Assembly: GCA_023663905.1 (NCBI GenBank)
Contig: JAMPGO010000001.1
Coordinates: forward strand, 750,002 to 814,001
DNA from: Ruminococcus flavefaciens
GTDB taxonomy: Bacteria > Bacillota > Clostridia > Oscillospirales > Ruminococcaceae
Length of the DNA: 64,000 nucleotides
Reading direction: 5' to 3'
Part shown: piece after piece, positions 1 to 64,000 of the stretch
Numbering within the stretch: position 1 is the stretch's first letter
How the letters are laid out: every line of letters begins with the position of its first letter
The notes under the pieces: model-generated
Databases searched by the model: none
What the model was told of the DNA's origin: nothing
The model's input: only the letters and a program-made list of their open reading frames with translations
Position numbers and translations under genes: made by a program

Positions 1-61
1 CCTGTTTTTCCCATATTATTTCTTTGCGAGGGTTCAAATCCTGTACCCTCGTAAAAACAGG
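1..61 (+). other. Hairpin resembling a collapsed tRNA 3' end
   Basis: Bases 33-39 (TTCAAAT) look like a tRNA T-loop and are followed by CCTGT and then ACCCTCG. The heptamer CGAGGGT at 27-33 pairs exactly with ACCCTCG at 45-51, as acceptor strands would. No D-arm or anticodon arm fits between them, and the T-stem is not intact. An outer inverted repeat pairs 1-9 with 53-61. It could be a tRNA remnant left by a deletion, or a chance hairpin at the window edge. Confidence 0.25.
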
Positions 62-110
62 CAAAAAACAGCCATGGTTTTACACTGAAAATTTTCGGCT
101 TCTGAGTAGC

Positions 111-138
111 AAAAAAGCCCGATATTTCGGGCTTTTTT
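111..138 (-). terminator. Bidirectional intrinsic terminator after tRNA-Gln
   Basis: A perfect hairpin with AGCCCGA/TCGGGCT arms is flanked by six A on one side and six T on the other, so it can terminate in either direction. It lies about 30 bases beyond the tRNA-Gln 3' end on the minus strand. Confidence 0.8.
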
Positions 139-167
139 CGGTGGACAGCTATTTAGTCTCACCAATA

Positions 168-243
168 TGGTTGGGGTGCAGGGATTCGAACCCCGGAAGT
201 GACGGAGTCAGAGTCCGTTGCCTTACCGCTTGGCGACACCCCA
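168..243 (-). tRNA. tRNA-Gln (anticodon CUG)
   Basis: Read on the minus strand, the 7-bp acceptor stem TGGGGTG/CACCCCA closes a cloverleaf. The anticodon stem ACGGA/TCCGT holds the loop CTCTGAC, so the anticodon is CTG and reads CAG codons. The T-arm has the usual GGTTCGAATCC core. Discriminator A (171) and an encoded CCA (170-168) follow the acceptor. The gene has its own promoter and terminator. Confidence in the anticodon is high because the loop is unambiguous. Confidence 0.95.
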
Positions 244-280
244 GTGTCATTATTTTTGCTGTAACTCATTCAGCTTTATT

Positions 281-309
281 ATTATAACACATAGATTTAG
301 ATTTGTCAA
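281..309 (-). promoter_or_regulatory. Promoter of tRNA-Gln
   Basis: On the minus strand TTGACA (309-304) and TATAAT (286-281) are separated by 17 bases, a consensus sigma-A promoter about 40 bases upstream of the tRNA 5' end. Confidence 0.8.
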
Positions 310-362
310 GGGTTTTTTTGAAAAAAATATAAATTTTTATTTTTTAATTAAATCGATTCCTA

Positions 363-391
363 TTGCAAATAAAATGGATTCAAGTTATAAT
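363..391 (+). promoter_or_regulatory. Promoter of the lipid kinase gene
   Basis: TTGCAA (363-368), a 17-base spacer and TATAAT (386-391) lie about 30 bases upstream of the start codon at 422. Confidence 0.65.
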
Positions 392-421
392 AATATATAT
401 ACCAAAAAAAGGAGATTCCCT

Positions 422-1342
422 ATGAAAAAACTTTTCTTTATCATCAATCTTGTTGCAGGCAGGGCAACTATCGGATATAAACTCGGTGAAATTATAGATG
501 AATTTAACAAGGCGGACTATGAGGTAACCGTCCGTGTTACGCAGAACAGCGACGACGCTTCCGAGCAGGCGCTGTATGCCTGTGAAAGCGGATTTGATAT
601 ACTTGTATGTGCAGGCGGAGACGGAACGCTCAGCCAGTGTCTGCACGGTCTTATGCAGGCGGAAAGGAAAATCCCTATCGGATACATTCCCGCAGGCTCA
701 ACGAACGACTTTGCAAGAACGCTCGGAATACCTAAAACTCCTATGGAAGCTGTCAGGTGGATAACCGAGGGCGAACCTGTGAGCTGTGATATAGGAAGCT
801 TCAACGACAAGTATTTTACATATATCGTCGCATTCGGAGCATTCACGAACGTTACCTACGAAACGTCACAGCAGGTCAAGAACATACTCGGTCACGCTTC
901 GTATCTTCTCAACGGAATGACTCAGCTCTCAACGGTGCGGTCAAAGAGAATGCGTATCGAATACGACGACAATATAATTGAAGATGATTTTGTTTTCGGA
1001 ATGGTAACAAATTCCGCCTCTGTTGCTGGGCTTCTTTCGATAAACGATTTTCTGCTTGATGACGGAGTATTTGAAGTAACGCTTATTAAGAAGCCGACGA
1101 ACATTGTACAGCTCCAGAAAATAGTACACTCGCTCCTGAATATTTCGGAGGAAATCGACAGGGAATACATTAAATTTTTCCGCACGGACAAAATCACATT
1201 CATATCGCTCAGCGACGAGCAGATTAGCTGGACTCTGGATGGTGAATTTGGCGGAGATATGCAGGTGAACACAATCGAGAACTGCAATAAAGCCGTTTCA
1301 TTTATGCTTACCGGCAAGCCCGACGGTATTTTTGCGGAATAA
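422..1342 (+). CDS. Diacylglycerol kinase-family lipid kinase (YegS/BmrU type)
   Basis: This 306-residue soluble protein has the nucleotide-binding signature GGDGT at residues 65-69, followed by PAGSTNDFA, which is typical of the DAGK catalytic domain (N-terminal ATP-binding lobe, C-terminal beta-sandwich lobe). The family phosphorylates lipid alcohols such as diacylglycerol at the inner membrane face for phospholipid recycling; the exact lipid cannot be read from sequence. The start at 422 was chosen because AAAGGAG lies just upstream at 406-412; longer upstream readings lack a ribosome binding site and overlap the tRNA. It appears monocistronic, and its stop codon abuts the stop codon of the convergent TSCPD gene with no base between. 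Confidence 0.9.
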   Translation: MKKLFFIINLVAGRATIGYKLGEIIDEFNKADYEVTVRVTQNSDDASEQALYACESGFDILVCAGGDGTLSQCLHGLMQAERKIPIGYIPAGSTNDFARTLGIPKTPMEAVRWITEGEPVSCDIGSFNDKYFTYIVAFGAFTNVTYETSQQVKNILGHASYLLNGMTQLSTVRSKRMRIEYDDNIIEDDFVFGMVTNSASVAGLLSINDFLLDDGVFEVTLIKKPTNIVQLQKIVHSLLNISEEIDREYIKFFRTDKITFISLSDEQISWTLDGEFGGDMQVNTIENCNKAVSFMLTGKPDGIFAE

Positions 1343-1600
1343 TTACTTATTCAGAGCTTCATAGGCTTCCCTTACAGCCATACAGAGCTGGTCGGCGCAG
1401 GAAGTGGTTCGCATACCGCAGGTATTGCCCTTGAGCTTGGCTTCAATCTGCTCAACGGTCATACCGTCAACGAGCTTTGAAACAGCCTTGAGGTTGCCGT
1501 TACAGCCGCCTGTGAAGTGTACGTTGGTGATAACATTGCCCTCGATGTGAAAGCTTATAGTCTTTGAGCATACCATTCTTGTTGTGTATGTGTAATCCAT
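1343..1600 (-). CDS. Small TSCPD-domain protein (TIGR03905-like)
   Basis: This 85-residue protein has conserved cysteines and the core TTSCADQL near residues 66-73, which resembles the TSCPD domain found alone in many clostridia and fused to the C-terminus of some class II ribonucleotide reductases. Its molecular role is not established. It lies downstream of rpoC on the same strand but beyond a hairpin, so it may be transcribed partly by read-through. Its TAA stop directly touches the TAA of the opposing lipid kinase, leaving no room for a terminator between the two converging genes. Confidence 0.75.
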   Translation of the reverse strand: MDYTYTTRMVCSKTISFHIEGNVITNVHFTGGCNGNLKAVSKLVDGMTVEQIEAKLKGNTCGMRTTSCADQLCMAVREAYEALNK

Positions 1601-1625
1601 AATAAATACCTCTATTCTTTAACAG

Positions 1626-1660
1626 AAACTGCTGTACCGTTCAGGCACAGCAGTTTTTTT
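1626..1660. terminator. Hairpin terminator beyond rpoC
   Basis: The 10-base arms 1626-1635 and 1647-1656 pair perfectly. The seven-T run on the plus strand would stop lipid-kinase read-through. The minus-strand tail TTTCTGTT is weaker, so rpoC transcription may leak into the TSCPD gene. Confidence 0.65.
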
Positions 1661-1667
1661 GGTTTAA

Positions 1668-4600
1668 TTAAACAATCGGGTTTGAAATATTAACGCTGTG
1701 GTCAATAACAGGGGAGGAGGGTTCGTTTTTTACGACCTTTACCTTGTTGTAGCATTCCATACCTGTTCCGGCAGGAATAAGCTTACCGATAATAACGTTC
1801 TCTTTAAGTCCGAGGAGCTTGTCGCTCTTGCCTCTGATAGCAGCGTCGGTGAGAGCCTTTGTAGTCTCCTGGAATGAAGCTGCGGACATAAAGCTGTCGG
1901 AGTTGGACGAAGCCTTTGTGATACCCTGAAGCACGGGTGTGTACTGTACAAGCTGTAAATCGTATTCGCCTGCATCAATACGTGCCTGAATCTCGCTGTT
2001 GATTGCATCGATTTCCTTGCTGTCAACGAGTGTGCCTGGAAGCAGATAGCTTGAACCTGTCTCTTCAACCTTAACTTTTCTGAGCATTTGACGGACAATA
2101 ACCTCAATGTGCTTGTCGTTGATGTCAACACCCTGTAAGCGGTAAACCTTCTGGACTTCGTTGATGATATAGTTCTGAACGTCCTGAGTGCCGAGAATGT
2201 TGAGAATATCAGTGGGATAGATATTACCTTCGGTAAGACGTGTACCCTTGGTGATTTTCTCGCCCTCTGAAACACGCTTCTTGAGGTTGTAAGGAATCAT
2301 ATAATTCTCGGATTCGCCTGTCTCGTCGTTGGTAACGATGATGTTTGTGGTGGTCTTTACTTCCTCGATGTGAACAGTTCCCGAAATTCTCGAAAGAATA
2401 GCAGCACCCTTAGGTCTTCTGCTCTCGAAAAGCTCCTCAACACGAGGAAGACCCTGTGTGATGTCCTCCGCGTCGGCAGAAGCAACACCGCCTGTATGGA
2501 ACGTTCTCATTGTAAGCTGTGTACCAGGTTCGCCGATTGACTGCGCAGCTATTACACCTACAGCTTCGCCGACTGATACGATGTTGTTGAATGCGAGGTT
2601 CGCACCGTAGCACTTAGCGCAAACGCCTGTCTTAGCCTTACAGTTAAGGACGGAGCGGATTTTTATCTTCTCAACGCCTGAATCGATAATCTTCTTAGCG
2701 TCAGAGTCGGTAACAAGTCTGTTTCTTGAAACAATAAGTTCGCCTGATTCGTCTCTGAAATCATCGGCAAGGAATCTGCCGACAAGTCTCTCGGAGAGCG
2801 GTTCAACGACTTCGTTGCCGTTTCTGATTTCGTATACCTCGATACCGTCAGTAGTACCGCAGTCCTCCTCACGGATAATAACATCCTGTGAAACGTCAAC
2901 AAGACGACGTGTAAGGTAACCCGAGTCAGCTGTACGGAGCGCTGTATCGGCAAGACCCTTTCTCGCACCTCGTGAAGCGATGAAGTATTCGAGGATATTA
3001 AGTCCCTCACGGTAGTTTGCACGAATCGGGATTTCGATAACCGCACCCGAAGTATTGGCGATAAGTCCACGCATTCCAGCGAGCTGTCTAATCTGTGAGA
3101 TAGAACCTCTCGCACCCGAGTCAGCCATCATCCAGATAGGATTGTACTTGTCGAAGTTAGCTTTAAGGGCATTTGTAACAGCGTCGGTTGTGTCAGTCCA
3201 GAGAGATACAATCTTAGCCGACTTCTCCTGAGCGGAAATATAGCCGTAGTTGTACTCTTCTGTGATTTCCTGTACCTCCGCATCAGCCTTTGCGAGGATT
3301 TCCTTCTTCTGCGGAGGAATTGTCGCATCGCATACGGCAACGGTAAGAGCTGCCCTTGTGGAATATTTATAGCCGAGAGCCTTGATTCTGTCAAGTACCT
3401 CGGAAGTTGTTGTTGTGCCGTGAATCTTGATACAGCGCTCGATGATGTCAGAAAGCTGTTTCTTGCCTACGAGGAACGATACTTCGAGGTCGAACTGCTT
3501 ATCCGAATTGGTTCTGTCAACGTATCCGAGATTCTGCGGAATATTTTCGTTGAAAATAAGTCTGCCGACAGTGGCATTGATAATCTTTGAAACTTTCTTG
3601 TCGCCGATGTCCTTTGTGATTCTCACCTTGATATTTGCGTGAAGCGAAACGTCGTGTTCGTTGTAAGCCATAAGAGCTTCGTTTACATCACGGAATACCT
3701 TGCCTTCGCCGAGTTCGCCGGGCTTAGCCATAGTAAGATAGTATGAGCCGAGTACCATATCCTGCGACGGAACGGCAACAGGTTTACCGTCGGACGGCTT
3801 AAGGAGGTTGTTTGCCGCAAGCATAAGGAATCTTGCTTCAGCCTGTGCCTCAGCCGAAAGCGGAAGATGTACAGCCATCTGGTCGCCGTCGAAGTCAGCG
3901 TTGAATGCTGAACATACGAGCGGATGAAGCTTGATTGCACGACCCTCAACGAGAATCGGTTCAAATGCCTGAATACCGAGACGGTGAAGCGTAGGCGCAC
4001 GGTTGAGCATAACGGGGTGGTCTTTGATAACGTCTTCGAGAGCGTCCCATACCTTATTATCTGCACGGTCAATCAGCTTTCTTGCCGACTTGATATTTGC
4101 AGTAGCCTTTTTGTCAACGATTCTTTTCAGTACGAATGGCTTGAAAAGTTCGAGAGCCATTTCCTTCGGAAGTCCGCACTGGTACATTTTAAGCTCAGGA
4201 CCAACTACGATAACTGAACGTCCTGAATAGTCAACACGCTTACCGAGAAGGTTCTGACGGAAACGTCCCTGCTTACCTTTGAGCATATCGGAAAGGGACT
4301 TCAAAGCACGGTTGCTCGGTCCTGTAACAGGTCTGCCGTGTCTGCCGTTGTCAATAAGAGCGTCAACAGCTTCCTGAAGCATACGCTTTTCGTTTCTGAC
4401 GATAATATCAGGAGCGTCAAGCTCAATCATCTTGATAAGGCGGTTGTTTCTGTTGATAACACGTCTGTAGAGGTCGTTGAGGTCGGAAGTTGCATAACGT
4501 CCGCCGTCGAGCATAATCATAGGACGGAGGTCGGGCGGAATTACAGGAATAACGTTAAGCACCATCCACTCGGGCTTGTTGCCTGAAAGACGGAATGCCT

Positions 4601-5396
4601 CGATAATCTGCAATCTTTTTATAAGCTTGACTTTCTTCTGTCCTGCGGGAAGTCCGACGAGTTCACGTTTGAGGTCGTCGGCACAGAGTTCGATGTTATT
4701 CTTCCACTCAACATCAGTGAGGGCGGAAAACTTCTGACATTCCTCGCACTCGCAGTTAAGCGGATTGTTGTAGCACTGGATTTTCTTTCCCATAAGAGAA
4801 ATCTTTCCGAGTTCTATAAGTCTCTCCTTGTGGGAATCGTATCTTTCGGGGTCGTATTCGTTAAGAAGCTTCTGAATAGCTTCCGCACCCATTTCAGCCT
4901 TGAAATCATCGCCGTATTTTTCGAGGTAAGAGAGATATTCTTTTTCGGAGAGGAGCTGTTTTTTCACAAGCTCGGTATTTCCGGGGTCTGTAACGATGTA
5001 TTTTGTGAAGTAGAGGACTTCTTCAAGGCGCTTCTGGGAGATTTCAAGCACCTGTCCGATTCTGGAAGGAGTACCCTTGAAGTACCAGATATGCGAAACA
5101 GGAGCAGCAAGCTCAATTCTTCCCATTCTTTCACGGCGGACTCTTGCCCTTGTAACTTCAACACCACAACGGTCGCAGACCTTGCCCTTGAAGCGTATCT
5201 TCTTGAATTTTCCGCAGTGACATTCCCAGTCCTTTGTTGGTCCGAATATTTTTTCACAGAAAAGACCGTCTTTTTCGGGCTTCTGTGTTCTGTAGTTGAT
5301 AGTTTCGGGTCTTGTAACAATACCATATGACCAGCTTCTTATCTGCTCAGGCGAAGCAAGACCGATTTTTATTGATTCAAAAGTATTAAATTTCAA
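1668..5396 (-). CDS. rpoC: RNA polymerase beta' subunit
   Basis: The 1,242-residue beta' subunit carries the N-terminal zinc site (CHCGKFK ... CDRCG, about residues 60-77), the invariant [12 protein letters not shown] (about 495-506) whose aspartates bind catalytic Mg2+, and the second zinc cluster [13 protein letters not shown] around residue 920. Its length fits Firmicute beta' proteins. The start codon is TTG (5396-5394), preceded by AGGAGGT seven bases upstream; a strong ribosome binding site with a weak start is notable for a core gene. It follows rpoB by 84 bases on the same strand and is surely in the same operon. The end is followed by a weak-tailed hairpin. Confidence 0.98.
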
Positions 5397-5437
5397 ACTG
5401 CTACCTCCTGCAATTTAATGCTGAATACACGACTTAC

Positions 5438-5462
5438 GCACGGCAGACAGTCTCCGCCGTGC
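5438..5462 (-). other. Intercistronic hairpin between rpoB and rpoC
   Basis: GCACGGC (5438-5444) pairs with GCCGTGC (5456-5462) across an 11-base loop. No T-run follows on either strand, so it is not an intrinsic terminator. It could be an RNA processing or stability element. Confidence 0.5.
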
Positions 5463-5480
5463 ATAAAGTCTCTGATTTAA

Positions 5481-8400
5481 TTATTCATCATACGGGTCGT
5501 CGATGTCGAGAATATCGAAGTTCTCGCCGTCGTCGCTGTCGCTGTCAAAAATATCCTTCTCGTCAGCGTCAAAGTTGAATTCATCATCCTTGTCAACGGT
5601 GTCCATATCATCAATATCCATATCGATGTCGTTTTCGTCGTCGCCGACTCTGAATCCGTCCTCGCCCATTTCCTCGTCAGAATAGCTGTTAAGGTCGGCG
5701 GTTTCCTCTTCCGAGTAACCCTCTCTTGCAGGAATCGGGTCGTCGTCAAAGTCCTGTTTGAGGTCGATTTCCTCCTGATTTTCATCAAGAACCTTTACGT
5801 TGAGACCGAGAGACTGCATTTCCTTGATAAGAACCTTGAACGACTCAGGAATGCCCGGAGTAGGAACGTTCTGTCCCTTTACGATAGCCTCGTATGTGTT
5901 TACACGTCCGATTGTATCGTCAGATTTAACAGTAAGAATTTCCTGAAGCGTATAAGCTGCGCCGTAAGCTTCCAGCGCCCATACTTCCATTTCTCCGAAA
6001 CGCTGTCCGCCGAACTGTGCTTTACCGCCGAGAGGCTGTTGTGTTACGAGAGCGTAAGGACCTACTGAACGTGCGTGAATCTTATCGTCAACGAGGTGGT
6101 GAAGTTTGAGGTAGTACATATAGCCGACTGTTACACGGTTATCGAATTTTTCACCTGTACGTCCGTCATAGAGCGTAAATTTACAGTCTTCAGTAAATTC
6201 GAGGGCTTTAGGATTAATAACCTTATCCATAGCCTTGAGGTCAAACTGGTCGTTCTTGTGTTCCTGGTTGTAGTCGTTTGCCTGACGGAAGCACTCTCTG
6301 ATGTCATCCTCGTGTGCGCCGTCGAAAACAGGAGTCATAATGTGCCAGCCGAGAGCCTTACAAGCCATACCGAGGTGGACTTCAAGAACCTGACCGATAT
6401 TCATACGTGAAGGTACGCCGAGAGGATTGAGAACGATGTCAAGCGGTGTACCGTCGGGAAGGAACGGCATATCCTCTTCGGGAAGAATACGTGAAACAAC
6501 ACCCTTGTTTCCGTGACGACCTGCCATTTTATCGCCGACCGTAATCTTACGCTTCTGTGCGATATAGCAGATAACACGCATATTTACACCTGCACTGAGT
6601 TCCTCGCAGTTGTCTCTTGTGAATACCTTGACATCAACAATAACACCTGCTTCGCCGTGCGGTACTTTAAGCGAATTATCACGGACTTCACGGGCTTTTT
6701 CGCCGAAAATAGCACGGAGAAGTCGCTCTTCTGCGGTAAGTTCAGTTTCGCCCTTCGGAGTTACCTTGCCGACGAGAATATCGCCTGCCGTAACTTCCGA
6801 GCCTATTCTGATAATACCGTTTTCATCGAGATTTGCAAGTGCGTCGTCGCCGACGTTTGGAATATCACGTGTGATTTCCTCAGGTCCGAGCTTTGTATCA
6901 CGGCACTCAATCTCGTATTCTTCGATATGAACTGATGTAAATACGTCCTCACGGACAAGTCGCTCGTTGAGAAGTACAGCGTCCTCGTAGTTGTAGCCTT
7001 CCCACGTCATAAAGCCGATAAGGGCATTTTTTCCGAGAGAGATTTCGCCGTCAGCTGTAGCAGGACCGTCCGCAAGTACCTGTCCTTTCTTGATTTCCTC
7101 GCCTACTGAAACAATAGGTCTCTGGTTTACGCAAGTACCCTGGTTTGAACGCTTGAACTTGATAAGCTCGTGCTTGCGCTCAATGCCGTCGTCGCCGATA
7201 ACGTGGATGTTGTCTGCATCAACATAGCTTACCTTGCCATCGCAGTCCGAAACGATACAAACACCCGAGTCAACGGCTGCCTTGTATTCCATACCTGTGC
7301 CGACAAACGGTCGCTCCGTCTTGAGAAGCGGTACTGCCTGTCTCTGCATATTTGAACCCATAAGCGCACGGTTAGCGTCATCGTTTTCAAGGAACGGAAT
7401 CATTGAAGTAGCGACTGATACTACCATTTTAGGCGATACGTCCATATAATCAACAATATCACGGTCGCATTCGAGAATCTGGTCACGGTGACGTGCGTTA
7501 ACACGAGGTCTTGCAAGCTTTCCGTCAGCTGTGAGCGGTTCGTTTGCCTGTGCTACTACGAAATTATCCTCAACGTCGGCTGTCATATAAACAACTTCGT
7601 TTGTTACAACGCCCGTCTCCTTGTCAACTTTTCTGTACGGAGCTTCAATAAAGCCGTATTCGTTGATTCGTGCGAATGTTGCGAGGTAAGAGATAAGTCC
7701 GATGTTAGGACCTTCAGGAGTTTCGATAGGACACATTCTGCCGTAGTGGCTGTAGTGTACGTCACGAACCTCGAATCCCGCACGGTCTCTTGAAAGACCA
7801 CCCGGACCGAGGGCTGAAAGTCGTCTTTTATGTGTAAGTTCAGCAAGAGGGTTATTCTGGTCCATAAACTGCGAGAGCGGTGATGAGCAGAAGAACTCCT
7901 TCATAGCTGAAGAAATAGGTCTGATATTTATAAGAGACTGCGGAGTAAGTGCGTTTACGTCCTGAGTCTGTATATTCATTTTTTCACGAATACCACGTTC
8001 CATACGGGCATAGCCAATGCGGAACTGGTTCTGGAGAAGCTCGCCTACTGAACGGATACGTCTGTTGCCGAGGTGGTCGATGTCATCAACAGTACCAACA
8101 CCCTCGCAGAGGTTGATGAAGTAGCTGATTGTTGCGAAAATATCATCGAGAATAATGTGCTTCGGGACAAGCTCGTCAGCCTTTTTCTTGATATTCTCTT
8201 CAAGCTCGTCTGCGTCGGCGGAGCTTTCAATGATTTCACGGAGAACCTTGAAGGAAACCTTCTCGTTGATTCCGTATTTTTCAGCGTCAAAGTCAACATA
8301 GCCCTTGATGTCAACCATACCGTTGCCGATAATCTTTGCAACACGCTCAACGAAGCGAATCTGTGTTTCGCCACGCTCGTTGGTGTAGTATTCCTTGGCT

Positions 8401-9398
8401 TCAACGGTTACGAATGCGCTGTATACACCGGCCTGCTCGATTTCACAGGCTTTTTCGTAGCTGACTGTTTCGCCTGCGTCAGCCATAATCTCGCCTGTAA
8501 GCGGATTTACAACAGGCTCTGCAAGAAGATGACCTGCAAGACGTGAAGCAATTCCGAGCTTCTTGTTGTACTTGTATCTTCCGAAACGGCAGAGGTCATA
8601 TCTCTTTGCATCGAAGAAAAGGTTATTGAGGTGTGTAACTGCACTTTCGACTGTAGGAGGCTCACCGGGACGGAGCTTTTTATAGACATCGATAAGAGCG
8701 TCGGAATTGTTTTTTGTCTGGTCCTTCTGGAGAATAGTCTGCTTAAGTCTCTCGTCCTCGCCGAAAAGCTCATAGATTTCCTCGTCCGAACCTACACCGA
8801 GCGCACGGATAAAAGTTGTGAGCGGAATTTTTCTGTTCTTGTCGATACGGACGTACACAACATCATTGGAGTCCATTTCGTATTCAAGCCACGCACCTCT
8901 GTTAGGGATGACTGTGGTGCTGAAAAGGTCTTTACCTGTCTTGTCTTTTTCGGAAGCATAGTAAACACCCGGAGAACGTACGAGCTGTGATACGATAACA
9001 CGCTCCGCACCGTTGATAACGAAAGTTCCGCTGTCGGTCATAAGCGGAAAATCTCCCATATAGATGTCGCTCTCGCTTACGTCGCCTGTTTCCTTGTTGC
9101 AGAGTGTGGCGGTAGCTCTCATAGCGACCTGATACGTAGCACCTCTTGATTTACATTCAGCAAGGCTGTATTTAGGGGTATCATCGAAACGGTAGTCCTT
9201 GAAGTTGAGGACGAGATTGCCGTTATAGTCGGTGATTGCCGTCATATCACGGAATACTTCCTTCAGACCTTCTTCCCTGAACCACTTATACGAATTTTTC
9301 TGAACTTCGATAAGATTCGGCATTTCCAGAGGCTCGGTAATTTTACCGAAGCTCATTCTGACATTCTTTCCCAGCTGCTTAGGTGTAACTTTCACCAT
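5481..9398 (-). CDS. rpoB: RNA polymerase beta subunit with long acidic tail
   Basis: This is the 1,305-residue catalytic beta subunit. Recognisable parts are the rifampicin-region motif [10 protein letters not shown], the [12 protein letters not shown] switch region and the C-terminal [19 protein letters not shown]. The start at 9398 was chosen because a perfect TAAGGAGG lies 6-8 bases upstream; a 24-codon upstream extension has no ribosome binding site. The last 85-90 residues form an Asp/Glu-rich tail beyond the normal end of the protein. rplJ and rplL, which usually precede rpoB, are absent here and lie about 38 kb away. A strong promoter sits 170 bases upstream. Confidence 0.98.
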
Positions 9399-9498
9399 AG
9401 GCGGAACCTCCTTATTATTTTGCTTGCATATCTGTCTGTGAACGGCAGGTATGTTTACTGATTTTTTCAATCCGAAATAAAAAATTTTCTGAAACCTA

Positions 9499-9528
9499 TT
9501 GACAAGTGCATTGAATATATGATATAAT
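9499..9528 (+). promoter_or_regulatory. Plus-strand promoter inside the rpoB leader
   Basis: TTGACA (9499-9504), an 18-base spacer and TATAAT (9523-9528) match the sigma-A consensus in both hexamers. It points away from rpoB and directly at the rpoB promoter. Confidence 0.6.
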
Positions 9529-9574
9529 ATCTTGCAAAGGAAAACAGCACTTTTTTATATCGATACATTGTATT

Positions 9575-9603
9575 ATTCTATCATATTTTTATAAATTTGT
9601 CAA
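9575..9603 (-). promoter_or_regulatory. Main promoter of rpoBC
   Basis: On the minus strand TTGACA (9603-9598), a 17-base spacer and TAGAAT (9580-9575) give a near-consensus promoter. The predicted leader to the rpoB start is about 170 bases. Confidence 0.75.
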
Positions 9604-9630
9604 GCTGTTTTTGAAAAAATTGGCAGTTTT

Positions 9631-9670
9631 ACCGGATTTTCGGAGACGAAAAGTCCGGTTTTTGTTATTT
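9631..9670 (+). terminator. Plus-strand intrinsic terminator
   Basis: ACCGGA pairs with TCCGGT and the inner TTTTCG with CGAAAA (one bulged G), followed by TTTTTGTTATTTTT. Confidence 0.65.
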
Positions 9671-9723
9671 TTATGCAAATTACACTTTTTGTAAAAATAT
9701 AATGCAGAAATTATTTATTTATA

Positions 9724-9752
9724 TTTACATTTTTCAGAAAAAGTGGTATACT
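9724..9752 (+). promoter_or_regulatory. Promoter of the membrane protein-comM-rodA group
   Basis: TTTACA (9724-9729), a 17-base spacer and TATACT (9747-9752) lie about 30 bases before the start at 9783. Confidence 0.6.
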
Positions 9753-9782
9753 ATAGTTAATATGATTTTGGAGTGTGATGAG

Positions 9783-10445
9783 ATGAAAATAAATGAGAAT
9801 TTCGCAGAACAGCCGAATCACGCACATTATATGGCTTGCCTTAAAAGAAAGGGCGAGATTGACAGCTTCTCACGGAAAGTTTTTTTCTACACAATAGCAG
9901 AGTCGGCGGTTTTTCTTGTTATGATTTTTTTCGGGCTGTGGCTGAGCGCCTTATCGTGGATTCCGTCCCTTTGCGGTGAACCGTTTACTATGCCGAACAT
10001 CACAGCATATTTCGCTGAAATAATCCTGATTCCCGTCATCGCACTTGCAGGCTGTGGGAAATATAAAATCTGCGATATTATTCTTTTTGCCGTCCACTGC
10101 GTTATAATTCTGGGATGTTTTTTCGGAGGACTTAAAACGCTCAACACATTTCCGCTTGCTATAGGTGTGATAGGTGCTGTTGTGACGTATCCGTCAATAA
10201 GTGCGTATCTTGATTACCGCCAGCTTATGCAGACTGAAGGCTTCCCGCAGTTCAATAACCTGCTCGCTCAGGCGGAGGACAATCCCGAGTTTATCTCGGA
10301 TTACAGCAAGGAATACCACAACAAAGGCACTGATGATATGTTCATTCAGATTCCTGACAGTCCTGTTGCCGATATGCAGAGTGTTTCAACGGCAAAATCC
10401 GCATATATGGACGATATTAATATAAATAACGATTCAGGAATCTGA
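9783..10445 (+). CDS. Membrane protein of unknown function
   Basis: The 220-residue product has about four hydrophobic segments between residues 30 and 140: a first pair around 33-50 and 65-85, then two closely spaced helices around 95-135. An acidic, probably cytoplasmic C-terminal tail follows. No family is recognised. The start at 9783 is preceded by GGAG with a 9-base spacing; an in-frame ATG at 9762 lacks a ribosome binding site. It is the first gene of a likely operon with comM (28 bases downstream) and rodA. Confidence 0.65.
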   Translation: MKINENFAEQPNHAHYMACLKRKGEIDSFSRKVFFYTIAESAVFLVMIFFGLWLSALSWIPSLCGEPFTMPNITAYFAEIILIPVIALAGCGKYKICDIILFAVHCVIILGCFFGGLKTLNTFPLAIGVIGAVVTYPSISAYLDYRQLMQTEGFPQFNNLLAQAEDNPEFISDYSKEYHNKGTDDMFIQIPDSPVADMQSVSTAKSAYMDDININNDSGI

Positions 10446-10473
10446 TTTCTGAATCCCGAAAGGAGCAATTATT

Positions 10474-12003
10474 TTGTTTGCAAAAATTTCAAGTCTCGGA
10501 CTTTTTGGTCTGAATGCTTTTCCCGTTGATGTTGAGATAGAGACCAGCAGAGGTCAGCCACAGTTTGAAATTGTCGGGCTTCCCGATATAGTCGTAAAAG
10601 AAAGCCGTAACAGAATACGTGCGGTTCTGCGTGCGTGCGATATAAAATTCCCTGTTGCGTCAATAACCGTCAATCTCGCACCCGCAAGCACCAAAAAAAG
10701 CGGTTCTGTTCACGATATGGCTATATTTATGGCTATGCTTGCCGTAATGAAGATGATTGACAAGCCTACGGATGGCTGTGCGTTTATCGGCGAATTGTCT
10801 CTCAACGGCGATTTCAGATATATAAACGGTGTGCTTCCTATGGTTATGCTCGCACGTGAATCGGGTATAAAATCCGTGTTTGTGCCTGAGCAGAATGCCT
10901 ATGAAGCTTCTGTTATAAAAGACGTGAATATATATGCCGTGAAAAATGCGGAGGAGCTTATAATGCACTTCCGTCACCAGAAAACGATGATTCCCTGTAA
11001 GCCCTACATACCGCCTTCCGCTTCGTATAATGATGTGCTTGACTTCTCTGACGTAAAGGGTCAGCAGTCCGCAAAAAAAGCTCTTGAAATCGCTGCTGCG
11101 GGCGGTCATAATGCACTTCTGATAGGTACGCCGGGAAGCGGTAAGAGTATGCTCGCAAAAAGAATGCCGTCAATACTTCCCGAACTGAATTTTGAAGAGG
11201 CTCTTGAAACGACGAAAATCCATTCAATATCGGGACTTTTAACACCCGATAATCCGATTATAACAAGGCGACCGTTCCGTTCTCCGCACCACACGATTTC
11301 TTCGTCGGGACTTGCAGGCGGAGGTTCAATTCCACAGCCGGGCGAGGTATCGCTTGCGCACAACGGATTGCTTTTTCTTGACGAGCTTCCTGAATTTGAC
11401 AGACGGACTCTTGAAATTCTCCGCCAGCCTCTTGAGGACGGAGCGGTTACGATTTCACGTGTTGCAGGAACGGTGACATATCCAAGCAGGATTATGCTTA
11501 TCGGGGCTATGAATCCCTGTCCCTGCGGTTATTTCGGTCACCCGATAATAAAATGCACCTGCTCGCCGAGAAAAGTTTCAAATTATCTGAACAGAATATC
11601 AGGTCCGCTTATTGACAGAATTGATTTGCATATCGAGACTGCTCCTGTTGAGTTCAAAGACCTCTCGTCCGACGGAAAGGAAGAAACATCGGCGGAAATC
11701 AGGAAGAGGGTAGTTATGGCGAGAAAAATTCAGGCAGAACGCTTCAAGGGTACTTCAATAACCTGCAATGCCGTGATTACCGACGACAAGCTCAATAAAA
11801 TGTGTCCTGTTGATGAAGGCGCAGGACGGATATTGCAGAACGTCATTGACAATCTCGGTCTTAGCGGAAGGGCATACAGCAAGATACTGAAAGTCGCACG
11901 CACGATTGCCGACCTCGACAACAGCGAAATCATACACCGTCAGCACATTGCGGCGGCGGCTCAGTACAGAAGCCTTGACAGAAAATACTGGAATGAAAAG
12001 TGA
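10474..12003 (+). CDS. comM: YifB/ComM-family Mg-chelatase-like AAA+ ATPase
   Basis: This 509-residue protein has the N-terminal Lon-protease-like fold of ChlI-type proteins, a Walker A motif GTPGSGKSMLAK (about residues 214-225), the Walker B stretch LLFLDELPEF and the cysteine-rich GAMNPCPCGYFG typical of this family. ComM proteins are hexameric helicases that help branch migration during natural transformation; many family members in non-transformable bacteria have no assigned role. The start codon is TTG at 10474 with AAAGGAG eight bases upstream. rodA follows after 12 bases. Confidence 0.92.
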   Translation: MFAKISSLGLFGLNAFPVDVEIETSRGQPQFEIVGLPDIVVKESRNRIRAVLRACDIKFPVASITVNLAPASTKKSGSVHDMAIFMAMLAVMKMIDKPTDGCAFIGELSLNGDFRYINGVLPMVMLARESGIKSVFVPEQNAYEASVIKDVNIYAVKNAEELIMHFRHQKTMIPCKPYIPPSASYNDVLDFSDVKGQQSAKKALEIAAAGGHNALLIGTPGSGKSMLAKRMPSILPELNFEEALETTKIHSISGLLTPDNPIITRRPFRSPHHTISSSGLAGGGSIPQPGEVSLAHNGLLFLDELPEFDRRTLEILRQPLEDGAVTISRVAGTVTYPSRIMLIGAMNPCPCGYFGHPIIKCTCSPRKVSNYLNRISGPLIDRIDLHIETAPVEFKDLSSDGKEETSAEIRKRVVMARKIQAERFKGTSITCNAVITDDKLNKMCPVDEGAGRILQNVIDNLGLSGRAYSKILKVARTIADLDNSEIIHRQHIAAAAQYRSLDRKYWNEK

Positions 12004-12015
12004 AAGAGGGTTACA

Positions 12016-13170
12016 ATGAAATCAGCTTTTAAAAAATTACCTGCAAACAAGCATCCCATAGACGTTGGACTGCTTTTTGCGGTCACTCTTTGCGCAGTTC
12101 TCGGCACACTGCTTATTTACTCAATAGCTTCGAGCGGAGTAAGTGAAAATGAGAATATAGGGGACAGCTACTGGAAAACCCAGCTTGTTTCAATGTGTCT
12201 CGGATTTGTTTCCGCCGTGATATTTTCACGCATAGATTACCGCAAGCTCGTAAAGCTCTGGTGGATTTTCGCTCCGCTGTCGCTCGCAGTCGTCGCTCTG
12301 ACGTTCACATCGCTCGGTATCGAAAGAGACGGTGCGGACGACCGTGCGTGGATTCGTGTTTTCGGCATAAGCATTCAGCCCTCGGAGATTATGAAAACCG
12401 CCTTTATTCTTACCTTCGGCTATCATCTCTCAAAAGTTGAGGAGGATATGAATAAACCGCTTCATATGCTTCTGCTGATTATTCACGGCGCAGTTCCTAT
12501 CGGAATTGTTGCGAAGCAGGGCGACTACGGCACGGCTATCGTATTTGTTGCAATTTTCGGCTTTATGATGGTTTCCGCCGATATATCGTGGAAGTATCTG
12601 CTTGCCGCTCCTTTCGTGATTGCAGGCGGTATAGCGGTTATGTGGTTCAATTTCCTCGATTCATTCCACAAGGAAAGAATCCTGATTCTTTTCAATCCGG
12701 GAACAGACCCCGAGAATATCGAATATCAGCAGGATTTAGGTCTGAGGGCGATACAGTCGGGCGGAGTTTTCGGCAAGGGTCTTTTCGCAGGGCAGGATGA
12801 ATATATTTACGTACCCGAGCTTCACAACGATTTTATTTTTGCCCACGCAGGACAGGTTTTCGGCTTTGTCGGCTCGATAGGAATCCTGATAGTGCTTGCA
12901 TATATCTGCCTTAAAGTTTTCGCCGACAGCCGTGTTTCACGTGACAGGCTGGGTCGCTTTATATGTATGGGTGCTTTCGGACTTTTTTTCACGCACTGCG
13001 TTATGAATATCGGAATGGTACTTAAAGTTGCACCTGTTATCGGCGTACCGCTTCCGTTTATAAGCGGTGGTGGTACTGCTATGGTAAGTATGTACGCAAT
13101 TATAGGGCTTGTATTAAGCACCTACAGTCACCGTGCGGTCAACTACAATGTATTTTATGATGATGATTAA
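12016..13170 (+). CDS. rodA: FtsW/RodA/SpoVE-family peptidoglycan glycosyltransferase
   Basis: This 384-residue polytopic protein has about ten transmembrane helices and the SEDS-family hallmarks: PSEIMKTAF, the extracellular ELHNDFIFA with its essential Asp, and PLPFISGGGTAM near the C-terminus. SEDS proteins polymerise lipid II into glycan strands with a partner class B PBP. Length and motifs fit RodA or SpoVE rather than a division FtsW, but the subclass is inferred. It ends an operon with the membrane protein and comM, closed by a strong terminator. Confidence 0.88.
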   Translation: MKSAFKKLPANKHPIDVGLLFAVTLCAVLGTLLIYSIASSGVSENENIGDSYWKTQLVSMCLGFVSAVIFSRIDYRKLVKLWWIFAPLSLAVVALTFTSLGIERDGADDRAWIRVFGISIQPSEIMKTAFILTFGYHLSKVEEDMNKPLHMLLLIIHGAVPIGIVAKQGDYGTAIVFVAIFGFMMVSADISWKYLLAAPFVIAGGIAVMWFNFLDSFHKERILILFNPGTDPENIEYQQDLGLRAIQSGGVFGKGLFAGQDEYIYVPELHNDFIFAHAGQVFGFVGSIGILIVLAYICLKVFADSRVSRDRLGRFICMGAFGLFFTHCVMNIGMVLKVAPVIGVPLPFISGGGTAMVSMYAIIGLVLSTYSHRAVNYNVFYDDD

Positions 13171-13171
13171 A

Positions 13172-13215
13172 AACAAAGCTGTTATACTCCTGAGAGTACA
13201 ACAGCTTATTTTTTT
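13172..13215. terminator. Bidirectional terminator between rodA and scfB
   Basis: AAGCTGTT-ATACTC (13176-13189) pairs with GAGTAC-AACAGCTT (13194-13207) across a four-base loop. T-rich runs follow on both strands, so it serves both convergent genes; the scfB stop overlaps the T-run. Confidence 0.85.
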
Positions 13216-14581
13216 ATTCCTGTTCGCCGAAGGTACGTACAGCTTTCATCATAATTGCGCACTCGAGACGCTTTTTCTCAAGCTCGCAGGAAATCTTGTG
13301 CGCTGAACGGACATTGCCCATATACTGGTAGTTGTTGGCATTACATCCGCCGCTGCAATAGAATTTCGCCCAGCATTTACGGCAGTCGGACTTTGAATAC
13401 ACGTGGCAGGAAGCGAAATCAGCCTTCATCTCCTGATTGAAAGTACCCTCGTCGATGTTGCCCATTTTATACTCGTCCATTCCGACAAACTGGTGGCAAG
13501 GGTAAATATCGCCGTCGGGAGTGATTGCAACATAGTCGTTTCCACAGCCACAGCCACGAAGTCTCTTGATTGCGCAAGGACCTTGGTCTAAATCGAGCAT
13601 AAAGTGGAAGAAGTTGAATTTCTTGCCGTTTTTCTCGTTTTCGAGGATTCTTTTTGCGAGAATCTCATACTCCTTGAATACGGCAGGAAGCTCCTTTTCG
13701 GTGAGCGCATATTCATCGCCTTCGCCGACAACAGGCTCAATGGAAATCTGGTCAAATCCAGCTTCATAGAGCGCAAAGACATCGTTGGAGAAATCAAGAT
13801 TCTTGTTTGTGAAAGTACCACGCACATAGTATTCCTTCTCGCCTCTGCCGTCGACAAGCTTCTTGTACTTCGGAAGAATCATATCGTAACAGCCTGCGCC
13901 GTTCGGCAATACTCGGAAATAGTCGTTGACTTCTTTTCTGCCGTCAATCGAAAGCACGACGTTGGACATCTCTTTGTTGATAAAGTCAATTTTTTCGTCA
14001 TCGAGAAGAAGTCCGTTTGTTGTGATTGTAAACCTGAATTTCTTGTTGTATTCGGCTTCACGGGAACGTGCATATTCCACAATCTGCTTTACAACCTTGA
14101 AATTCATAAGCGGTTCACCGCCGAAGAAATCAAGCTCGAGATTAGGTCTGTCGCCTGAATTTTCAAGCAGGAAGTCAATAGCGTGCTTGCCTGTTTCAAA
14201 TGACATAAGCTTGCGACCCTTGCCGAAATCGCCTGTTGAAGCAAAGCAGTATTTGCACCTGAGCTGGCAGTCGTGCGCAATATTCAGGCACATCGCCTTG
14301 ACAGGTGAAGCGACGGAATATTTTGCATATTTCTCGTAGTCATCTTCCGAGAAAAGAATCTTGTCGTTGTAAAGCTCAACAATTTCCTGATAGCAGGACT
14401 CAATATCCTCGGGCGAATAAACCTTTGAAAGCTTCTGCACAACCTTTTCGGGGCAGTTTTCCTCAAAAGGAGGCTCAACGTTGTCAAGCAGGTCGTATGT
14501 GAGTTCGTCAACTATATGAACTCCTCCGCTGTTAACGTCAAGAACGATATTGAATCCGTTAAGTTTATATTTATGTATCAT
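13214..14581 (-). CDS. scfB: Radical SAM SCIFF peptide maturase
   Basis: The 455-residue radical SAM/SPASM enzyme carries the CxxxCxxC iron-sulfur site CQLRCKYC, the FFGGEPLMNF motif, and C-terminal SPASM cysteines (CAIKRLRGCGCGN, YPCHQF, CRKCWAKFYCSGGCN) for auxiliary clusters. Family members install Cys-to-Thr thioether crosslinks in the SCIFF precursor, made here by scfA directly upstream. The start at 14581 (MIHKYKLNG) matches the usual family N-terminus and has GAGGGTG upstream; an upstream in-frame GTG exists. A hairpin with a T-run lies between scfA and scfB. Confidence 0.95.
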   Translation of the reverse strand: MIHKYKLNGFNIVLDVNSGGVHIVDELTYDLLDNVEPPFEENCPEKVVQKLSKVYSPEDIESCYQEIVELYNDKILFSEDDYEKYAKYSVASPVKAMCLNIAHDCQLRCKYCFASTGDFGKGRKLMSFETGKHAIDFLLENSGDRPNLELDFFGGEPLMNFKVVKQIVEYARSREAEYNKKFRFTITTNGLLLDDEKIDFINKEMSNVVLSIDGRKEVNDYFRVLPNGAGCYDMILPKYKKLVDGRGEKEYYVRGTFTNKNLDFSNDVFALYEAGFDQISIEPVVGEGDEYALTEKELPAVFKEYEILAKRILENEKNGKKFNFFHFMLDLDQGPCAIKRLRGCGCGNDYVAITPDGDIYPCHQFVGMDEYKMGNIDEGTFNQEMKADFASCHVYSKSDCRKCWAKFYCSGGCNANNYQYMGNVRSAHKISCELEKKRLECAIMMKAVRTFGEQE

Positions 14582-14599
14582 ACTCAACACCCTCACTGT

Positions 14600-14630
14600 A
14601 AAAAATAGAGGGCAGTTCAGAAACTGCCCC
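14600..14630 (-). terminator. Attenuating terminator between scfA and scfB
   Basis: On the minus strand GGGCAGTT (14629-14622) pairs with AACTGCCC (14617-14610) across a four-base loop, followed by TCTATTTTTT. It sits after the scfA stop and just before scfB, so most transcripts should end here and only read-through expresses the maturase. Confidence 0.75.
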
Positions 14631-14660
14631 TACAGACTTTGAAAAACTGAAGCTACAGCC

Positions 14661-14798
14661 TTATCTCTCGCACTTCTGGTTTGCAACTGTGCAAGAAGTC
14701 TTACAAGCAGACTGGCAAGAAGCCTGACACTTGCCACAACCGCCCTTCTGAGCAGACTCCTTGAGATTAGCCTTGTTGATAGTCTTGATGTGTTTCAT
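14661..14798 (-). CDS. scfA: SCIFF ribosomally made peptide precursor (six Cys in forty-five)
   Basis: This 45-residue peptide has exactly six cysteines, at positions 21, 24, 28, 32, 36 and 43, with TSCT (35-38) supplying the threonine thioether acceptor, and an N-terminal leader beginning MKHIKTINKANLK. This is the near-invariant clostridial SCIFF precursor, matured by ScfB. It has a strong ribosome binding site (AAGGAGG at 14811-14805) and its own promoter. It is too short for most ORF filters. The biological role of mature SCIFF peptides is not settled. Confidence 0.95.
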   Translation of the reverse strand: MKHIKTINKANLKESAQKGGCGKCQASCQSACKTSCTVANQKCER

Positions 14799-14836
14799 AA
14801 CAGTACCTCCTTGAATTTAAAAATGTGTTGGATTTT

Positions 14837-14865
14837 ATTATAGCACGTTTTTTGTAATATTTCAA
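14837..14865 (-). promoter_or_regulatory. Promoter of scfAB
   Basis: On the minus strand TTGAAA (14865-14860), a 17-base spacer and TATAAT (14842-14837) lie about 40 bases upstream of scfA. Confidence 0.75.
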
Positions 14866-14928
14866 GAGTTTTTTGAATTTTAGGCATTTTAAATAATATT
14901 CCACATTTACAGATGTGCATTATGATAA

Positions 14929-16845
14929 TTATACCGAATCAAGCTCGATGAGCTTTTCAAAGTTATCGTCAATCTTCTGTTTGAGCATATCAATTTCGGC
15001 GCACTTTTGATTCATAAGCTCATAATCGGTGTAGACCTCTTCACGGGAAATTTCCTCCGTAAGGGTATCAATCTGCGCCTGAAAATCGTCGATTTCCTTT
15101 TCCAGACGGCGCATTTCATTCTTGCGTGCAGCGTCCGCACTTCTCTGCTGTTTTGTGCGGTATGCCTTGGTCTGCTTGTCTTTTACGGCTTCAGCCATTT
15201 TTGCGGACTTCTCGGAATCGGCAATGCGTTTCGCCTCCGACTGCTCGTCACGCAGAACTTCAAGGTACTTTTCAAAGCCGTAGTTGTGTTCCCTGTAACC
15301 GCCGTCCGTCAGCTCAATAAGCCTGTCCGCAATATGGCTCAGAAGATACCTGTCGTGCGATACGAAAATCATCGTGCCTGTGTATTCTTTAAGCGCAGTT
15401 TCTATGGCTTCCTTTGAACTCAAATCGAGGTGGTTGGTAGGCTCGTCAAGTATCAGGACATTACCGTGTTCCTGCATCATTATCGCAAAACACAGCTTCG
15501 CACGTTCGCCACCGCTTATAACTCCTGTTTCCTTAAATACATTTTCGCCCACAAAACGTACCTGTGCAAGCAGATTGCGCACTTCCAAATCGGACAAAAG
15601 GGGATAACGGCTGTGTAGCTCTTCCATAACAGTAAGCTCACGGTTGAGATTGGTGCTTTCCTGCTCAAAGTAAGATATTTTAACATTGGTATTCCAGTGT
15701 ACACGTCCCTCGTGCGGAAGAAGTCCCTGAATTATTTTCAGCAGGGTCGATTTGCCTATGCCGTTATCGCCGATAATTCCGACTTTTTCACCTCTGCGGA
15801 CTTCAAAGCTGATGTCGTCAACAAGAGTTTTTCTGCCCAAACCTTCGCCGACTGATATGTCAACATTCTTTACTTTCAGCACTTCCAGAGGCGGTTCAAC
15901 AGCATAGGTGAAGTTGATTTTTGCGTGCTTCTCATCGTGGAAGGGCTTTTCGATACGCTCGATTTTTTCAAGCTGTTTACGTCGGCTCTGCGCCATTTTC
16001 GTGGTGGAAGCCCTTACAAGATTACGGGCGACGTAATCCTCCATTTTGGCAATCTGCTTCTGCTGTTGCTCGTATTCACGCTCCTGCCGTGTATCATTCT
16101 CTTCTCTCTGACGTACAAATGCGGAATAATTTCCCTTGTACCGTTTAAGAATGCCACGCTCAATCTCGCATATGGACGTGCATAGCCTGTCAAGAAAATA
16201 ACGGTCGTGGCTGACAATCAGGACAGCTCCTCTGTAGCTCCTTAGGTAATCTTCAAGCCACATTATCGTTTTGAAATCAAGGTGGTTGGTCGGCTCATCG
16301 AGAATAAGCAGATTAGGTTCTTCCAGAAGCAGACGGGATATGCAGAGACGTGTTTTCTCACCTCCGCTGAATCCCGAAACAGTCCTGTTGAGGTCGGCTT
16401 CGGAAAATCCCATACCATTGAGAATCATACGTATTTTTACATCCGTGTTGTAGCCGTCGTTGGCTTCAATCCACGATGACAACTGCTGATATTCATCGGC
16501 AAAAGAGTTGTTGCCCTTTTCAATCTCGTACTCGATTTCACGGAGTCTGCCGATTGCCCTGTGAATCGGTTCAAAAACTTTCTGCATTTCGTCCATAACA
16601 GTATTTTCGGAATCAAGACCGCCCATCTGTTCGAGATAGCCGATAGTTGTCTTGGAAGCAAGTGAAATAACGCTGTCCTTTTCGGCTTCGATATTGCCCG
16701 TGAGAATCTTAAGAAGCGTGGATTTTCCACAGCCGTTGTTTCCGACAAGCCCGATTTTATCATTTTCGTCAATAGTAAGCGAGACGTTTTTAAGTATCTG
16801 ATTTCCGTTAAAGAATTTATTGATATTGTTCAGACTAACAAGCAT
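14929..16845 (-). CDS. ABC-F family ATPase
   Basis: The 638-residue soluble protein has two ABC cassettes in tandem and no membrane segment. Walker A motifs are GNNGCGKSTLLK (about residues 35-46) and GDNGIGKSTLLK (about 360-371); signature motifs are SGGEKTRL and SGGERAKL; both Walker B motifs read LILDEPTNHLD. A charged coiled-coil C-terminus (about 540-638) resembles YdiF/Uup-type members. ABC-F proteins bind the ribosomal E site and rescue or modulate translation; some give antibiotic protection, but nothing here indicates a resistance role. The start has AAAGGAG upstream and the gene appears monocistronic. Confidence 0.93.
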   Translation of the reverse strand: MLVSLNNINKFFNGNQILKNVSLTIDENDKIGLVGNNGCGKSTLLKILTGNIEAEKDSVISLASKTTIGYLEQMGGLDSENTVMDEMQKVFEPIHRAIGRLREIEYEIEKGNNSFADEYQQLSSWIEANDGYNTDVKIRMILNGMGFSEADLNRTVSGFSGGEKTRLCISRLLLEEPNLLILDEPTNHLDFKTIMWLEDYLRSYRGAVLIVSHDRYFLDRLCTSICEIERGILKRYKGNYSAFVRQREENDTRQEREYEQQQKQIAKMEDYVARNLVRASTTKMAQSRRKQLEKIERIEKPFHDEKHAKINFTYAVEPPLEVLKVKNVDISVGEGLGRKTLVDDISFEVRRGEKVGIIGDNGIGKSTLLKIIQGLLPHEGRVHWNTNVKISYFEQESTNLNRELTVMEELHSRYPLLSDLEVRNLLAQVRFVGENVFKETGVISGGERAKLCFAIMMQEHGNVLILDEPTNHLDLSSKEAIETALKEYTGTMIFVSHDRYLLSHIADRLIELTDGGYREHNYGFEKYLEVLRDEQSEAKRIADSEKSAKMAEAVKDKQTKAYRTKQQRSADAARKNEMRRLEKEIDDFQAQIDTLTEEISREEVYTDYELMNQKCAEIDMLKQKIDDNFEKLIELDSV

Positions 16846-16873
16846 AAAAATCTCCTTTCAGTTTATATCTATA

Positions 16874-16902
16874 ATAATAACATATTTTTTCAGGTAAATC
16901 AA
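16874..16902 (-). promoter_or_regulatory. Promoter of the ABC-F gene
   Basis: On the minus strand TTGATT (16902-16897), 17 bases, then TATTAT (16879-16874). Confidence 0.55.
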
Positions 16903-16942
16903 GAGAAAAACGACTGTATCTTTTCAGGATACAGCCGTTTTG
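16903..16942 (-). terminator. Terminator after the giant cell-wall gene
   Basis: AACGRCTGTATC-type arms (16939-16928 and 16920-16909, with one G-T pair) form a 12-bp hairpin followed on the minus strand by TTTTTCTCTT. It lies 13 bases beyond the stop codon. Confidence 0.8.
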
Positions 16943-16954
16943 ATTACGTCTGAG

Positions 16955-19900
16955 TTATTTTGTTGTCTTTCTGCGTTTGTCAATCAGGAATATACCTGCC
17001 AATCCGATTAAGCAAGCACCTGCAAGGTAGAAATTGCGTGTACCTCTTCCGCCTGCTTCGGGCAATGTAACGCCTGTTGAAGTGGGCTTCTTGTTGGTGA
17101 CTGTCAATTTACCGTCGGAAGTATTGCCGACAAGCGTGATACCTTCGCTGTAGGAAATCGGGTAGTAGGATGTTGTGCTGATGTCAGCTTCAACGATGTA
17201 GTAGTAATACGGCTGACCGTCTTTGTTGTAGAGCGGAAGGTTGGAAACGTTCTTTGTCCAGTTAGTATCATTTGAGGTGATTTCAATTGACTGAACAGGG
17301 TCATAACTCTCAATCTTTTTGATATAGTCCTGCTCGTTGATTGACGAGAGCGCTACTTTAACCTGGAAAGTATATGTTGTACCGTTAGCTGTCGCTTTAA
17401 TTGTAGCTGTTCCGTCCATCTTAGCCGTGATAACGCCGTCGTTCAAATCGAATACGTCATTTGCTGTAGCAGACCATACAGCACCGCTGATTTCGTTGCC
17501 GTTTGAATCTGTAAGAACGAGTTTGTTGTTGTCGCCGATGTTGAACTGAATCTGTGTGTCGTCAGTTGATACTTCCTTGGATTTTGCAACGTTAATGGGT
17601 GTTTCTGTATAAGGTGTGAATTTGCTGTCCTTTGAAGCAGTTTTGAGCTGTTCAGCTGAATCAGTCTCGCCCTTGCCTGTGAGCTGGTATAAGCCTGCTG
17701 CTGCGCCGACAAGTCCTGCGTTGTAGTCAATAGTTACTTCGTTTGATGAAGTATCACCGATTTTATCATTATATGAGGTAAAACTAGAATTTCCTGGTCC
17801 ACCGCATAATGCACCTAAAATCGTATGACTTCCATTTATCTGAGTATATGCTTTGTCAACATCTTTCCACTTGTTATAGCCATTCTCTCCGTCATAGCCT
17901 GATAAACCGGAAGCTGCACGATGATGTGGTGAAGTTGCAGATATATCACTATTATAGCCTACAACAAGGCAAACACCTTTATTATTATTGTAGTCATTTT
18001 CACCAAGTATATAACGCATCTGTTTTTCGCACCAATCTGTATAATCACAGTCATCAAAGTTCTTTGTAGCTGAAAGTGCAACTGTCTGTAAAAGTGTGTT
18101 GTGTCTTGCACTGCCCCAAGAATCAAGAACTTTATAGCTGTCGCCTGTGCAGGTCTCGTTTAACTTTGCCTTTAAAGCTGATAAATCATAAGTCGGGTCA
18201 ATGTGCGCTCCGTATACAAGCATTGCTGCAGCTGCAACATCACTATAATAATAGAACCATTTGTGAATGCTTAAACCGCTTAAATATCCTGAACATTTTG
18301 TTTTGTAGCTGTTCTCCTTTGTTGCAAGATACATCCAAGCGGAAGCCCAGGCAAGTTCGCTCTGATTTTCATCATCAGGATTGCCATTATAACTGTGTGC
18401 GCTGTTTGAAGCATTATCATCGGCATACTTATAAAGCTCTTTTGCCTTGGCTAAATAAGTTTTTGAATCTGAATCATCAGGGAAGTTGATTGCATACTGA
18501 GCTAACGTAGCTGCATACTGAGCTGCGATGTTAGCCGAACCCGATGTAACCCACTCTTCTCCGCCGTAATCATCACAAGTTTTTCCCTCAGGAGCCTGCC
18601 ACATAGCCTGGTCTTTTCCTGGTTCACCTCTTTGAACAAGAACTTTAGTAGTGCCGTTTTCTGTTTTAATGCATTCTGTGTAGAAATCGCAGAAATACTT
18701 CATAATGGTCTTGTAGTGTTCTGTCTGTCCGAGGCTGTCAAATGCTTCCTTGAACTCGTAGTAGTTCCATCCGAGAGCTGAAGAAGAAAATCCCTGATTA
18801 AGTCCGAACATTGTGTGGTCGCCTGCGTCATGGTAACCGCCGTTTACTGTACCGCCGAGGTGGCAGTCATTACGCCAGCTGTATGCGCTCGTCTCGCCGA
18901 CATCATCACCGCACATATTAGCGTCGTAGAAGTAGAGCGAGTATTGCAGTGCCTTTGCGTAGTTGCTGTAGTTGTCGTAAGCCTGCGGAGTAATTGTCGA
19001 TGAGCCGGAAACGGGCGACTGCGTTGAGCGGTAGAGGTTGACTGTAATCGAATCGGGTCTGTCGTTTGCCGTATCATTTTCCCAGATTTTCTGAATACCG
19101 AGACTGCCTGTCTGCTGAGTGTTCGTGACAGTGGAAGTCTTATCACTGCTGTTTTTATCGACTTCATTGCCGTCTGTGGATGTCCAGCCTGCGGGAACGT
19201 CTGTTTCGATAATTCTGTACTTGTAAACTGACGGGAGGTGTTCAATTTCCGTTGTCCATTCGTTTTCGGAATCAAGAACGTATGTTGCGCCCTCAACGGA
19301 TTCCCAGCTTGAACCATTGTCTTTGCTGTACTGGAGCTGAACTTCAACGGACTCGGGAATAAGACTTTCGTCTGTCGCAATCCATTCTTTCTTTGCGTTG
19401 ATGTTGATATTATCGGGCGTGTTGGTGATTGTGACTTTACCTGTGCTGGAGATAATACCGTCGGTGGTTGAATATGTTGCTGTGAAGTTGTCAGGTACAG
19501 AAGCTTCCACAACCTTGTAATAGTAAGTGGTATCGCCCTCGCTTCTCGGGAGGTTATCCCACTTGCCCTTCCAGCTGTTGTCTGCGTTGAGCTTGATGTC
19601 AGCAACGCTGAATGAGCCGTCCTTGCTGTCTTCTGTGCATTCAGCGTCAGTATAGCGTTCGAGCGTGACTGTAACCTCGTTTTTCAGCTCGGGGAAGCTG
19701 TCGCAGAACTTCCATTCCTTCTCAACCTCTACAGACATCTCTTCGCCTGCCTGTCTGTTCGGAAGCTGAAGAACAACATCGCCGTTAGCCTTTGTTGAGG
19801 TCTGAGCCTGTAAGCCGTCCACTGCGACAGTTGTTGTCGTTGTCGGAGTTGTCGGCTTCGCTGTGGACTGGGTTGTTGTGGCTGTAGGAGCATTTTCCGT

Positions 19901-22900
19901 TTCAACGCTGTCATTATGATAAGTATATGTTGTATTACTGCCGTCGTTGAGGGTAATTGTAATAGAATCAAGATACTTAAGATTTCCGTCCCACTGCTGA
20001 ACCTGTAAATACTCCAAAGAATTTCCACCAAGGCTGTAAGTATATGTCCAGTTGTTGTTGCTACCTTGGAAGTCATTGGAATTGATAGGGTCAACACCTA
20101 TGTTATTTCCATACAGCTTTACATTTTCGGGCTTGTTATAAGTCTTGAATGTAAGCTTGATGTCCTTGACATTTTCAATTTTCTTGTCGGAACTAAGTCT
20201 CTGACCGTTCTTTGTGAGGTGAAGGAATTTATTTGTGTTGTTGCTGGAATCCCATTCAGTACCTAATGTAACGGTCTCGGGGTCAGGTGTAGGTGTCGGC
20301 TCGGGGTCTGTCGTTCCGCCGTCTGAACTGCCGTCTGTAGAAGTTTGACCAGATGTTAAGGAAATGCCACTTTCTGAAGAACCGAAAATATGATTATAAT
20401 TATCGCCCTTAATTTTTACAGTACCATTTGAATTATCCAATTGAATTGCTATGCCAACAACATTATAATAATCTTTTTGATGACCGAGGTATCCTTGATA
20501 AAGATTAGCGTGTAAATTAACAGTTTCTGTATCACCATTAGCGTAATATAAAGTGATTTTTATGTTTGTATCACTGACACCATTAAATTCAAATTGATTA
20601 ATAGTATGTGCTTCACCCGCAAGAACGCTGACATTCTGAGGAGTGAGGGAGAGGGACTGTGAAGAAACTGTGCCTGCGGATTTTGTCTTTGATTTCAAAT
20701 CAGCGAGCCTGAGAACTCTTGTGCTGAGCTTCGCTTCTGTTGCAGCCGCTTCAACTGCTGTGAGGGAGGCGACGGAGGCGGTGGAAGCTTCATCAATTAA
20801 AGCAGTTCCTGTTAATGCACCACCATTAGTCCATTCCATAAATCTGACAGTTGTTATTTCATCAGCAGAATTTGCTTTTCCTGCACTTTTTGCTAAATTT
20901 AATATATCATTGAATGTATATCTTTTCTTACTAACTTCGCCAGCAATTTGACCTTGGTCAATATTTGTAATGCTGTTAGTTAAAATATGTATCTGTCCGC
21001 CGCCACTTGCGCTAAGTTCGATAAACTCTGTATCAGGATTAGCTTTAGCTGCTGCCAATAAAGCTCCGCTGACTGTAACTGTACCATTATTGCCATTCAT
21101 TCCATTAACCAAAGATGAATTGCCTGAAGAACCTGAACCGCCGCCGCTTGCGCCTGACGGAGCGCCGTCATAGTATGGGCTTCGTGCGTCATCATATGGT
21201 GTTTTAGGATTACCCTCCCAGTGCATAAATCTTATGTACTGAATCTCGTCTGCACTCTTGCCTGAAGCACTGAGTATTTCATTGAAAGTATAACTGCTCT
21301 TGTTTGTAATATTAAGATTTCCGCCCCAGCCACTACCGTCAGATGAAACGTGAATCTGATTTACGTGTACTAAGTCAGTAATAAATACTTCATCGGGGTT
21401 TGCCTTGATTATATCAAGCATTTTACCCTTGATTGTAAGAACAGGGTTTCCGTCTGCTGTACCTAAGAACATATCGCCCTCGTCGCCCATAGCAGACGAA
21501 CCGACAGCAACAGGCTCAATGGAGTAATCGTTCTTTACCCTGAACTCAAAGCCCTGCGTATACTGGTCATAATCGTCGGGAGCTTTTGTTTCATCAAGCT
21601 TATACAGTCCAGGGACAAGATAGCCGTCCTTGATGTAATCGCTGTTGCAGAGAGAGGGATTTGCCTTGAATACGTCATAGAGATTTATGCCCTCCTCGGG
21701 AATCTCAAACGAGGTGTCGTCCGTCGGATAAATAAGGGTCGTGTTCTGACCGTTCTTGACATAGAGCTTGAATTTCGAGCCTGCGAGCTGTTCAGTGAAG
21801 TCCTCGTTGGTCTTCTGGAGCTGAAGCGTTGCACCGCTCTTCTTGATGTCAATCATAGTTACGGCGTCGGGGTTAGAAGTGTTGTTGATTGTGAGGTTAA
21901 CAACTGCCCAGTCTGCTGTGTTGCTGTAATTCTTAGCCTTTGCGACATCATCTGTCCAGTAGACAGTCTTGTTTTGGTAAACGAAGTAAATCGGGTCTGC
22001 CTTTTCGTGATTAGCAGGAACTCCTGTTTCAACAAAGCGGTAGAGTTCGCCGGGTGTTATTTTGCCGAGGTCGATAGTATTTGAAGAACCGCCCGCAAGC
22101 ACGTCGCTCATACCTTCAACAAGTGTACCGTCAGGTTCATCGCCGTTAAAAGTAACTTTTTCAAGCTGGATTACTGCGTTGGGAAGAAGCTCCTCTGTTT
22201 CGCCTGACTTGCTGACTTTCTGGAAGATAAGACCGTAGTCGTTGTAAAAGCTCGGAACGCTTACAGGGAGAGGCATCATCATCATAGCGTCGGGGTCAAA
22301 GCGGTACTTGGGCGTTTTCTTCTCTGAGCCGTCGTCAGCTACGGTAGTATATGTGCCATATGTCTGCGCCGAAACGTCAGCGAGGATTGTACCGTACATT
22401 GCATAAGTTGATGTATTTATGTCAAATGTTTCTGTTTCGTAATTCAAATCTTCTGTTAAAATAGAAGTTGTAACAGTTGAATAAGATGTTTCTATGCGGG
22501 TTGTTGTATTTGCAGGGTTTTCTTTGTTTTCAGTAAAGTAATAATATGTTTCACCAGATTTAAATGACATTTGGTTTCCATAGTATGTTTTAAAAATGGG
22601 ACTCCAGCTACTGGAATTCTCTTGGATATAAAACTCTGCTTGATTTGTATCGTTGTTAAATGTAAGTGATACTCCTACAACACCATTTTTGTCTACATTT
22701 TCACCTAAATCAAGGTCATTACTATCATTTTTCGAGTTGCCAGAATAAGTGTATGTTTTATTCGGGTCATTATAATAAAGAACTACTGTATATCCGCCTG
22801 AAACATCGCCCGCATAACGAACCACATTTAAAGTATATTCAGGCAGATTTTCTCCGCCTATGGCTTTTTTAATTACTGTTGTAGCAATCTCTGTCTGAGT

Positions 22901-25099
22901 AACACCGTCATCTGTTGTAACAGGCTGTGTCTGAGTAACACCGTCATTGTCAGTTACAGGGTTATTGTCAGCGTCTGTAACAACTTCTGTAACAACTACT
23001 GTATCAGCAATAGCTTTACTGTATTCTGTTGTAATTTTAGCTGTATACCTTGGTCCTGTCTGTGCAACAACACCTGTTCCAATTGAGTTGCCTTCCTTCT
23101 TGCTGACAGCGGTAACATTGCCGTTGTCCATATCGAGGTAGAAAACTTCTTCGCTGTCAGTGTCTTTATTGATGTAGATTTCACGTCTCACGATAGCGTC
23201 GTTGCCCGAGCTTTCATCATAGCCCCAGATGTCCTTGAGGTAGATGTTGAATGACTGTGTTGTGTAGCCGTTGTTGCCACTGATTGTAACCGTTGCGGCA
23301 ACCTCGCTGGGTCTGCCCGAGAGGATTGAGCCGTTGCTTCCCTCAACAGGGTCGTTGAATGTACCAGCCTTAACCTGTTCAGCAATTTCAATGGTATAGT
23401 ATGTATCGTCATCCTTTATGAAGCCTGTGGGAGCGGATTTTTCTTTGACTGTGTATACGGTTTTGAAGCTTGCGTTCTCTTCACTGGATTCGAAATCAAC
23501 CTTTGAAGGGAGATTCACATATTCCGTGCCGTTGCCGATTGTGAACGAGTCGATTTCATTTTCGCCCTCGTAAATGCCGAATGTTGCGCCCTCGAGGTGC
23601 GTGTTCGTACCTGTGATGAACTTGTCGAAAGGCACTGCATAGCCGTTTGAAGAGCCGAGAATGTCAACAGTACCTCTGTACGGACGATAGCCGAACTCAA
23701 GTCCGCCTGTGAACGACTGAGCGATAAGAGAGCCTGAGAGGTGACCTTCACAATTATCGGCAGAAGTAACATTTGCATTAGGTGCTAAAATTGTACCGTT
23801 AAAGTTTGCACTTATATAAACATTTTGTGCTTCATAGAAATTATAGAGAAGATTTTCAGAATATGGGTGGTTATTTGTTGCCTCCCAACCCTGGTTTGAA
23901 ACTTCTATATCATTAATAACAGTTTTAACTTTATTTCCTTTTTTACCTAAATCAATGCTCTTTCCGCCGACATTTATAACGATGTTAGCTATCTTAGTAT
24001 ATTCTCTTTTGTTTCCATTGTCGTCTTTCCATTCGTGAGTTACTTTGGGTTCATCTTCAAATTTGGGGATATTAACAAAGTTGAAAGTATAAGCCTGCTC
24101 ACTGCTGGGTACTGTTGGGTCTTTCCATACTTCTTCAGGAATGTTAAAGTAAACAGTTTCATCATTACAATCTTCAGGTACAAAGAAAGTAACAACTCTT
24201 GTTTCATCATTCCAGTCAACATATGCGCCTTGTGTCTGACTAATCTTTGAAAGTTTACTGGATTGGCTTTTGATAAAACTAAATTCGCTATCAAGGTCTA
24301 TCAATGTTCCCTGATAGAATTGAGTAAGTTCATCGGGACAGCCAGAGCAATTTCCGTAATTTACATTGCTTGGACTATGAGAATATTTACCATTAACACT
24401 TGCTTTATGGTGAGTAAATGTAGTTACATCGCCAGCAACTACAAATTGTCTGTAATAATCTCCTTCATCTTGTGTAGCAATATTTTTAATAAATCCATTT
24501 TTTTCATCTGTGCTGTTTTCAGTACCTACGATTGCAGCAGCAAAACCAGTAATACCATTATATTTATCTGTTGCTTCAAGTTTTACTGTATTGCCATAGT
24601 CTCCCTTACCAATCTGATAGTCCCAGTTGGAGTTATTTGTAGTATCAGCATCAACATAAAGAGCAGCAACTCTTCCCTCAGCGTCAGCAGCTTTTGGAGA
24701 AAAACCATTTTCAAGAAATACACAAAAGTCACTTGCAATACCAAGGAAAAATTCTTTTCGTGCAGCTTCACTTACTTGCTGTGGTGTAGTACAACCCTCT
24801 GTCCAGTCACGACCAGTACCAATAAGCAATTCAACTGCTGACGCATACTGACTGCTATGCGCACCATCTTTTTTTGCAACGTTTTCCATATCACCCTGGC
24901 TTAAATTAAAGAGCTTGGTAGAGAGAATATCTCCGACAGGTGTGAAAGAATCGCCTGTCATACCGGAAGCAGGCTCCTGCAAAACCATCGGCACTGTGAA
25001 TGAAACGAGCATAGACAGCGAAACAACAGCCGCAAGCTGTTTCTTGTGCCTGTCGTGTTTTTTCAGATAGTCATCAATCACAGAACGAAAATCTTTCAT
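16955..25099 (-). CDS. Giant sortase-anchored adhesin with a GH9 cellulase domain inside a Cna_B domain
   Basis: This 2,714-residue surface protein has the following order. A basic N-terminus and signal segment (20-40); a choice-of-anchor-A-like region (about 50-475); a SpaA/Cna_B-like domain (485-570); unassigned beta-rich modules (600-960); two SpaA-like domains (970-1075, 1087-1190); a duplicated module (about 1217-1303 and 1338-1425); two more unassigned modules (1483-1577, 1608-1732); a Thr-rich linker (1735-1765); two Cna_B domains (1785-1995). A third Cna_B domain (1997-2672) is interrupted by GH9 (about 2035-2475) and a BIG2-like Ig domain (2510-2585). LPEAG (2679-2683), a membrane helix and a Lys/Arg tail form a sortase signal. 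GH9 residues look intact: DAGD (2091-2094), PHHR near 2392 and NE with Glu2454. It likely binds and cuts cellulose at the cell wall. Parts are strikingly AT-rich. Confidence 0.85.
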   Translation of the reverse strand: MKDFRSVIDDYLKKHDRHKKQLAAVVSLSMLVSFTVPMVLQEPASGMTGDSFTPVGDILSTKLFNLSQGDMENVAKKDGAHSSQYASAVELLIGTGRDWTEGCTTPQQVSEAARKEFFLGIASDFCVFLENGFSPKAADAEGRVAALYVDADTTNNSNWDYQIGKGDYGNTVKLEATDKYNGITGFAAAIVGTENSTDEKNGFIKNIATQDEGDYYRQFVVAGDVTTFTHHKASVNGKYSHSPSNVNYGNCSGCPDELTQFYQGTLIDLDSEFSFIKSQSSKLSKISQTQGAYVDWNDETRVVTFFVPEDCNDETVYFNIPEEVWKDPTVPSSEQAYTFNFVNIPKFEDEPKVTHEWKDDNGNKREYTKIANIVINVGGKSIDLGKKGNKVKTVINDIEVSNQGWEATNNHPYSENLLYNFYEAQNVYISANFNGTILAPNANVTSADNCEGHLSGSLIAQSFTGGLEFGYRPYRGTVDILGSSNGYAVPFDKFITGTNTHLEGATFGIYEGENEIDSFTIGNGTEYVNLPSKVDFESSEENASFKTVYTVKEKSAPTGFIKDDDTYYTIEIAEQVKAGTFNDPVEGSNGSILSGRPSEVAATVTISGNNGYTTQSFNIYLKDIWGYDESSGNDAIVRREIYINKDTDSEEVFYLDMDNGNVTAVSKKEGNSIGTGVVAQTGPRYTAKITTEYSKAIADTVVVTEVVTDADNNPVTDNDGVTQTQPVTTDDGVTQTEIATTVIKKAIGGENLPEYTLNVVRYAGDVSGGYTVVLYYNDPNKTYTYSGNSKNDSNDLDLGENVDKNGVVGVSLTFNNDTNQAEFYIQENSSSWSPIFKTYYGNQMSFKSGETYYYFTENKENPANTTTRIETSYSTVTTSILTEDLNYETETFDINTSTYAMYGTILADVSAQTYGTYTTVADDGSEKKTPKYRFDPDAMMMMPLPVSVPSFYNDYGLIFQKVSKSGETEELLPNAVIQLEKVTFNGDEPDGTLVEGMSDVLAGGSSNTIDLGKITPGELYRFVETGVPANHEKADPIYFVYQNKTVYWTDDVAKAKNYSNTADWAVVNLTINNTSNPDAVTMIDIKKSGATLQLQKTNEDFTEQLAGSKFKLYVKNGQNTTLIYPTDDTSFEIPEEGINLYDVFKANPSLCNSDYIKDGYLVPGLYKLDETKAPDDYDQYTQGFEFRVKNDYSIEPVAVGSSAMGDEGDMFLGTADGNPVLTIKGKMLDIIKANPDEVFITDLVHVNQIHVSSDGSGWGGNLNITNKSSYTFNEILSASGKSADEIQYIRFMHWEGNPKTPYDDARSPYYDGAPSGASGGGSGSSGNSSLVNGMNGNNGTVTVSGALLAAAKANPDTEFIELSASGGGQIHILTNSITNIDQGQIAGEVSKKRYTFNDILNLAKSAGKANSADEITTVRFMEWTNGGALTGTALIDEASTASVASLTAVEAAATEAKLSTRVLRLADLKSKTKSAGTVSSQSLSLTPQNVSVLAGEAHTINQFEFNGVSDTNIKITLYYANGDTETVNLHANLYQGYLGHQKDYYNVVGIAIQLDNSNGTVKIKGDNYNHIFGSSESGISLTSGQTSTDGSSDGGTTDPEPTPTPDPETVTLGTEWDSSNNTNKFLHLTKNGQRLSSDKKIENVKDIKLTFKTYNKPENVKLYGNNIGVDPINSNDFQGSNNNWTYTYSLGGNSLEYLQVQQWDGNLKYLDSITITLNDGSNTTYTYHNDSVETENAPTATTTQSTAKPTTPTTTTTVAVDGLQAQTSTKANGDVVLQLPNRQAGEEMSVEVEKEWKFCDSFPELKNEVTVTLERYTDAECTEDSKDGSFSVADIKLNADNSWKGKWDNLPRSEGDTTYYYKVVEASVPDNFTATYSTTDGIISSTGKVTITNTPDNININAKKEWIATDESLIPESVEVQLQYSKDNGSSWESVEGATYVLDSENEWTTEIEHLPSVYKYRIIETDVPAGWTSTDGNEVDKNSSDKTSTVTNTQQTGSLGIQKIWENDTANDRPDSITVNLYRSTQSPVSGSSTITPQAYDNYSNYAKALQYSLYFYDANMCGDDVGETSAYSWRNDCHLGGTVNGGYHDAGDHTMFGLNQGFSSSALGWNYYEFKEAFDSLGQTEHYKTIMKYFCDFYTECIKTENGTTKVLVQRGEPGKDQAMWQAPEGKTCDDYGGEEWVTSGSANIAAQYAATLAQYAINFPDDSDSKTYLAKAKELYKYADDNASNSAHSYNGNPDDENQSELAWASAWMYLATKENSYKTKCSGYLSGLSIHKWFYYYSDVAAAAMLVYGAHIDPTYDLSALKAKLNETCTGDSYKVLDSWGSARHNTLLQTVALSATKNFDDCDYTDWCEKQMRYILGENDYNNNKGVCLVVGYNSDISATSPHHRAASGLSGYDGENGYNKWKDVDKAYTQINGSHTILGALCGGPGNSSFTSYNDKIGDTSSNEVTIDYNAGLVGAAAGLYQLTGKGETDSAEQLKTASKDSKFTPYTETPINVAKSKEVSTDDTQIQFNIGDNNKLVLTDSNGNEISGAVWSATANDVFDLNDGVITAKMDGTATIKATANGTTYTFQVKVALSSINEQDYIKKIESYDPVQSIEITSNDTNWTKNVSNLPLYNKDGQPYYYYIVEADISTTSYYPISYSEGITLVGNTSDGKLTVTNKKPTSTGVTLPEAGGRGTRNFYLAGACLIGLAGIFLIDKRRKTTK

Positions 25100-25163
25100 A
25101 AATTATCTCCTCCGTAAATCCAGAAATATATATATTGAACCGAAATATAATGTCGTTATTATC

Positions 25164-25192
25164 ATTATATCACTATATTATAAAAAAATCAA
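25164..25192 (-). promoter_or_regulatory. Promoter of the giant cell-wall gene
   Basis: On the minus strand TTGATT (25192-25187), a 17-base spacer and TATAAT (25169-25164), giving a leader of about 60 bases. Confidence 0.65.
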
Positions 25193-25272
25193 TAGTTTAT
25201 ATGCAGATTTGTTGAGTTTTTATAAATATTGAGGACAATATTGTTAATTTTCAACAATAGATTACATATAGC

Positions 25273-25301
25273 TTGACTTTTTTTACGGGATATGTTATAT
25301 T
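25273..25301 (+). promoter_or_regulatory. Promoter of the thiamine operon
   Basis: TTGACT (25273-25278), a 17-base spacer and TATATT (25296-25301). Transcription would start at about the first base of the TPP aptamer. Confidence 0.65.
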
Positions 25302-25303
25302 TA

Positions 25304-25392
25304 TTAAGGGAGTCTGTTGACAGGCTGAGAGGGAAGTGCGACTTCCGACCCTTTGAACCTGATTGGATAATGCCAGCGCAGGGACGGATATT
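25304..25392 (+). promoter_or_regulatory. TPP riboswitch (THI element)
   Basis: The aptamer has the conserved CTGAGA (25324-25329), ACCCTTTGAACCTGAT and GGATAATGCCAGCG-CAGGGA blocks in the right order and spacing. Thiamine pyrophosphate binding should turn off the downstream thi genes. A terminator hairpin follows between the aptamer and the thiS ribosome binding site, so control is probably transcriptional. Confidence 0.95.
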
Positions 25393-25404
25393 TTTTGTAT
25401 TCAG

Positions 25405-25428
25405 GTCTGCTCTCTGCGGACTTTTTTT
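25405..25428 (+). terminator. Riboswitch-controlled terminator before thiS
   Basis: GTCTGC (25405-25410) pairs with GCGGAC (25416-25421) across TCTCT, followed by seven T. It lies between the TPP aptamer and the thiS start. Confidence 0.75.
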
Positions 25429-25443
25429 ATTGGAGTGATTGTT

Positions 25444-25638
25444 ATGGTTAAAATAAACGGCGAATTAATCTCCGCCGACGGTAAAAGCGTTGCCGTTATG
25501 CTTGCCGATATGGGTTATTCGGAAAAGCGTGTGGCGGTTGAACTCAACGGACAGATTGTCCCGAAGGCAAAGTACGCTGAAACGTTCCTGAAAGACGGCG
25601 ATTCCGTTGAAGTTGTGCGCTTTGTCGGAGGAGGCTGA
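25444..25638 (+). CDS. thiS: Sulfur carrier protein ThiS
   Basis: The 64-residue ubiquitin-like protein ends in Gly-Gly-Gly, the tail that ThiF adenylates and that then carries the thiocarboxylate sulfur for thiazole formation by ThiG. The start at 25444 has GGAG nine bases upstream, just after the riboswitch terminator. An upstream in-frame reading would run into the riboswitch and is rejected. thiF begins one base after the thiS stop. Confidence 0.93.
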   Translation: MVKINGELISADGKSVAVMLADMGYSEKRVAVELNGQIVPKAKYAETFLKDGDSVEVVRFVGGG

Positions 25639-25639
25639 T

Positions 25640-26278
25640 ATGGGTATACCGTCGTACGAAGAAGTATACGCTTCTCTCGCCGAACGTCACGGCGCTGAGC
25701 TACAGAAAAAACTCTCGCAGGCTTCCGTTGCCGTGTGCGGTCTCGGAGGGCTTGGCTCGAATATTGCCATACTGCTTGCACGTGCAGGTGTGGGAAATCT
25801 CCACATCATTGACTTTGACAGGGTTGATATTTCCAACGTAAACCGCCAGCAGTATTTTCTCGAACAGCTCGGACAGTACAAAACCGATGCGCTTTATGAT
25901 ACGCTTAAAAAGATTCTACCTTATATTAATATAAAGCGCACCTGCATAAGACTGACAGAAGATAATATTCCCGATATTCTGCACGGCGAGGACATTATCT
26001 GCGAAGCTTTTGACAATGCGGAATCAAAAGCCGAACTTGTCAACTGCGTGCTTGAAAATATGCCCGATAAATACCTTGTATCAGGCTCAGGAATGGCAGG
26101 TCTCGGCAATGCGAATGCAATACAGACCCGCAGGATTACGGACAGATTCTATATCTGCGGTGACGGCGAGAGCGATATAGCTGACGGTATGGGACTGGTG
26201 GCTTCACGTGTGGCAGTCTGTGCAGGTCATCAGGCACATAAAATAATACAAATAATTAATGGGAGTGTTGAAAAATGA
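25640..26278 (+). CDS. thiF: ThiS adenylyltransferase ThiF
   Basis: This 212-residue E1-like enzyme activates the C-terminus of ThiS with ATP. It has the nucleotide-binding loop [10 protein letters not shown], the [15 protein letters not shown] motif and [10 protein letters not shown], all diagnostic of the ThiF/MoeB/HesA superfamily. It is the short clostridial form without an obvious C-terminal zinc CxxC pair. Its stop overlaps the thiG start by four bases (ATGA), which points to translational coupling. Confidence 0.93.
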
Positions 26279-27048
26279 TTGAAAACGACAAGCTTATTCT
26301 GGGCGGTCACGAATTTAACTCACGCTTTATTCTCGGCTCGGGAAAATATTCCCTTAAACTGATTGAAGCGGCTGTGAAATACGCAGGAGCTGAAATTATT
26401 ACCCTTGCTGTCCGCCGTGCAAATACCGCAGAGAGCGAGAATATACTTGATTATATTCCCGAGGGCGTAACTCTTCTGCCGAATACTTCGGGCGCAAGAA
26501 ATGCCGACGAAGCTGTCAGGATTGCACGTCTTGCAAGGGAACTCGGCTGCGGCGATTTCGTTAAAATCGAGATTATGAGAGATACAAAATATCTTCTTCC
26601 CGATAATGCCGAGACAGTAAAGGCGACGGAGATTCTTGCAAACGAGGGCTTTGTTGTAATGCCGTATATGTACCCCGATTTGAATACGGCAAGGGATTTG
26701 GTTAACGCAGGAGCTGCTTCCGTAATGCCGTTGGCTTCTCCTATAGGCTCAAACAAAGGACTTGCTACCAGAGACTTCATACAGATTCTTATAGACGAAA
26801 TTGACCTGCCGATTATAGTTGACGCAGGAATAGGCAGACCGTCGCAGGCTTGTGAGGCTATGGAAATGGGTGCGGCTGCTGTTATGTCCAATACTGCGCT
26901 TGCTACGGCAGGAGATTTGCCTGTTATGGCGGAAGCGTTCCGTCAGGCTGTTGAAGCAGGACGTAAAGCCTATCTTTCAGGTCTAGGACGTGTTCTCACT
27001 CGTGGAGCTTCGCCGTCGGATTCGCTTACAGGATTCCTGCACGACTGA
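26275..27048 (+). CDS. thiG: Thiazole synthase ThiG
   Basis: The 257-residue TIM-barrel enzyme condenses deoxyxylulose 5-phosphate, dehydroglycine and ThiS thiocarboxylate into thiazole phosphate. Family motifs include FILGSGKYS at the N-terminus, VRRANTAE, the [20 protein letters not shown] stretch and [19 protein letters not shown] near the phosphate site. It partners with ThiH, encoded 12 bases downstream. Confidence 0.96.
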
Positions 27049-27060
27049 GGTGGCTGAACT

Positions 27061-28314
27061 ATGGAGAACAAATATTTTATTGACAGCGAGAATCTGTCTG
27101 AATCCGCACTGAACCGCAAGCACGAACTTGAAAACAATCCGTCCGCACGTACAAATCATATGGAATATATGAACGGTATGGAGCGGATTAAGTCCGATAT
27201 TTTCGACAAGGTTATTTCTGAAATGAAAAGCTACGACTACAGCAAATACACCGCTGTGGACGTTCGCCGTGCATTGACTCACGAGACCTGCACGGTTGAG
27301 GATTTCAAGGCACTGCTGTCGCCGTCGGCTGAGCCGTTCCTTGAACAGATGGCGCAGAAAGCACGGCTTGAAACACAGAAGCATTTCGGTAACACCGTTT
27401 ATCTCTTCACACCGCTGTATATTGCCAACTACTGTGAGAATTACTGCATTTACTGCGGATTCAACTGCTATAACGACATCCGCCGTATGAAGCTGAGTAT
27501 GGAGCAGATTGAACACGAAATGCAGGTAATCGCACAGAGCGGTATGGAGGAGATTTTAATACTCACAGGCGAGAGCCGTGCAAAATCGGATGTAAAGTAC
27601 ATCGGCGAAGCCTGCAAGCTTGCAAGAAAATACTTCCGCCTTGTGGGAATCGAAATCTACCCTGTAAATACCGACGAATACAAGTATCTGCACGAGTGCG
27701 GAGTTGATTATGTGACGGTATTTCAGGAGACTTACAACAGCGACCGTTATGAACAGCTTCATCTTCTTGGTCACAAGCGTGTTTTTCCGTACAGGTTCGA
27801 TGCGCAGGAGCGTGCGCTTATGGCAGGAATGCGTGGTATAGCGTGTTCCGCACTTCTCGGGCTGTCCGACTTCCGCAGGGACGCACTTGCAAGCGCACTG
27901 CACGTGTACTATCTGCAAAGGAAGTACCCGCAGGCTGAAATTTCACTGTCCTGCCCACGTCTTCGCCCGATTATCAACAACGGCGAAATAAATCCGCTTG
28001 ACGTTCACGAAAAACAGCTCTGCCAGATACTCTGTGCGTACAGGATATTCCTGCCGTTCTGCGGAATTACCGTATCTTCCAGAGAGAGCGAGAGCTTCCG
28101 CAACGGCATTGTAAAAATCTGCGCCACAAAGGTTTCCGCAGGAGTTTCAACAGGTATAGGCGACCACGAAAGCAAGTATACGGGAAAGGAGTCAGATTCA
28201 GCAGAAGGCGACGAGCAGTTTGAAATCAATGACGGCAGAAGCTTTGACAAGATGTACAAAGATATGTCCGACGAGGGTTTACAGCCTGTGCTGAACGATT
28301 ATCTCTATGTTTAA
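27061..28314 (+). CDS. thiH: Tyrosine lyase ThiH (radical SAM)
   Basis: The 417-residue radical SAM enzyme cleaves tyrosine to give dehydroglycine for ThiG, the oxygen-independent alternative to ThiO. The cluster motif CENYCIYCGF (CxxxCxxC) follows TPLYIANY at about residues 115-132. The gene has GAGGTGG upstream and overlaps the next gene by eight bases. Its presence instead of thiO fits an anaerobe. Confidence 0.96.
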   Translation: MENKYFIDSENLSESALNRKHELENNPSARTNHMEYMNGMERIKSDIFDKVISEMKSYDYSKYTAVDVRRALTHETCTVEDFKALLSPSAEPFLEQMAQKARLETQKHFGNTVYLFTPLYIANYCENYCIYCGFNCYNDIRRMKLSMEQIEHEMQVIAQSGMEEILILTGESRAKSDVKYIGEACKLARKYFRLVGIEIYPVNTDEYKYLHECGVDYVTVFQETYNSDRYEQLHLLGHKRVFPYRFDAQERALMAGMRGIACSALLGLSDFRRDALASALHVYYLQRKYPQAEISLSCPRLRPIINNGEINPLDVHEKQLCQILCAYRIFLPFCGITVSSRESESFRNGIVKICATKVSAGVSTGIGDHESKYTGKESDSAEGDEQFEINDGRSFDKMYKDMSDEGLQPVLNDYLYV

Positions 28315-28906
28315 GATTATTTGCGTTACGGACAGGAAATCGTGCAGAGAGGATTTCATCACACGTATTGAGAAGATTGCCGCCGCAAAGCCCGACAGAA
28401 TAATATTCCGTGACAAGGACTGTGGCGATGAAGAGTATGTTAAGTTTGCCTGTAAGGTTCTTGAAATAAGCGGTAAATACGGCGTACCGTGCAGCAGATA
28501 TTTTCACCCTGATTTTACAGGCGATACGCATATGACAATGCCGATGTTACAGCATATTCCGCTCAACGAGATGAATTATCTCCGTGTTATTGGTGCTTCG
28601 GTGCATTCTGTTGAGGAAGCGGTTGAAGCCGAAAGCAAGGGTGTTGACTATGTGATTGCAGGGCATATCTTCGAGACATCGTGCAAGCCCGATTTAGCTC
28701 CCCGTGGACTTGATTTCCTGTGTGAAGTCTGCAAGAGCGTGAAAATACCCGTGTATGCTATCGGCGGAATAAATCCGCAGAATATAAATCAGGTTGTACA
28801 GGCAGGCGCAGGCGGTGCGTGCATAATGAGCGGATTTATGAGCTGTGAAAATCCTGCTGAATTTATGGAATCTTTAAGGAAAGGAGCTGAAATAAATGGA
28901 ATTTAA
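28307..28906 (+). CDS. ThiE/TenI-like protein
   Basis: The 199-residue TIM-barrel protein of the thiamine phosphate synthase/TenI superfamily has CVTDRK at the N-terminus, GASVHSVEEA, a GVDYVIAGHIF stretch and AIGGINPQN near the C-terminus. It lacks a clear match to the pyrophosphate-binding and QLREK features seen in the ThiE half of the next gene, so it may be a TenI-type thiazole tautomerase rather than a second synthase; this is inferred. It overlaps thiH by 8 bases and the next gene by 11. Confidence 0.8.
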   Translation: MFKIICVTDRKSCREDFITRIEKIAAAKPDRIIFRDKDCGDEEYVKFACKVLEISGKYGVPCSRYFHPDFTGDTHMTMPMLQHIPLNEMNYLRVIGASVHSVEEAVEAESKGVDYVIAGHIFETSCKPDLAPRGLDFLCEVCKSVKIPVYAIGGINPQNINQVVQAGAGGACIMSGFMSCENPAEFMESLRKGAEINGI

Positions 28907-30317
28907 TCCCGATATGCTCAGGGTTTACGCTATAACCGACAGGGAATGCCTGAAGGGTAAGGATATGAAGCTTCACGTTGAGCTTGCAATACAGGGCGGT
29001 GCTACTATGATACAGCTCCGTGAGAAGAATATCGGCACAGAGGAACTCGCAAAGATTGCCTCCGAACTCGTTCCCGTATGCCACAGGCACAATGTACCGC
29101 TTATAGTCAACGACGACTGGAAAGCAGGTGTAATAAGCGGTGCGGACGGTGTACACGTCGGGCTGGAAGATACTTCCGTTGCCGAAATACGTGCGAATAC
29201 CGACAGTAATTTTATCATCGGCGCTACGGCTAAGACTGTAGAGCAGGCACAGAAAGCTGAAAAGCAGGGTGCGGACTATATCGGCACAGGAGCTGTTTTT
29301 CCGTCGCCGACCAAAACAAATGCCGTGAGAATTACTTCCGATGAACTCCGCACGATATGCAGGAGCGTTAATATTCCTGCGGTTGCAATCGGCGGTATCA
29401 CTAAAGATAATCTCTGGGAACTGCGTAACTGCGGAAATAAGGGTATCGCTGTGGTATCGACTGTTTTCGGTACGGACAATCCCTATACGTCTGCAAAGGA
29501 ACTCGCTGAAACGTGGGCGCTGGTATGCCATACAAAAACTGCCCTCACCATTGCAGGAAGCGACTGCTCAGGCGGAGCAGGTATACAGGCTGACATAAAG
29601 ACTATGCAGGCAAACGGTGTGTACGCTATGAGCGCAATAACAGCACTTACGGCGCAGAATACTACAGGAGTTTCGGCAATACACGATGTTCCTGCGGAAT
29701 TTGTCGCACAGCAGATTGATATGGTTTTCAGCGATATACGTCCCGACGCTGTGAAAATCGGTATGATTTCAAGCGCAGAGGTTGCAGAGATAATCGCAGA
29801 CCGCCTGAAATACTGGAATGCAGAAAATATAGTTGTTGACCCTGTTGCCGTCGCCACGAGCGGAAGCAGTCTGAGTAATACGGAAGCCTATGAAGACGTA
29901 AAGAATCTGCTTTTCCCGATTTCAGCGCTTGTAACTCCGAATATTCCCGAAGCTGAACTGATTACGGGTATGAAAATCAACAGCAGGGAAGATATTGAGC
30001 GGACGGCAGGATATATATATGAAAAATACGGCTGTTCGGTACTTGTCAAGGGCGGTCACAGTGTAAATGATTCAAACGACTATCTTTATACGGCTGGTAT
30101 TCAGCAGGGCAGATGGTTTGAGGGCAGGAAGATTGACAATCCCAACACGCACGGCACAGGCTGTACGCTGTCAAGCGCAATAGCTTCAAATCTCGCAAAG
30201 GGCTATACGTGCGAAGTTGCTGTTATGTATGCAAAACAGTATATAAACAGCAGGTTAATGTCCAAGATTAATTTAGGCAAAGGAAGCGGTCCGCTTAATC
30301 ACGGATTTTACAGATAA
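28896..30317 (+). CDS. thiED: Fused thiamine phosphate synthase / HMP(-P) kinase
   Basis: This 473-residue bifunctional protein has ThiE at residues 1-205 ([38 protein letters not shown]) and ThiD at about 212-473 ([32 protein letters not shown], and [12 protein letters not shown] with its catalytic Cys). ThiD phosphorylates hydroxymethylpyrimidine phosphate and ThiE joins it with thiazole phosphate, so the fusion channels the two last steps before thiamine phosphate. The ribosome binding site AAAGGAG lies inside the previous gene. Confidence 0.95.
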
Positions 30318-30334
30318 ATGAAAGGAAAAATGAT

Positions 30335-31648
30335 ATGAGAAATTACAGTACACAAATGGAGGCGGCTAAAAAAGGGATTATCACTCCTGAAATGAAGATT
30401 GTCGCACAGAAAGAGTATATCAGCGAGCAGGAACTCTGCGCACTTGTTGCAAAGGGCGAGGTCTGTATACCGTGCAATATCAATCACAAGTCGATTTCGC
30501 CCGAAGGTATCGGCACGAAAATGCGTACCAAAATCAACGTCAATCTCGGCATTTCAGGCGACTGCAACAACTACAACAACGAGATGAAGAAGGTCGATAT
30601 GGCTATAAAGTACGGTGCGGAAGCCATTATGGATTTGAGCAACTACGGTAAGACAAATACTTTCCGTACACAGCTTATTGAAAAGTCGCCCGCAATGATT
30701 GGCACTGTCCCTATGTACGACGCTATCGGCTATCTTGAAAAGGATTTGCTTGAAATCACGGCGGAGGACTTCCTCAAAGTCGTAAGGGCGCACGCTGAAA
30801 ACGGCGTTGACTTTATGACGATTCACGCAGGAATAAACAAGCGTACTATTGAAGCCTTTATGCGTGACAAGCGTAAGATGAATATCGTTTCACGTGGCGG
30901 TTCGCTTCTTTTTGCGTGGGTGATGATGACAGGCAACGAGAATCCGTTCTATGAGCATTACGACGAGGTTCTTGATATTCTCCGTGAATACGATGTAACG
31001 ATAAGTCTCGGTGACGCACTCCGTCCCGGCTGTATTGACGACTCAACGGACGCAGGTCAGATTTCCGAGCTTATTGAGCTTGGCGCACTGACTGAAAGAG
31101 CGTGGGCAAAGGATGTACAGGTTATGGTTGAAGGACCGGGACATATGGCAATGAACGAGATTGAAGCGAATATGAAGTTCCAGAAGCGTATCTGCCACAA
31201 CGCTCCGTTCTATGTACTCGGACCTCTTGTTACCGACATTGCGCCGGGCTACGACCATATCACATCGGCAATCGGCGGAGCTATTGCGGCGGCAAGCGGT
31301 GCTGATTTCCTCTGCTATGTAACTCCTGCCGAACACCTCCGACTTCCCGACATTGACGACGTAAAAGAGGGCATTATGGCAAGCAAAATAGCTGCGCACG
31401 CTGCCGACATCGCAAAGGGTGTACCTCATTCAAGGGATGCGGATAATGCTATGGCTGAAGCACGTCACGAGGTTGACTGGGAGAAGATGTTCGGTATTGC
31501 TATCGACCCCGACAAGGCACGTGCGTACTTTGAAAGCACTCCGCCCTCAGACCGCCATACCTGCTCTATGTGCGGAAAAATGTGCGCTGTACGTACCACA
31601 AATATGATTCTTAACGGCGAAAAGGTTGACTTCTGCTCCGAAAAGTGA
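30335..31648 (+). CDS. thiC: Phosphomethylpyrimidine synthase ThiC
   Basis: The 437-residue radical SAM enzyme rearranges aminoimidazole ribotide to HMP phosphate. Its C-terminal [11 protein letters not shown] carries the unusual CxxCxxxxC cluster motif of Thi[10 protein letters not shown] and [13 protein letters not shown] are further signatures. It is of the short form without the N-terminal extension. It closes the riboswitch-controlled operon, supplying the pyrimidine branch; no thiL or thiM is seen in the window. Confidence 0.97.
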
Positions 31649-31688
31649 TATAATGGTATTAATAAATCAGAACGGAGGCGGTTTGATA

Positions 31689-33032
31689 ATGAAAAAGTTT
31701 ATTTCGGCAGTCTCGGCGGCGGCACTTCTTATTTCTTCAATGCCTGCTGTGAATACTGCTCCGCAGGTATCGGCGGAAGATGATACCATAAAGATTATGT
31801 GTATCGGCGATTCCATTACGGACGGCTATACGAACGACTATGTGGGTTCTTACCGCAAATTTATTTACCATAATCTTACGGAAAAGGGCTATAATGTTGA
31901 TATGGTCGGCTCAAAGGGCGGTGGCTGGACTCCGACGTATACGGACGAGGAAACAGGCGAGACTTGGGAATTTGATAACGACAACACAGGCTACAGCGGT
32001 TATGCCATAAAGGATTACAGCGGACGTTCGGGAATTTACGAAACGCTTATCTCAACGGACTGCCTTGCGCAGACACAGCCCGATATTGTGACTTTGCAGA
32101 TTGGCACGAACGATGTTATTGACAACCACGATATTAGCACGGCAGGCGAGAGACTTGAGGAGCTTGTTGACTATATTCTTGACAATATTCCGCAGGAAGC
32201 AACGCTTTTCATTTCGCCGATTCCTCCGCTCGACCCGAACAGAAGCGATGTGTACGACTGGTTCGGCAACTACCGCCATTCTTCTGACTGGTCGGAGCAG
32301 TATGATGACAAGATGGCGCAGATGAATGTTGAAATCGCACTTATGCAGTACAATACGCAGGTTATGGCTGTTGCTTCAAAGAAAAAGCAGGAGGGCAGAA
32401 ATGTTGTGTTCTCGGAGGCTGCTTTTGAAATAACGGACGTTGAAACCCAGCTTTTCGACGGTGTTCACCCTAATAATATCGGCTATAAGGCTATGGGTGC
32501 AAAATGGGCTGATACTATTGACGAGTATCTGCAAGGAAGTACGCAGGAGGAAACAACTACTGCCACTACGACTACAGTCACCACGACTTCTGAGACTACG
32601 ACGACTGAAACGCAGACTACTGTTAATACAGACTTCATCATTGATTCAAGTACAACTACAACGACAGGCGAAGAGGACGAGCTTGATATTACCGACCTCG
32701 TAAAGCTCAGCGATTATCTTCTCGGCTATCCGTTCGGGATTTACACGGAAGAGGACATCAAGAGATACGACCTCGACGGCAACGGCAGAACGGATGTATG
32801 CGACTATATTCTTATGAGGGATGTTTTTGCAGACAAGGGCAGACTGCTTCTTGAGAAAATGGGCGAGGACTTCGTTCTTGTCAGCAATACCAATATAGTT
32901 ATCAATCCCGAGGATTTTGAGGAACACAGAGTAACAACAGGCAGTTCGGCTTCTTCTTCTGTTATGAAGCCCGTCGGTGATTCCGACAGCAGTATTACTG
33001 TTGACTGGGAAGATGTCGATGTTATCAGTTAA
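31689..33032 (+). CDS. Secreted SGNH esterase (CE3-like) with dockerin-like module
   Basis: This 447-residue exported protein has a signal peptide (1-33) and an SGNH hydrolase domain (about 37-275) with IGDSITDGY (Ser42), GTND and GVHPN (Asp257, His260), resembling family CE3 acetylxylan esterases. A Thr-rich linker (about 280-325) follows, then a dockerin-like segment (331-385). Only its second half has a full calcium loop (DLDGNGRTD); the first loop is degenerate. A 60-residue acidic tail follows. It probably removes acetyl groups from xylan and may dock to a scaffoldin. The start at 31689 has GGAGGCGG upstream; it lies 40 bases beyond thiC and ends at a strong terminator. Confidence 0.85.
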   Translation: MKKFISAVSAAALLISSMPAVNTAPQVSAEDDTIKIMCIGDSITDGYTNDYVGSYRKFIYHNLTEKGYNVDMVGSKGGGWTPTYTDEETGETWEFDNDNTGYSGYAIKDYSGRSGIYETLISTDCLAQTQPDIVTLQIGTNDVIDNHDISTAGERLEELVDYILDNIPQEATLFISPIPPLDPNRSDVYDWFGNYRHSSDWSEQYDDKMAQMNVEIALMQYNTQVMAVASKKKQEGRNVVFSEAAFEITDVETQLFDGVHPNNIGYKAMGAKWADTIDEYLQGSTQEETTTATTTTVTTTSETTTTETQTTVNTDFIIDSSTTTTTGEEDELDITDLVKLSDYLLGYPFGIYTEEDIKRYDLDGNGRTDVCDYILMRDVFADKGRLLLEKMGEDFVLVSNTNIVINPEDFEEHRVTTGSSASSSVMKPVGDSDSSITVDWEDVDVIS

Positions 33033-33041
33033 ATAATTTTT

Positions 33042-33072
33042 CAGCGGAGCGCAGAAAGCTCCGCTGTTTTTT
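33042..33072 (+). terminator. Terminator after the dockerin esterase
   Basis: CAGCGGAGC (33042-33050) pairs with GCTCCGCTG (33058-33066), followed by six T. Confidence 0.88.
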
Positions 33073-33126
33073 ATTTCACGATATTTTCACAGAATTTACA
33101 AAAATATTTCCAAAATATTAATTTTC

Positions 33127-33164
33127 TTTAAGATTATTTTAAGATAACCAATTTATAATATAAT
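33127..33164 (+). promoter_or_regulatory. Pho-box-like direct repeats and -10 of the polyphosphate locus
   Basis: TTTAAGAT occurs twice (33127-33134 and 33138-33145) exactly 11 bases apart, overlapping the place where a -35 would lie for the TATAAT boxes at 33154-33159 or 33159-33164. No good -35 hexamer is present, which fits an activator-dependent promoter. The spacing resembles PhoP boxes but the sequence is not the standard one. Confidence 0.4.
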
Positions 33165-33197
33165 CATAAACTTAATCAACACGAAAGGAGTATAAAT

Positions 33198-33986
33198 ATG
33201 GCTATCAATACTTTTGCACGAAAGGAAATAAAGTTTCTGCTTGATATGCACCAGTACGAAGAACTTATGAACGTTATCGGCGAATATATGAACCCCGACA
33301 AATACTGTGTGGGCGGAAAAGAATACGGTATCTATAATATCTACTACGATACGCCCGATGATTTTCTTATCCGTGAGTCTCTTGCAAAGCCCTATTATAA
33401 GGAAAAAATCAGGCTCAGGAGCTATTATTCGCCTGCTTCGCCCGATTCGCCTGTATTTCTTGAAATCAAGAAGAAAATCGGCGGAATCGTTACGAAAAGA
33501 CGTGTTTCAATGACTCTTGAGCAGAGCGACGACTATTTTGCAACACGTCGCAAGCCCGAATCCCATAAGTACATAACGGGACAGGTATTCACGGAAATCG
33601 ACGCTTTTCTTAATCACTATCCCGTCAAGCCGAAGCAGTACATAAGCTATCAGCGTGAGGCTTTTTTCGGCAAGGACAACAAGGATTTCCGCCTCACTTT
33701 TGACCGCAAAATCACGGAGAGAAGATACGACCTCCACCTCGCCTATGAGAGCTACGGAAACTATATCATAGGTGCAGACCAGCGACTTATGGAGGTAAAG
33801 GTCTCGGATTCAATGCCTGCGTGGCTGGTTGAAAAACTCTCGGAGCTGAAAATCTATAAGACTAGCTTTTCAAAATACGGCAGAGCTTACACGAACTTCG
33901 TGCAGGAGCAGGCTGACAAGAGCCGTATACAGATTTCGGGCATATCTATGATAAACAATAATATTTTAATGAACAGGAGCGTTTGA
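33198..33986 (+). CDS. VTC-domain polyphosphate polymerase
   Basis: The 262-residue protein matches the VTC-type catalytic tunnel fold: an N-terminal RKEIKFLLD basic patch, NIYYDT, KEKIRLRSY, FLEIKKK, VSYQREAF-like YISYQREAFF, and LMEVKV near the end. In yeast this domain makes polyphosphate from ATP; bacterial homologues are annotated polyphosphate polymerase, though direct evidence is scarce. The start has AAAGGAG upstream. Its stop overlaps the start region of the DUF4956 membrane gene, so the two are coupled. Confidence 0.85.
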   Translation: MAINTFARKEIKFLLDMHQYEELMNVIGEYMNPDKYCVGGKEYGIYNIYYDTPDDFLIRESLAKPYYKEKIRLRSYYSPASPDSPVFLEIKKKIGGIVTKRRVSMTLEQSDDYFATRRKPESHKYITGQVFTEIDAFLNHYPVKPKQYISYQREAFFGKDNKDFRLTFDRKITERRYDLHLAYESYGNYIIGADQRLMEVKVSDSMPAWLVEKLSELKIYKTSFSKYGRAYTNFVQEQADKSRIQISGISMINNNILMNRSV

Positions 33987-33991
33987 TTATT

Positions 33992-34750
33992 ATGACATCG
34001 GCATTATTTAACTTTTTCGGAAACGTTTTGCAGTCGGCAGGTGCGGACAGCGGAACGGACATCTTCACAGGCACAACGACAACTTCGGCAATTCCCGATG
34101 TTGATTTCAGCAACTTTGCTATATGCGTCGGAGTTGCACTCGTACTCGGATTCTTTACCAGCCTTGTGTATATCTTCACCCACAGAAAAGAGGGCTATTC
34201 CCAGAGCTATGCGCTTACTGTCATAATGCTCCCGACAATTGTCTCGCTTATTCTTCTCCTCATCAATACGACGGCAGGTGCGCTGAGCCTTGCAGGAGCG
34301 TTCACTCTTGTGCGATTCAGAAGCGTTCCGGGCGACCCGAAAGATATTGCGTACATATTCTTTGCAATGGCTGTCGGCACTGCCTGCGGTATCGGCTATG
34401 TTGGTTTTGCCGTTGTATTCTTCATCATTCTCGGTATTGTTATGATTGCTCTTGCCGAAACAAACTTCGGAGGATGCAAAACACGTCATATGACTCTGAA
34501 AATCACAATCCCCGAAAACCTCGACTATCAGGGTGTGTTCGAGCCTGTTCTCGCAAAATACACACAGTTCAGCAAGCTCCGCCGTGTAAAGACCACAAAC
34601 TTCGGCACACTCTTTGAGCTGATTTATTCCGTTGACGTTAAGGACGACATCGACCAGAAGAAATTCATTGACGAGCTTCGTGCCTTGAACGGCAATATGA
34701 CAATCAATCTTGTATTCTTCAAGTACGACGATAAGGTTTACGAAAACTGA
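33992..34750 (+). CDS. DUF4956 membrane protein
   Basis: The 252-residue protein has three to four transmembrane helices between residues 40 and 155, including the conserved loop FTLVRFRSVPGDPKDIAYIFFA, given here as TLVRFRS and GDPKDIAY, and a soluble C-terminal domain. DUF4956 genes commonly sit beside VTC polymerases and may form the membrane part of the polyphosphate machine; this is association, not proof. ATG at 33992 was preferred; a TTG at 33983 is possible but only three bases from AGGAG. Confidence 0.8.
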   Translation: MTSALFNFFGNVLQSAGADSGTDIFTGTTTTSAIPDVDFSNFAICVGVALVLGFFTSLVYIFTHRKEGYSQSYALTVIMLPTIVSLILLLINTTAGALSLAGAFTLVRFRSVPGDPKDIAYIFFAMAVGTACGIGYVGFAVVFFIILGIVMIALAETNFGGCKTRHMTLKITIPENLDYQGVFEPVLAKYTQFSKLRRVKTTNFGTLFELIYSVDVKDDIDQKKFIDELRALNGNMTINLVFFKYDDKVYEN

Positions 34751-34756
34751 TTATAT

Positions 34757-34789
34757 ACTCTCCCTGTGAAATGCAGGGAGAGTAGTTTT
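34757..34789 (+). terminator. Weak hairpin terminator or attenuator
   Basis: ACTCTCCCTG (34757-34766) pairs with CAGGGAGAGT (34774-34783), but only AGTTTTG follows, so termination is probably partial and the next gene may be reached by read-through. Confidence 0.5.
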
Positions 34790-34806
34790 GATAAGGGGAA
34801 TTTATT

Positions 34807-36099
34807 ATGAATTACAGGAAGATTTTTATAACGGCAATGTCTCTGCTTGCGCTTACTTCGTGCGGTAAGGGAAGCGATACGGATATAACTGAAAGCTCAT
34901 CGCAGGTAACGGAAGCGGTTACAGTTACGTCTACGGCTGAAACTTCTGCTGAAACTGCTTCGGCTACAACCGCAGAGACCACGCAGAAGAAATCCGCAAA
35001 AACTTCTTCGGCGACTACTGCAACGGAAGGTACGACTTCCGCAAAATCGGCTGAGAGTACCGTTGCGACCACGAAAAAAACATCGGCTGATGTGAAATCG
35101 ACGACGGCAGTTAAATCATCATCGGGAAATAATTCCTCCGTGACTGCAAAACCGCAGGAAACGGCGAAATCAACATCCACAGCAGTTACAGAGCCGACCA
35201 CGGAAGCAGTAACAGAGCCTGAAAAAACTTACGACGCTGAATTTTCGCTCGATGAGACTCCTGTTATCAATATAACTGCGGGCGGAGATTATATTGTGCG
35301 TGGCTATACGGCAGAGGGTCAGATTTATATTGATACGGAGAATGAGGAGAAAGTGGAGATTACTCTTGACGGAGTGGATATAACGTGTTCGGACGGTCCT
35401 GCGATACTTGTGAATCAGGCGAAAAGGTGCGTAATCAAGCTTGCGGACGGAAGCGTTAACTATCTCCGTGACGGCGGTAACGACAAGGTGAACGACGGCG
35501 TTATTTTCTCCAATGATACGCTCAGAATCAAGGGCAAGAGTGGTACGCTTGAAATAAATTCGGGCAATGCTCACGGAATTGCAAGCGACGACGATGTTAT
35601 TATCGAAAGCGGTACGTACATAATCAACGCAGTAAAAACAGGCATAACAGCTCACGACGACGTGACGATAAACGGTGGGGATTTGCGTATAACAGGCGGT
35701 ACAAACGGCATAAAATCGAAGGGTACTGTGAATATAAACGGCGGTAATATGTACATCTGCGGAGGAAGCAAGGATGAAAAGAGTTCTGTTTATGCTTCCG
35801 CAGGATTCAGCTACACAGGCGGTTATGTGTATGCGGTCGGAAATCAGGTTACTCCGCCGTCTGCGCCGAACCCATACGTCGTTGTTAATTATGTTAACGG
35901 AGCAGGTGCGGGAAGTACGGTAGGACTTGTGCTTGACGGTATCGAGACGGCGACTGTAAATCCGCAGAGCAGTTTCAGGTGCATTCTTATGCTCTCGCCT
36001 GATATTTATACGGGTGCAACTTTTACGGCATATCTTGACGGAACGGCTTCACAGGATTTCACAGTTGCGGACGGACAGAACGTGTTTGAAATCGAATAA
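34807..36099 (+). CDS. Lipoprotein with Cthe_2159-like carbohydrate-binding beta-helix
   Basis: The 430-residue protein starts with a lipoprotein signal (LLALTSCGK, lipid Cys at 19). A Ser/Thr-rich linker of about 120 residues follows, then a parallel beta-helix-like region (about 145-425) with repeated blocks such as ITLDGVDI, LTGKSGTLEIN-type strands, DDVTINGGDLRITGG and GTVNINGGNMYICGG. This resembles Cthe_2159, a cellulose- and pectin-binding protein. It likely holds plant polymers at the cell surface. In related genomes VTC, DUF4956, CotH and Cthe_2159-type genes often cluster; CotH is absent here. Confidence 0.82.
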   Translation: MNYRKIFITAMSLLALTSCGKGSDTDITESSSQVTEAVTVTSTAETSAETASATTAETTQKKSAKTSSATTATEGTTSAKSAESTVATTKKTSADVKSTTAVKSSSGNNSSVTAKPQETAKSTSTAVTEPTTEAVTEPEKTYDAEFSLDETPVINITAGGDYIVRGYTAEGQIYIDTENEEKVEITLDGVDITCSDGPAILVNQAKRCVIKLADGSVNYLRDGGNDKVNDGVIFSNDTLRIKGKSGTLEINSGNAHGIASDDDVIIESGTYIINAVKTGITAHDDVTINGGDLRITGGTNGIKSKGTVNINGGNMYICGGSKDEKSSVYASAGFSYTGGYVYAVGNQVTPPSAPNPYVVVNYVNGAGAGSTVGLVLDGIETATVNPQSSFRCILMLSPDIYTGATFTAYLDGTASQDFTVADGQNVFEIE

Positions 36100-36107
36100 A
36101 CAGCAAC

Positions 36108-36143
36108 AGGCACTGCGCTCGGATTCAATGCAGTGCCTTTTTG
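36108..36143 (+). terminator. Terminator after the Cthe_2159-like gene
   Basis: AGGCACTGC (36108-36116) pairs with GCAGTGCCT (36130-36138), followed by TTTTTG and more T. Confidence 0.85.
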
Positions 36144-36233
36144 TTTTTATAATTAATAGACAAAATGTTAATTTGAAGTATCATTAAATATATTTACATA
36201 AAGTTGAGAATATTTTTTTGAAAAAATAAGAGG

Positions 36234-36300
36234 AAAGTACACTTTTGTTCAGTTATGTGTACTTTTATATATTGCAAAATAAAGCGTTTTGCAATATAAT
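36234..36300 (+). promoter_or_regulatory. Promoter with two perfect inverted repeats
   Basis: A 9-bp inverted repeat (AAAGTACAC at 36234-36242, GTGTACTTT at 36257-36265) is followed by a 12-bp one (36268-36279 and 36287-36298). The second contains a promoter: TTGCAA (36272-36277), 17 bases, TATAAT (36295-36300). The repeats could be operators. No protein-coding gene starts within 500 bases downstream. Confidence 0.5.
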
Positions 36301-36306
36301 AACTAT

Positions 36307-36564
36307 AGCATTTGAAATAATTGGTATTCAGCCCACAGTAGCTTACCCTCTCATATACTTAGCGCTGATTACTGATTCAACTGCTTGCTACAGAAAAGAA
36401 AAAGTTTCTTTTATAAACTAATTCTTTCATTTGTGGTTTTTTCATGTTTTCTATTCTCAATAACTTATTTTAACTTATTATTTTATGGCTTGACCCTCAG
36501 TGCTAAACGGTACAGACCGTATGGGTCGCTCTTTGCACCTCTCCTATGAGGTGTATTTTTTTTT
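36307..36564 (+). ncRNA. Candidate structured non-coding RNA
   Basis: From the promoter to a strong terminator is about 258 bases without a believable ORF. Within it, GTAGC/GCTAC (near 36338-36391) can enclose a long loop, AAAAGAAA pairs with TTTCTTTT (36394-36412), and GACCC/GGGTC (near 36492-36526) encloses the hairpin ACGGT-ACAG-ACCGT. I do not recognise 6S, SRP, tmRNA, RNase P or a known riboswitch in it. Confidence 0.4.
36536..36564 (+). terminator. Strong terminator of the candidate RNA
   Basis: CACCTC (36536-36541) pairs with GAGGTG (36548-36553), followed by TA and nine T. Confidence 0.75.
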
Positions 36565-36760
36565 GCCCTGTGCCAAGAAGAAAATTTTAATCCGAGATTT
36601 TCAGGTGTTATTATATGAAGTGCGGATTTTATGCAGTCAGATAAAAACCGTCTGTTATATACGGTTACGTAAAATAGGCTTTTTCTTATGGTTGTTTTCG
36701 ATAAAAAATTATTAGTTTTTGCCGTAGAATAGGGCGAAATGTCATTTTTTCAAAAATTAC
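36565..36760. other. AT-rich intergenic stretch before HU
   Basis: No gene is visible. A small hairpin AACCGT (36646-36651) / ACGGTT (36661-36666) has no T-run. A 71-codon open frame crossing this stretch (36500-36715) has no ribosome binding site and looks random. Confidence 0.5.
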
Positions 36761-36789
36761 TTGACAAATCTGAATAAAGAGTATATAAT
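36761..36789 (+). promoter_or_regulatory. Promoter of the HU operon
   Basis: TTGACA (36761-36766), a 17-base spacer and TATAAT (36784-36789): a full-consensus promoter, fitting an abundant protein. Confidence 0.85.
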
Positions 36790-36821
36790 GCAAATATAAA
36801 TTATAAATGGAGGATACAAAT

Positions 36822-37097
36822 ATGACAAAGACTGAATTAATCGGCGTTGTTGCCGAAAAGAACGAGTGTTCCAAGAAGAATGCTGAAATCGCTGTTAACG
36901 CTGTTATTTCCGCTATCACTGACGCTCTTGTAAGCGGTGAAAAGGTTTCTATCGTAGGCTTCGGCACATTTGAAGTCCGTGACAGAAAAGAAAAGAAGGT
37001 TATCAATCCGCAGACAAAGCAGATGATGACTGCTCCGGCTTCTAAAGCTCCTGCATTCAAGGCAGGTCAGGCTCTTAAGAACGCTGTAAACAAGTAA
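36822..37097 (+). CDS. hup: DNA-binding protein HU
   Basis: The 91-residue nucleoid protein has the classic HU layout: an N-terminal helical dimerisation part (MTKTELIGVVAEK), VSIVGFGTFEVRDR at residues 44-57, and the DNA-binding arm around NPQTKQMMTAPASKAPAFKAG with its proline tip. The start at 36822 was chosen because GGAGG lies eight bases upstream; the ATG at 36807 would put the ribosome binding site inside the gene. An H1-like gene follows after 18 bases. Confidence 0.96.
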   Translation: MTKTELIGVVAEKNECSKKNAEIAVNAVISAITDALVSGEKVSIVGFGTFEVRDRKEKKVINPQTKQMMTAPASKAPAFKAGQALKNAVNK

Positions 37098-37115
37098 TTT
37101 ACGGAGGAAAGAACA

Positions 37116-37727
37116 ATGCCAAGAAAGAAGTCAACTACTGCAAAGACGGCTGAGGTTAAAGAAGAAATCAAAACCGCCGAGGTCGTAACTGCTGAAGAAG
37201 CTCCCGCTGCTGTTGAGGAAAAGCCCAAGAGCAAGCGTGGCAGAAAACCTGCTGCAAAGAAAGCTGTTCCCGTTGCTGAGGAAAAAGCTGTTGCCGAGGA
37301 AATCGTTGAGGTTGAGGTTGAAGTAGCTCCTGTTGCTGAAGAAGCTCCCGTTGAAGCACCTGCTCCTGTTGAGGAGAAAGCTCCTGCTGAGGAAAAGAAG
37401 CCTGCTTCAAAGAAATCCACAGCCAAGAAAACAACTGCTAAAAAGACTGCTACTAAGAAAACTACTGCCAAGAAAACAACCAAGAAAGAAGCTCCTGTTG
37501 AAGTTGCTCCTGTTGCTGAGGAGAAGCCTGCTAAGAAGACTGCTTCCAGAAAAGCTTCCGTCAACGTTTTCTTCCAGTATCAGGGTATGGAATCCGCTGA
37601 ACTTGTCAACAAGGCTAAGGAAATTTCAGGCGTAAAATCGCCCAAGTCCGTTAACATCTATATCAAGCCCGAAGATAACAAGGTTTACTTCACTGTTGAT
37701 GATACAGCAGGTTCGTTTGACCTTTAA
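37116..37727 (+). CDS. Histone-H1-like Lys/Ala-rich protein with DUF6465-like C-terminus
   Basis: This 203-residue protein has three parts. Residues 1-95 are low complexity, mixing basic KSKRGRKPAAKK patches with acidic EEA/EVEVEV runs. Residues 96-145 form a Lys/Thr/Ala tail of AKKTT-type repeats like eukaryotic H1 and bacterial Hc1 or AlgP tails. Residues 146-203 are a compact globular segment (VNVFFQYQGME ... KEDNKVYFTVDD-like) resembling DUF6465. It shares an operon with HU. The tail probably binds DNA by charge; the role of the globular part is unknown. Confidence 0.8.
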   Translation: MPRKKSTTAKTAEVKEEIKTAEVVTAEEAPAAVEEKPKSKRGRKPAAKKAVPVAEEKAVAEEIVEVEVEVAPVAEEAPVEAPAPVEEKAPAEEKKPASKKSTAKKTTAKKTATKKTTAKKTTKKEAPVEVAPVAEEKPAKKTASRKASVNVFFQYQGMESAELVNKAKEISGVKSPKSVNIYIKPEDNKVYFTVDDTAGSFDL

Positions 37728-37745
37728 TCTGAAATAATTCCACAG

Positions 37746-37787
37746 AAAAGCCGTCTGCTTTCTTTATGGGAAGCAAACGGCTTTTTT
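37746..37787 (+). terminator. Terminator after the H1-like gene
   Basis: AAGCCGT (37748-37754) pairs with ACGGCTT (37777-37783), and inner TGCTT with AAGCA, followed by a T-run. Confidence 0.88.
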
Positions 37788-37797
37788 ATAATTCCTG

Positions 37798-37827
37798 TTG
37801 ACTTTGATGTATTTTTTGTGCTATAAT
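37798..37827 (+). promoter_or_regulatory. Promoter of pth-mfd
   Basis: TTGACT (37798-37803), an 18-base spacer and TATAAT (37822-37827). Confidence 0.7.
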
Positions 37828-37860
37828 ATTTAAGCCGGATTTACTAAAGGAGTGATGATT

Positions 37861-38487
37861 ATGAGTATTTTTGATGTGTTCGACAGGATTTCCTCGAATC
37901 CGACAGGCGCAAGAGGTAAAATAGAATATATAATAGTTGGTCTGGGAAATCCCGGAATGGAATACGACGGCACTCGCCACAATGCGGGATTCTTTACCGT
38001 TGACAAGCTTGCTTCACAGCTGGGCGAGGATATAAACCGCCTGAGATTCAAGGGCAAGACGGCGGAGGTTACTGTCGGCGACAAACGCTGTCTGCTTCTC
38101 AAGCCTACTACTTATATGAACAACAGCGGAGAATCAGTCGTGCAGGCTATGGAGTTCTATAAAATCCCGATAGAGAATCTTATTGTTATTTACGACGATA
38201 TTTCGCTTGAACCGGGCAGGCTGAGAATCCGCAGAAAAGGAAGTCACGGCGGTCACAACGGTATCAGGAGCATTATCGAGCTTACAGGTCGTGATGATTT
38301 TCCACGCATTAAAATGGGCGTAGGCAAAAAGCCTCATCCCGATTATGATTTGGCTAAATGGGTGCTTGGGAAATTCCGCAAGGACGACGCAGAGAAGTTT
38401 GATTCATCGGCGGAAAATGCCTGCGAGTGTATCAGGCTTATGGTTTCGGGCAGAACAGATGAGGCTATGAATAAATTCAACAGCTGA
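37861..38487 (+). CDS. pth: Peptidyl-tRNA hydrolase
   Basis: The 208-residue enzyme frees tRNA from dropped-off peptidyl-tRNA. It shows the family's VGLGNPG, catalytic TRHNAGF (His), PTTYMNNSGE and DDISLEPGRLRIRRKGSHGGHNG. It has an N-terminal extension of about 20 residues before the usual start. The start at 37861 is eight bases from AAAGGAG; ATG and GTG codons just upstream are too close to the ribosome binding site. mfd follows after 31 bases, a common pairing. Confidence 0.96.
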   Translation: MSIFDVFDRISSNPTGARGKIEYIIVGLGNPGMEYDGTRHNAGFFTVDKLASQLGEDINRLRFKGKTAEVTVGDKRCLLLKPTTYMNNSGESVVQAMEFYKIPIENLIVIYDDISLEPGRLRIRRKGSHGGHNGIRSIIELTGRDDFPRIKMGVGKKPHPDYDLAKWVLGKFRKDDAEKFDSSAENACECIRLMVSGRTDEAMNKFNS

Positions 38488-38518
38488 CAGACAGGGTGCG
38501 CCAATAATGGAGGGTAAA

Positions 38519-41500
38519 ATGGAAATATTCAGCTCGCTTTTCAAAGAACTTTCAGGTTATAAGAGTATACGTGAATGTATTGACAGGAAAATTTCGCCCG
38601 TCTCTGTAACGGGTCTTTCGCATATCCACAGGGCGAATCTTATTACCGCACTCAACGGCGACAGGATAAATCTTGTTATAACAGGCAGTGAGGCGGAAGC
38701 GAAGAAGCTGTGCGACGATATAAATATGATGTCGGCTGATACCGCCGTGCTTTTTCCGTCAAGGGAACAGATTTTCACTCCTGTTGATACTGCCAACCAC
38801 GAGTACGAATATATGCGTATTTCCGCACTCGCAAAAGCCGTGCGCAACAAGTGCCGTGTTATATGCGCCTCCGCAGAAGCTGTAATGCAGCCTGTTATCC
38901 CTGTTGATACGCTTATTTCTTCCGCAATCGAAATCTCGGAGGGCGATACCATTGACCGTGACGGTCTGTGCGCTGAGCTTGCAAGGTGCGGTTATCAGCG
39001 ATGCGAAAAAGTTGAAGGAGCAAGCCAGTTTTCCGTGCGTGGCAGTATTATCGATATTTTCCCTGTGCAGTGCGATAAGCCTGTAAGAATCGAGCTGTGG
39101 GACGATGAGGTTGAGACTGTTGCGGAGTTTGAAACTGATACGCAGAGAAGAAGCGGTGAGCATATTGACAGGCTTGAAATATCGCCCGCAAATGAGATTA
39201 TCTGCAATGCGGACGAACTCGCCGACCGCCTTGAATCGCTTATAAAAAAAGTACGTGGAAAGCGTATGGAGCTTGTCCGTCAGAATCTCGGTGCGGATGT
39301 CAACAGGCTTAGGGCAGGGGAGATTCTTCCGCACGGAATGAAGTATTATTCCCTTGCTTATCCCGAAATAGCCACTGTTTTTGACTATATCGACGGTACT
39401 GTCATTTTCAACGACTATTCCGAGATTATGAACGTTGCGGACGGTCTTACATCACGCTTCAATGAGGATGTGAAAATCCTGCTCGAAGAGGGGCAGCTCT
39501 GCAAAGGGCTTGACGGTCTTATTATTGAGCTTCCCAAAATCCAGCAGAAGGCGGAGAAAAAAGTCTGCCTGTATGTCAGCAGTTTCCTGCAAGGCGGTGA
39601 GCGCATTAACTACAAAAGGCTCGTCAGCTTTGAGGCTATGCCCGTTGCAACCTGGGGCGGTGAGCTTAAACAGCTCGTGGAGGACGTGAACGACTGGAAA
39701 TCACGAAAATACCGTGTTATTCTGTGCGCAGGAAGCGAAAAGACTCTTCATCTCATACAGCAGGATTTGCTTGCCCACGATATTCCGTGCGATTTGGCAA
39801 GAGAGGGTGTACAGCCTGTGCCGGGACGTGTGTGCCTGATGTCGGGAAGCCTTAGCGGTGGATTTGAATATCCCGAAAATAAAGTTGTGCTTATAACACA
39901 GGGCAGGGCAATGGATTCCGTGCGCAAAAAGAAGAACAGGAAAAAGGCTAAGGCAGAGGAAATCCGCAGTCTTGCCGATATTTCTGAGGGCGATTTGATT
40001 GTCCACAGCACGCACGGCATAGGACGTTTCATCGGCATAAGAAAGCTCGAATTTGACGACATCACAAAGGATTACATAACGATACAGTATGCAGGTACAG
40101 ACAAGCTGTATGTACCTGTAACACAGCTTGATATGGTATCGAAGTATATAGGTCCTCGTGATGATACAGGCGTAAAGCTGACGAAATTAGGCTCGGGCGA
40201 GTGGCAGAGGAAGAAATCGAACGTAAAGCGTGCGGTCAAGGATATGGCGCAGGAGCTTATTGCGCTTTATGCGAAGCGTGAAAAAAGTCAGGGATTTGCT
40301 TTTTATCCCGACGACGAGATTCAGCGTGATTTTGAGGAGCGTTTTCCCTATGTTGAGACGGACGACCAGATTAACGCTATTTCGGAAATAAAGTCCGATA
40401 TGGAGCGAAGCCGTCCTATGGAACGTCTTTTGTGCGGTGATGTTGGATTCGGCAAAACCGAAGTAGCCCTGCGAGCTGCTATGAAGTGCGTGCTGTCGGG
40501 AAAGCAGTGCGCTATTTTAGCTCCGACGACTGTGCTTGCGTATCAGCACTACCAGACGGCTTCACGCAGATTCGAGCAGTTCCCTGTAAATGTCGAGCTT
40601 CTCAGCCGTTACCGCAATCCAAAACAGCAGGCGGAGATAATTAAAAGGCTTAAGCAGGGCAGGATTGATATTTTAATCGGCACGCATAAGATTATTCAGA
40701 AAAGCGTTGTTTTCAAGGATTTGGGACTTGCGATAATCGATGAGGAACAGCGTTTCGGAGTTGCGCACAAGGAGAAATTCAAGGAGACCTTTACAGGTGT
40801 TGACGTTCTTATGCTGTCGGCTACTCCTATTCCGAGAACGCTTAATATGGCGATGAGCGGTATACGTGATATGTCGGTTCTTGAAGAGCCTCCGCAGGAC
40901 AGATACCCTGTGCAGACCTATGTTATCGAGTACAATACGGCGACTGTTATTCAGGCTATCGTGCGTGAGCTGAGACGTGGCGGACAGGTTTATTACATCC
41001 ACAACAGGGTTGATTCAATTATGAGCTGTGCGGGAAGATTGCAGGAAATGCTTCCCGAAGCAAGAGTTGCCTACGCTCACGGACAGATGTCGCAGGATGA
41101 GATGTCGGACGTATGGGAACAGCTTGTTGAACACGAGATTGACATTCTTGTGTGTACGACCATAATCGAGACAGGCGTGGACGTTCCGAACGTCAACACG
41201 CTTATTATTGAGGATTCCGACTGCTTCGGGCTGTCACAGCTTTATCAGCTCCGAGGACGTGTGGGACGTTCAAACAGGCGAGGATATGCGTTTTTCACCT
41301 ATCAGCAGAATAAGGTGCTTAGCGAAATTGCAGGAAAGCGACTTAATGCAATGCGTGAGTTCACGCAGTTCGGAAGCGGATTCAGAATTGCCCTCCGTGA
41401 CCTTGAAATCCGTGGAGCAGGCAGTATTCTGGGCGGAAATCAGCACGGGCATATGGAGACTGTCGGCTATGATATGTACTTACAGCTTCTCTCGGAGGCT

Positions 41501-41980
41501 GTTGCCGAGGAAAAGGGCGAGAAGCCCGAGAGAGTGCCTGAGTGCCTTGTTGATATTCAGATTAACGCACATATTCCTGAAAAATATATTACCAGCCTGA
41601 ATCAGCGACTTGACGTTTACAGAAAGATTATGCTTGTTGTTAAGGACGAGGACAAATTTGACCTTATTGACGAGCTTATTGACAGATACGGCGAACCGCC
41701 GAAATCTGTTCTCGGACTTATTGAAGTCTCACTGCTGAGGAACAAGGCAGGAAGGCTTGGAATTACTGAAATATCGCAGAAAAATGCGCAGATGTATTTC
41801 TATACCCAGTACCTTACGGCTGAGCAGATTGAGGCGCTGTCTTCCGCATACAAGGGCAGGATTACGTTCAACGGCTTCGGCAAGTCGTATGTTTCTGTAA
41901 AAATAAATCCGAAAACACGTCCTTTTGATATGATGAAGGAAGTTGTTGACATTGTGGGAAATGCTAAAGGGGACGTTTAA
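38519..41980 (+). CDS. mfd: Transcription-repair coupling factor Mfd
   Basis: This 1,153-residue SF2 translocase pushes stalled RNA polymerase off DNA and recruits UvrA. It has the UvrB-like N-terminal module with a degenerate helicase fold, an RNA-polymerase-interacting domain near DLIVHSTHGIGRFIG, Walker A CGDVGFGKTEVA, DEEQRFG (motif II), SATPIPRTLNMA (motif III) and QLRGRVGRS (motif VI), and the C-terminal autoinhibitory domain. MEIF was taken as the start because it matches the family N-terminus and follows GGAGGG closely; ATG at 38507 is the alternative. Confidence 0.96.
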   Translation: MEIFSSLFKELSGYKSIRECIDRKISPVSVTGLSHIHRANLITALNGDRINLVITGSEAEAKKLCDDINMMSADTAVLFPSREQIFTPVDTANHEYEYMRISALAKAVRNKCRVICASAEAVMQPVIPVDTLISSAIEISEGDTIDRDGLCAELARCGYQRCEKVEGASQFSVRGSIIDIFPVQCDKPVRIELWDDEVETVAEFETDTQRRSGEHIDRLEISPANEIICNADELADRLESLIKKVRGKRMELVRQNLGADVNRLRAGEILPHGMKYYSLAYPEIATVFDYIDGTVIFNDYSEIMNVADGLTSRFNEDVKILLEEGQLCKGLDGLIIELPKIQQKAEKKVCLYVSSFLQGGERINYKRLVSFEAMPVATWGGELKQLVEDVNDWKSRKYRVILCAGSEKTLHLIQQDLLAHDIPCDLAREGVQPVPGRVCLMSGSLSGGFEYPENKVVLITQGRAMDSVRKKKNRKKAKAEEIRSLADISEGDLIVHSTHGIGRFIGIRKLEFDDITKDYITIQYAGTDKLYVPVTQLDMVSKYIGPRDDTGVKLTKLGSGEWQRKKSNVKRAVKDMAQELIALYAKREKSQGFAFYPDDEIQRDFEERFPYVETDDQINAISEIKSDMERSRPMERLLCGDVGFGKTEVALRAAMKCVLSGKQCAILAPTTVLAYQHYQTASRRFEQFPVNVELLSRYRNPKQQAEIIKRLKQGRIDILIGTHKIIQKSVVFKDLGLAIIDEEQRFGVAHKEKFKETFTGVDVLMLSATPIPRTLNMAMSGIRDMSVLEEPPQDRYPVQTYVIEYNTATVIQAIVRELRRGGQVYYIHNRVDSIMSCAGRLQEMLPEARVAYAHGQMSQDEMSDVWEQLVEHEIDILVCTTIIETGVDVPNVNTLIIEDSDCFGLSQLYQLRGRVGRSNRRGYAFFTYQQNKVLSEIAGKRLNAMREFTQFGSGFRIALRDLEIRGAGSILGGNQHGHMETVGYDMYLQLLSEAVAEEKGEKPERVPECLVDIQINAHIPEKYITSLNQRLDVYRKIMLVVKDEDKFDLIDELIDRYGEPPKSVLGLIEVSLLRNKAGRLGITEISQKNAQMYFYTQYLTAEQIEALSSAYKGRITFNGFGKSYVSVKINPKTRPFDMMKEVVDIVGNAKGDV

Positions 41981-42691
41981 ATGAAAAAAAAACTGATAAT
42001 AATTTGCGGACTGCTTATGACTGTGATTGTCTCTGTGATTTCGTGGCTGGTTTTTTCGGCGAATAATTTTCCTGAACCTGCGGAATGCGCCGACCCTAAT
42101 GCGGTAACTTTTGACGACGGCGATTTTTCTTTTGCCACTGTTGACGCAACGGGTATCGACTATGCTGACGGCGAGCTTGTTATTGCTGAGGTAAAGGGAA
42201 ATAAAATGCTGAAATTCAGCGACGACGGCACGAATTTTGCGGACGGTACTGTTCAGAAGATAAAAATCGATTCCGCACGTCTGCTAAGCCCTGAAAATCT
42301 GGCGAAAGTGCGTTCCGTTGAGCTGGACGTATACGCCGATGCAACGGCAAAGGAGTTAATCACGGAAAACGGCGAAAATGTTAAAGCGCCTGGCTGGATT
42401 GGCGGTGGAGCAGGTGCGAACGTTTCGGGCGACAAGTGGTACGAGTTCGGCGACTGGGAAGGCGGAGAGTACAATTTCAGGATGTCGGGCGCAGTTCATC
42501 TGGAGCTGAAATTCCTGCTTGCTGAAAGCGGACAGTGCTGGGAGAGCGATATGGACGAAGCTACCCTGATGATTATGCGCTGGGGTTCGCAGAACGAGGG
42601 AAATTTCTACATAGACAACATAGTTTTCTACGATGAGAATAAAAATTCCCTGCCGATTGAAAAAAGCGTGAAGCCTGTTATTGAGGAATAA
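41981..42691 (+). CDS. Exported protein with possible carbohydrate-binding fold
   Basis: The 236-residue product has one N-terminal membrane anchor or signal (residues 4-27) and an acidic, beta-rich ectodomain containing WIGGGAGANVSGDKWYEF and ending in FYIDNIVFYDENKN. That last pattern resembles the closing strands of galactose-binding-like carbohydrate-binding modules, which is an inference. Its ATG follows the mfd stop with no gap, so it is translated from the mfd message even though it seems functionally closer to the GH5 gene that follows on its own promoter. Confidence 0.65.
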   Translation: MKKKLIIICGLLMTVIVSVISWLVFSANNFPEPAECADPNAVTFDDGDFSFATVDATGIDYADGELVIAEVKGNKMLKFSDDGTNFADGTVQKIKIDSARLLSPENLAKVRSVELDVYADATAKELITENGENVKAPGWIGGGAGANVSGDKWYEFGDWEGGEYNFRMSGAVHLELKFLLAESGQCWESDMDEATLMIMRWGSQNEGNFYIDNIVFYDENKNSLPIEKSVKPVIEE

Positions 42692-42736
42692 TTTAATTGA
42701 TAATACTAATTGTTTATTAATTTACAAATACTGTGG

Positions 42737-42765
42737 TTGAAATATTTTCTTAAATGTGATATAAT
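42737..42765 (+). promoter_or_regulatory. Promoter of the GH5 gene
   Basis: TTGAAA (42737-42742), a 17-base spacer and TATAAT (42760-42765). Confidence 0.75.
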
Positions 42766-42798
42766 CAGCCTATAATGAAAAAAGAGAGGATATATGAT

Positions 42799-44865
42799 AT
42801 GAAAAAAAGCACAGCAGTTTTTCTCTCTGCACTTTTAGCTGTCACGGCGACAGGGTGCAGTGAGGACAAGGAAAGTTCATCTGTTCCGCAGAGCAGTTCA
42901 TCTACCGAGAGTTCAGAGCTGTCATCTTCTGCGGAGGAAACTACCGAACCCGAGACCGAGACGGCTACAGAAGCTGAAACTGAGACGACGGAGACTACTA
43001 CACAGCATATAAGCCCTGTTGAGACAGTTTCCGCAAAGCTTGGTATTCAGCAGAGCGTTGGCGAAGTTCTTGTTCTTGGCGACGAGACAGATAATCATAT
43101 TAAGCTTCCGCTTGCCGATTTTATTCAGGAGGGCGACAGGGTTAAGTCGTTTGTCTTTGTAATAAAATCCGATAATGATACAAATATAGGCGAATTTAAG
43201 GGCGGCTGCGGTATATCCGTAACTTCCGACTGCGATTCCGCCACAGATGAGGGCTGGTATCAGTCCGATGACTTCACAGCTCCGACGGAGGGCGCATACG
43301 GCGAAATTACGTGGAATGTGCCTGCAAGTATCGCTGATTATATTTCGCCCGACGGTGAGGTGCTTTTCGGCTACTGGTGGGGCAATGCAAAGGATATAAG
43401 AGTTACGGAAGTCATCTGCAATATCGAGCGTACTGCTGAAATTCCGTGCGACGGTTCAGCCGATAAGGTCGTAAATCAGAGCGTAAGCTATACTGATACA
43501 GACAACACAATCCGTGTTTCTGCTGATTTTCTGCCCGATGACGCTGTTCCGCAGGCTGTGACCTACAATATCAGCACTTCGGGTGCGTTCGGGAAGTTCA
43601 CAGGCGGATTCGGCTACGACAGCTCGGAGGGCTATTTCCAGTCGGAAACCATTGCTGAATTTACTGACAGCTCGAATTTATCTTTGACTTGGATTCTGCC
43701 CGATGATGCAAAATATTCAGCAAAGGACGGTGAGATTGTGCTTGGTTACTGGTGGAGCGAACAGCCTACGGCAAAACTTGATTCAATAAGCGTTAAGTAC
43801 AGTATCGGCGGAGGCGCAACAGCTTCAAAGCCTGTTACGGCTGTTCATAAGAATAATACAGGATTCAGAAGCTCGGCTGAAATTGTTGACGATATAAAAG
43901 TCGGCTGGAATCTCGGCAACACGCTCGAAAGCTTCGATGTTCAGGGCAAAAAAGGTCTTGCGACTGAAACAGCGTGGGGTAATCCGAAGGCTAAGGAAGA
44001 GCTTATTCTCGCCGTCAAGGAAGCAGGATTCAACGCAATCCGCATTCCTGTAACGTGGGGCGAACATATGGACGGCGATGTTATCCAGTCCGAGTGGCTT
44101 GACCGTGTGCAGGAAGTGGTTAACTATGCCTACAACAATGACCTGTATGTAATTGTCAATCTTCACCACGATGACGGCATATGGTTCAATCCAACGGAAG
44201 AGGAGTACGCAGGCGACAGTGCGAAGCTCAAGAAAATCTGGGAGCAGATTTCCGAGCGTTTCAAGGACTACGGCGATACGCTTATTTTCGAGGGCATAAA
44301 CGAGGAAAGAACTATCGGCAGTGAAAAGGAATGGGTCGGCGGTACACCCGAGGAGAGAGCCGTTGTCAACAAGTATTTGCAGGATTTTGTTGATACAGTC
44401 CGTGCTTCGGGCGGAAATAATGCCGAAAGAACGCTTATTGTTACTTCCTATGCCGCTTCTGCCGAAGAAGTCGCAATGAACGATTTGAAAGTACCCGACG
44501 ATGATAATGTTATTGTATCGCTCCATTACTACGCTCCGTGGAAATTCTCGGACGGTCAGGAGACGGTATTCAGCGACGAGGGAAAAGCTGAGCTTGACGC
44601 TAAATTCTCCGCAATGAAAAAGAAGTTCATCGACAAGGGCATTCCGCTTATTATAGACGAGTTCGGCTGTGTTGCGGTTGCTGACGACGAGACAAGGGCG
44701 GAGTATTACAACTACTATATCTCAACGGCGAAGTCGTACGGCATAAAGTGCTTTGTGTGGGATAACGGACTTGCAAAGGGCGACAGCGCATATGCAATTA
44801 TCAACCGCCACAGTCTTGAATGGAACGAAGCTATACTGAACGGCATTATTGACGGTGCTGAATAA
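42799..44865 (+). CDS. Lipoprotein endoglucanase, GH5 (subfamily 4-like) with two CBM-like modules
   Basis: The 688-residue protein begins with a lipoprotein-type signal (VTATGC) and a Ser/Thr/Glu-rich linker to about residue 75. Two related modules follow (about 80-215 and 222-335), each with a FGKF/GEFKGG strand, a W/FYQS strand and ending in GYWW plus a DSISVKY-type strand; they resemble CBM80-like modules. The GH5 domain (about 360-685) has GWNLGNTLE, RIPVTWGEHM, HHDDGIW, acid/base Glu502 in INEERTIG, HYYAPW and nucleophile Glu621 in IIDEFG. It should cleave beta-glucan or xyloglucan at the cell surface. The start at 42799 has GAGAGGA upstream. The two CBM-like copies are diverged, not recent. 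Confidence 0.9.
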   Translation: MKKSTAVFLSALLAVTATGCSEDKESSSVPQSSSSTESSELSSSAEETTEPETETATEAETETTETTTQHISPVETVSAKLGIQQSVGEVLVLGDETDNHIKLPLADFIQEGDRVKSFVFVIKSDNDTNIGEFKGGCGISVTSDCDSATDEGWYQSDDFTAPTEGAYGEITWNVPASIADYISPDGEVLFGYWWGNAKDIRVTEVICNIERTAEIPCDGSADKVVNQSVSYTDTDNTIRVSADFLPDDAVPQAVTYNISTSGAFGKFTGGFGYDSSEGYFQSETIAEFTDSSNLSLTWILPDDAKYSAKDGEIVLGYWWSEQPTAKLDSISVKYSIGGGATASKPVTAVHKNNTGFRSSAEIVDDIKVGWNLGNTLESFDVQGKKGLATETAWGNPKAKEELILAVKEAGFNAIRIPVTWGEHMDGDVIQSEWLDRVQEVVNYAYNNDLYVIVNLHHDDGIWFNPTEEEYAGDSAKLKKIWEQISERFKDYGDTLIFEGINEERTIGSEKEWVGGTPEERAVVNKYLQDFVDTVRASGGNNAERTLIVTSYAASAEEVAMNDLKVPDDDNVIVSLHYYAPWKFSDGQETVFSDEGKAELDAKFSAMKKKFIDKGIPLIIDEFGCVAVADDETRAEYYNYYISTAKSYGIKCFVWDNGLAKGDSAYAIINRHSLEWNEAILNGIIDGAE

Positions 44866-44872
44866 AAAATAT

Positions 44873-44907
44873 ATTCTCTCTGCGGATTGCAGGGAGAATT
44901 TTATTTT
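44873..44907. terminator. Bidirectional terminator between GH5 and yqfD
   Basis: ATTCTCTCTGC (44873-44883) pairs with GCAGGGAGAAT (44889-44899), followed by TTTATTTT; the minus strand has an A/T-rich tail too. It serves both convergent genes. Confidence 0.8.
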
Positions 44908-46064
44908 ACCATAATCTCCTTTTCCTCGCAGATACTGCCTTCAAGTTTGTAATTTACCGTGAGAGTCAGTTTATCGTCGGTTTTTGTCTGTACCACCTCA
45001 CTGCTCAGTATTGTACAGTCGCCGAGAAAATTCTGCTCATAGAGATACACTTTTTTCATAAGCTCGGCAAAAAGCTCCTCTTCCGAAAGTGTGGTTTCAG
45101 TGCGCTGAAGCTCGGAAAAACGCTCCTTTTTTATGCTTATCGGGAGCTTACTGCCCATAATTACAAGCGGTTTCTCAGTCGTTTCGCATTCCCTGTACTC
45201 GTACTTGTTTTTGCCGAAATAAAGCGGAATATCAAGGCTGAACAGTTTAAGTCTCCGCCTTGTATCGGTCTTGCCCGTAGCTACAAGCCGTTCGTTGGTA
45301 AAATCGCCCTCAAAAGTTACTGATTCACTGTAAGTGCCTGTAATATCGGCAAGTGCGTGGTGAAGCGTTGTATGCCCTGTGGAATCCGATGTAACTCCGC
45401 TTACGAGCATATCGCCGGCAAGAACATAGTCGCCCACTTTTTTCATAAGCTGTCCGTCAAGTACGGACGTGTATGTAATATAGCCGTCGTGCGAGGCAAC
45501 TATATTGCACGGCATACGCTCGTTGAGCATTTCGGGCTTTTCAACAATCTCCGTGACTTCCACAACAAGGCGGTGACCTGTTCTGTGCATACCTGCCCAC
45601 GATATGCCGTTTACCATAAGGCGGAGCTGGTTTTCGCTCCAGACATAGTTAATCTGCCCGAACGGTGTACCCGATTCTATGCCGATTTCCTCAAGTGCCG
45701 TTAGTATTGCCGTATCGCTGACTTTTTCGTTGCCCTGAATATCAATGGTAACGATAACGCCCGAAAAATATAGCGATGTGGCTATCACGAGAATCAGCCC
45801 GAGTATTATTCCGATACGTCCTCGACGGCGGATTACTTCGGCGGAAAAAGTATCGTATTCAAAGCTTTTCAGCTCGATTCCGTAATCTTCCGCCAGATTT
45901 GCAAGCCGTTTAAGGTCGTGGCGGTAGATTTCGGCGCAGAAAACACCTCCCTTGACATACTGCTCAAAACAGCAGATTCTTTCGCTGTGAAGGCGGTTTA
46001 TGAATTTATACAGGTGCTTTCCCTGAGCGTTAATCTTCACATTTCCCCGAAGCTGGTTTCTCAT
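44901..46064 (-). CDS. yqfD: Sporulation protein YqfD
   Basis: The 387-residue protein has a soluble N-terminal domain, one transmembrane helix around residues 85-105 (IGIILGLILVIATSLYFSG), a POTRA-like segment and a beta-rich outer domain, the family layout. YqfD is expressed in the mother cell during sporulation in Bacillus; its exact role is uncertain. The start at 46064 has AAAGGAG upstream. It overlaps yqfC by 35 bases. phoH, the usual next gene, is replaced by the convergent GH5 gene. Confidence 0.88.
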   Translation of the reverse strand: MRNQLRGNVKINAQGKHLYKFINRLHSERICCFEQYVKGGVFCAEIYRHDLKRLANLAEDYGIELKSFEYDTFSAEVIRRRGRIGIILGLILVIATSLYFSGVIVTIDIQGNEKVSDTAILTALEEIGIESGTPFGQINYVWSENQLRLMVNGISWAGMHRTGHRLVVEVTEIVEKPEMLNERMPCNIVASHDGYITYTSVLDGQLMKKVGDYVLAGDMLVSGVTSDSTGHTTLHHALADITGTYSESVTFEGDFTNERLVATGKTDTRRRLKLFSLDIPLYFGKNKYEYRECETTEKPLVIMGSKLPISIKKERFSELQRTETTLSEEELFAELMKKVYLYEQNFLGDCTILSSEVVQTKTDDKLTLTVNYKLEGSICEEKEIMVK

Positions 46065-46323
46065 ATTTTCCGCTCCTTTCAATAAGTTCAATCTGCGAAA
46101 TCCTTCCACGGATGATAAGTCCGCTGGTTTTGAAATCGAACGCACGCAGACTGCTTCCCCAGATATGCACGAGCAGATTTTTTGATACAAGGCTCATAAA
46201 TACGTCACTGCACTCCTCGATTCTGTCGCAGTTCTCAACAGCAATCTCTTTGTTTCCGGCAATATGCAGACCTGTTTCAAGAAAAAGCGTCTCACGGACT
46301 TTTTCATTAATTTTTCCGAACAT
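46030..46323 (-). CDS. yqfC: YabP/YqfC-family sporulation protein
   Basis: This 97-residue protein has the YabP/YqfC core, with a RIEECSDVFMSLVSKNLLVHIWG strand set (cited as ECSDVFM and LLVHIWG) and a closing LIIRGRISQIELIE. It precedes yqfD as in Bacillus. ATG at 46323 is ten bases from GGAG; ATG at 46329 is a close alternative. It is divergent from the ylbJ-like gene. Confidence 0.82.
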   Translation of the reverse strand: MFGKINEKVRETLFLETGLHIAGNKEIAVENCDRIEECSDVFMSLVSKNLLVHIWGSSLRAFDFKTSGLIIRGRISQIELIERSGKYEKPASGKCED

Positions 46324-46384
46324 ATTCATCACGCTCCGGTTATAAATTTTCTTTTAAAATAATATGATTAATCAGGTGATTTTT

Positions 46385-47410
46385 ATGAGAAAAATGAAAA
46401 ATATAGTTTTTGCAGTCCTGATTGCCGTATTCGTCCTGTTCTGCTTTTTCCGTGCTGATTCCGTGAAATCAGCCGTTTCCGACGCACTGGCACGCTGTCT
46501 GACAATAATAATTCCCTCGCTGTATGCGATGATGATTATATCGTGCCTGCTTGTCAAGAGCAATATAGCTTCATCGGGACGGATTTTATGCGGTATTTTC
46601 AGTATGCTTGCGGGCTATCCTGTCGGAGCGAAAATATTATGCTCGCAGTATGACAGCGGAAATATCGGGAAAAAAGATGCCGAGCTTCTGTCGAGTGTGT
46701 TCTTCGGGGCAGGAGGTGCGTTTATTTTCGGCTGTACGGCTTACGGCGGAGGGCTGATTCTTGCCTCGAATATTCTGGCAAATGCGGTGATTTCCGCCGT
46801 TCTGCTGTTTTATTTCAGAAAAAATCCCTTGCCCGAAAATCAGCGGAAAAAGCCCTGTTTTTCAGCCGAAATGCTTATGGATTCAGTCAACTCGGCAGGA
46901 CGTTCAATGGCGGAAATATGCTTCGCCGTACTTGCCTTTGCAGTCGTAACGGCTGTTCTGCGTGATTTCAGCGTACTTTCCGCACTTTCGGCGTTGCTGT
47001 CCCGTGTGGGATTTTCCCAAGAGATTTCCGAAAAAATAATATGTTCCGTCATCGATGTCACGGCGGTAAATGATTTGACAAAAGAAAATATAAATCTTAT
47101 TCCCGTTGCAAGCGGACTTGTATCGTTCGGAGGATTGTGCGTGTTTTTGCAGATTTCGGCGATTTTCCGAGGAAAACTGTCAGTCTTTCCGCTGATTTGC
47201 TTCAGAATTACCGCAGGAATACTGAGCGGACTAATTTGCCGATTGCTTCTGCCGTTCTTCATAAGCGATGAAACCGTCGCCGTATCGCTCATAAATACGC
47301 ACCTGCACAAGTCGCCGTCGCCTGTACCGTCAATTCTTTTAATCATTATGACCGCCGTCCTCTTCTGCGAATATGAAAAAAATTTCAGAAAATCTTCAAA
47401 AAACTCTTGA
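46385..47410 (+). CDS. YlbJ-like sporulation membrane protein
   Basis: The 341-residue polytopic protein of the nucleoside-recognition (Gate) superfamily has eight or more helices and the family motifs AGYPVGAKIL, GCTAYGGG-type loop and SFGGLCVFLQI. YlbJ is a sporulation integral membrane protein in Bacillus. The start at 46385 follows AGGTGAT. Divergence from yqfC-yqfD groups three sporulation-type genes. Its stop codon lies inside the -35 box of the rplJ promoter. Confidence 0.78.
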   Translation: MRKMKNIVFAVLIAVFVLFCFFRADSVKSAVSDALARCLTIIIPSLYAMMIISCLLVKSNIASSGRILCGIFSMLAGYPVGAKILCSQYDSGNIGKKDAELLSSVFFGAGGAFIFGCTAYGGGLILASNILANAVISAVLLFYFRKNPLPENQRKKPCFSAEMLMDSVNSAGRSMAEICFAVLAFAVVTAVLRDFSVLSALSALLSRVGFSQEISEKIICSVIDVTAVNDLTKENINLIPVASGLVSFGGLCVFLQISAIFRGKLSVFPLICFRITAGILSGLICRLLLPFFISDETVAVSLINTHLHKSPSPVPSILLIIMTAVLFCEYEKNFRKSSKNS

Positions 47411-47435
47411 CAAATGCGTTTTTTTGTGATATACT
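47407..47435 (+). promoter_or_regulatory. Promoter of rplJ-rplL
   Basis: TTGACA (47407-47412), a 17-base spacer and TATACT (47430-47435). The TGA of the -35 is the stop codon of the ylbJ-like gene. Confidence 0.8.
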
Positions 47436-47441
47436 ATAAAA

Positions 47442-47618
47442 GCTGGTTTACAGCATATATCGTATTCTAAAGACAGCAGGCAAGGCTTATGCCGATAAGT
47501 CCCGCCGAGGAATTGCAAATGATGAATTTTTTTATCATATCCTTTTCTCGTATTGTCGATAAAAGGATTTTTTATTGCTCCCGAATACGATAACATTTTA
47601 TTCGGAGGTGAATACACA
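47442..47618 (+). promoter_or_regulatory. Ribosomal protein L10 leader
   Basis: The leader has the L10-binding signature: GACAGCAGG, then an AAGTCCCGCCGAGG strand (about 47472-47515), as in Firmicute L10 leaders. A terminator-like hairpin follows, ATCCTTTT (47538-47545) with AAAAGGAT (47560-47567) and a T-run. TCGTATT inside it can instead pair with AATACGA (about 47585-47591). CCGAATA and TATTCGG bracket the ribosome binding site. L10(L12) binding probably causes termination or blocks translation. Confidence 0.85.
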
Positions 47619-48134
47619 ATGCCAAGCAATGCAGTTCTCGAAGCTAAAAAAGCTAAGGTTGAACAGCTCACAGAACTCATCAAGAACTCCGTTTCAGGCG
47701 TTCTCGTTGATTACAAGGGCATCACTGTTGAGGAAGATACTAAGCTCCGTAAGGAACTCCGTGAAGCAGGCGTTAACTACTTCGTAGAAAAGAACACTAT
47801 GCTTCTCCGTGCTTTCAAAAACTGTGGTATTGAAGGATTTGAAGAGTCTCTCAACGGTACAACCGCTATCGCTCTCTCAAATGATGACCAGACTGCTCCT
47901 GCTCGTATTCTCGGCAAATTCGCTGAAAGTGCAGGCGAGGACAAGTTTAACCTCAAGGCAGGATACGTTGAAGGTGAAATCTACGACCAGGCAGGAGTTG
48001 TTGCTCTTTCCAAAGTTCCTTCAAAGGACGTTCTTCTTGCTCAGCTCGTTGGCTCTCTTCAGGGTCCGTTGCAGAAACTCGCAGCAGTTATCGACGCTGT
48101 TGCAGACAAGAAGTCAGAAGAAGAAGCTGCTTAA
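47619..48134 (+). CDS. rplJ: Ribosomal protein L10 (uL10)
   Basis: This 171-residue stalk-base protein has the family N-terminus (AKKAKVEQLTELIK), GVLVDYKGITVEE, and LREAGVNYFVEKNTMLLRAF. Its C-terminal helices bind L7/L12 dimers. GGAGGTG lies eight bases upstream of the ATG. It is regulated by the leader, and rplL follows after 81 bases. Confidence 0.97.
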   Translation: MPSNAVLEAKKAKVEQLTELIKNSVSGVLVDYKGITVEEDTKLRKELREAGVNYFVEKNTMLLRAFKNCGIEGFEESLNGTTAIALSNDDQTAPARILGKFAESAGEDKFNLKAGYVEGEIYDQAGVVALSKVPSKDVLLAQLVGSLQGPLQKLAAVIDAVADKKSEEEAA

Positions 48135-48215
48135 TTGCCGTTTCATTCATTGGACTTTTTTACAAAAGCCGTATATTTCGGCATAACTAAAATACTATAA
48201 AAGGAGATTATTATT

Positions 48216-48587
48216 ATGGCTTCAGAGAAAATTACAAATTTTGTTGAAGAAATCAAGACTCTTTCTGTTCTTGAACTTAAAGAACTCGTAGACGCTATCC
48301 AGGAGGAATTTGGTGTAACTGCAATGGTTGCTGCTGCTCCTGCTGCTGGTGGTGCTGATGCAGGTGCTGCTGCTAAGACAGAGTTCGACGTTGTTCTCAC
48401 ATCATTCGGCGACGCTAAGATGGCTGTTATCAAGTGCGCTAAGGAAGCTCTCGGTCTCGGCCTTAAGGAAGCTAAGGAAGTTGTTGAGTCAGCTCCTAAG
48501 GCTATCAAGGAAGGCGTTTCAGAGGCAGAGGCTAACGAGCTTAAGGAAAAGTTCGAGGCAGCTGGCGCTACAATCGAAATCAAGTAA
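48216..48587 (+). CDS. rplL: Ribosomal protein L7/L12 (bL12)
   Basis: This 123-residue protein has an N-terminal dimerisation helix pair, an Ala/Gly hinge ([15 protein letters not shown], about residues 38-52) and the C-terminal factor-binding domain with KIAVIK-type [18 protein letters not shown] and EAGATIEIK-type ending. It recruits translation GTPases to the ribosome. AAAGGAG precedes it. Unlike in most bacteria, rpoB does not follow; a terminator ends the unit. Confidence 0.98.
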
Positions 48588-48607
48588 TTTATTACTTACA
48601 AACACAG

Positions 48608-48637
48608 GACTGCGCCTTTGGGTGCAGTCTTTTTTTA
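48608..48637 (+). terminator. Terminator after rplL
   Basis: GACTGC pairs with GCAGTC across GCCTTTGGGT, followed by seven T. Confidence 0.88.
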
Positions 48638-48756
48638 TCTTCGGGTTTAACGTTAATCGATAAATTATTATCGTTTATTCTGCATAATAAATTCACGGAA
48701 GAGTGCCTGTTTATTATGAAAACGTATAAAATTTATCGAAAAACATTAAAAACATA

Positions 48757-48785
48757 TTGACAAACGCAAAATTGTGTGTTATTAT
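48757..48785 (+). promoter_or_regulatory. Promoter of the DUF2975-XRE pair
   Basis: TTGACA (48757-48762), 17 bases, TATTAT (48780-48785). Confidence 0.7.
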
Positions 48786-48845
48786 ATAATCACAGCAAGG
48801 GCATTAGCCCGAAAATAACAAACAGATTACTCGGAGGTAATTACT

Positions 48846-49517
48846 ATGAAAAACGCAAACGTAAGAAAAATCAACACTCTCGGCAAGGTCAGCAGAATCC
48901 TTCTTATCATTATCAGAGTTTTATGTATTCTCGGCATTGTAGGCTGTCTTCTCGTATCGGTCGCATTTCTTGCCATTCCGAAAACGGACGTTATAACGGC
49001 TGACGGTACTGTTTCGGCGCAGATAGTTGTTGACGGCGAGCAGATTCCTTCAATTTTCAGCGACGATATACTCGACCTTGAGGAGAACGATATTGACTTT
49101 GATTTTGCAGGTACAGGTATTAAGTGGCTCGTGGAGAAGAATAAGGTCGGCAACGATATGGTTTACGATATTAACGGCACTTTTGACGTTGACAAGAGCA
49201 ATGCAATCATATTCGGTGTTGCAGGTGCTACGGGAATCGGTGCGGTTATGTGTGCTTTAGTGCTTATCGCAGTAATATTCGGCGGAAAATTCGCAAAGGC
49301 TCTTGAAGTCTGCAACTCACCTTTTGAGGCTGACGTACTCACAGCTATGAAGAAATTCGCATTCTCACTTATCCCGATTGGTGTATTTGAAATCCTTGTG
49401 AACGGCAATGAAATCGTATCTCTCACAACCGCATTTATCGTAATCGTTGTTATAATGTTCGCATTTATCTTCAAGTACGGCGCAGAGCTTCAGAAAGAAT
49501 CCGATGAAACAGTATGA
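48846..49517 (+). CDS. DUF2975-like membrane protein
   Basis: The 223-residue protein has four hydrophobic segments (about 18-43, 118-145, 165-180 and 190-210) with a large extracytoplasmic loop after the first, as in DUF2975 proteins. Its function is unknown. It is followed after 11 bases by a small XRE-type regulator, the usual partner of DUF2975, so the pair probably acts together. Confidence 0.72.
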   Translation: MKNANVRKINTLGKVSRILLIIIRVLCILGIVGCLLVSVAFLAIPKTDVITADGTVSAQIVVDGEQIPSIFSDDILDLEENDIDFDFAGTGIKWLVEKNKVGNDMVYDINGTFDVDKSNAIIFGVAGATGIGAVMCALVLIAVIFGGKFAKALEVCNSPFEADVLTAMKKFAFSLIPIGVFEILVNGNEIVSLTTAFIVIVVIMFAFIFKYGAELQKESDETV

Positions 49518-49528
49518 GGTGATGAAAA

Positions 49529-49738
49529 ATGGCGATAATTTTACGACTTGACAGGGTTATGGCTGACAGGAAGATGAGCCTTAACGAACTCAGCGAACGT
49601 GTCGGCATCAGCAATGTCAACCTCTCCAAGCTCAAAACAGGCAAAGTCAGTGCGATAAGATTCTCAACGCTCAATGCGATATGCTCCGCCCTTGACTGTC
49701 AGCCCGGCGACATTCTGGAATTTACTCCCGATAAATAA
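49529..49738 (+). CDS. Small XRE/Cro-type regulator (YozG-like)
   Basis: The 69-residue protein is a single helix-turn-helix domain: MSLNELSERVGISNVNLSKLKTGK is cited in parts as LNELSERVG and NLSKLKTGK, followed by RFSTLNAICSALDCQPGDILE. It matches the HTH_26 type paired with DUF2975 proteins. GAGGTG precedes the ATG. It likely regulates its own operon. Confidence 0.88.
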   Translation: MAIILRLDRVMADRKMSLNELSERVGISNVNLSKLKTGKVSAIRFSTLNAICSALDCQPGDILEFTPDK

Positions 49739-49741
49739 TAT

Positions 49742-49771
49742 AAAAAGACTGCTGAAAATGCAGTCTTTTTT
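49742..49771 (+). terminator. Terminator after the XRE gene
   Basis: AAAAAGACTGC pairs with GCAGTCTTTTT across TGAAAAT. Confidence 0.9.
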
Positions 49772-49772
49772 G

Positions 49773-49801
49773 TTGACTTTTTGCTGATTAAGTGATATAA
49801 T
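49773..49801 (+). promoter_or_regulatory. Promoter of the Doc-Coh-Doc esterase
   Basis: TTGACT (49773-49778), 17 bases, TATAAT (49796-49801). Confidence 0.75.
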
Positions 49802-49836
49802 ATTTTTATAATAATTTAATAAAAAGGAGATTGGCT

Positions 49837-51999
49837 ATGAGAAAATTTTTCAGAAGAATCATTTCAGCCGTAACCGCAGTTATGGCTGTAGCTTCATCGC
49901 TCTGCATAAGCCCTGCATTTGCGGAAATAACGCCTAATCCCGTGATAAGCAGAAACTGTCCTGCGTATTCAGGCACAGGCGATGCGAAATCGGCAAACGA
50001 TGAGCATTATTTCTCTTTCTGTTTCGTGAATGCGCCCGACTATCTCGCCTACGACCTCTCCGCTGTTCCCGACGAGCAGAAGAAGCAGGTTATTGCCGTG
50101 TGGTACAACACAAGCGCATTCGATAACATCGGTATGTACGCAAACAGCAATATGCTTCCCTCTGATTACACAATCGAGGTTAACTATGCTGAAGGCGGAG
50201 AATATCCCGAAGACGGCTGGGAAATCGTCGAGACTGTTGAGGGCAACACGCTCGCTTCACGTCAGCACCTCGTGAATATGGAGGGCTATAACTGGATTCG
50301 CCTTAATATTTCAAAGGCTGACGGACAGGAGGGTAAGAATGCCTCTGTCAACTTTGATATTCACAGCGTAAGCGACGGAATTTCCGACAGCTGGCTGTTT
50401 TTGGGCGATTCAATTACCGCAGGCGGAATGAATAACTGTTACGGCATAGGCTTTGCAACTCACATCAATCAGATTGACGACAAGTATTTTCCGATTCAGG
50501 AAAACGGCGGTATCGGAGGAATAAAGAGCAGTGACGGCAGGGAAAATATTGACCGCTGGCTTGCCGTATCTCAGGCGAAGTATGTAAGTATCGCATACGG
50601 CACAAACGACTGCTGGGGAAATCCCAATGCCACGCAGGAATATTACGAGAACACGAAGTATATGATTGACGCAATTATCAGTGCGGGCAAAATCCCTGTG
50701 CTTCCGAAGATTCCCGCTTCAACGAACGACGACGTAAAAGACAACGTACCGCTTTACAATCAGATGATTGACAAGCTCTATAACGAGTACGGAAGCAAGA
50801 TTGTACAAGGTCCTGATTTTGAGGAGTTCTTTACAGAAAATCCCGATTTACTCAGCGGAGACGGTGTTCACCCTGCCGATACGGGCTATGCCGAAATGCG
50901 CAGGTTATGGGCTGAAACGATGTACGAGAGGGTTTATTCCGTTGTGAATGAGACTCCTGTTACAGCAGATTCATTAGGCGATGTGAACGAGGACGGCGTT
51001 GTTGATATAAAAGACTCTTCAATTATTGCAAGAGAATATGCAATAATTTCAACAGGCGAAAATTTCACTTTAACAGAAGCACAGCTCATTAATGCCGATA
51101 TTAATAAAGACAATCATGTTGATGCAATTGATGCTTCAATAATTCAGTCATATTATATCGCAAGACTTAATGGTGAAACCTGCTCGTTTAGTTCATATAT
51201 CAGCGAAAATTACAGCGCTCTTGGAATAACAGGAGACGGTTTGAACGGTGCGCCGTACAGCAACGACCCGACAGGCGGATTTTCCGAAGATGAAATTGCA
51301 AGCTCAGAATATAAGCCAGAGTTTGTGCTTTCCGCTGAACCGACTGACGACGGAATTATAAATCTTTCAGTTGATATTTCAGGCACATCGAAAAATTGGT
51401 CAATGCTGGGCTTTACTGTTGATTTCGACGAAAAACTTGAGCCTGTATCCACAAATTATGGTGGTTTAAATGTAAATATTGGTTCGGCAATCAAATTTTG
51501 TTCTGTCAATTACGATTGCAACAAGGAAAAAAATCAGATTGCTGTTTCTGCTATGAGTAATGGTAATCTTGGAAAATCAGGTAATATTATTACCATTCCG
51601 TTCAGGATTGCAGAACAGGCAGACGGCGAGAATGAGTATAAATTCAGCATAAACTATAAAGGCGGAGAGATTTTCACTGATGTTGACGAATCAGAGAGCG
51701 CAAGACTTATGCAGGCATATTTATTCACAAAAGGACTTGCAAGCACTTCGGTAACTGTTAAGACTGAATCCGCTGTATCGGGAATAACAGGCGACGCTAA
51801 CGAGGACGGTGTTGTTGATATTGCCGACGCAGCCGCAATTATTCAGTCGCTCGGCAACAGGGACAAGTACGCTCTTTCGGAGCAGGGCGCAAAGAATGCG
51901 GATGTTTATAATCCCGGCGACGGAATCACAGGTATGGACGCACTTGCAATCCAGAAGCTCAAGGCAGGGCTTATTGATTCGCTTCCTGTCAATGAATAA
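49837..51999 (+). CDS. Secreted SGNH esterase with dockerin, cohesin-like domain and second dockerin
   Basis: The order in this 720-residue protein is: signal peptide (1-28); a jelly-roll-like N-terminal module (about 30-180); an SGNH catalytic domain (185-370) with FLGDSITAGG (Ser192), YGTNDCWG and GDGVHPAD (Asp342, His345), a CE2-like arrangement; dockerin 1 (about 381-448) with loops DVNEDGVVD and DINKDNHVD; a cohesin-like domain (about 494-645) with LSVDISG, MLGFTVDFD and IITIPFRI; dockerin 2 (about 649-718) with DANEDGVVD. It probably deacetylates hemicellulose while both docking to and holding other components. ATG at 49837 is seven bases from AGGAG. DNA for dockerin 1 and the cohesin is much AT-richer than the rest. 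Confidence 0.85.
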   Translation: MRKFFRRIISAVTAVMAVASSLCISPAFAEITPNPVISRNCPAYSGTGDAKSANDEHYFSFCFVNAPDYLAYDLSAVPDEQKKQVIAVWYNTSAFDNIGMYANSNMLPSDYTIEVNYAEGGEYPEDGWEIVETVEGNTLASRQHLVNMEGYNWIRLNISKADGQEGKNASVNFDIHSVSDGISDSWLFLGDSITAGGMNNCYGIGFATHINQIDDKYFPIQENGGIGGIKSSDGRENIDRWLAVSQAKYVSIAYGTNDCWGNPNATQEYYENTKYMIDAIISAGKIPVLPKIPASTNDDVKDNVPLYNQMIDKLYNEYGSKIVQGPDFEEFFTENPDLLSGDGVHPADTGYAEMRRLWAETMYERVYSVVNETPVTADSLGDVNEDGVVDIKDSSIIAREYAIISTGENFTLTEAQLINADINKDNHVDAIDASIIQSYYIARLNGETCSFSSYISENYSALGITGDGLNGAPYSNDPTGGFSEDEIASSEYKPEFVLSAEPTDDGIINLSVDISGTSKNWSMLGFTVDFDEKLEPVSTNYGGLNVNIGSAIKFCSVNYDCNKEKNQIAVSAMSNGNLGKSGNIITIPFRIAEQADGENEYKFSINYKGGEIFTDVDESESARLMQAYLFTKGLASTSVTVKTESAVSGITGDANEDGVVDIADAAAIIQSLGNRDKYALSEQGAKNADVYNPGDGITGMDALAIQKLKAGLIDSLPVNE

Positions 52000-52000
52000 G

Positions 52001-52037
52001 AAAAAAACGGAGACTTTTGTCTCCGTTTTATTTTACT
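52001..52037. terminator. Bidirectional terminator after the Doc-Coh-Doc esterase
   Basis: AAAACGGAGAC (52004-52014) pairs with GTCTCCGTTTT (52019-52029) across TTTT; it also ends the convergent lipoprotein gene, whose stop lies in it. Confidence 0.85.
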
Positions 52038-52666
52038 TTTGCGAACACAAGAGTATTACTCGTCCCGACAAGCGTGAGTACATCGCTCTGCACGGCGAAG
52101 TTGAATATACTTGCCGTTCCCTCGTCTGCACCGAAAAATGACAGGTCGTTGCCCGAAAAAGTAATTATATTATTTTTAACGCTGAACTCGCACATACGAA
52201 TCTGCGCATTGAGCGTATCTTTATCGGCGATGATACTGTATCTGTCGTTTAAGTCGCCGTAGACGGACGAAAGCTCGTCGTAAAGAATACCGCTCTGTAG
52301 AGTGTATTCGCCGAAAGCCGATTCAGATGATTCCTCACGGCTCATAGTCAGCATATCAACACCGTTGACTTCAAAGCTGTACGTTCTGCCGTCAAAATCA
52401 CAGCTGTCTGAAAAATCCTCGTCCGAACCTGCGATATGTGCTATGTTATTTTCGTCGATGTACATCATATCCGTAACATCAACACGGAGACTTAAATTAT
52501 TATCCTCGCCGAAGTAAAAGCTTCCGCCTATTTCACCGCTGTACCATTCGCCGAGAATATCGTCCCTGCTGTATTTCGGCGATGATTCAGACTGCGAATC
52601 ACCGCAGGCGGACAGGGATGATATTACAGCGGAGCAGATTAATACAGCTGTTAATTTTTTTACCAT
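52028..52666 (-). CDS. Lipoprotein of unknown function, paralogue of its neighbour
   Basis: The 212-residue product has a lipoprotein signal (VISSLSACGD, Cys21). The mature part contains ILGEWYSGEIGG and alternating short beta-strands, the look of a small lipocalin-like or beta-barrel sensor domain, but no family is recognised. The start at 52666 follows GAGGGTGG. It lies one base after the stop of the next lipoprotein gene and shares its general plan (IIGSW/ILGEW, SMTR/TMSR motifs), so the pair probably arose by an old duplication. Confidence 0.7.
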   Translation of the reverse strand: MVKKLTAVLICSAVISSLSACGDSQSESSPKYSRDDILGEWYSGEIGGSFYFGEDNNLSLRVDVTDMMYIDENNIAHIAGSDEDFSDSCDFDGRTYSFEVNGVDMLTMSREESSESAFGEYTLQSGILYDELSSVYGDLNDRYSIIADKDTLNAQIRMCEFSVKNNIITFSGNDLSFFGADEGTASIFNFAVQSDVLTLVGTSNTLVFAKVK

Positions 52667-52667
52667 A

Positions 52668-53402
52668 TTATTCCACCCTCTGATATACTTCGGAAAGAAC
52701 CTCGTCCTCAGCGGTAAAATCAAGCGTAAGCGTATCGCCTTCAATTTTGTATGAATACGGGACTGACGTTGCGCTTTCGTCATTGTAGTTCATATACTGG
52801 CTGAAAAGCTCAAGAGTACCGCTGTTTGTTTCGTAGTCGCAGTAGTCCTTGACGGTAATAATAAAACTGTCGCCCTTTACTTCCGCTTCAATAGTGAAAT
52901 TGTCCATTTCCTCAAATGTCATACCGACCATATTGGCAATTGTAATAATGCACGCACCTGTTGAAATTACATAAGTGCCGTCGTAGCTGTCGGGATTGGC
53001 TTCGTCCGTCCTTGTCATACTCAGAAGAATCTGGTAATACGGCAGGTTATCATCTTCGTCAATATATTCACGGTCTATAATAAGATTTGTGCCGTCGTAG
53101 GTGATATTCTCGTCCTTTGTCATAATTCCGCCTGCCATCTGAAAATCGCCGTCGGAAGTAAAATAATTTCCCATAGCGGAGAAGTCCATAATCAGCGAAA
53201 CTTTGTGGTCAGCGTCAAAAATATAGCCGTTGTAATCGTTTTTCCAACTGCCTATTATCTCGGGGTCAATTTCAGTGGAGCTTACACGAATCTGTCTTGA
53301 TACTTCCTCCGAGCTTTCAGGTGCGGATTCGCCCGAACAGCCTGTTAATAACGACATTGACAGTCCCGAAAAAACAAGCATAAGTGAAATAAGCTTTTTC
53401 AT
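52668..53402 (-). CDS. Lipoprotein of unknown function
   Basis: The 244-residue product has the lipobox LLTGCSG (Cys22) and a mature domain with EIIGSWKNDYNGY and LSMTRTDE, matching the layout of the following gene. The start at 53402 has GGAGGAT upstream. It is 19 bases downstream of tsaD, so it probably belongs to the polA-tsaD operon, though its function need not be linked. Confidence 0.7.
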   Translation of the reverse strand: MKKLISLMLVFSGLSMSLLTGCSGESAPESSEEVSRQIRVSSTEIDPEIIGSWKNDYNGYIFDADHKVSLIMDFSAMGNYFTSDGDFQMAGGIMTKDENITYDGTNLIIDREYIDEDDNLPYYQILLSMTRTDEANPDSYDGTYVISTGACIITIANMVGMTFEEMDNFTIEAEVKGDSFIITVKDYCDYETNSGTLELFSQYMNYNDESATSVPYSYKIEGDTLTLDFTAEDEVLSEVYQRVE

Positions 53403-53421
53403 AATTATATCCTCCAGAAGT

Positions 53422-54432
53422 TTATATTTCATCCATTGAGAGCGTAGCCCTTGCGTTAAGACTTTCGTCCGCTGTAATTCCTGCGAGGAAGTTATAGCTT
53501 CCCTGACAGGCAATCATTGCGCCGTTATCTCCGCAGAGACTGATTTCGGGCATATAGAAATCATAGCCACGTTCAGCACAGGCTTCCGAGAGCGCCGAGC
53601 GTACACCCGTATTAGCCGAAACACCTCCTGCGAGGGCGATTTTCTTATAGCCGAGCGATTCAGCCGAGCGCATAGTCTTATCCGTGATGATTTCCGAAAT
53701 AGCGGACTGAATACTTGCCGAGAGGTCGTTTTTGTTGATAGTCTCGCCCTTCTGTTCAGCGTGGTGGAGCATATTTATCACAGAGGTTTTGAGTCCCGAG
53801 AAGCTGAAATCAAACTCGCTTCCTGCAACAACAGGGTGCGGAAGCTTAAACGCTTTCGGGTCGCCCGACTGTGAAGCCCTGTCGATATGAACACCGCCGG
53901 GATATGGGAATCCCATAGCCCTTGCGCATTTGTCAAAGCATTCGCCAGCGGCGTCGTCACGTGTTCTGCCGACTACACGGAATTTCGTATAGCTTAGTAC
54001 CTCGATGATATGGCTGTGACCGCCGCTTGCAACTATGCAGAGATAGGGCGGTTCAAGTTCCTTGTGGCAGATGTAATTTGTGGCGATATGTCCTGCAATG
54101 TGATGTACGGGTATCAGCGGTTTGTTTGCCGAAAAAGCAAGAGCTTTAGCGAAATTCACTCCGACGAGAAGTGCGCCGATAAGTCCCGGAGCGAATGTCA
54201 CGGCGATACCGTCAAGGTCGGCAAGCGTTGCACCTGCATCGTCAAGAGCCTTGCGGACTACACCGAGAATATTCTCGCAGTGACGGCGTGAAGCTATTTC
54301 GGGTACAACTCCGCCGTACTTCCTGTGTTCCTCAATCTGTGTGGAAATCACCGACGACTTTATGTTTCGGCAGTCCTCGCACACGCTCGCTGCCGTTTCG
54401 TCGCAGGAGCTTTCTATTCCAAGTATTAACAT
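53422..54432 (-). CDS. tsaD: tRNA threonylcarbamoyladenosine transferase TsaD
   Basis: This 336-residue ASKHA-fold protein transfers threonylcarbamoyl to A37 of ANN-reading tRNAs with TsaB and TsaE, neither of which is in the window. It has LGIESSCDETA, the metal-binding HHIAGH, ASGGHSH, RDDAAGECFDK and GGVSANTGVR. ATG at 54432 was chosen, with AAAGGTG upstream; a GTG lies three codons earlier. rimI, its frequent neighbour, is upstream in the same operon. Confidence 0.96.
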   Translation of the reverse strand: MLILGIESSCDETAASVCEDCRNIKSSVISTQIEEHRKYGGVVPEIASRRHCENILGVVRKALDDAGATLADLDGIAVTFAPGLIGALLVGVNFAKALAFSANKPLIPVHHIAGHIATNYICHKELEPPYLCIVASGGHSHIIEVLSYTKFRVVGRTRDDAAGECFDKCARAMGFPYPGGVHIDRASQSGDPKAFKLPHPVVAGSEFDFSFSGLKTSVINMLHHAEQKGETINKNDLSASIQSAISEIITDKTMRSAESLGYKKIALAGGVSANTGVRSALSEACAERGYDFYMPEISLCGDNGAMIACQGSYNFLAGITADESLNARATLSMDEI

Positions 54433-54449
54433 ATTTATCACCTTTCTTT

Positions 54450-54869
54450 TTAATTATATTGTCCTGTTATTTCAATGACATTACCGTCAGGGTCTGTTAT
54501 GTTAAAATACCAGTATGGCATATGAACGTTTACATACATTAAATCAGAAACTTCCCCGATATTAAGATTTTTCAGTCGCTGATACTCTTTTTTCAAATCC
54601 TCAGTCTCAAAATTAAAGACAACGATGTCATTTTTAGGATTTTCTTTGCTTTTATTGAAATCCTCAATATACGTCTGACTGAAATTACCCGAAGAATCGC
54701 CTTCCATAATTTTTTTATCATAGCGGTAATTATACAGTGCAATATGATTGCTGAACTGCACCCACCTGTCATCATTGCTGTATAACGGTTCTTCCTGTAA
54801 TAACTGCCTGTAAAAATCAACAGATTTTTCTATGTCATTTACCATTATATATACTGTACAAAGTTTCAT
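54450..54869 (-). CDS. VOC-family (glyoxalase-like) protein
   Basis: The 139-residue protein has a typical vicinal-oxygen-chelate pattern: VYIMVNDIEKSVDFYRQLL at the N-terminus (cited as MVNDIEKSVDFY) and the closing ITDPDGNVIEI. The substrate cannot be told; such small proteins include lyases and antibiotic-binding proteins. The gene is AT-richer than polA and tsaD around it, so it may be a late insertion into the operon. GGAGGAAATTG precedes the ATG. Confidence 0.82.
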   Translation of the reverse strand: MKLCTVYIMVNDIEKSVDFYRQLLQEEPLYSNDDRWVQFSNHIALYNYRYDKKIMEGDSSGNFSQTYIEDFNKSKENPKNDIVVFNFETEDLKKEYQRLKNLNIGEVSDLMYVNVHMPYWYFNITDPDGNVIEITGQYN

Positions 54870-54893
54870 TCAATTTCCTCCATAAACTTCAAT

Positions 54894-55238
54894 TTACTCA
54901 TCATCACCAACAAAAATCCCGACAAGAGGATTTACTATATGCGGAAAAATTCTCTCGGCAGTCCACATTGCAACGTACCACGCAGGGAAATGCAGAATAA
55001 TATTGAATACTGCTGACCCTGTAAACACAGCTATTGTCAGGGAGAACAGTTCAAACAGAAGAAATCCGCCGAGTAAGTTAAATATGAAACATAATGTTCC
55101 GTGCAGGTCGCTTTTCTCATAGCTGTCCTGCCGTGTGTCCCGTTTTTTAATGATATATCCGCAGATAAGGGCGGTAAGGATTATTCCCCAGAAAACAGCC
55201 GTGCTTATAATCATTGTTGCGATAATATAATGCTTCAT
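54894..55238 (-). CDS. Small membrane protein of unknown function
   Basis: The 114-residue product has three hydrophobic segments (about residues 7-29, 50-72 and 76-95) joined by a charged loop KKRDTRQDSYEKSD. No family is recognised. Its ATG overlaps the rimI stop by four bases, which implies translational coupling. Confidence 0.6.
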   Translation of the reverse strand: MKHYIIATMIISTAVFWGIILTALICGYIIKKRDTRQDSYEKSDLHGTLCFIFNLLGGFLLFELFSLTIAVFTGSAVFNIILHFPAWYVAMWTAERIFPHIVNPLVGIFVGDDE

Positions 55239-55702
55239 TTCAGTTTTCTTACCATAACAACAGCGTTTTCGGGCGGATTATCGTAAAAGTTTTTTCTTAC
55301 GGACAGCTTTTCAAATCCGCATTTTTCATAGAGCGAGATTGCAGGGGTATTTGATTCCCTTACTTCGAGAAAAATCTCGCTGATACAGTCGGGCAGATGT
55401 TTATGAAATTCCTCCATAAGAAGCAGGGCGATACCCTGACGGCGGTAATTTTCGTCAACCGCAACGCTTGTTATATCAGCCTCGTCGCCTGCAAAATAGC
55501 CCGAAATCAGCCCGACAACGCACATATCCGCATAGCAGGCAATCACGATACCATTATCTTTCTGTACTTCCGAAACAAATGCTTCCGCCGACCAGCCGTC
55601 CGCACCCACACAAGCCTTGTCAAGTACGGAGAGGGCAGGGAATACGGCAGGATTAGTATCTGGCGAGACTTTGTGGAGTGCGAAATCAGCCTTTTGCGTC
55701 AT
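55235..55702 (-). CDS. rimI: Ribosomal protein S18 alanine N-acetyltransferase
   Basis: The 155-residue GNAT enzyme has the acetyl-CoA loop RRQGIALLL (motif A), ITSVAVDENY before it, and LEVRESNTPAISLYEKCGF, the RimI signature. It overlaps the polA stop by 17 bases and precedes tsaD in the operon, the context usual for rimI. Confidence 0.88.
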   Translation of the reverse strand: MTQKADFALHKVSPDTNPAVFPALSVLDKACVGADGWSAEAFVSEVQKDNGIVIACYADMCVVGLISGYFAGDEADITSVAVDENYRRQGIALLLMEEFHKHLPDCISEIFLEVRESNTPAISLYEKCGFEKLSVRKNFYDNPPENAVVMVRKLK

Positions 55703-58214
55703 ACCAGCTCACTCCTTTGTTAACGTCAACCGACAGCGGTACTCTCATCTCACAGACGTTCATCATCTCTTCACGCAGGATTTCCGCACACTTATCGGCG
55801 CAGGAAGTATCGGATTCTATAATAAGCTCGTCGTGTACCTGCAAAATCAGCTGTGCGTTGAGATTTTCGGCTTTAAGTCGCCTGTAGACGTTAATCATCG
55901 CAATCTTTATCAAATCCGCCGCCGTACCCTGAACAGGAGTATTCATAGCGATTCTTTTTCCTGCCTTCTGCACAATCTTGTTGGACGATTTGATTTCAGG
56001 GATGTATCTCTTCCGCCCGAACATCGTTGTAACAATACCTGTTTCAACTGCGTTTTCAACAGTACCGTCCATAAACTTCTTTACTTCGGGATAATTTGCA
56101 AGGTAATCCGCAATATATCTCTTCGCTTCCGCCACGCTTACGTTAATATCCTTTGAGAGCGAAAATTCGCTTATGCCGTAGATTATTCCGAAATTCACGG
56201 CTTTGGCATTGCTTCTCATCTCGTGCGTAACCATAATTGCAGGTATATCGAACACCTGCGAAGCGGTCATCGTGTGAATATCCTCGCCCGAATTGAACGC
56301 ATTAATCATATTTTTATCACCGCAGAGGTGCGCCATAACACGAAGCTCAATCTGGCTGTAATCAGCGTCAACAAGAACCTTGCCCTCTTCCGCAACAAAA
56401 AATTTCCTCATCTGCGAGCCTAATTCCGTGCGGACAGGGATATTCTGCATATTTGGTTCAGTGGAAGAGATTCTGCCCGTACGGGTCTCGGTCTGCTTAA
56501 AACAGGTGTGAACCCTGCCGTCGTCAGCAACCTTGTCAAGAAGTCCGACCACATAAGTTGAGTTGAGCTTGGTGTACTGCCTGTACTTAAGCACATTATC
56601 GACAACAGGCGATAAACTGCGCAGATTCTCCAGTACATCGGCATTTGTGGAATATCCGCTTTTGGTCTTTTTGCCTGCCGGAAGTCCGAGTTCCTCAAAA
56701 AGAACCGTGCCAAGCTGTTTCGGCGATGAGATATTAAATTCGTGACCCACATCGTCAAAAATCATCTGCTGTGTTTCCTCAATCATCTCGGAAAGCTGTA
56801 CGCCGAAATCCTTGACGCCCTGCTGATTTATCTCGATTCCTGTATGCTCCATTGAAGCAAGAACCTCAGTCAACGGCATTTCTATATCGTCAAGGAGCTG
56901 AATCATACCCTCTTTTTCAATTTCACTGCGTAGTTTCTTTTCGAGGTTTTCAAGGGAAATCAAATCCGCATACTCACCGTTCTCGGCATAATAATGCACA
57001 CCGTATTCCGCACAGAGATGTTCCGTGGAGTAATCGGAAGCGGAGGTATTCAGCAGATAACCGCACACGGAGATGTCGCTTTTCAGGTTGCGGAGATTTC
57101 CGCCGTCAGCCATTGCAAAGCGGTAGTGCGGTTTGGCATCGTCCGTAATCTTCCCGCAGTCAGAAGCAAGAAATCGGCGGATTAATTCGGCGGAATCGGT
57201 CTTATAGACGTTATTTCCGCACCTTACGGACAGATTTTTGCCGTCAAAAAGATAGCTGGCATTTGCGAGAGTGTCGATAACATCATCCGTGAGGGCATTT
57301 TCTGTTACTTCAACAGGCTCATACGTTTCGGGTACTGTTTCCTTTGCGGATTCTGACGGAGATATGCCGAGCTTGTCAAGAAGCTTGTACATTTCAAGCT
57401 CCGTTAGAAGCCTGCTTACACCGTTTTTATCAGTCTCGCCGATTCTGTAGCTGTCAAGCGATTTGTCAACAGGAGCGTCACGGACGATAGTAGCAAGCCA
57501 TTTGCTCTCCTTAGCCTGATTTTCGCCGTTTGCGAGCTTATTTTTAACACCCTTTGTAAGCCCTGAATCCGCATAGCCTGCATAAAGATTCTCAATAGTA
57601 CGGTATTCTTTGATAAGCGCAGAAGCCGTTTTTTCGCCGATTCCGGCAACACCCGAGATATTGTCGGAGCTGTCGCCCATAAGTGCCTTTAGGTCGATAA
57701 GATTAATTGGCTCGAAGCCGTAATCCTCGCTGAATTTTTCGGGAGTATAATGAATATCGCCCTTGTTTGTTGCAAGCAGGACTGTTACGTTTTCGTCAAT
57801 AAGTTGCAGGCTGTCACGGTCGCCCGTAAGAATAAAGCACTTGTTACCGCTGTCGGTGCAGATTTTCGAGAGCGTGCCGAGAATATCGTCAGCCTCATAG
57901 CCTTCGCATTCCACAACCTTTATGCCCATAAGATTCAGCAGGTCTTTGATTAAAGGGAGCTGTTGTGCCAGTTCGGGAGGCATACCCTTGCGGTTGGCTT
58001 TATAAGTCGCCACAGCCTTGTGCCTGAATGTCGGGGCGGACAAATCGAACGCAACGGCAACGCAGTCGGGATTTACTTCGCCGAAATTTTTGAGATAGAT
58101 ATTCATAAATCCGAAAACCGCATTTGTAAATACGCCCTTTTTATTTGAAAGCAGTTTTATACCATAGAATGCACGGTTCAGAATACTGTTTCCGTCGATT
58201 GCAAGAAGTTTCAT
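55686..58214 (-). CDS. polA: DNA polymerase I
   Basis: This 842-residue enzyme has a 5'-nuclease domain (1-290; DGNSILNRAFYG, EADDILGTL, GDSSDNI). A shortened and degenerate 3'-5' exonuclease region (about 305-440) has no DxE, so proofreading is probably absent as in Bacillus Pol I. The polymerase domain has motif A VDADYSQIELR, motif B RSNAKAVNFGIIYG and motif C QVHDELIIE. It fills gaps in repair and replaces RNA primers. The start at 58214 has AAGGAG upstream; the 27-base upstream extension has none. Confidence 0.97.
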   Translation of the reverse strand: MKLLAIDGNSILNRAFYGIKLLSNKKGVFTNAVFGFMNIYLKNFGEVNPDCVAVAFDLSAPTFRHKAVATYKANRKGMPPELAQQLPLIKDLLNLMGIKVVECEGYEADDILGTLSKICTDSGNKCFILTGDRDSLQLIDENVTVLLATNKGDIHYTPEKFSEDYGFEPINLIDLKALMGDSSDNISGVAGIGEKTASALIKEYRTIENLYAGYADSGLTKGVKNKLANGENQAKESKWLATIVRDAPVDKSLDSYRIGETDKNGVSRLLTELEMYKLLDKLGISPSESAKETVPETYEPVEVTENALTDDVIDTLANASYLFDGKNLSVRCGNNVYKTDSAELIRRFLASDCGKITDDAKPHYRFAMADGGNLRNLKSDISVCGYLLNTSASDYSTEHLCAEYGVHYYAENGEYADLISLENLEKKLRSEIEKEGMIQLLDDIEMPLTEVLASMEHTGIEINQQGVKDFGVQLSEMIEETQQMIFDDVGHEFNISSPKQLGTVLFEELGLPAGKKTKSGYSTNADVLENLRSLSPVVDNVLKYRQYTKLNSTYVVGLLDKVADDGRVHTCFKQTETRTGRISSTEPNMQNIPVRTELGSQMRKFFVAEEGKVLVDADYSQIELRVMAHLCGDKNMINAFNSGEDIHTMTASQVFDIPAIMVTHEMRSNAKAVNFGIIYGISEFSLSKDINVSVAEAKRYIADYLANYPEVKKFMDGTVENAVETGIVTTMFGRKRYIPEIKSSNKIVQKAGKRIAMNTPVQGTAADLIKIAMINVYRRLKAENLNAQLILQVHDELIIESDTSCADKCAEILREEMMNVCEMRVPLSVDVNKGVSWYDAKG

Positions 58215-58244
58215 AGTATTCTCCTTTATATATATATTCATTCT

Positions 58245-58273
58245 ATTATATCACATTTTTTATGAAATAGCAA
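58245..58273 (-). promoter_or_regulatory. Promoter of the polA operon
   Basis: On the minus strand TTGCTA (58273-58268), 17 bases, TATAAT (58250-58245). Confidence 0.65.
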
Positions 58274-58281
58274 GTAATGTA

Positions 58282-58310
58282 TTGACATCGGGAAAAAAAT
58301 ATGCTAAAAT
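58282..58310 (+). promoter_or_regulatory. Promoter of the DUF4430-ECF pair
   Basis: TTGACA (58282-58287), 17 bases, TAAAAT (58305-58310), back to back with the polA promoter. Confidence 0.7.
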
Positions 58311-58345
58311 AATCGGGCAGTTTATTCTGAAAGGAGTTTTTTACT

Positions 58346-58759
58346 ATGGAAAAAAATAATAACAAAAGGCTGATTGCCATAATTGCGGGAATCGTGATTC
58401 TTATCGCCGTATGTACGGGCTTGTGGTTTATCTACAGCAGTACAAGGGAAGAACCTGCTGAGGGCGGAAAATCGATTACTTTGCAGGTAGAGGACGAGCG
58501 TGACAGTTATTCGTTCAGCGAGACGTATTCAACGGACGAGCAGTATCTTGGCGATTTCCTTGACAAAGAGGGACTTATCGGTTTTGATACCTCTGAATAC
58601 GGACGTTATATTACTTCCGTGCAGGGCTATGAGGCAAAAAGCGACGACCAATCGTGGTGGAGCATTTCAGTCAACGGCGAATCCGCTATGACAGGAGCTG
58701 ACGAGATTGTTATTGCAGACGGCGATGTATATCTGCTCGAACTTAAGATAGGCTATTGA
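58346..58759 (+). CDS. Membrane-anchored DUF4430 protein
   Basis: The 137-residue protein has one N-terminal membrane helix (residues 9-29) and an outer DUF4430-like domain (about 42-137) with LGDFLDKEGLIG, SWWSISVNGE and DGDVYLLEL. DUF4430 resembles the C-terminal domain of transcobalamin and intrinsic factor, so a cobalamin- or corrinoid-capture role is plausible. Its TGA overlaps the TTG start of the following ECF gene, indicating tight coupling with a transporter. Confidence 0.82.
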   Translation: MEKNNNKRLIAIIAGIVILIAVCTGLWFIYSSTREEPAEGGKSITLQVEDERDSYSFSETYSTDEQYLGDFLDKEGLIGFDTSEYGRYITSVQGYEAKSDDQSWWSISVNGESAMTGADEIVIADGDVYLLELKIGY

Positions 58760-59250
58760 AGAAGATAAGGCAGATAACACGGATTGCCCTGCTCGGAGCG
58801 TTGCTGTACGCTTCGCAGGTTGCATTATCGGCGATTCCGAACATAGAAGTTGTGACCCTGCTTATAGTAATCTTCACGAAAAATCTCGGAAAAGAGGGTA
58901 CGCTTGCGTGCTTCGTGTATGTATTCCTCACGGCGATAACGTGGGGATTCGGTCTGTGGTGGCTGACGTATCTTGTGATATGGCCACTTTTCTCTCTGAT
59001 TGTCTACAGGCTGAGGAAAACCGACAGCTGGGCAGTGTGGGCGATAATAAACGGAGCGTTCGGGCTGTGTTTCGGGGCGGTATTCGCTCTGCCGTATATC
59101 GTTGCATCGCCCTTGTACGCACTCAACTACTGGATTTCGGGAATACCGTTTGACATCGCACATTGTATCGGCAATTTTGCCACAGCGCTGATACTCGGCA
59201 AGGCACTTGATACAGCTTTTGCGAAAATACTGAAAAGCACACAAAAATAG
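58756..59250 (+). CDS. ECF transporter S component
   Basis: The 164-residue protein has five or six helices and the N-terminal pattern of ECF substrate-binding subunits (ITRIALLGALLYASQVALSAIPNIEVV, cited as RIALLGALLYA and IPNIEVV). The start codon TTG at 58756 overlaps the upstream stop as TTGA. The substrate is not encoded in the motif set; a cobalamin-type compound is suggested by the DUF4430 partner. The energising EcfA/EcfT genes are not nearby, as in group II systems. Confidence 0.8.
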   Translation: MKKIRQITRIALLGALLYASQVALSAIPNIEVVTLLIVIFTKNLGKEGTLACFVYVFLTAITWGFGLWWLTYLVIWPLFSLIVYRLRKTDSWAVWAIINGAFGLCFGAVFALPYIVASPLYALNYWISGIPFDIAHCIGNFATALILGKALDTAFAKILKSTQK

Positions 59251-59278
59251 GAGAGCTTTTTTAAGGCTCTCCTTTGTT
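59250..59278 (+). terminator. Terminator between the two ECF genes
   Basis: GGAGAGC (59250-59256) pairs with GCTCTCC (59266-59272), followed by TTTGTTGT. Confidence 0.75.
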
Positions 59279-59292
59279 GTATTGTAATTATC

Positions 59293-59916
59293 TTATGCAT
59301 TTTTGAGTTTCTTTTCGGGAACAGCAATCAGCTTTGCCTTGAATAATGCAAAACCTACTGCGCCCGCAACGATTGTTGAGGCAACCATTTCAAGCACGGC
59401 ATTTACTGAAATGGAGCTTATGATGTAAATAAGCGGACCTTTTCCGCCCATATAGGTTTCCTGAAAACCGGTGTTGTTGCCGAACAGAATAACCAGTGCG
59501 CTCATAAAGAACACGGTATTGAGAAATGCCGAGCAGAATCCTGCGACAAAACAGGAGACCTTCTCGTTGGCGATTTTCGTCACCAGTCTGAAAATCAGTC
59601 CCACGCAGAATCCGTCAAGGACTCTTGGTACGAAACGCTGTAAAAACGTAAGTACAGGGCTTATCTGGAGCGTAAACACACCCATTCCGCTTGTGCCGAG
59701 TATTCCGAAGCACTGTAAAAAACTGCATATGCCAAAAACAGCTCCTATGACAGCACCGCCTATAGGTCCGAGGGCAATTCCAGCAATGGCAACGGGAATA
59801 ACAGTCAGCGAAATCGAGAGCGGACCAATCGGGATGTTGAAGTTTGTGATAACCACAACAAGAGCCGCAAGAAGTCCGGCAAGCACCAGAGTTTTAGTGT
59901 CGACTTTTGCTTTCAT
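59293..59916 (-). CDS. Second ECF transporter S component
   Basis: The 207-residue protein has six helices with ALVVVITNFNIPIGPLSISLTVIPVAIAGI near the start (cited as NFNIPIGPLSISLTVIP) and ALGPIGGAVIGAVFG, resembling pantothenate- or other vitamin-specific S components; the ligand is not certain. It has its own promoter inside the 3' end of tadA and AAGGAGG upstream of the start. It is convergent with the other ECF gene. Confidence 0.8.
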   Translation of the reverse strand: MKAKVDTKTLVLAGLLAALVVVITNFNIPIGPLSISLTVIPVAIAGIALGPIGGAVIGAVFGICSFLQCFGILGTSGMGVFTLQISPVLTFLQRFVPRVLDGFCVGLIFRLVTKIANEKVSCFVAGFCSAFLNTVFFMSALVILFGNNTGFQETYMGGKGPLIYIISSISVNAVLEMVASTIVAGAVGFALFKAKLIAVPEKKLKNA

Positions 59917-59972
59917 ATTAAATTTTCCTCCTTGTTATTATTCCTCCGGAGAGGATACAATACAACAGGAAT

Positions 59973-60001
59973 ATAATATCACATTTTTTTGAATCTGTCA
60001 A
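59973..60001 (-). promoter_or_regulatory. Promoter of the second ECF gene
   Basis: On the minus strand TTGACA (60001-59996), 17 bases, TATTAT (59978-59973), overlapping the tadA stop. Confidence 0.7.
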
Positions 60002-60461
60002 GTCTTTCGTGATTTTTTTCACGCAGTTCCCTGAAAAATTTTTTCAGCACAGCCGAGCATTCGTGTTCCATAATACCGCCGTAGGAGTTCGGCTTGTGAT
60101 TATACGGCAGGCTGAACATCTTCTGGACTGATTCAGCCGAGCCTGCCTTCAAATCATACGCACCGAAGTAAACGTCGTCAATGCGTGAGTTTATAATCGC
60201 ACCACAGCACATAGGGCAGGGTTCGAGCGTGACGTACAGGGCGCAGTCGGGAAGCCTCCAGCCTCCGAGCTTACGGCAAGCCTGATTTATGGCGATGATT
60301 TCAGCGTGAGCGAGGGCATTTTTTTCCGATTCACGCATATTTCTGCCCTCGCCGATGATTTCTCCCGTTGATTTTTTAATAATAACAGCGCCCACAGGTA
60401 CTTCGCCCTCATCCGAAGCAAGCCCTGCAAGCTCCAGCGCACGTTCCATATATATATCCAT
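59979..60461 (-). CDS. tadA: tRNA adenosine(34) deaminase
   Basis: The 160-residue zinc deaminase converts A34 to inosine in tRNA-Arg(ACG). Catalytic HAE (NALAHAEI) and the zinc site PCPMCCGAI are present, with GEVPVGAVI before them. Its start lies one base after the CPBP gene stop, so both are probably co-transcribed. ATG at 60449 is a possible alternative start. Confidence 0.95.
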   Translation of the reverse strand: MDIYMERALELAGLASDEGEVPVGAVIIKKSTGEIIGEGRNMRESEKNALAHAEIIAINQACRKLGGWRLPDCALYVTLEPCPMCCGAIINSRIDDVYFGAYDLKAGSAESVQKMFSLPYNHKPNSYGGIMEHECSAVLKKFFRELREKNHERLDRFKKM

Positions 60462-60462
60462 A

Positions 60463-61632
60463 TCAAAGCACCGCCTTTACTATGGCAGAAGCAATGCAGA
60501 GGAGAGCGACTGCCGAGAATGGAAAAGTTTTTACTGAGTGTATAAGTCTGTCTCTGAATTTAAGCTCTGATTTGTACGGAGCGAGATTGTACTGTTTTGT
60601 TTTCACTCTGTAAAGCCAGTATACCAGCATACCCAATCCGCCGATGACAAGCACTGTCATCATAAAAAGATTTCTCGTCAACGGCATATTTTCCGAAGCT
60701 TCTGTTTCGATGATTGCCAGCGCAAGAGTATACATTTTGTAGATAATCACAACAGCAATTGAAGTAAATATGCTTCCGCTTGAAACAAGCCCGTATGAAG
60801 CGACAAGCGATATAAGTGCGACGGCAGGCATTGTCTGTAGATTCTGTGGCAGAAATACAGCAATCAGCGTAGTAATTACAATGGCGAATGTGTCGCCGAA
60901 CTGTCTGAGTACCGCAAACATAGCGCCACGGAAGAATATTTCCGAAACGGCTGATATTATAATAACATCAAAAATTGTGTATACTATAAATTCAGCCTGT
61001 CCCCATACGGAAACGTCTGTTTCAACATTTTTGAAGAACTCGTATATTTCCTTTGATTCGCTCGAATAAGCGGACGGCAGGCTTGTTACAACGCACACGG
61101 CAAGAGCTGTTGAAATCGCACCCATAAGAGCCATAGGGCTGTTAAGGCTTCCCATAAACTCGACCTTTGCCGGAAGCCTGAATTTGCGGTGCAGGAACAT
61201 AAGCGGAATGAATACTTTTATGAACGTAAGTATTATCAGAACCGTCACAATCTCCGTGCTTCCGCCGTAAATATTCGAGCTGAAATAGTTGTTATGTATG
61301 TTGACTCCGATGAAGCTTAGTAAAGAAATAATTATTTTGCTGAGAACATCGCCGAAAGCAATCCATATAAGCAGTGCCAGACCTATATAGTAAAAAATAT
61401 CCGTGAGAACTTTTTTCTCGGCTTCAACGGCAGAGCTTGCGATAAAACCACGACCGTCAATATAGGTGCGTTCCTTTTTGTTTTCCGCAAAGGCAAATGC
61501 GAACGGATTGCCTTTTTCCCTGCGCCATTTGCGGAAAAGCACATTGTAGGATTCGTCCTGCGTGGAGTAATCAAAATCGTCAACAACATCAACAATATTT
61601 TCGTGAATCACATTTTTAGAATTTTCACCCAT
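60463..61632 (-). CDS. CPBP-family membrane protein with degenerate active site
   Basis: The 389-residue protein has an 80-residue soluble N-terminus and about eight helices. The SEIFFRGAMFAVLRQFG segment matches CPBP/Abi motif 1 (EExxxR), but the first Glu is Ser. The second motif reads VFLPQN, where active members have a His. It is therefore probably a non-catalytic relative of Rce1-type proteases, perhaps a binding or chaperone-like membrane protein. It precedes tadA by one base. Confidence 0.78.
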   Translation of the reverse strand: MGENSKNVIHENIVDVVDDFDYSTQDESYNVLFRKWRREKGNPFAFAFAENKKERTYIDGRGFIASSAVEAEKKVLTDIFYYIGLALLIWIAFGDVLSKIIISLLSFIGVNIHNNYFSSNIYGGSTEIVTVLIILTFIKVFIPLMFLHRKFRLPAKVEFMGSLNSPMALMGAISTALAVCVVTSLPSAYSSESKEIYEFFKNVETDVSVWGQAEFIVYTIFDVIIISAVSEIFFRGAMFAVLRQFGDTFAIVITTLIAVFLPQNLQTMPAVALISLVASYGLVSSGSIFTSIAVVIIYKMYTLALAIIETEASENMPLTRNLFMMTVLVIGGLGMLVYWLYRVKTKQYNLAPYKSELKFRDRLIHSVKTFPFSAVALLCIASAIVKAVL

Positions 61633-61776
61633 TTTTCATCTCCCTGTCAAATAATTTTGGTCATATTTATTCTAACATAAAATCAAACAATTTATGTTAT
61701 TATTTAAGCGTTAATTTATTAATTTTTTGTATATTAATCAACATAAAAATCAATTGTGATAAAAATCGCCTGCAAT

Positions 61777-61805
61777 TTGACTTTAATTAAAAAATATGGT
61801 ATAAT
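61777..61805 (+). promoter_or_regulatory. Promoter of the membrane protein-ArsR-amidohydrolase group
   Basis: TTGACT (61777-61782), 17 bases, TATAAT (61800-61805). The rest of the gap 61633-61776 is AT-rich with nothing else visible. Confidence 0.75.
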
Positions 61806-61835
61806 AAAAATATCATCGCTGTCGGAGTTGATTGA

Positions 61836-62273
61836 ATGGAGTTTATTATTTCGCTGATTGTAATAATAGTCTTGTGCAAGGTTATCGGCATAAGCAACGC
61901 AACGCTCATTGCGGGCGGACTTTGCCTCATCGAGCTTGCAATCATCGCAATGCTTCTTCTCTTCATATATTTCTGCCTGCACCTGTTTTTCGCCGGAAGA
62001 AAAAAGGCTGTGTTTGTCCGCACGGATAAACCCGAGGGCAGTAAATTTCAGGTCGCATACTATCTGATAGACGGCGAGGAATATCCCTGCGTTTTTCCCC
62101 GTGAATCGGGACTTGCATACAAAACAGACCGCACCTGCACAGTCTGGTACAGCAAAAGGCTGAAAAAAGTTTATGATATATGGGCGACCCTCACCTGCAT
62201 TATCGGGCTTGCATTCAGTATTATGGCGGTTTATCTTTCGTTGCAGATACTTTCATTTGCAGCGGTTTATTAA
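61836..62273 (+). CDS. Membrane protein of unknown function
   Basis: The 145-residue product has two hydrophobic segments near the N-terminus (3-18 and 26-52), a cytoplasmic or outer beta-rich stretch (55-112) with GEEYPCVFPRE and a C-terminal helix (118-142). No family is recognised. It is 17 bases upstream of the ArsR-type gene. Confidence 0.6.
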   Translation: MEFIISLIVIIVLCKVIGISNATLIAGGLCLIELAIIAMLLLFIYFCLHLFFAGRKKAVFVRTDKPEGSKFQVAYYLIDGEEYPCVFPRESGLAYKTDRTCTVWYSKRLKKVYDIWATLTCIIGLAFSIMAVYLSLQILSFAAVY

Positions 62274-62290
62274 AAAAAGGAGTGGTATAA

Positions 62291-62647
62291 TTGGAGGAAA
62301 TTTTTAACGATGAATATGACTGTGGCGGTCATCAGGATATAATTGACAAGGTGGCTAAGATTATGCCTGATGAATCCGTGCTGTATGATACGGCGGAGCT
62401 TCTCAAGGTTTTCGGCGATTCAACAAGAATCCGCATTCTTTTTGTACTCGGGCAGAGCGAGATGTGCGTGTGCGATATTGCAAGGCTTTTGGGTATGACG
62501 CAGTCTGCAATCTCTCACCAGCTCCGTGTGCTTAAACAGGCACGGCTTGTAAAGGCTCGCAGAGAGGGCAAGACGATTTTCTATTCCCTCTGCGACGCTC
62601 ACGTTCAGAAAATCTTTTACTGCGCAATGGAACACGTTATGGAGTAA
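62291..62647 (+). CDS. ArsR/SmtB-family metal-responsive regulator
   Basis: The 118-residue winged-helix protein has the metal-site motif EMCVCDIA in the position of the ELCVCDL box of CadC-type sensors, the recognition helix TQSAISHQLRVLKQARLV and REGKTIFYSL wing. An N-terminal CGGH could add ligands. Such repressors leave DNA when zinc, cadmium or lead binds. The start is TTG, with AAAGGAG upstream. No metal pump lies beside it in the window, so its targets are elsewhere or it controls this operon. Confidence 0.9.
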   Translation: MEEIFNDEYDCGGHQDIIDKVAKIMPDESVLYDTAELLKVFGDSTRIRILFVLGQSEMCVCDIARLLGMTQSAISHQLRVLKQARLVKARREGKTIFYSLCDAHVQKIFYCAMEHVME

Positions 62648-62653
62648 GCGCCT

Positions 62654-63496
62654 ATGGAATACTTTGATTTTCACACTCACGCATTTACAGATACACTTGC
62701 GGAGCGTGCAATGGCTTCGCTCACTCATACGGCTGAAACATCTGAAAATGCCGAAACAAGGGCAATTTCGCCCTGCACAGACGGTACTTTGCACGGACTT
62801 GAAAAAATTATGGCGGAGTGCGGTATAAGCCGTGCTATGATACTTCCCATAGCCACAAAGCCATCCCAGCAGACCGCAATAAACAACTGGGCTTCGGAAA
62901 TTACAGGTGGTGGAATTTTCTGTTGTGGTACGGTTCACCCTGATTCCGATGATATTTTTCAGGAGCTGGAGCGCATAAAACAGCTCGGACTTTACGGCAT
63001 AAAGTTTCATTCCGAGTATCAGCATTTCCGACCCGATGAAGAACGTATGATACCTGTCTATAAAAAAATCGCCGAACTCGGGCTTTTTGCGGTATTCCAC
63101 GGAGGCTGGGACCCTTTAAGCGGTGACGAGGTACTTGCCACGCCGAAAAGCTTTGCGAATATTGCGGAAAAAGTCCCTGAGCTGACAATAATTTCGGCTC
63201 ATCTCGGCGGAATGCTTATGTTTGACGACGTTGAGGAGTACATAGCGGGAAAATACGGCAATATCCTGTTCGATACGGGCATATTGTCGGGATATATCGG
63301 CGCAGAACAGCTGTTCAGGATTATAAAAACCCACGGAGCTGACAAAATCCTTTTCGGAAGCGACGCACCTTGGGATAATCCGCAGAATGAAATCGACCTG
63401 ATTGATTCTCTTCCGCTTAATTCCGAAGAAAAGGAACTTATTTTCCATAAAAATGCAGAGAATCTTCTGCAAAACTATTGCAAAATATCAGAATAG
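62654..63496 (+). CDS. Amidohydrolase-family metal-dependent hydrolase
   Basis: The 280-residue TIM-barrel protein starts with the metal-binding DFHTHAF (HxH), and has GIKFHSEYQ, FHGGWD, SAHLGG and the closing GSDAPW with the catalytic Asp. It matches the amidohydrolase 2 group; the substrate is unknown. It begins six bases after the ArsR gene. The GH94 promoter lies in its last bases. Confidence 0.85.
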   Translation: MEYFDFHTHAFTDTLAERAMASLTHTAETSENAETRAISPCTDGTLHGLEKIMAECGISRAMILPIATKPSQQTAINNWASEITGGGIFCCGTVHPDSDDIFQELERIKQLGLYGIKFHSEYQHFRPDEERMIPVYKKIAELGLFAVFHGGWDPLSGDEVLATPKSFANIAEKVPELTIISAHLGGMLMFDDVEEYIAGKYGNILFDTGILSGYIGAEQLFRIIKTHGADKILFGSDAPWDNPQNEIDLIDSLPLNSEEKELIFHKNAENLLQNYCKISE

Positions 63497-63506
63497 ATGA
63501 TATAAT
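63478..63506 (+). promoter_or_regulatory. Promoter of the cellobiose phosphorylase gene
   Basis: TTGCAA (63478-63483), 17 bases, TATAAT (63501-63506), overlapping the end of the amidohydrolase gene. Confidence 0.75.
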
Positions 63507-63557
63507 AAGATATTATTATGCTGTTTTGTCAATATACAGCAGAAGGAGTAGAAAATT

Positions 63558-64000
63558 ATGAACTATGGACATTTTGACCTTGAAAACAAGGAGTACGTGA
63601 TTACCAATCCTGCAACTCCTGCACCCTGGGCGAACTATCTCGGCGACCCTGAATACGGTGCAATGATTTCCAACAATGCCGCAGGCTACAGCTTTGTGAA
63701 GTCGGGCGCAAACGGACGTATCCTGCGTTACCGTTTCAATTCGGATATGGCTCTTCCGGGACGTTATATCTACATTCGTGACAATGCTGACGGCGACTAC
63801 TGGTCGGCATCGTGGCAGCCTGTCGGCAAACCGCTTGACCGGTACAAATCCGTATGCCGTCACGGTACAGCCTACACGGTTATTTCCGCTGAATACAAGG
63901 GCATAGGCTCGGAAGTCACCTACTATGTACCCTACGGCAAGACCTATGAAGTATGGCGAGCAAAGGTTACAAACAACTCCGATACAGAGCGTAAGCTTTC
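63558..64000 (+). CDS. Cellobiose phosphorylase, GH94 (5' part, cut by window end)
   Basis: The first 147 codons are open to the window edge. They contain MNYGHFDLENKEYVITNP, TPAPWANYLG, GYSFVKSG, SVCRHGTAYT and a GSEVTYYVP strand, the N-terminal beta-sandwich of GH94 cellobiose phosphorylases. The enzyme splits cellobiose with phosphate into glucose 1-phosphate and glucose in the cytosol, saving ATP. There is no signal peptide. AAGGAG lies upstream of the ATG. The catalytic part is beyond the window. Confidence 0.93.
   Translation, partial: MNYGHFDLENKEYVITNPATPAPWANYLGDPEYGAMISNNAAGYSFVKSGANGRILRYRFNSDMALPGRYIYIRDNADGDYWSASWQPVGKPLDRYKSVCRHGTAYTVISAEYKGIGSEVTYYVPYGKTYEVWRAKVTNNSDTERKL

Follow-up and report, generated by a model that had tools for sequence, protein, structure and literature searches.

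Two pilus proteins come closest to the arrangement described here: RrgA, whose insert we take to lie in a CnaA-like domain, and Spy0125/Cpa, whose insert presumably lies in a CnaB-like one. Both proteins, in the parts of the source consulted, share with our case a sortase-assembled pilus setting and a large domain placed between the residues that contribute to the isopeptide bond, but their inserts are vWFA, thioester or CnaB-like domains (PMC12617251), whereas the insert of the present protein is a glycoside hydrolase, with other contents of the slot in relatives. The same parts list RrgA and Spy0125 as examples of domain insertion into CnaA/CnaB folds of pilins, give Lys633/Glu694/Asn717 as the residues of the Cna_B bond in 1D2O, and state that CnaB bonds link the first and last strands (PMC12617251).

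Regarding the enzyme, the cellulosomal GH9 proteins of Ruminococcus flavefaciens FD-1 belong to the same catalytic family and are found, in the part of the source available, among the dockerin proteins, for example SIGN-GH9-CBM3-Doc (PMC2930009). The genome studied here also has GH9s with CBM3 and dockerin matches. Nevertheless, the GH9 of our protein differs from the cellulosomal ones in that it has no dockerin, carries a covalent sorting signal and falls in a distinct GH9 clade. A further parallel in the same part of that source is ScaE, a sortase-anchored cohesin scaffoldin of R. flavefaciens, where a sortase likewise ties plant-fibre-degrading activity to the wall; however, ScaE holds its complex by cohesin-dockerin contact, whereas the present enzyme is part of the anchored chain (PMC2930009).

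Among the literature matches listed, from a search with subscription literature mostly outside it, there was no report of an enzyme housed in a Cna_B or placed at the tip of a pilus, and the part of PMC11557425 consulted contains no match for pilus or pili. What is new is the enzyme cargo. The preliminary description of this DNA had said that a wall-anchored adhesin with an enzyme grafted into a stalk domain looks new; domain insertion into the CnaA and CnaB folds of pilins is already known (PMC12617251).

The window, by which we mean the whole analysed stretch of 64,000 nt, comes from Ruminococcus flavefaciens (GCA_023663905.1, contig JAMPGO010000001.1, positions 750,002-814,001 of the forward strand). 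It contains a giant ORF, open throughout, with these features in window coordinates:

16955-25099 (-): gene of the giant sortase-anchored adhesin, 2,714 aa, the whole ORF including the stop codon
24956-25099 (-): N-terminal signal region, residues 1-48, similar across the family
23690-24745 (-): pAdhesive_15 (ice-binding-like adhesive) domain, residues 119-470 (Pfam, E 2.7e-27)
19760-23614 (-): middle stalk, residues 496-1780, with SpaA-type domains (three stretches, Pfam) and unmatched modules
19418-19732 (-): intact Cna_B domain, residues 1790-1894 (Pfam Cna_B profile 1-87 of 87)
19019-19108 (-): first half of the split Cna_B, residues 1998-2027, with the predicted isopeptide lysine K2004 (Pfam and family profiles)
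17702-18961 (-): GH9 catalytic domain, residues 2047-2466, with D2091, D2094 and E2454 (Pfam Glyco_hydro_9)
17351-17602 (-): putative Ig-like (BIG2-like) module, residues about 2500-2583 (from its position and the relatives' Big_2 matches)
17087-17302 (-): second half of the split Cna_B, residues 2600-2671, with Glu E2637 and Asn N2669 (Pfam and family profiles)
16958-17065 (-): LPEAG sorting signal, membrane stretch and basic tail, residues 2679-2714 (sequence, TIGR01167)
16941-16907 (-): terminator-like stem directly 3' of the giant gene, a consensus match alone
25192-25164 (-): promoter-like site 5' of the giant gene, a consensus match alone

Promoter-like sites number 22 across the region against 18.0 (sd 4.5) by chance, which is no excess, and terminator-like stems 12 against 7.0 (sd 2.9). 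A TPP riboswitch aptamer at 25296-25401 (+) of the window (63.9 bits) lies ahead of a divergent ORF starting at 25607 and has no link to the adhesin.

As expected for a pilus tip adhesin, the protein has both an N-terminal adhesive domain (pAdhesive_15) and a C-terminal sorting signal. The latter, at residues 2679-2683, passes the LPXTG_anchor model TIGR01167 (18.0 bits, cut-off 15.9), but its motif LPEAG departs from the canonical LPXTG, and this counts against our best explanation. A dockerin, as a cellulosome enzyme would carry, does not occur in the protein among the Pfam matches up to E 1. Regarding the BIG2-like Ig domain that had been placed after the GH9, Pfam gives no Big_2 match in the window protein at E<=1; the module is suggested by its position and by Big_2 matches in 7 of 15 family pieces. 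Against PDB sequences, the N-terminal adhesive region gave nothing useful (best E 0.1), and residues 1180-1780 gave nothing at E<=1.

Our best explanation, which we hold to be probable on the sequence comparisons that follow, is that this protein is one of a family of giant sortase-anchored, pilus-tip-type adhesins found in ruminococci, whose membrane-proximal Cna_B domain bears a GH9 as cargo in one loop, where a Lys-Asn bond would clamp it.

A family of giant adhesins and its gene neighbourhood

The C-terminal 721 aa were searched against 125 genomes of the genus and also against 396 genomes of the taxonomic family, with two candidates scored per genome; further relatives came from the second half plus anchor used as query, a part of whose matches was fetched. 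Looking elsewhere for a GH9 inside a Cna_B, as had been suggested, was fruitful: at least 24 proteins in at least 23 genomes have a GH9 at the same place. With the genome of the window counted, these are at least 22 of the 125 from the genus, plus one genome of another genus (G499).

Besides the window protein there are 23 relatives: 14 are long ORFs chosen for their GH9 match, and the other 9 were found through the second half. In the 14 chosen by GH9, the match begins in the first half in all but L040. Since each set was chosen by the other half, the unselected half is the test: the second half was found in 10 of 10 complete proteins of the GH9-chosen set (L039 and L041 had been recruited by a match that already included it), and the first half was found by profile in 8 of the 9 chosen by the second. 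As the family profiles derive from the first set plus the window, these proteins score high on them by construction. Over all 24 proteins, the first half was found by profile 13-37 residues before the GH9 in 23 and by eye in the remaining one (L075); the C-terminus is intact in 20, all of which have the second half, and the other 4 end at a contig end. The insert measures from 570 residues in the window protein to 1,312. Among 36 free GH9 ORFs in the fetched loci, neither half scored over 15 bits in any.

Furthermore, both pAdhesive_15 and a similar signal region are present in all 18 N-terminal pieces scanned (the window and 17 others) of the 24 proteins, which means that the whole proteins are related and not just their ends. 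One member, L040 (2319-10539 (-)), seems broken by a frameshift near the N-terminus, where an ORF of 575 aa (8815-10539) overlaps another of 2,199 aa (2319-8915); this frameshift may be real or a sequencing error.

Regarding the neighbourhood, 18 of the 24 loci have more than 2 kb downstream, and in 15 of these an LPXTG pilin-like protein of 510-667 aa lies directly downstream, followed by a sortase. Upstream sequence is available for 19 loci, and 16 of them have a signal peptidase gene there. Neighbours were called by BLAST to five proteins of an operon in the window genome, with its pilin and first sortase as references. The view of the window protein as a single wall-anchored adhesin was thus incomplete, as it belongs to a conserved family most of whose loci with room (15/18) stand beside pilus-type genes. 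The window, L040 and L041 are the loci that lack both the downstream pilin-sortase pair and the upstream signal peptidase.

The operon used as reference is on contig C4 of the window genome (L077:11415-16694 (-)) and encodes a signal peptidase, a pilin, a sortase, an LPQTG protein of 440 aa and a second sortase. Its first sortase is of class C (274.9 bits, cut-off 160) and its signal peptidase of type I (126 bits, cut-off 47). There is no giant gene between signal peptidase and pilin, where relatives have one, and the L040 genome has the same operon, also without a giant gene (L109); in the genomes of L041 and L067 the contig is too short to show this. Regarding the pilins themselves, the SpaH/EbpB major pilin model stayed below its cut-off of 95 bits in the three scanned (35, 65.6 and 77.5), RrgB_K2N_iso_D2 passed in two of the three, and of 17 pilins only one has the YPK pilin motif, at an atypical place. 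The pilus reading therefore rests on gene order, sortase class and the pilin-like partners.

The family looks like one of pilus-tip adhesins, of which the window member stands alone. No pilin or sortase gene, of class C or otherwise, adjoins the window gene, and none of the five sortase matches of the genome is on the window contig. The protein may serve a pilus encoded elsewhere in the genome or may be anchored directly to the wall. The second option, carried further, is a strong competitor to which we give a little under an even chance: the window protein, of which only the ancestors were pilus tips, would have left pilus biology and would now stand alone as a wall-anchored adhesin-cellulase that depends on a housekeeping sortase for its attachment. 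The missing pilin and sortase neighbours and the terminator-like stem directly after the gene agree with it, as do the other sortases of the genome. Furthermore, the closest GH9 relative L040, L041 and the GH9-free relative L067 also have no adjoining pilin gene. However, the operons without a giant gene in both the window and L040 genomes suit a tip protein supplied in trans, and the anchor tail of the window protein resembles those of the pilus-linked relatives.

The GH9 domain and its descent

As the preliminary description had stated, the GH9 is complete and its catalytic residues are in place: residues 2047-2466 match Glyco_hydro_9 over profile positions 1-443 of 444 (E 2.1e-75), which is a full-length catalytic domain, with D2091 and D2094 in the motif HDAGDH and E2454 in NEVTIDYN. 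We take the Asp pair and the Glu, the latter as the acid, to have their usual catalytic roles in GH9. The nearest solved sequence in PDB is the endoglucanase 2yik (E 5.2e-62), presumably a clostridial cellulase, which is not known to lie within a Cna_B domain. The window GH9 is a predicted endoglucanase.

The idea that ruminococcal GH9s are mostly dockerin-bearing or free is in line with the seven other GH9s (of nine) of the window genome that were scanned, where a dockerin match occurs in four (two over the cut-off) and CBM_3 passes its cut-off in three.

A tree of 55 GH9 domains groups the 24 family members on one side of a single branch and keeps them apart from 31 free GH9s. This branch has a support of 96/92 and was recovered in 97% of 200 bootstrap trees; the tree is midpoint-rooted and has several long branches. 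The free GH9s are the top matches to the window protein plus some from its own genome; the 55 rows are what remained after six duplicate loci and sequences shorter than 370 residues had been dropped, and members were labelled by ORF length. The topology points to one origin for the family GH9s, and the window GH9 pairs with that of L040. Many independent insertions of GH9 find no support in the 55-row tree.

That the GH9 is no longer an enzyme and now works as a surface carbohydrate-binding module is, in our judgement, unlikely. Actually, something of the kind may have happened in L049 (4627-12408 (+)), where the catalytic Glu is lost with other changes nearby and the GH9 may be a binding domain by now, and the window GH9 stands on a long branch (0.79). 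However, the window GH9 keeps both HDAGDH and the Glu of NEV..DYN, like most family rows read (the Glu of L051 lies beyond its contig end), and PDB endoglucanases align over nearly the whole domain.

One Cna_B domain in two halves

In the window protein, Pfam matches positions 3-39 of the Cna_B profile just before the GH9 and positions 34-83 about 560 residues further on, and a six-frame search of the genome recovers the same two pieces (22.3 and 22.1 bits). The halves score 23.2 and 26.1 bits singly and 51.1 bits joined, over profile positions 3-83 of 87. We consider them one domain because the profile parts are complementary, without overlap, and joining them gives nearly the sum of the two scores. 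Thus the claim that a GH9 sits inside a single Cna_B of a sortase-anchored adhesin is borne out. The start of this last Cna_B had been put at about residue 2001; the split stands, and its extent becomes about residues 1998-2671, with an insert of about 570.

With family profiles built leaving the window out, the window halves score 49.9 and 45.7 bits, while 500 shuffled versions of the C-terminal part gave at best 5.6 bits for each half. At E<=0.1, the Pfam Cna_B model picks up no more than 10 of the 15 family pieces, and the remaining assignments come from the family profiles built here. When 19 joined halves were compared with 16 intact Cna_B domains from the giant proteins, profile to profile in hhalign, the match reached 99.5% (E 3.8e-22, 103 columns, score 122.4), and a looser template set of 22 Cna_B stretches, six of them partial, gave 99.4%. 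As order controls, the first half alone aligned with template positions 2-32 and the second alone with 45-108, and the swapped order scored 80.5. Against PDB sequences the joined halves matched no Cna_B structure, the best hit (E 0.33) being another protein at chance level.

The residues of the predicted bond are distributed accordingly over the two halves: K2004 precedes the insert, and E2637 and N2669 follow it. All 15 first halves compared have the Lys of K-x-W, all 11 second halves have the Glu and the Asn, and the 20 C-terminally complete proteins, window included, keep all three (18 by pattern, L065 and L066 by eye). The Cna_B fold probably closes around the insert, and an isopeptide bond is predicted to form; a Lys-Asn bond, if formed, would tie both ends of the insert together.

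Each half alone does exceed the Cna_B cut-off of 22.3 bits, which would also suit a GH9 lying between two separate truncated domains. We find this very improbable, as the halves are complementary with a joined score near the sum, the Lys is always in the first and the Glu and Asn always in the second, and the GH9-free L067 keeps both. An assembly chimera of two genes, imaginable in a fragmented genome (71 contigs, 82% complete), was given practically no weight and dropped, being largely refuted by the recurrence of the same arrangement in 23 genomes.

The proposed clamp and the contents of the slot

The preferred reading, a pilus-tip-type adhesin with a clamped GH9, could work as follows. The N-terminal pAdhesive_15 domain and the stalk modules would hold plant fibre or another surface, and a class C or housekeeping sortase would tie the C-terminus to a pilin or to the wall. 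The last Cna_B would close around the insert, with an isopeptide bond between the Lys of the first half and the Asn of the second, catalysed by the Glu. This bond would carry the pull on the stalk past the enzyme, so that the GH9 is spared tension and could cut cellulose near the anchor end. The suggestion that the Cna_B acts as a holder of the enzyme fits this reading.

Ruminococcal fibre holding is usually ascribed to cellulosomes, carbohydrate-binding proteins and type IV pili. If the proposal is true, a covalently anchored, pilus-linked adhesin with a clamped cellulase would be a new route of fibre attachment, and the link between adhesion, mechanical load and hydrolysis would become testable. 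Furthermore, the family shows that a natural loop in a very stable domain can take inserts of about 570 to 1,300 residues.

The slot has other contents in relatives. The best-scoring match to the first 1,200 residues of the window protein (38%) is L067 (3-5765 (+)), which aligns on both sides of the GH9 with about 480 residues replaced by 16; both Cna_B halves are kept with the Ig-like stretch alone between them, so that L067 is a natural GH9-free version. A gene that flanks L067 has a copy in the window genome, with no giant gene found next to that copy. In L068 (4480-12960 (-), genome G122) a first half, seen by eye, is separated from the second half by 409 residues containing a GDSL/SGNH hydrolase (E 6.4e-18). 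From the same genome, L094 (3-10580 (+)) has a GDSL hydrolase within a Cna_B array. L070 has Big_2 and no enzyme match, and L071 looks alike by eye. In L075 (3176-10606 (+)) the GH9 at residues about 1460-1919 looks circularly permuted, with profile positions 40-420 followed by 3-42, inside a split Cna_B. The part of L050 after its GH9 matched none of the PDB sequences at E<=0.1.

A more general proposal, which we offer tentatively and would not yet bet on, is that the membrane-proximal Cna_B is a covalently clamped socket for cargo of several kinds. Its one loop would take interchangeable contents, either enzymes (GH9, or in another genome an SGNH hydrolase) or binding modules. The Lys-Asn bond would bypass the cargo, which would stay folded under load, and fibre would be cut where pili hold it, independently of the cellulosome.

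CBM77, which we take to be of a pectin-binding type, and CBM_4_9 precede the last Cna_B half in L114, L116 and L113. In L114 and L116, giant pilus-linked proteins of another genus, the CBM77 lies in a long stretch before that last half.
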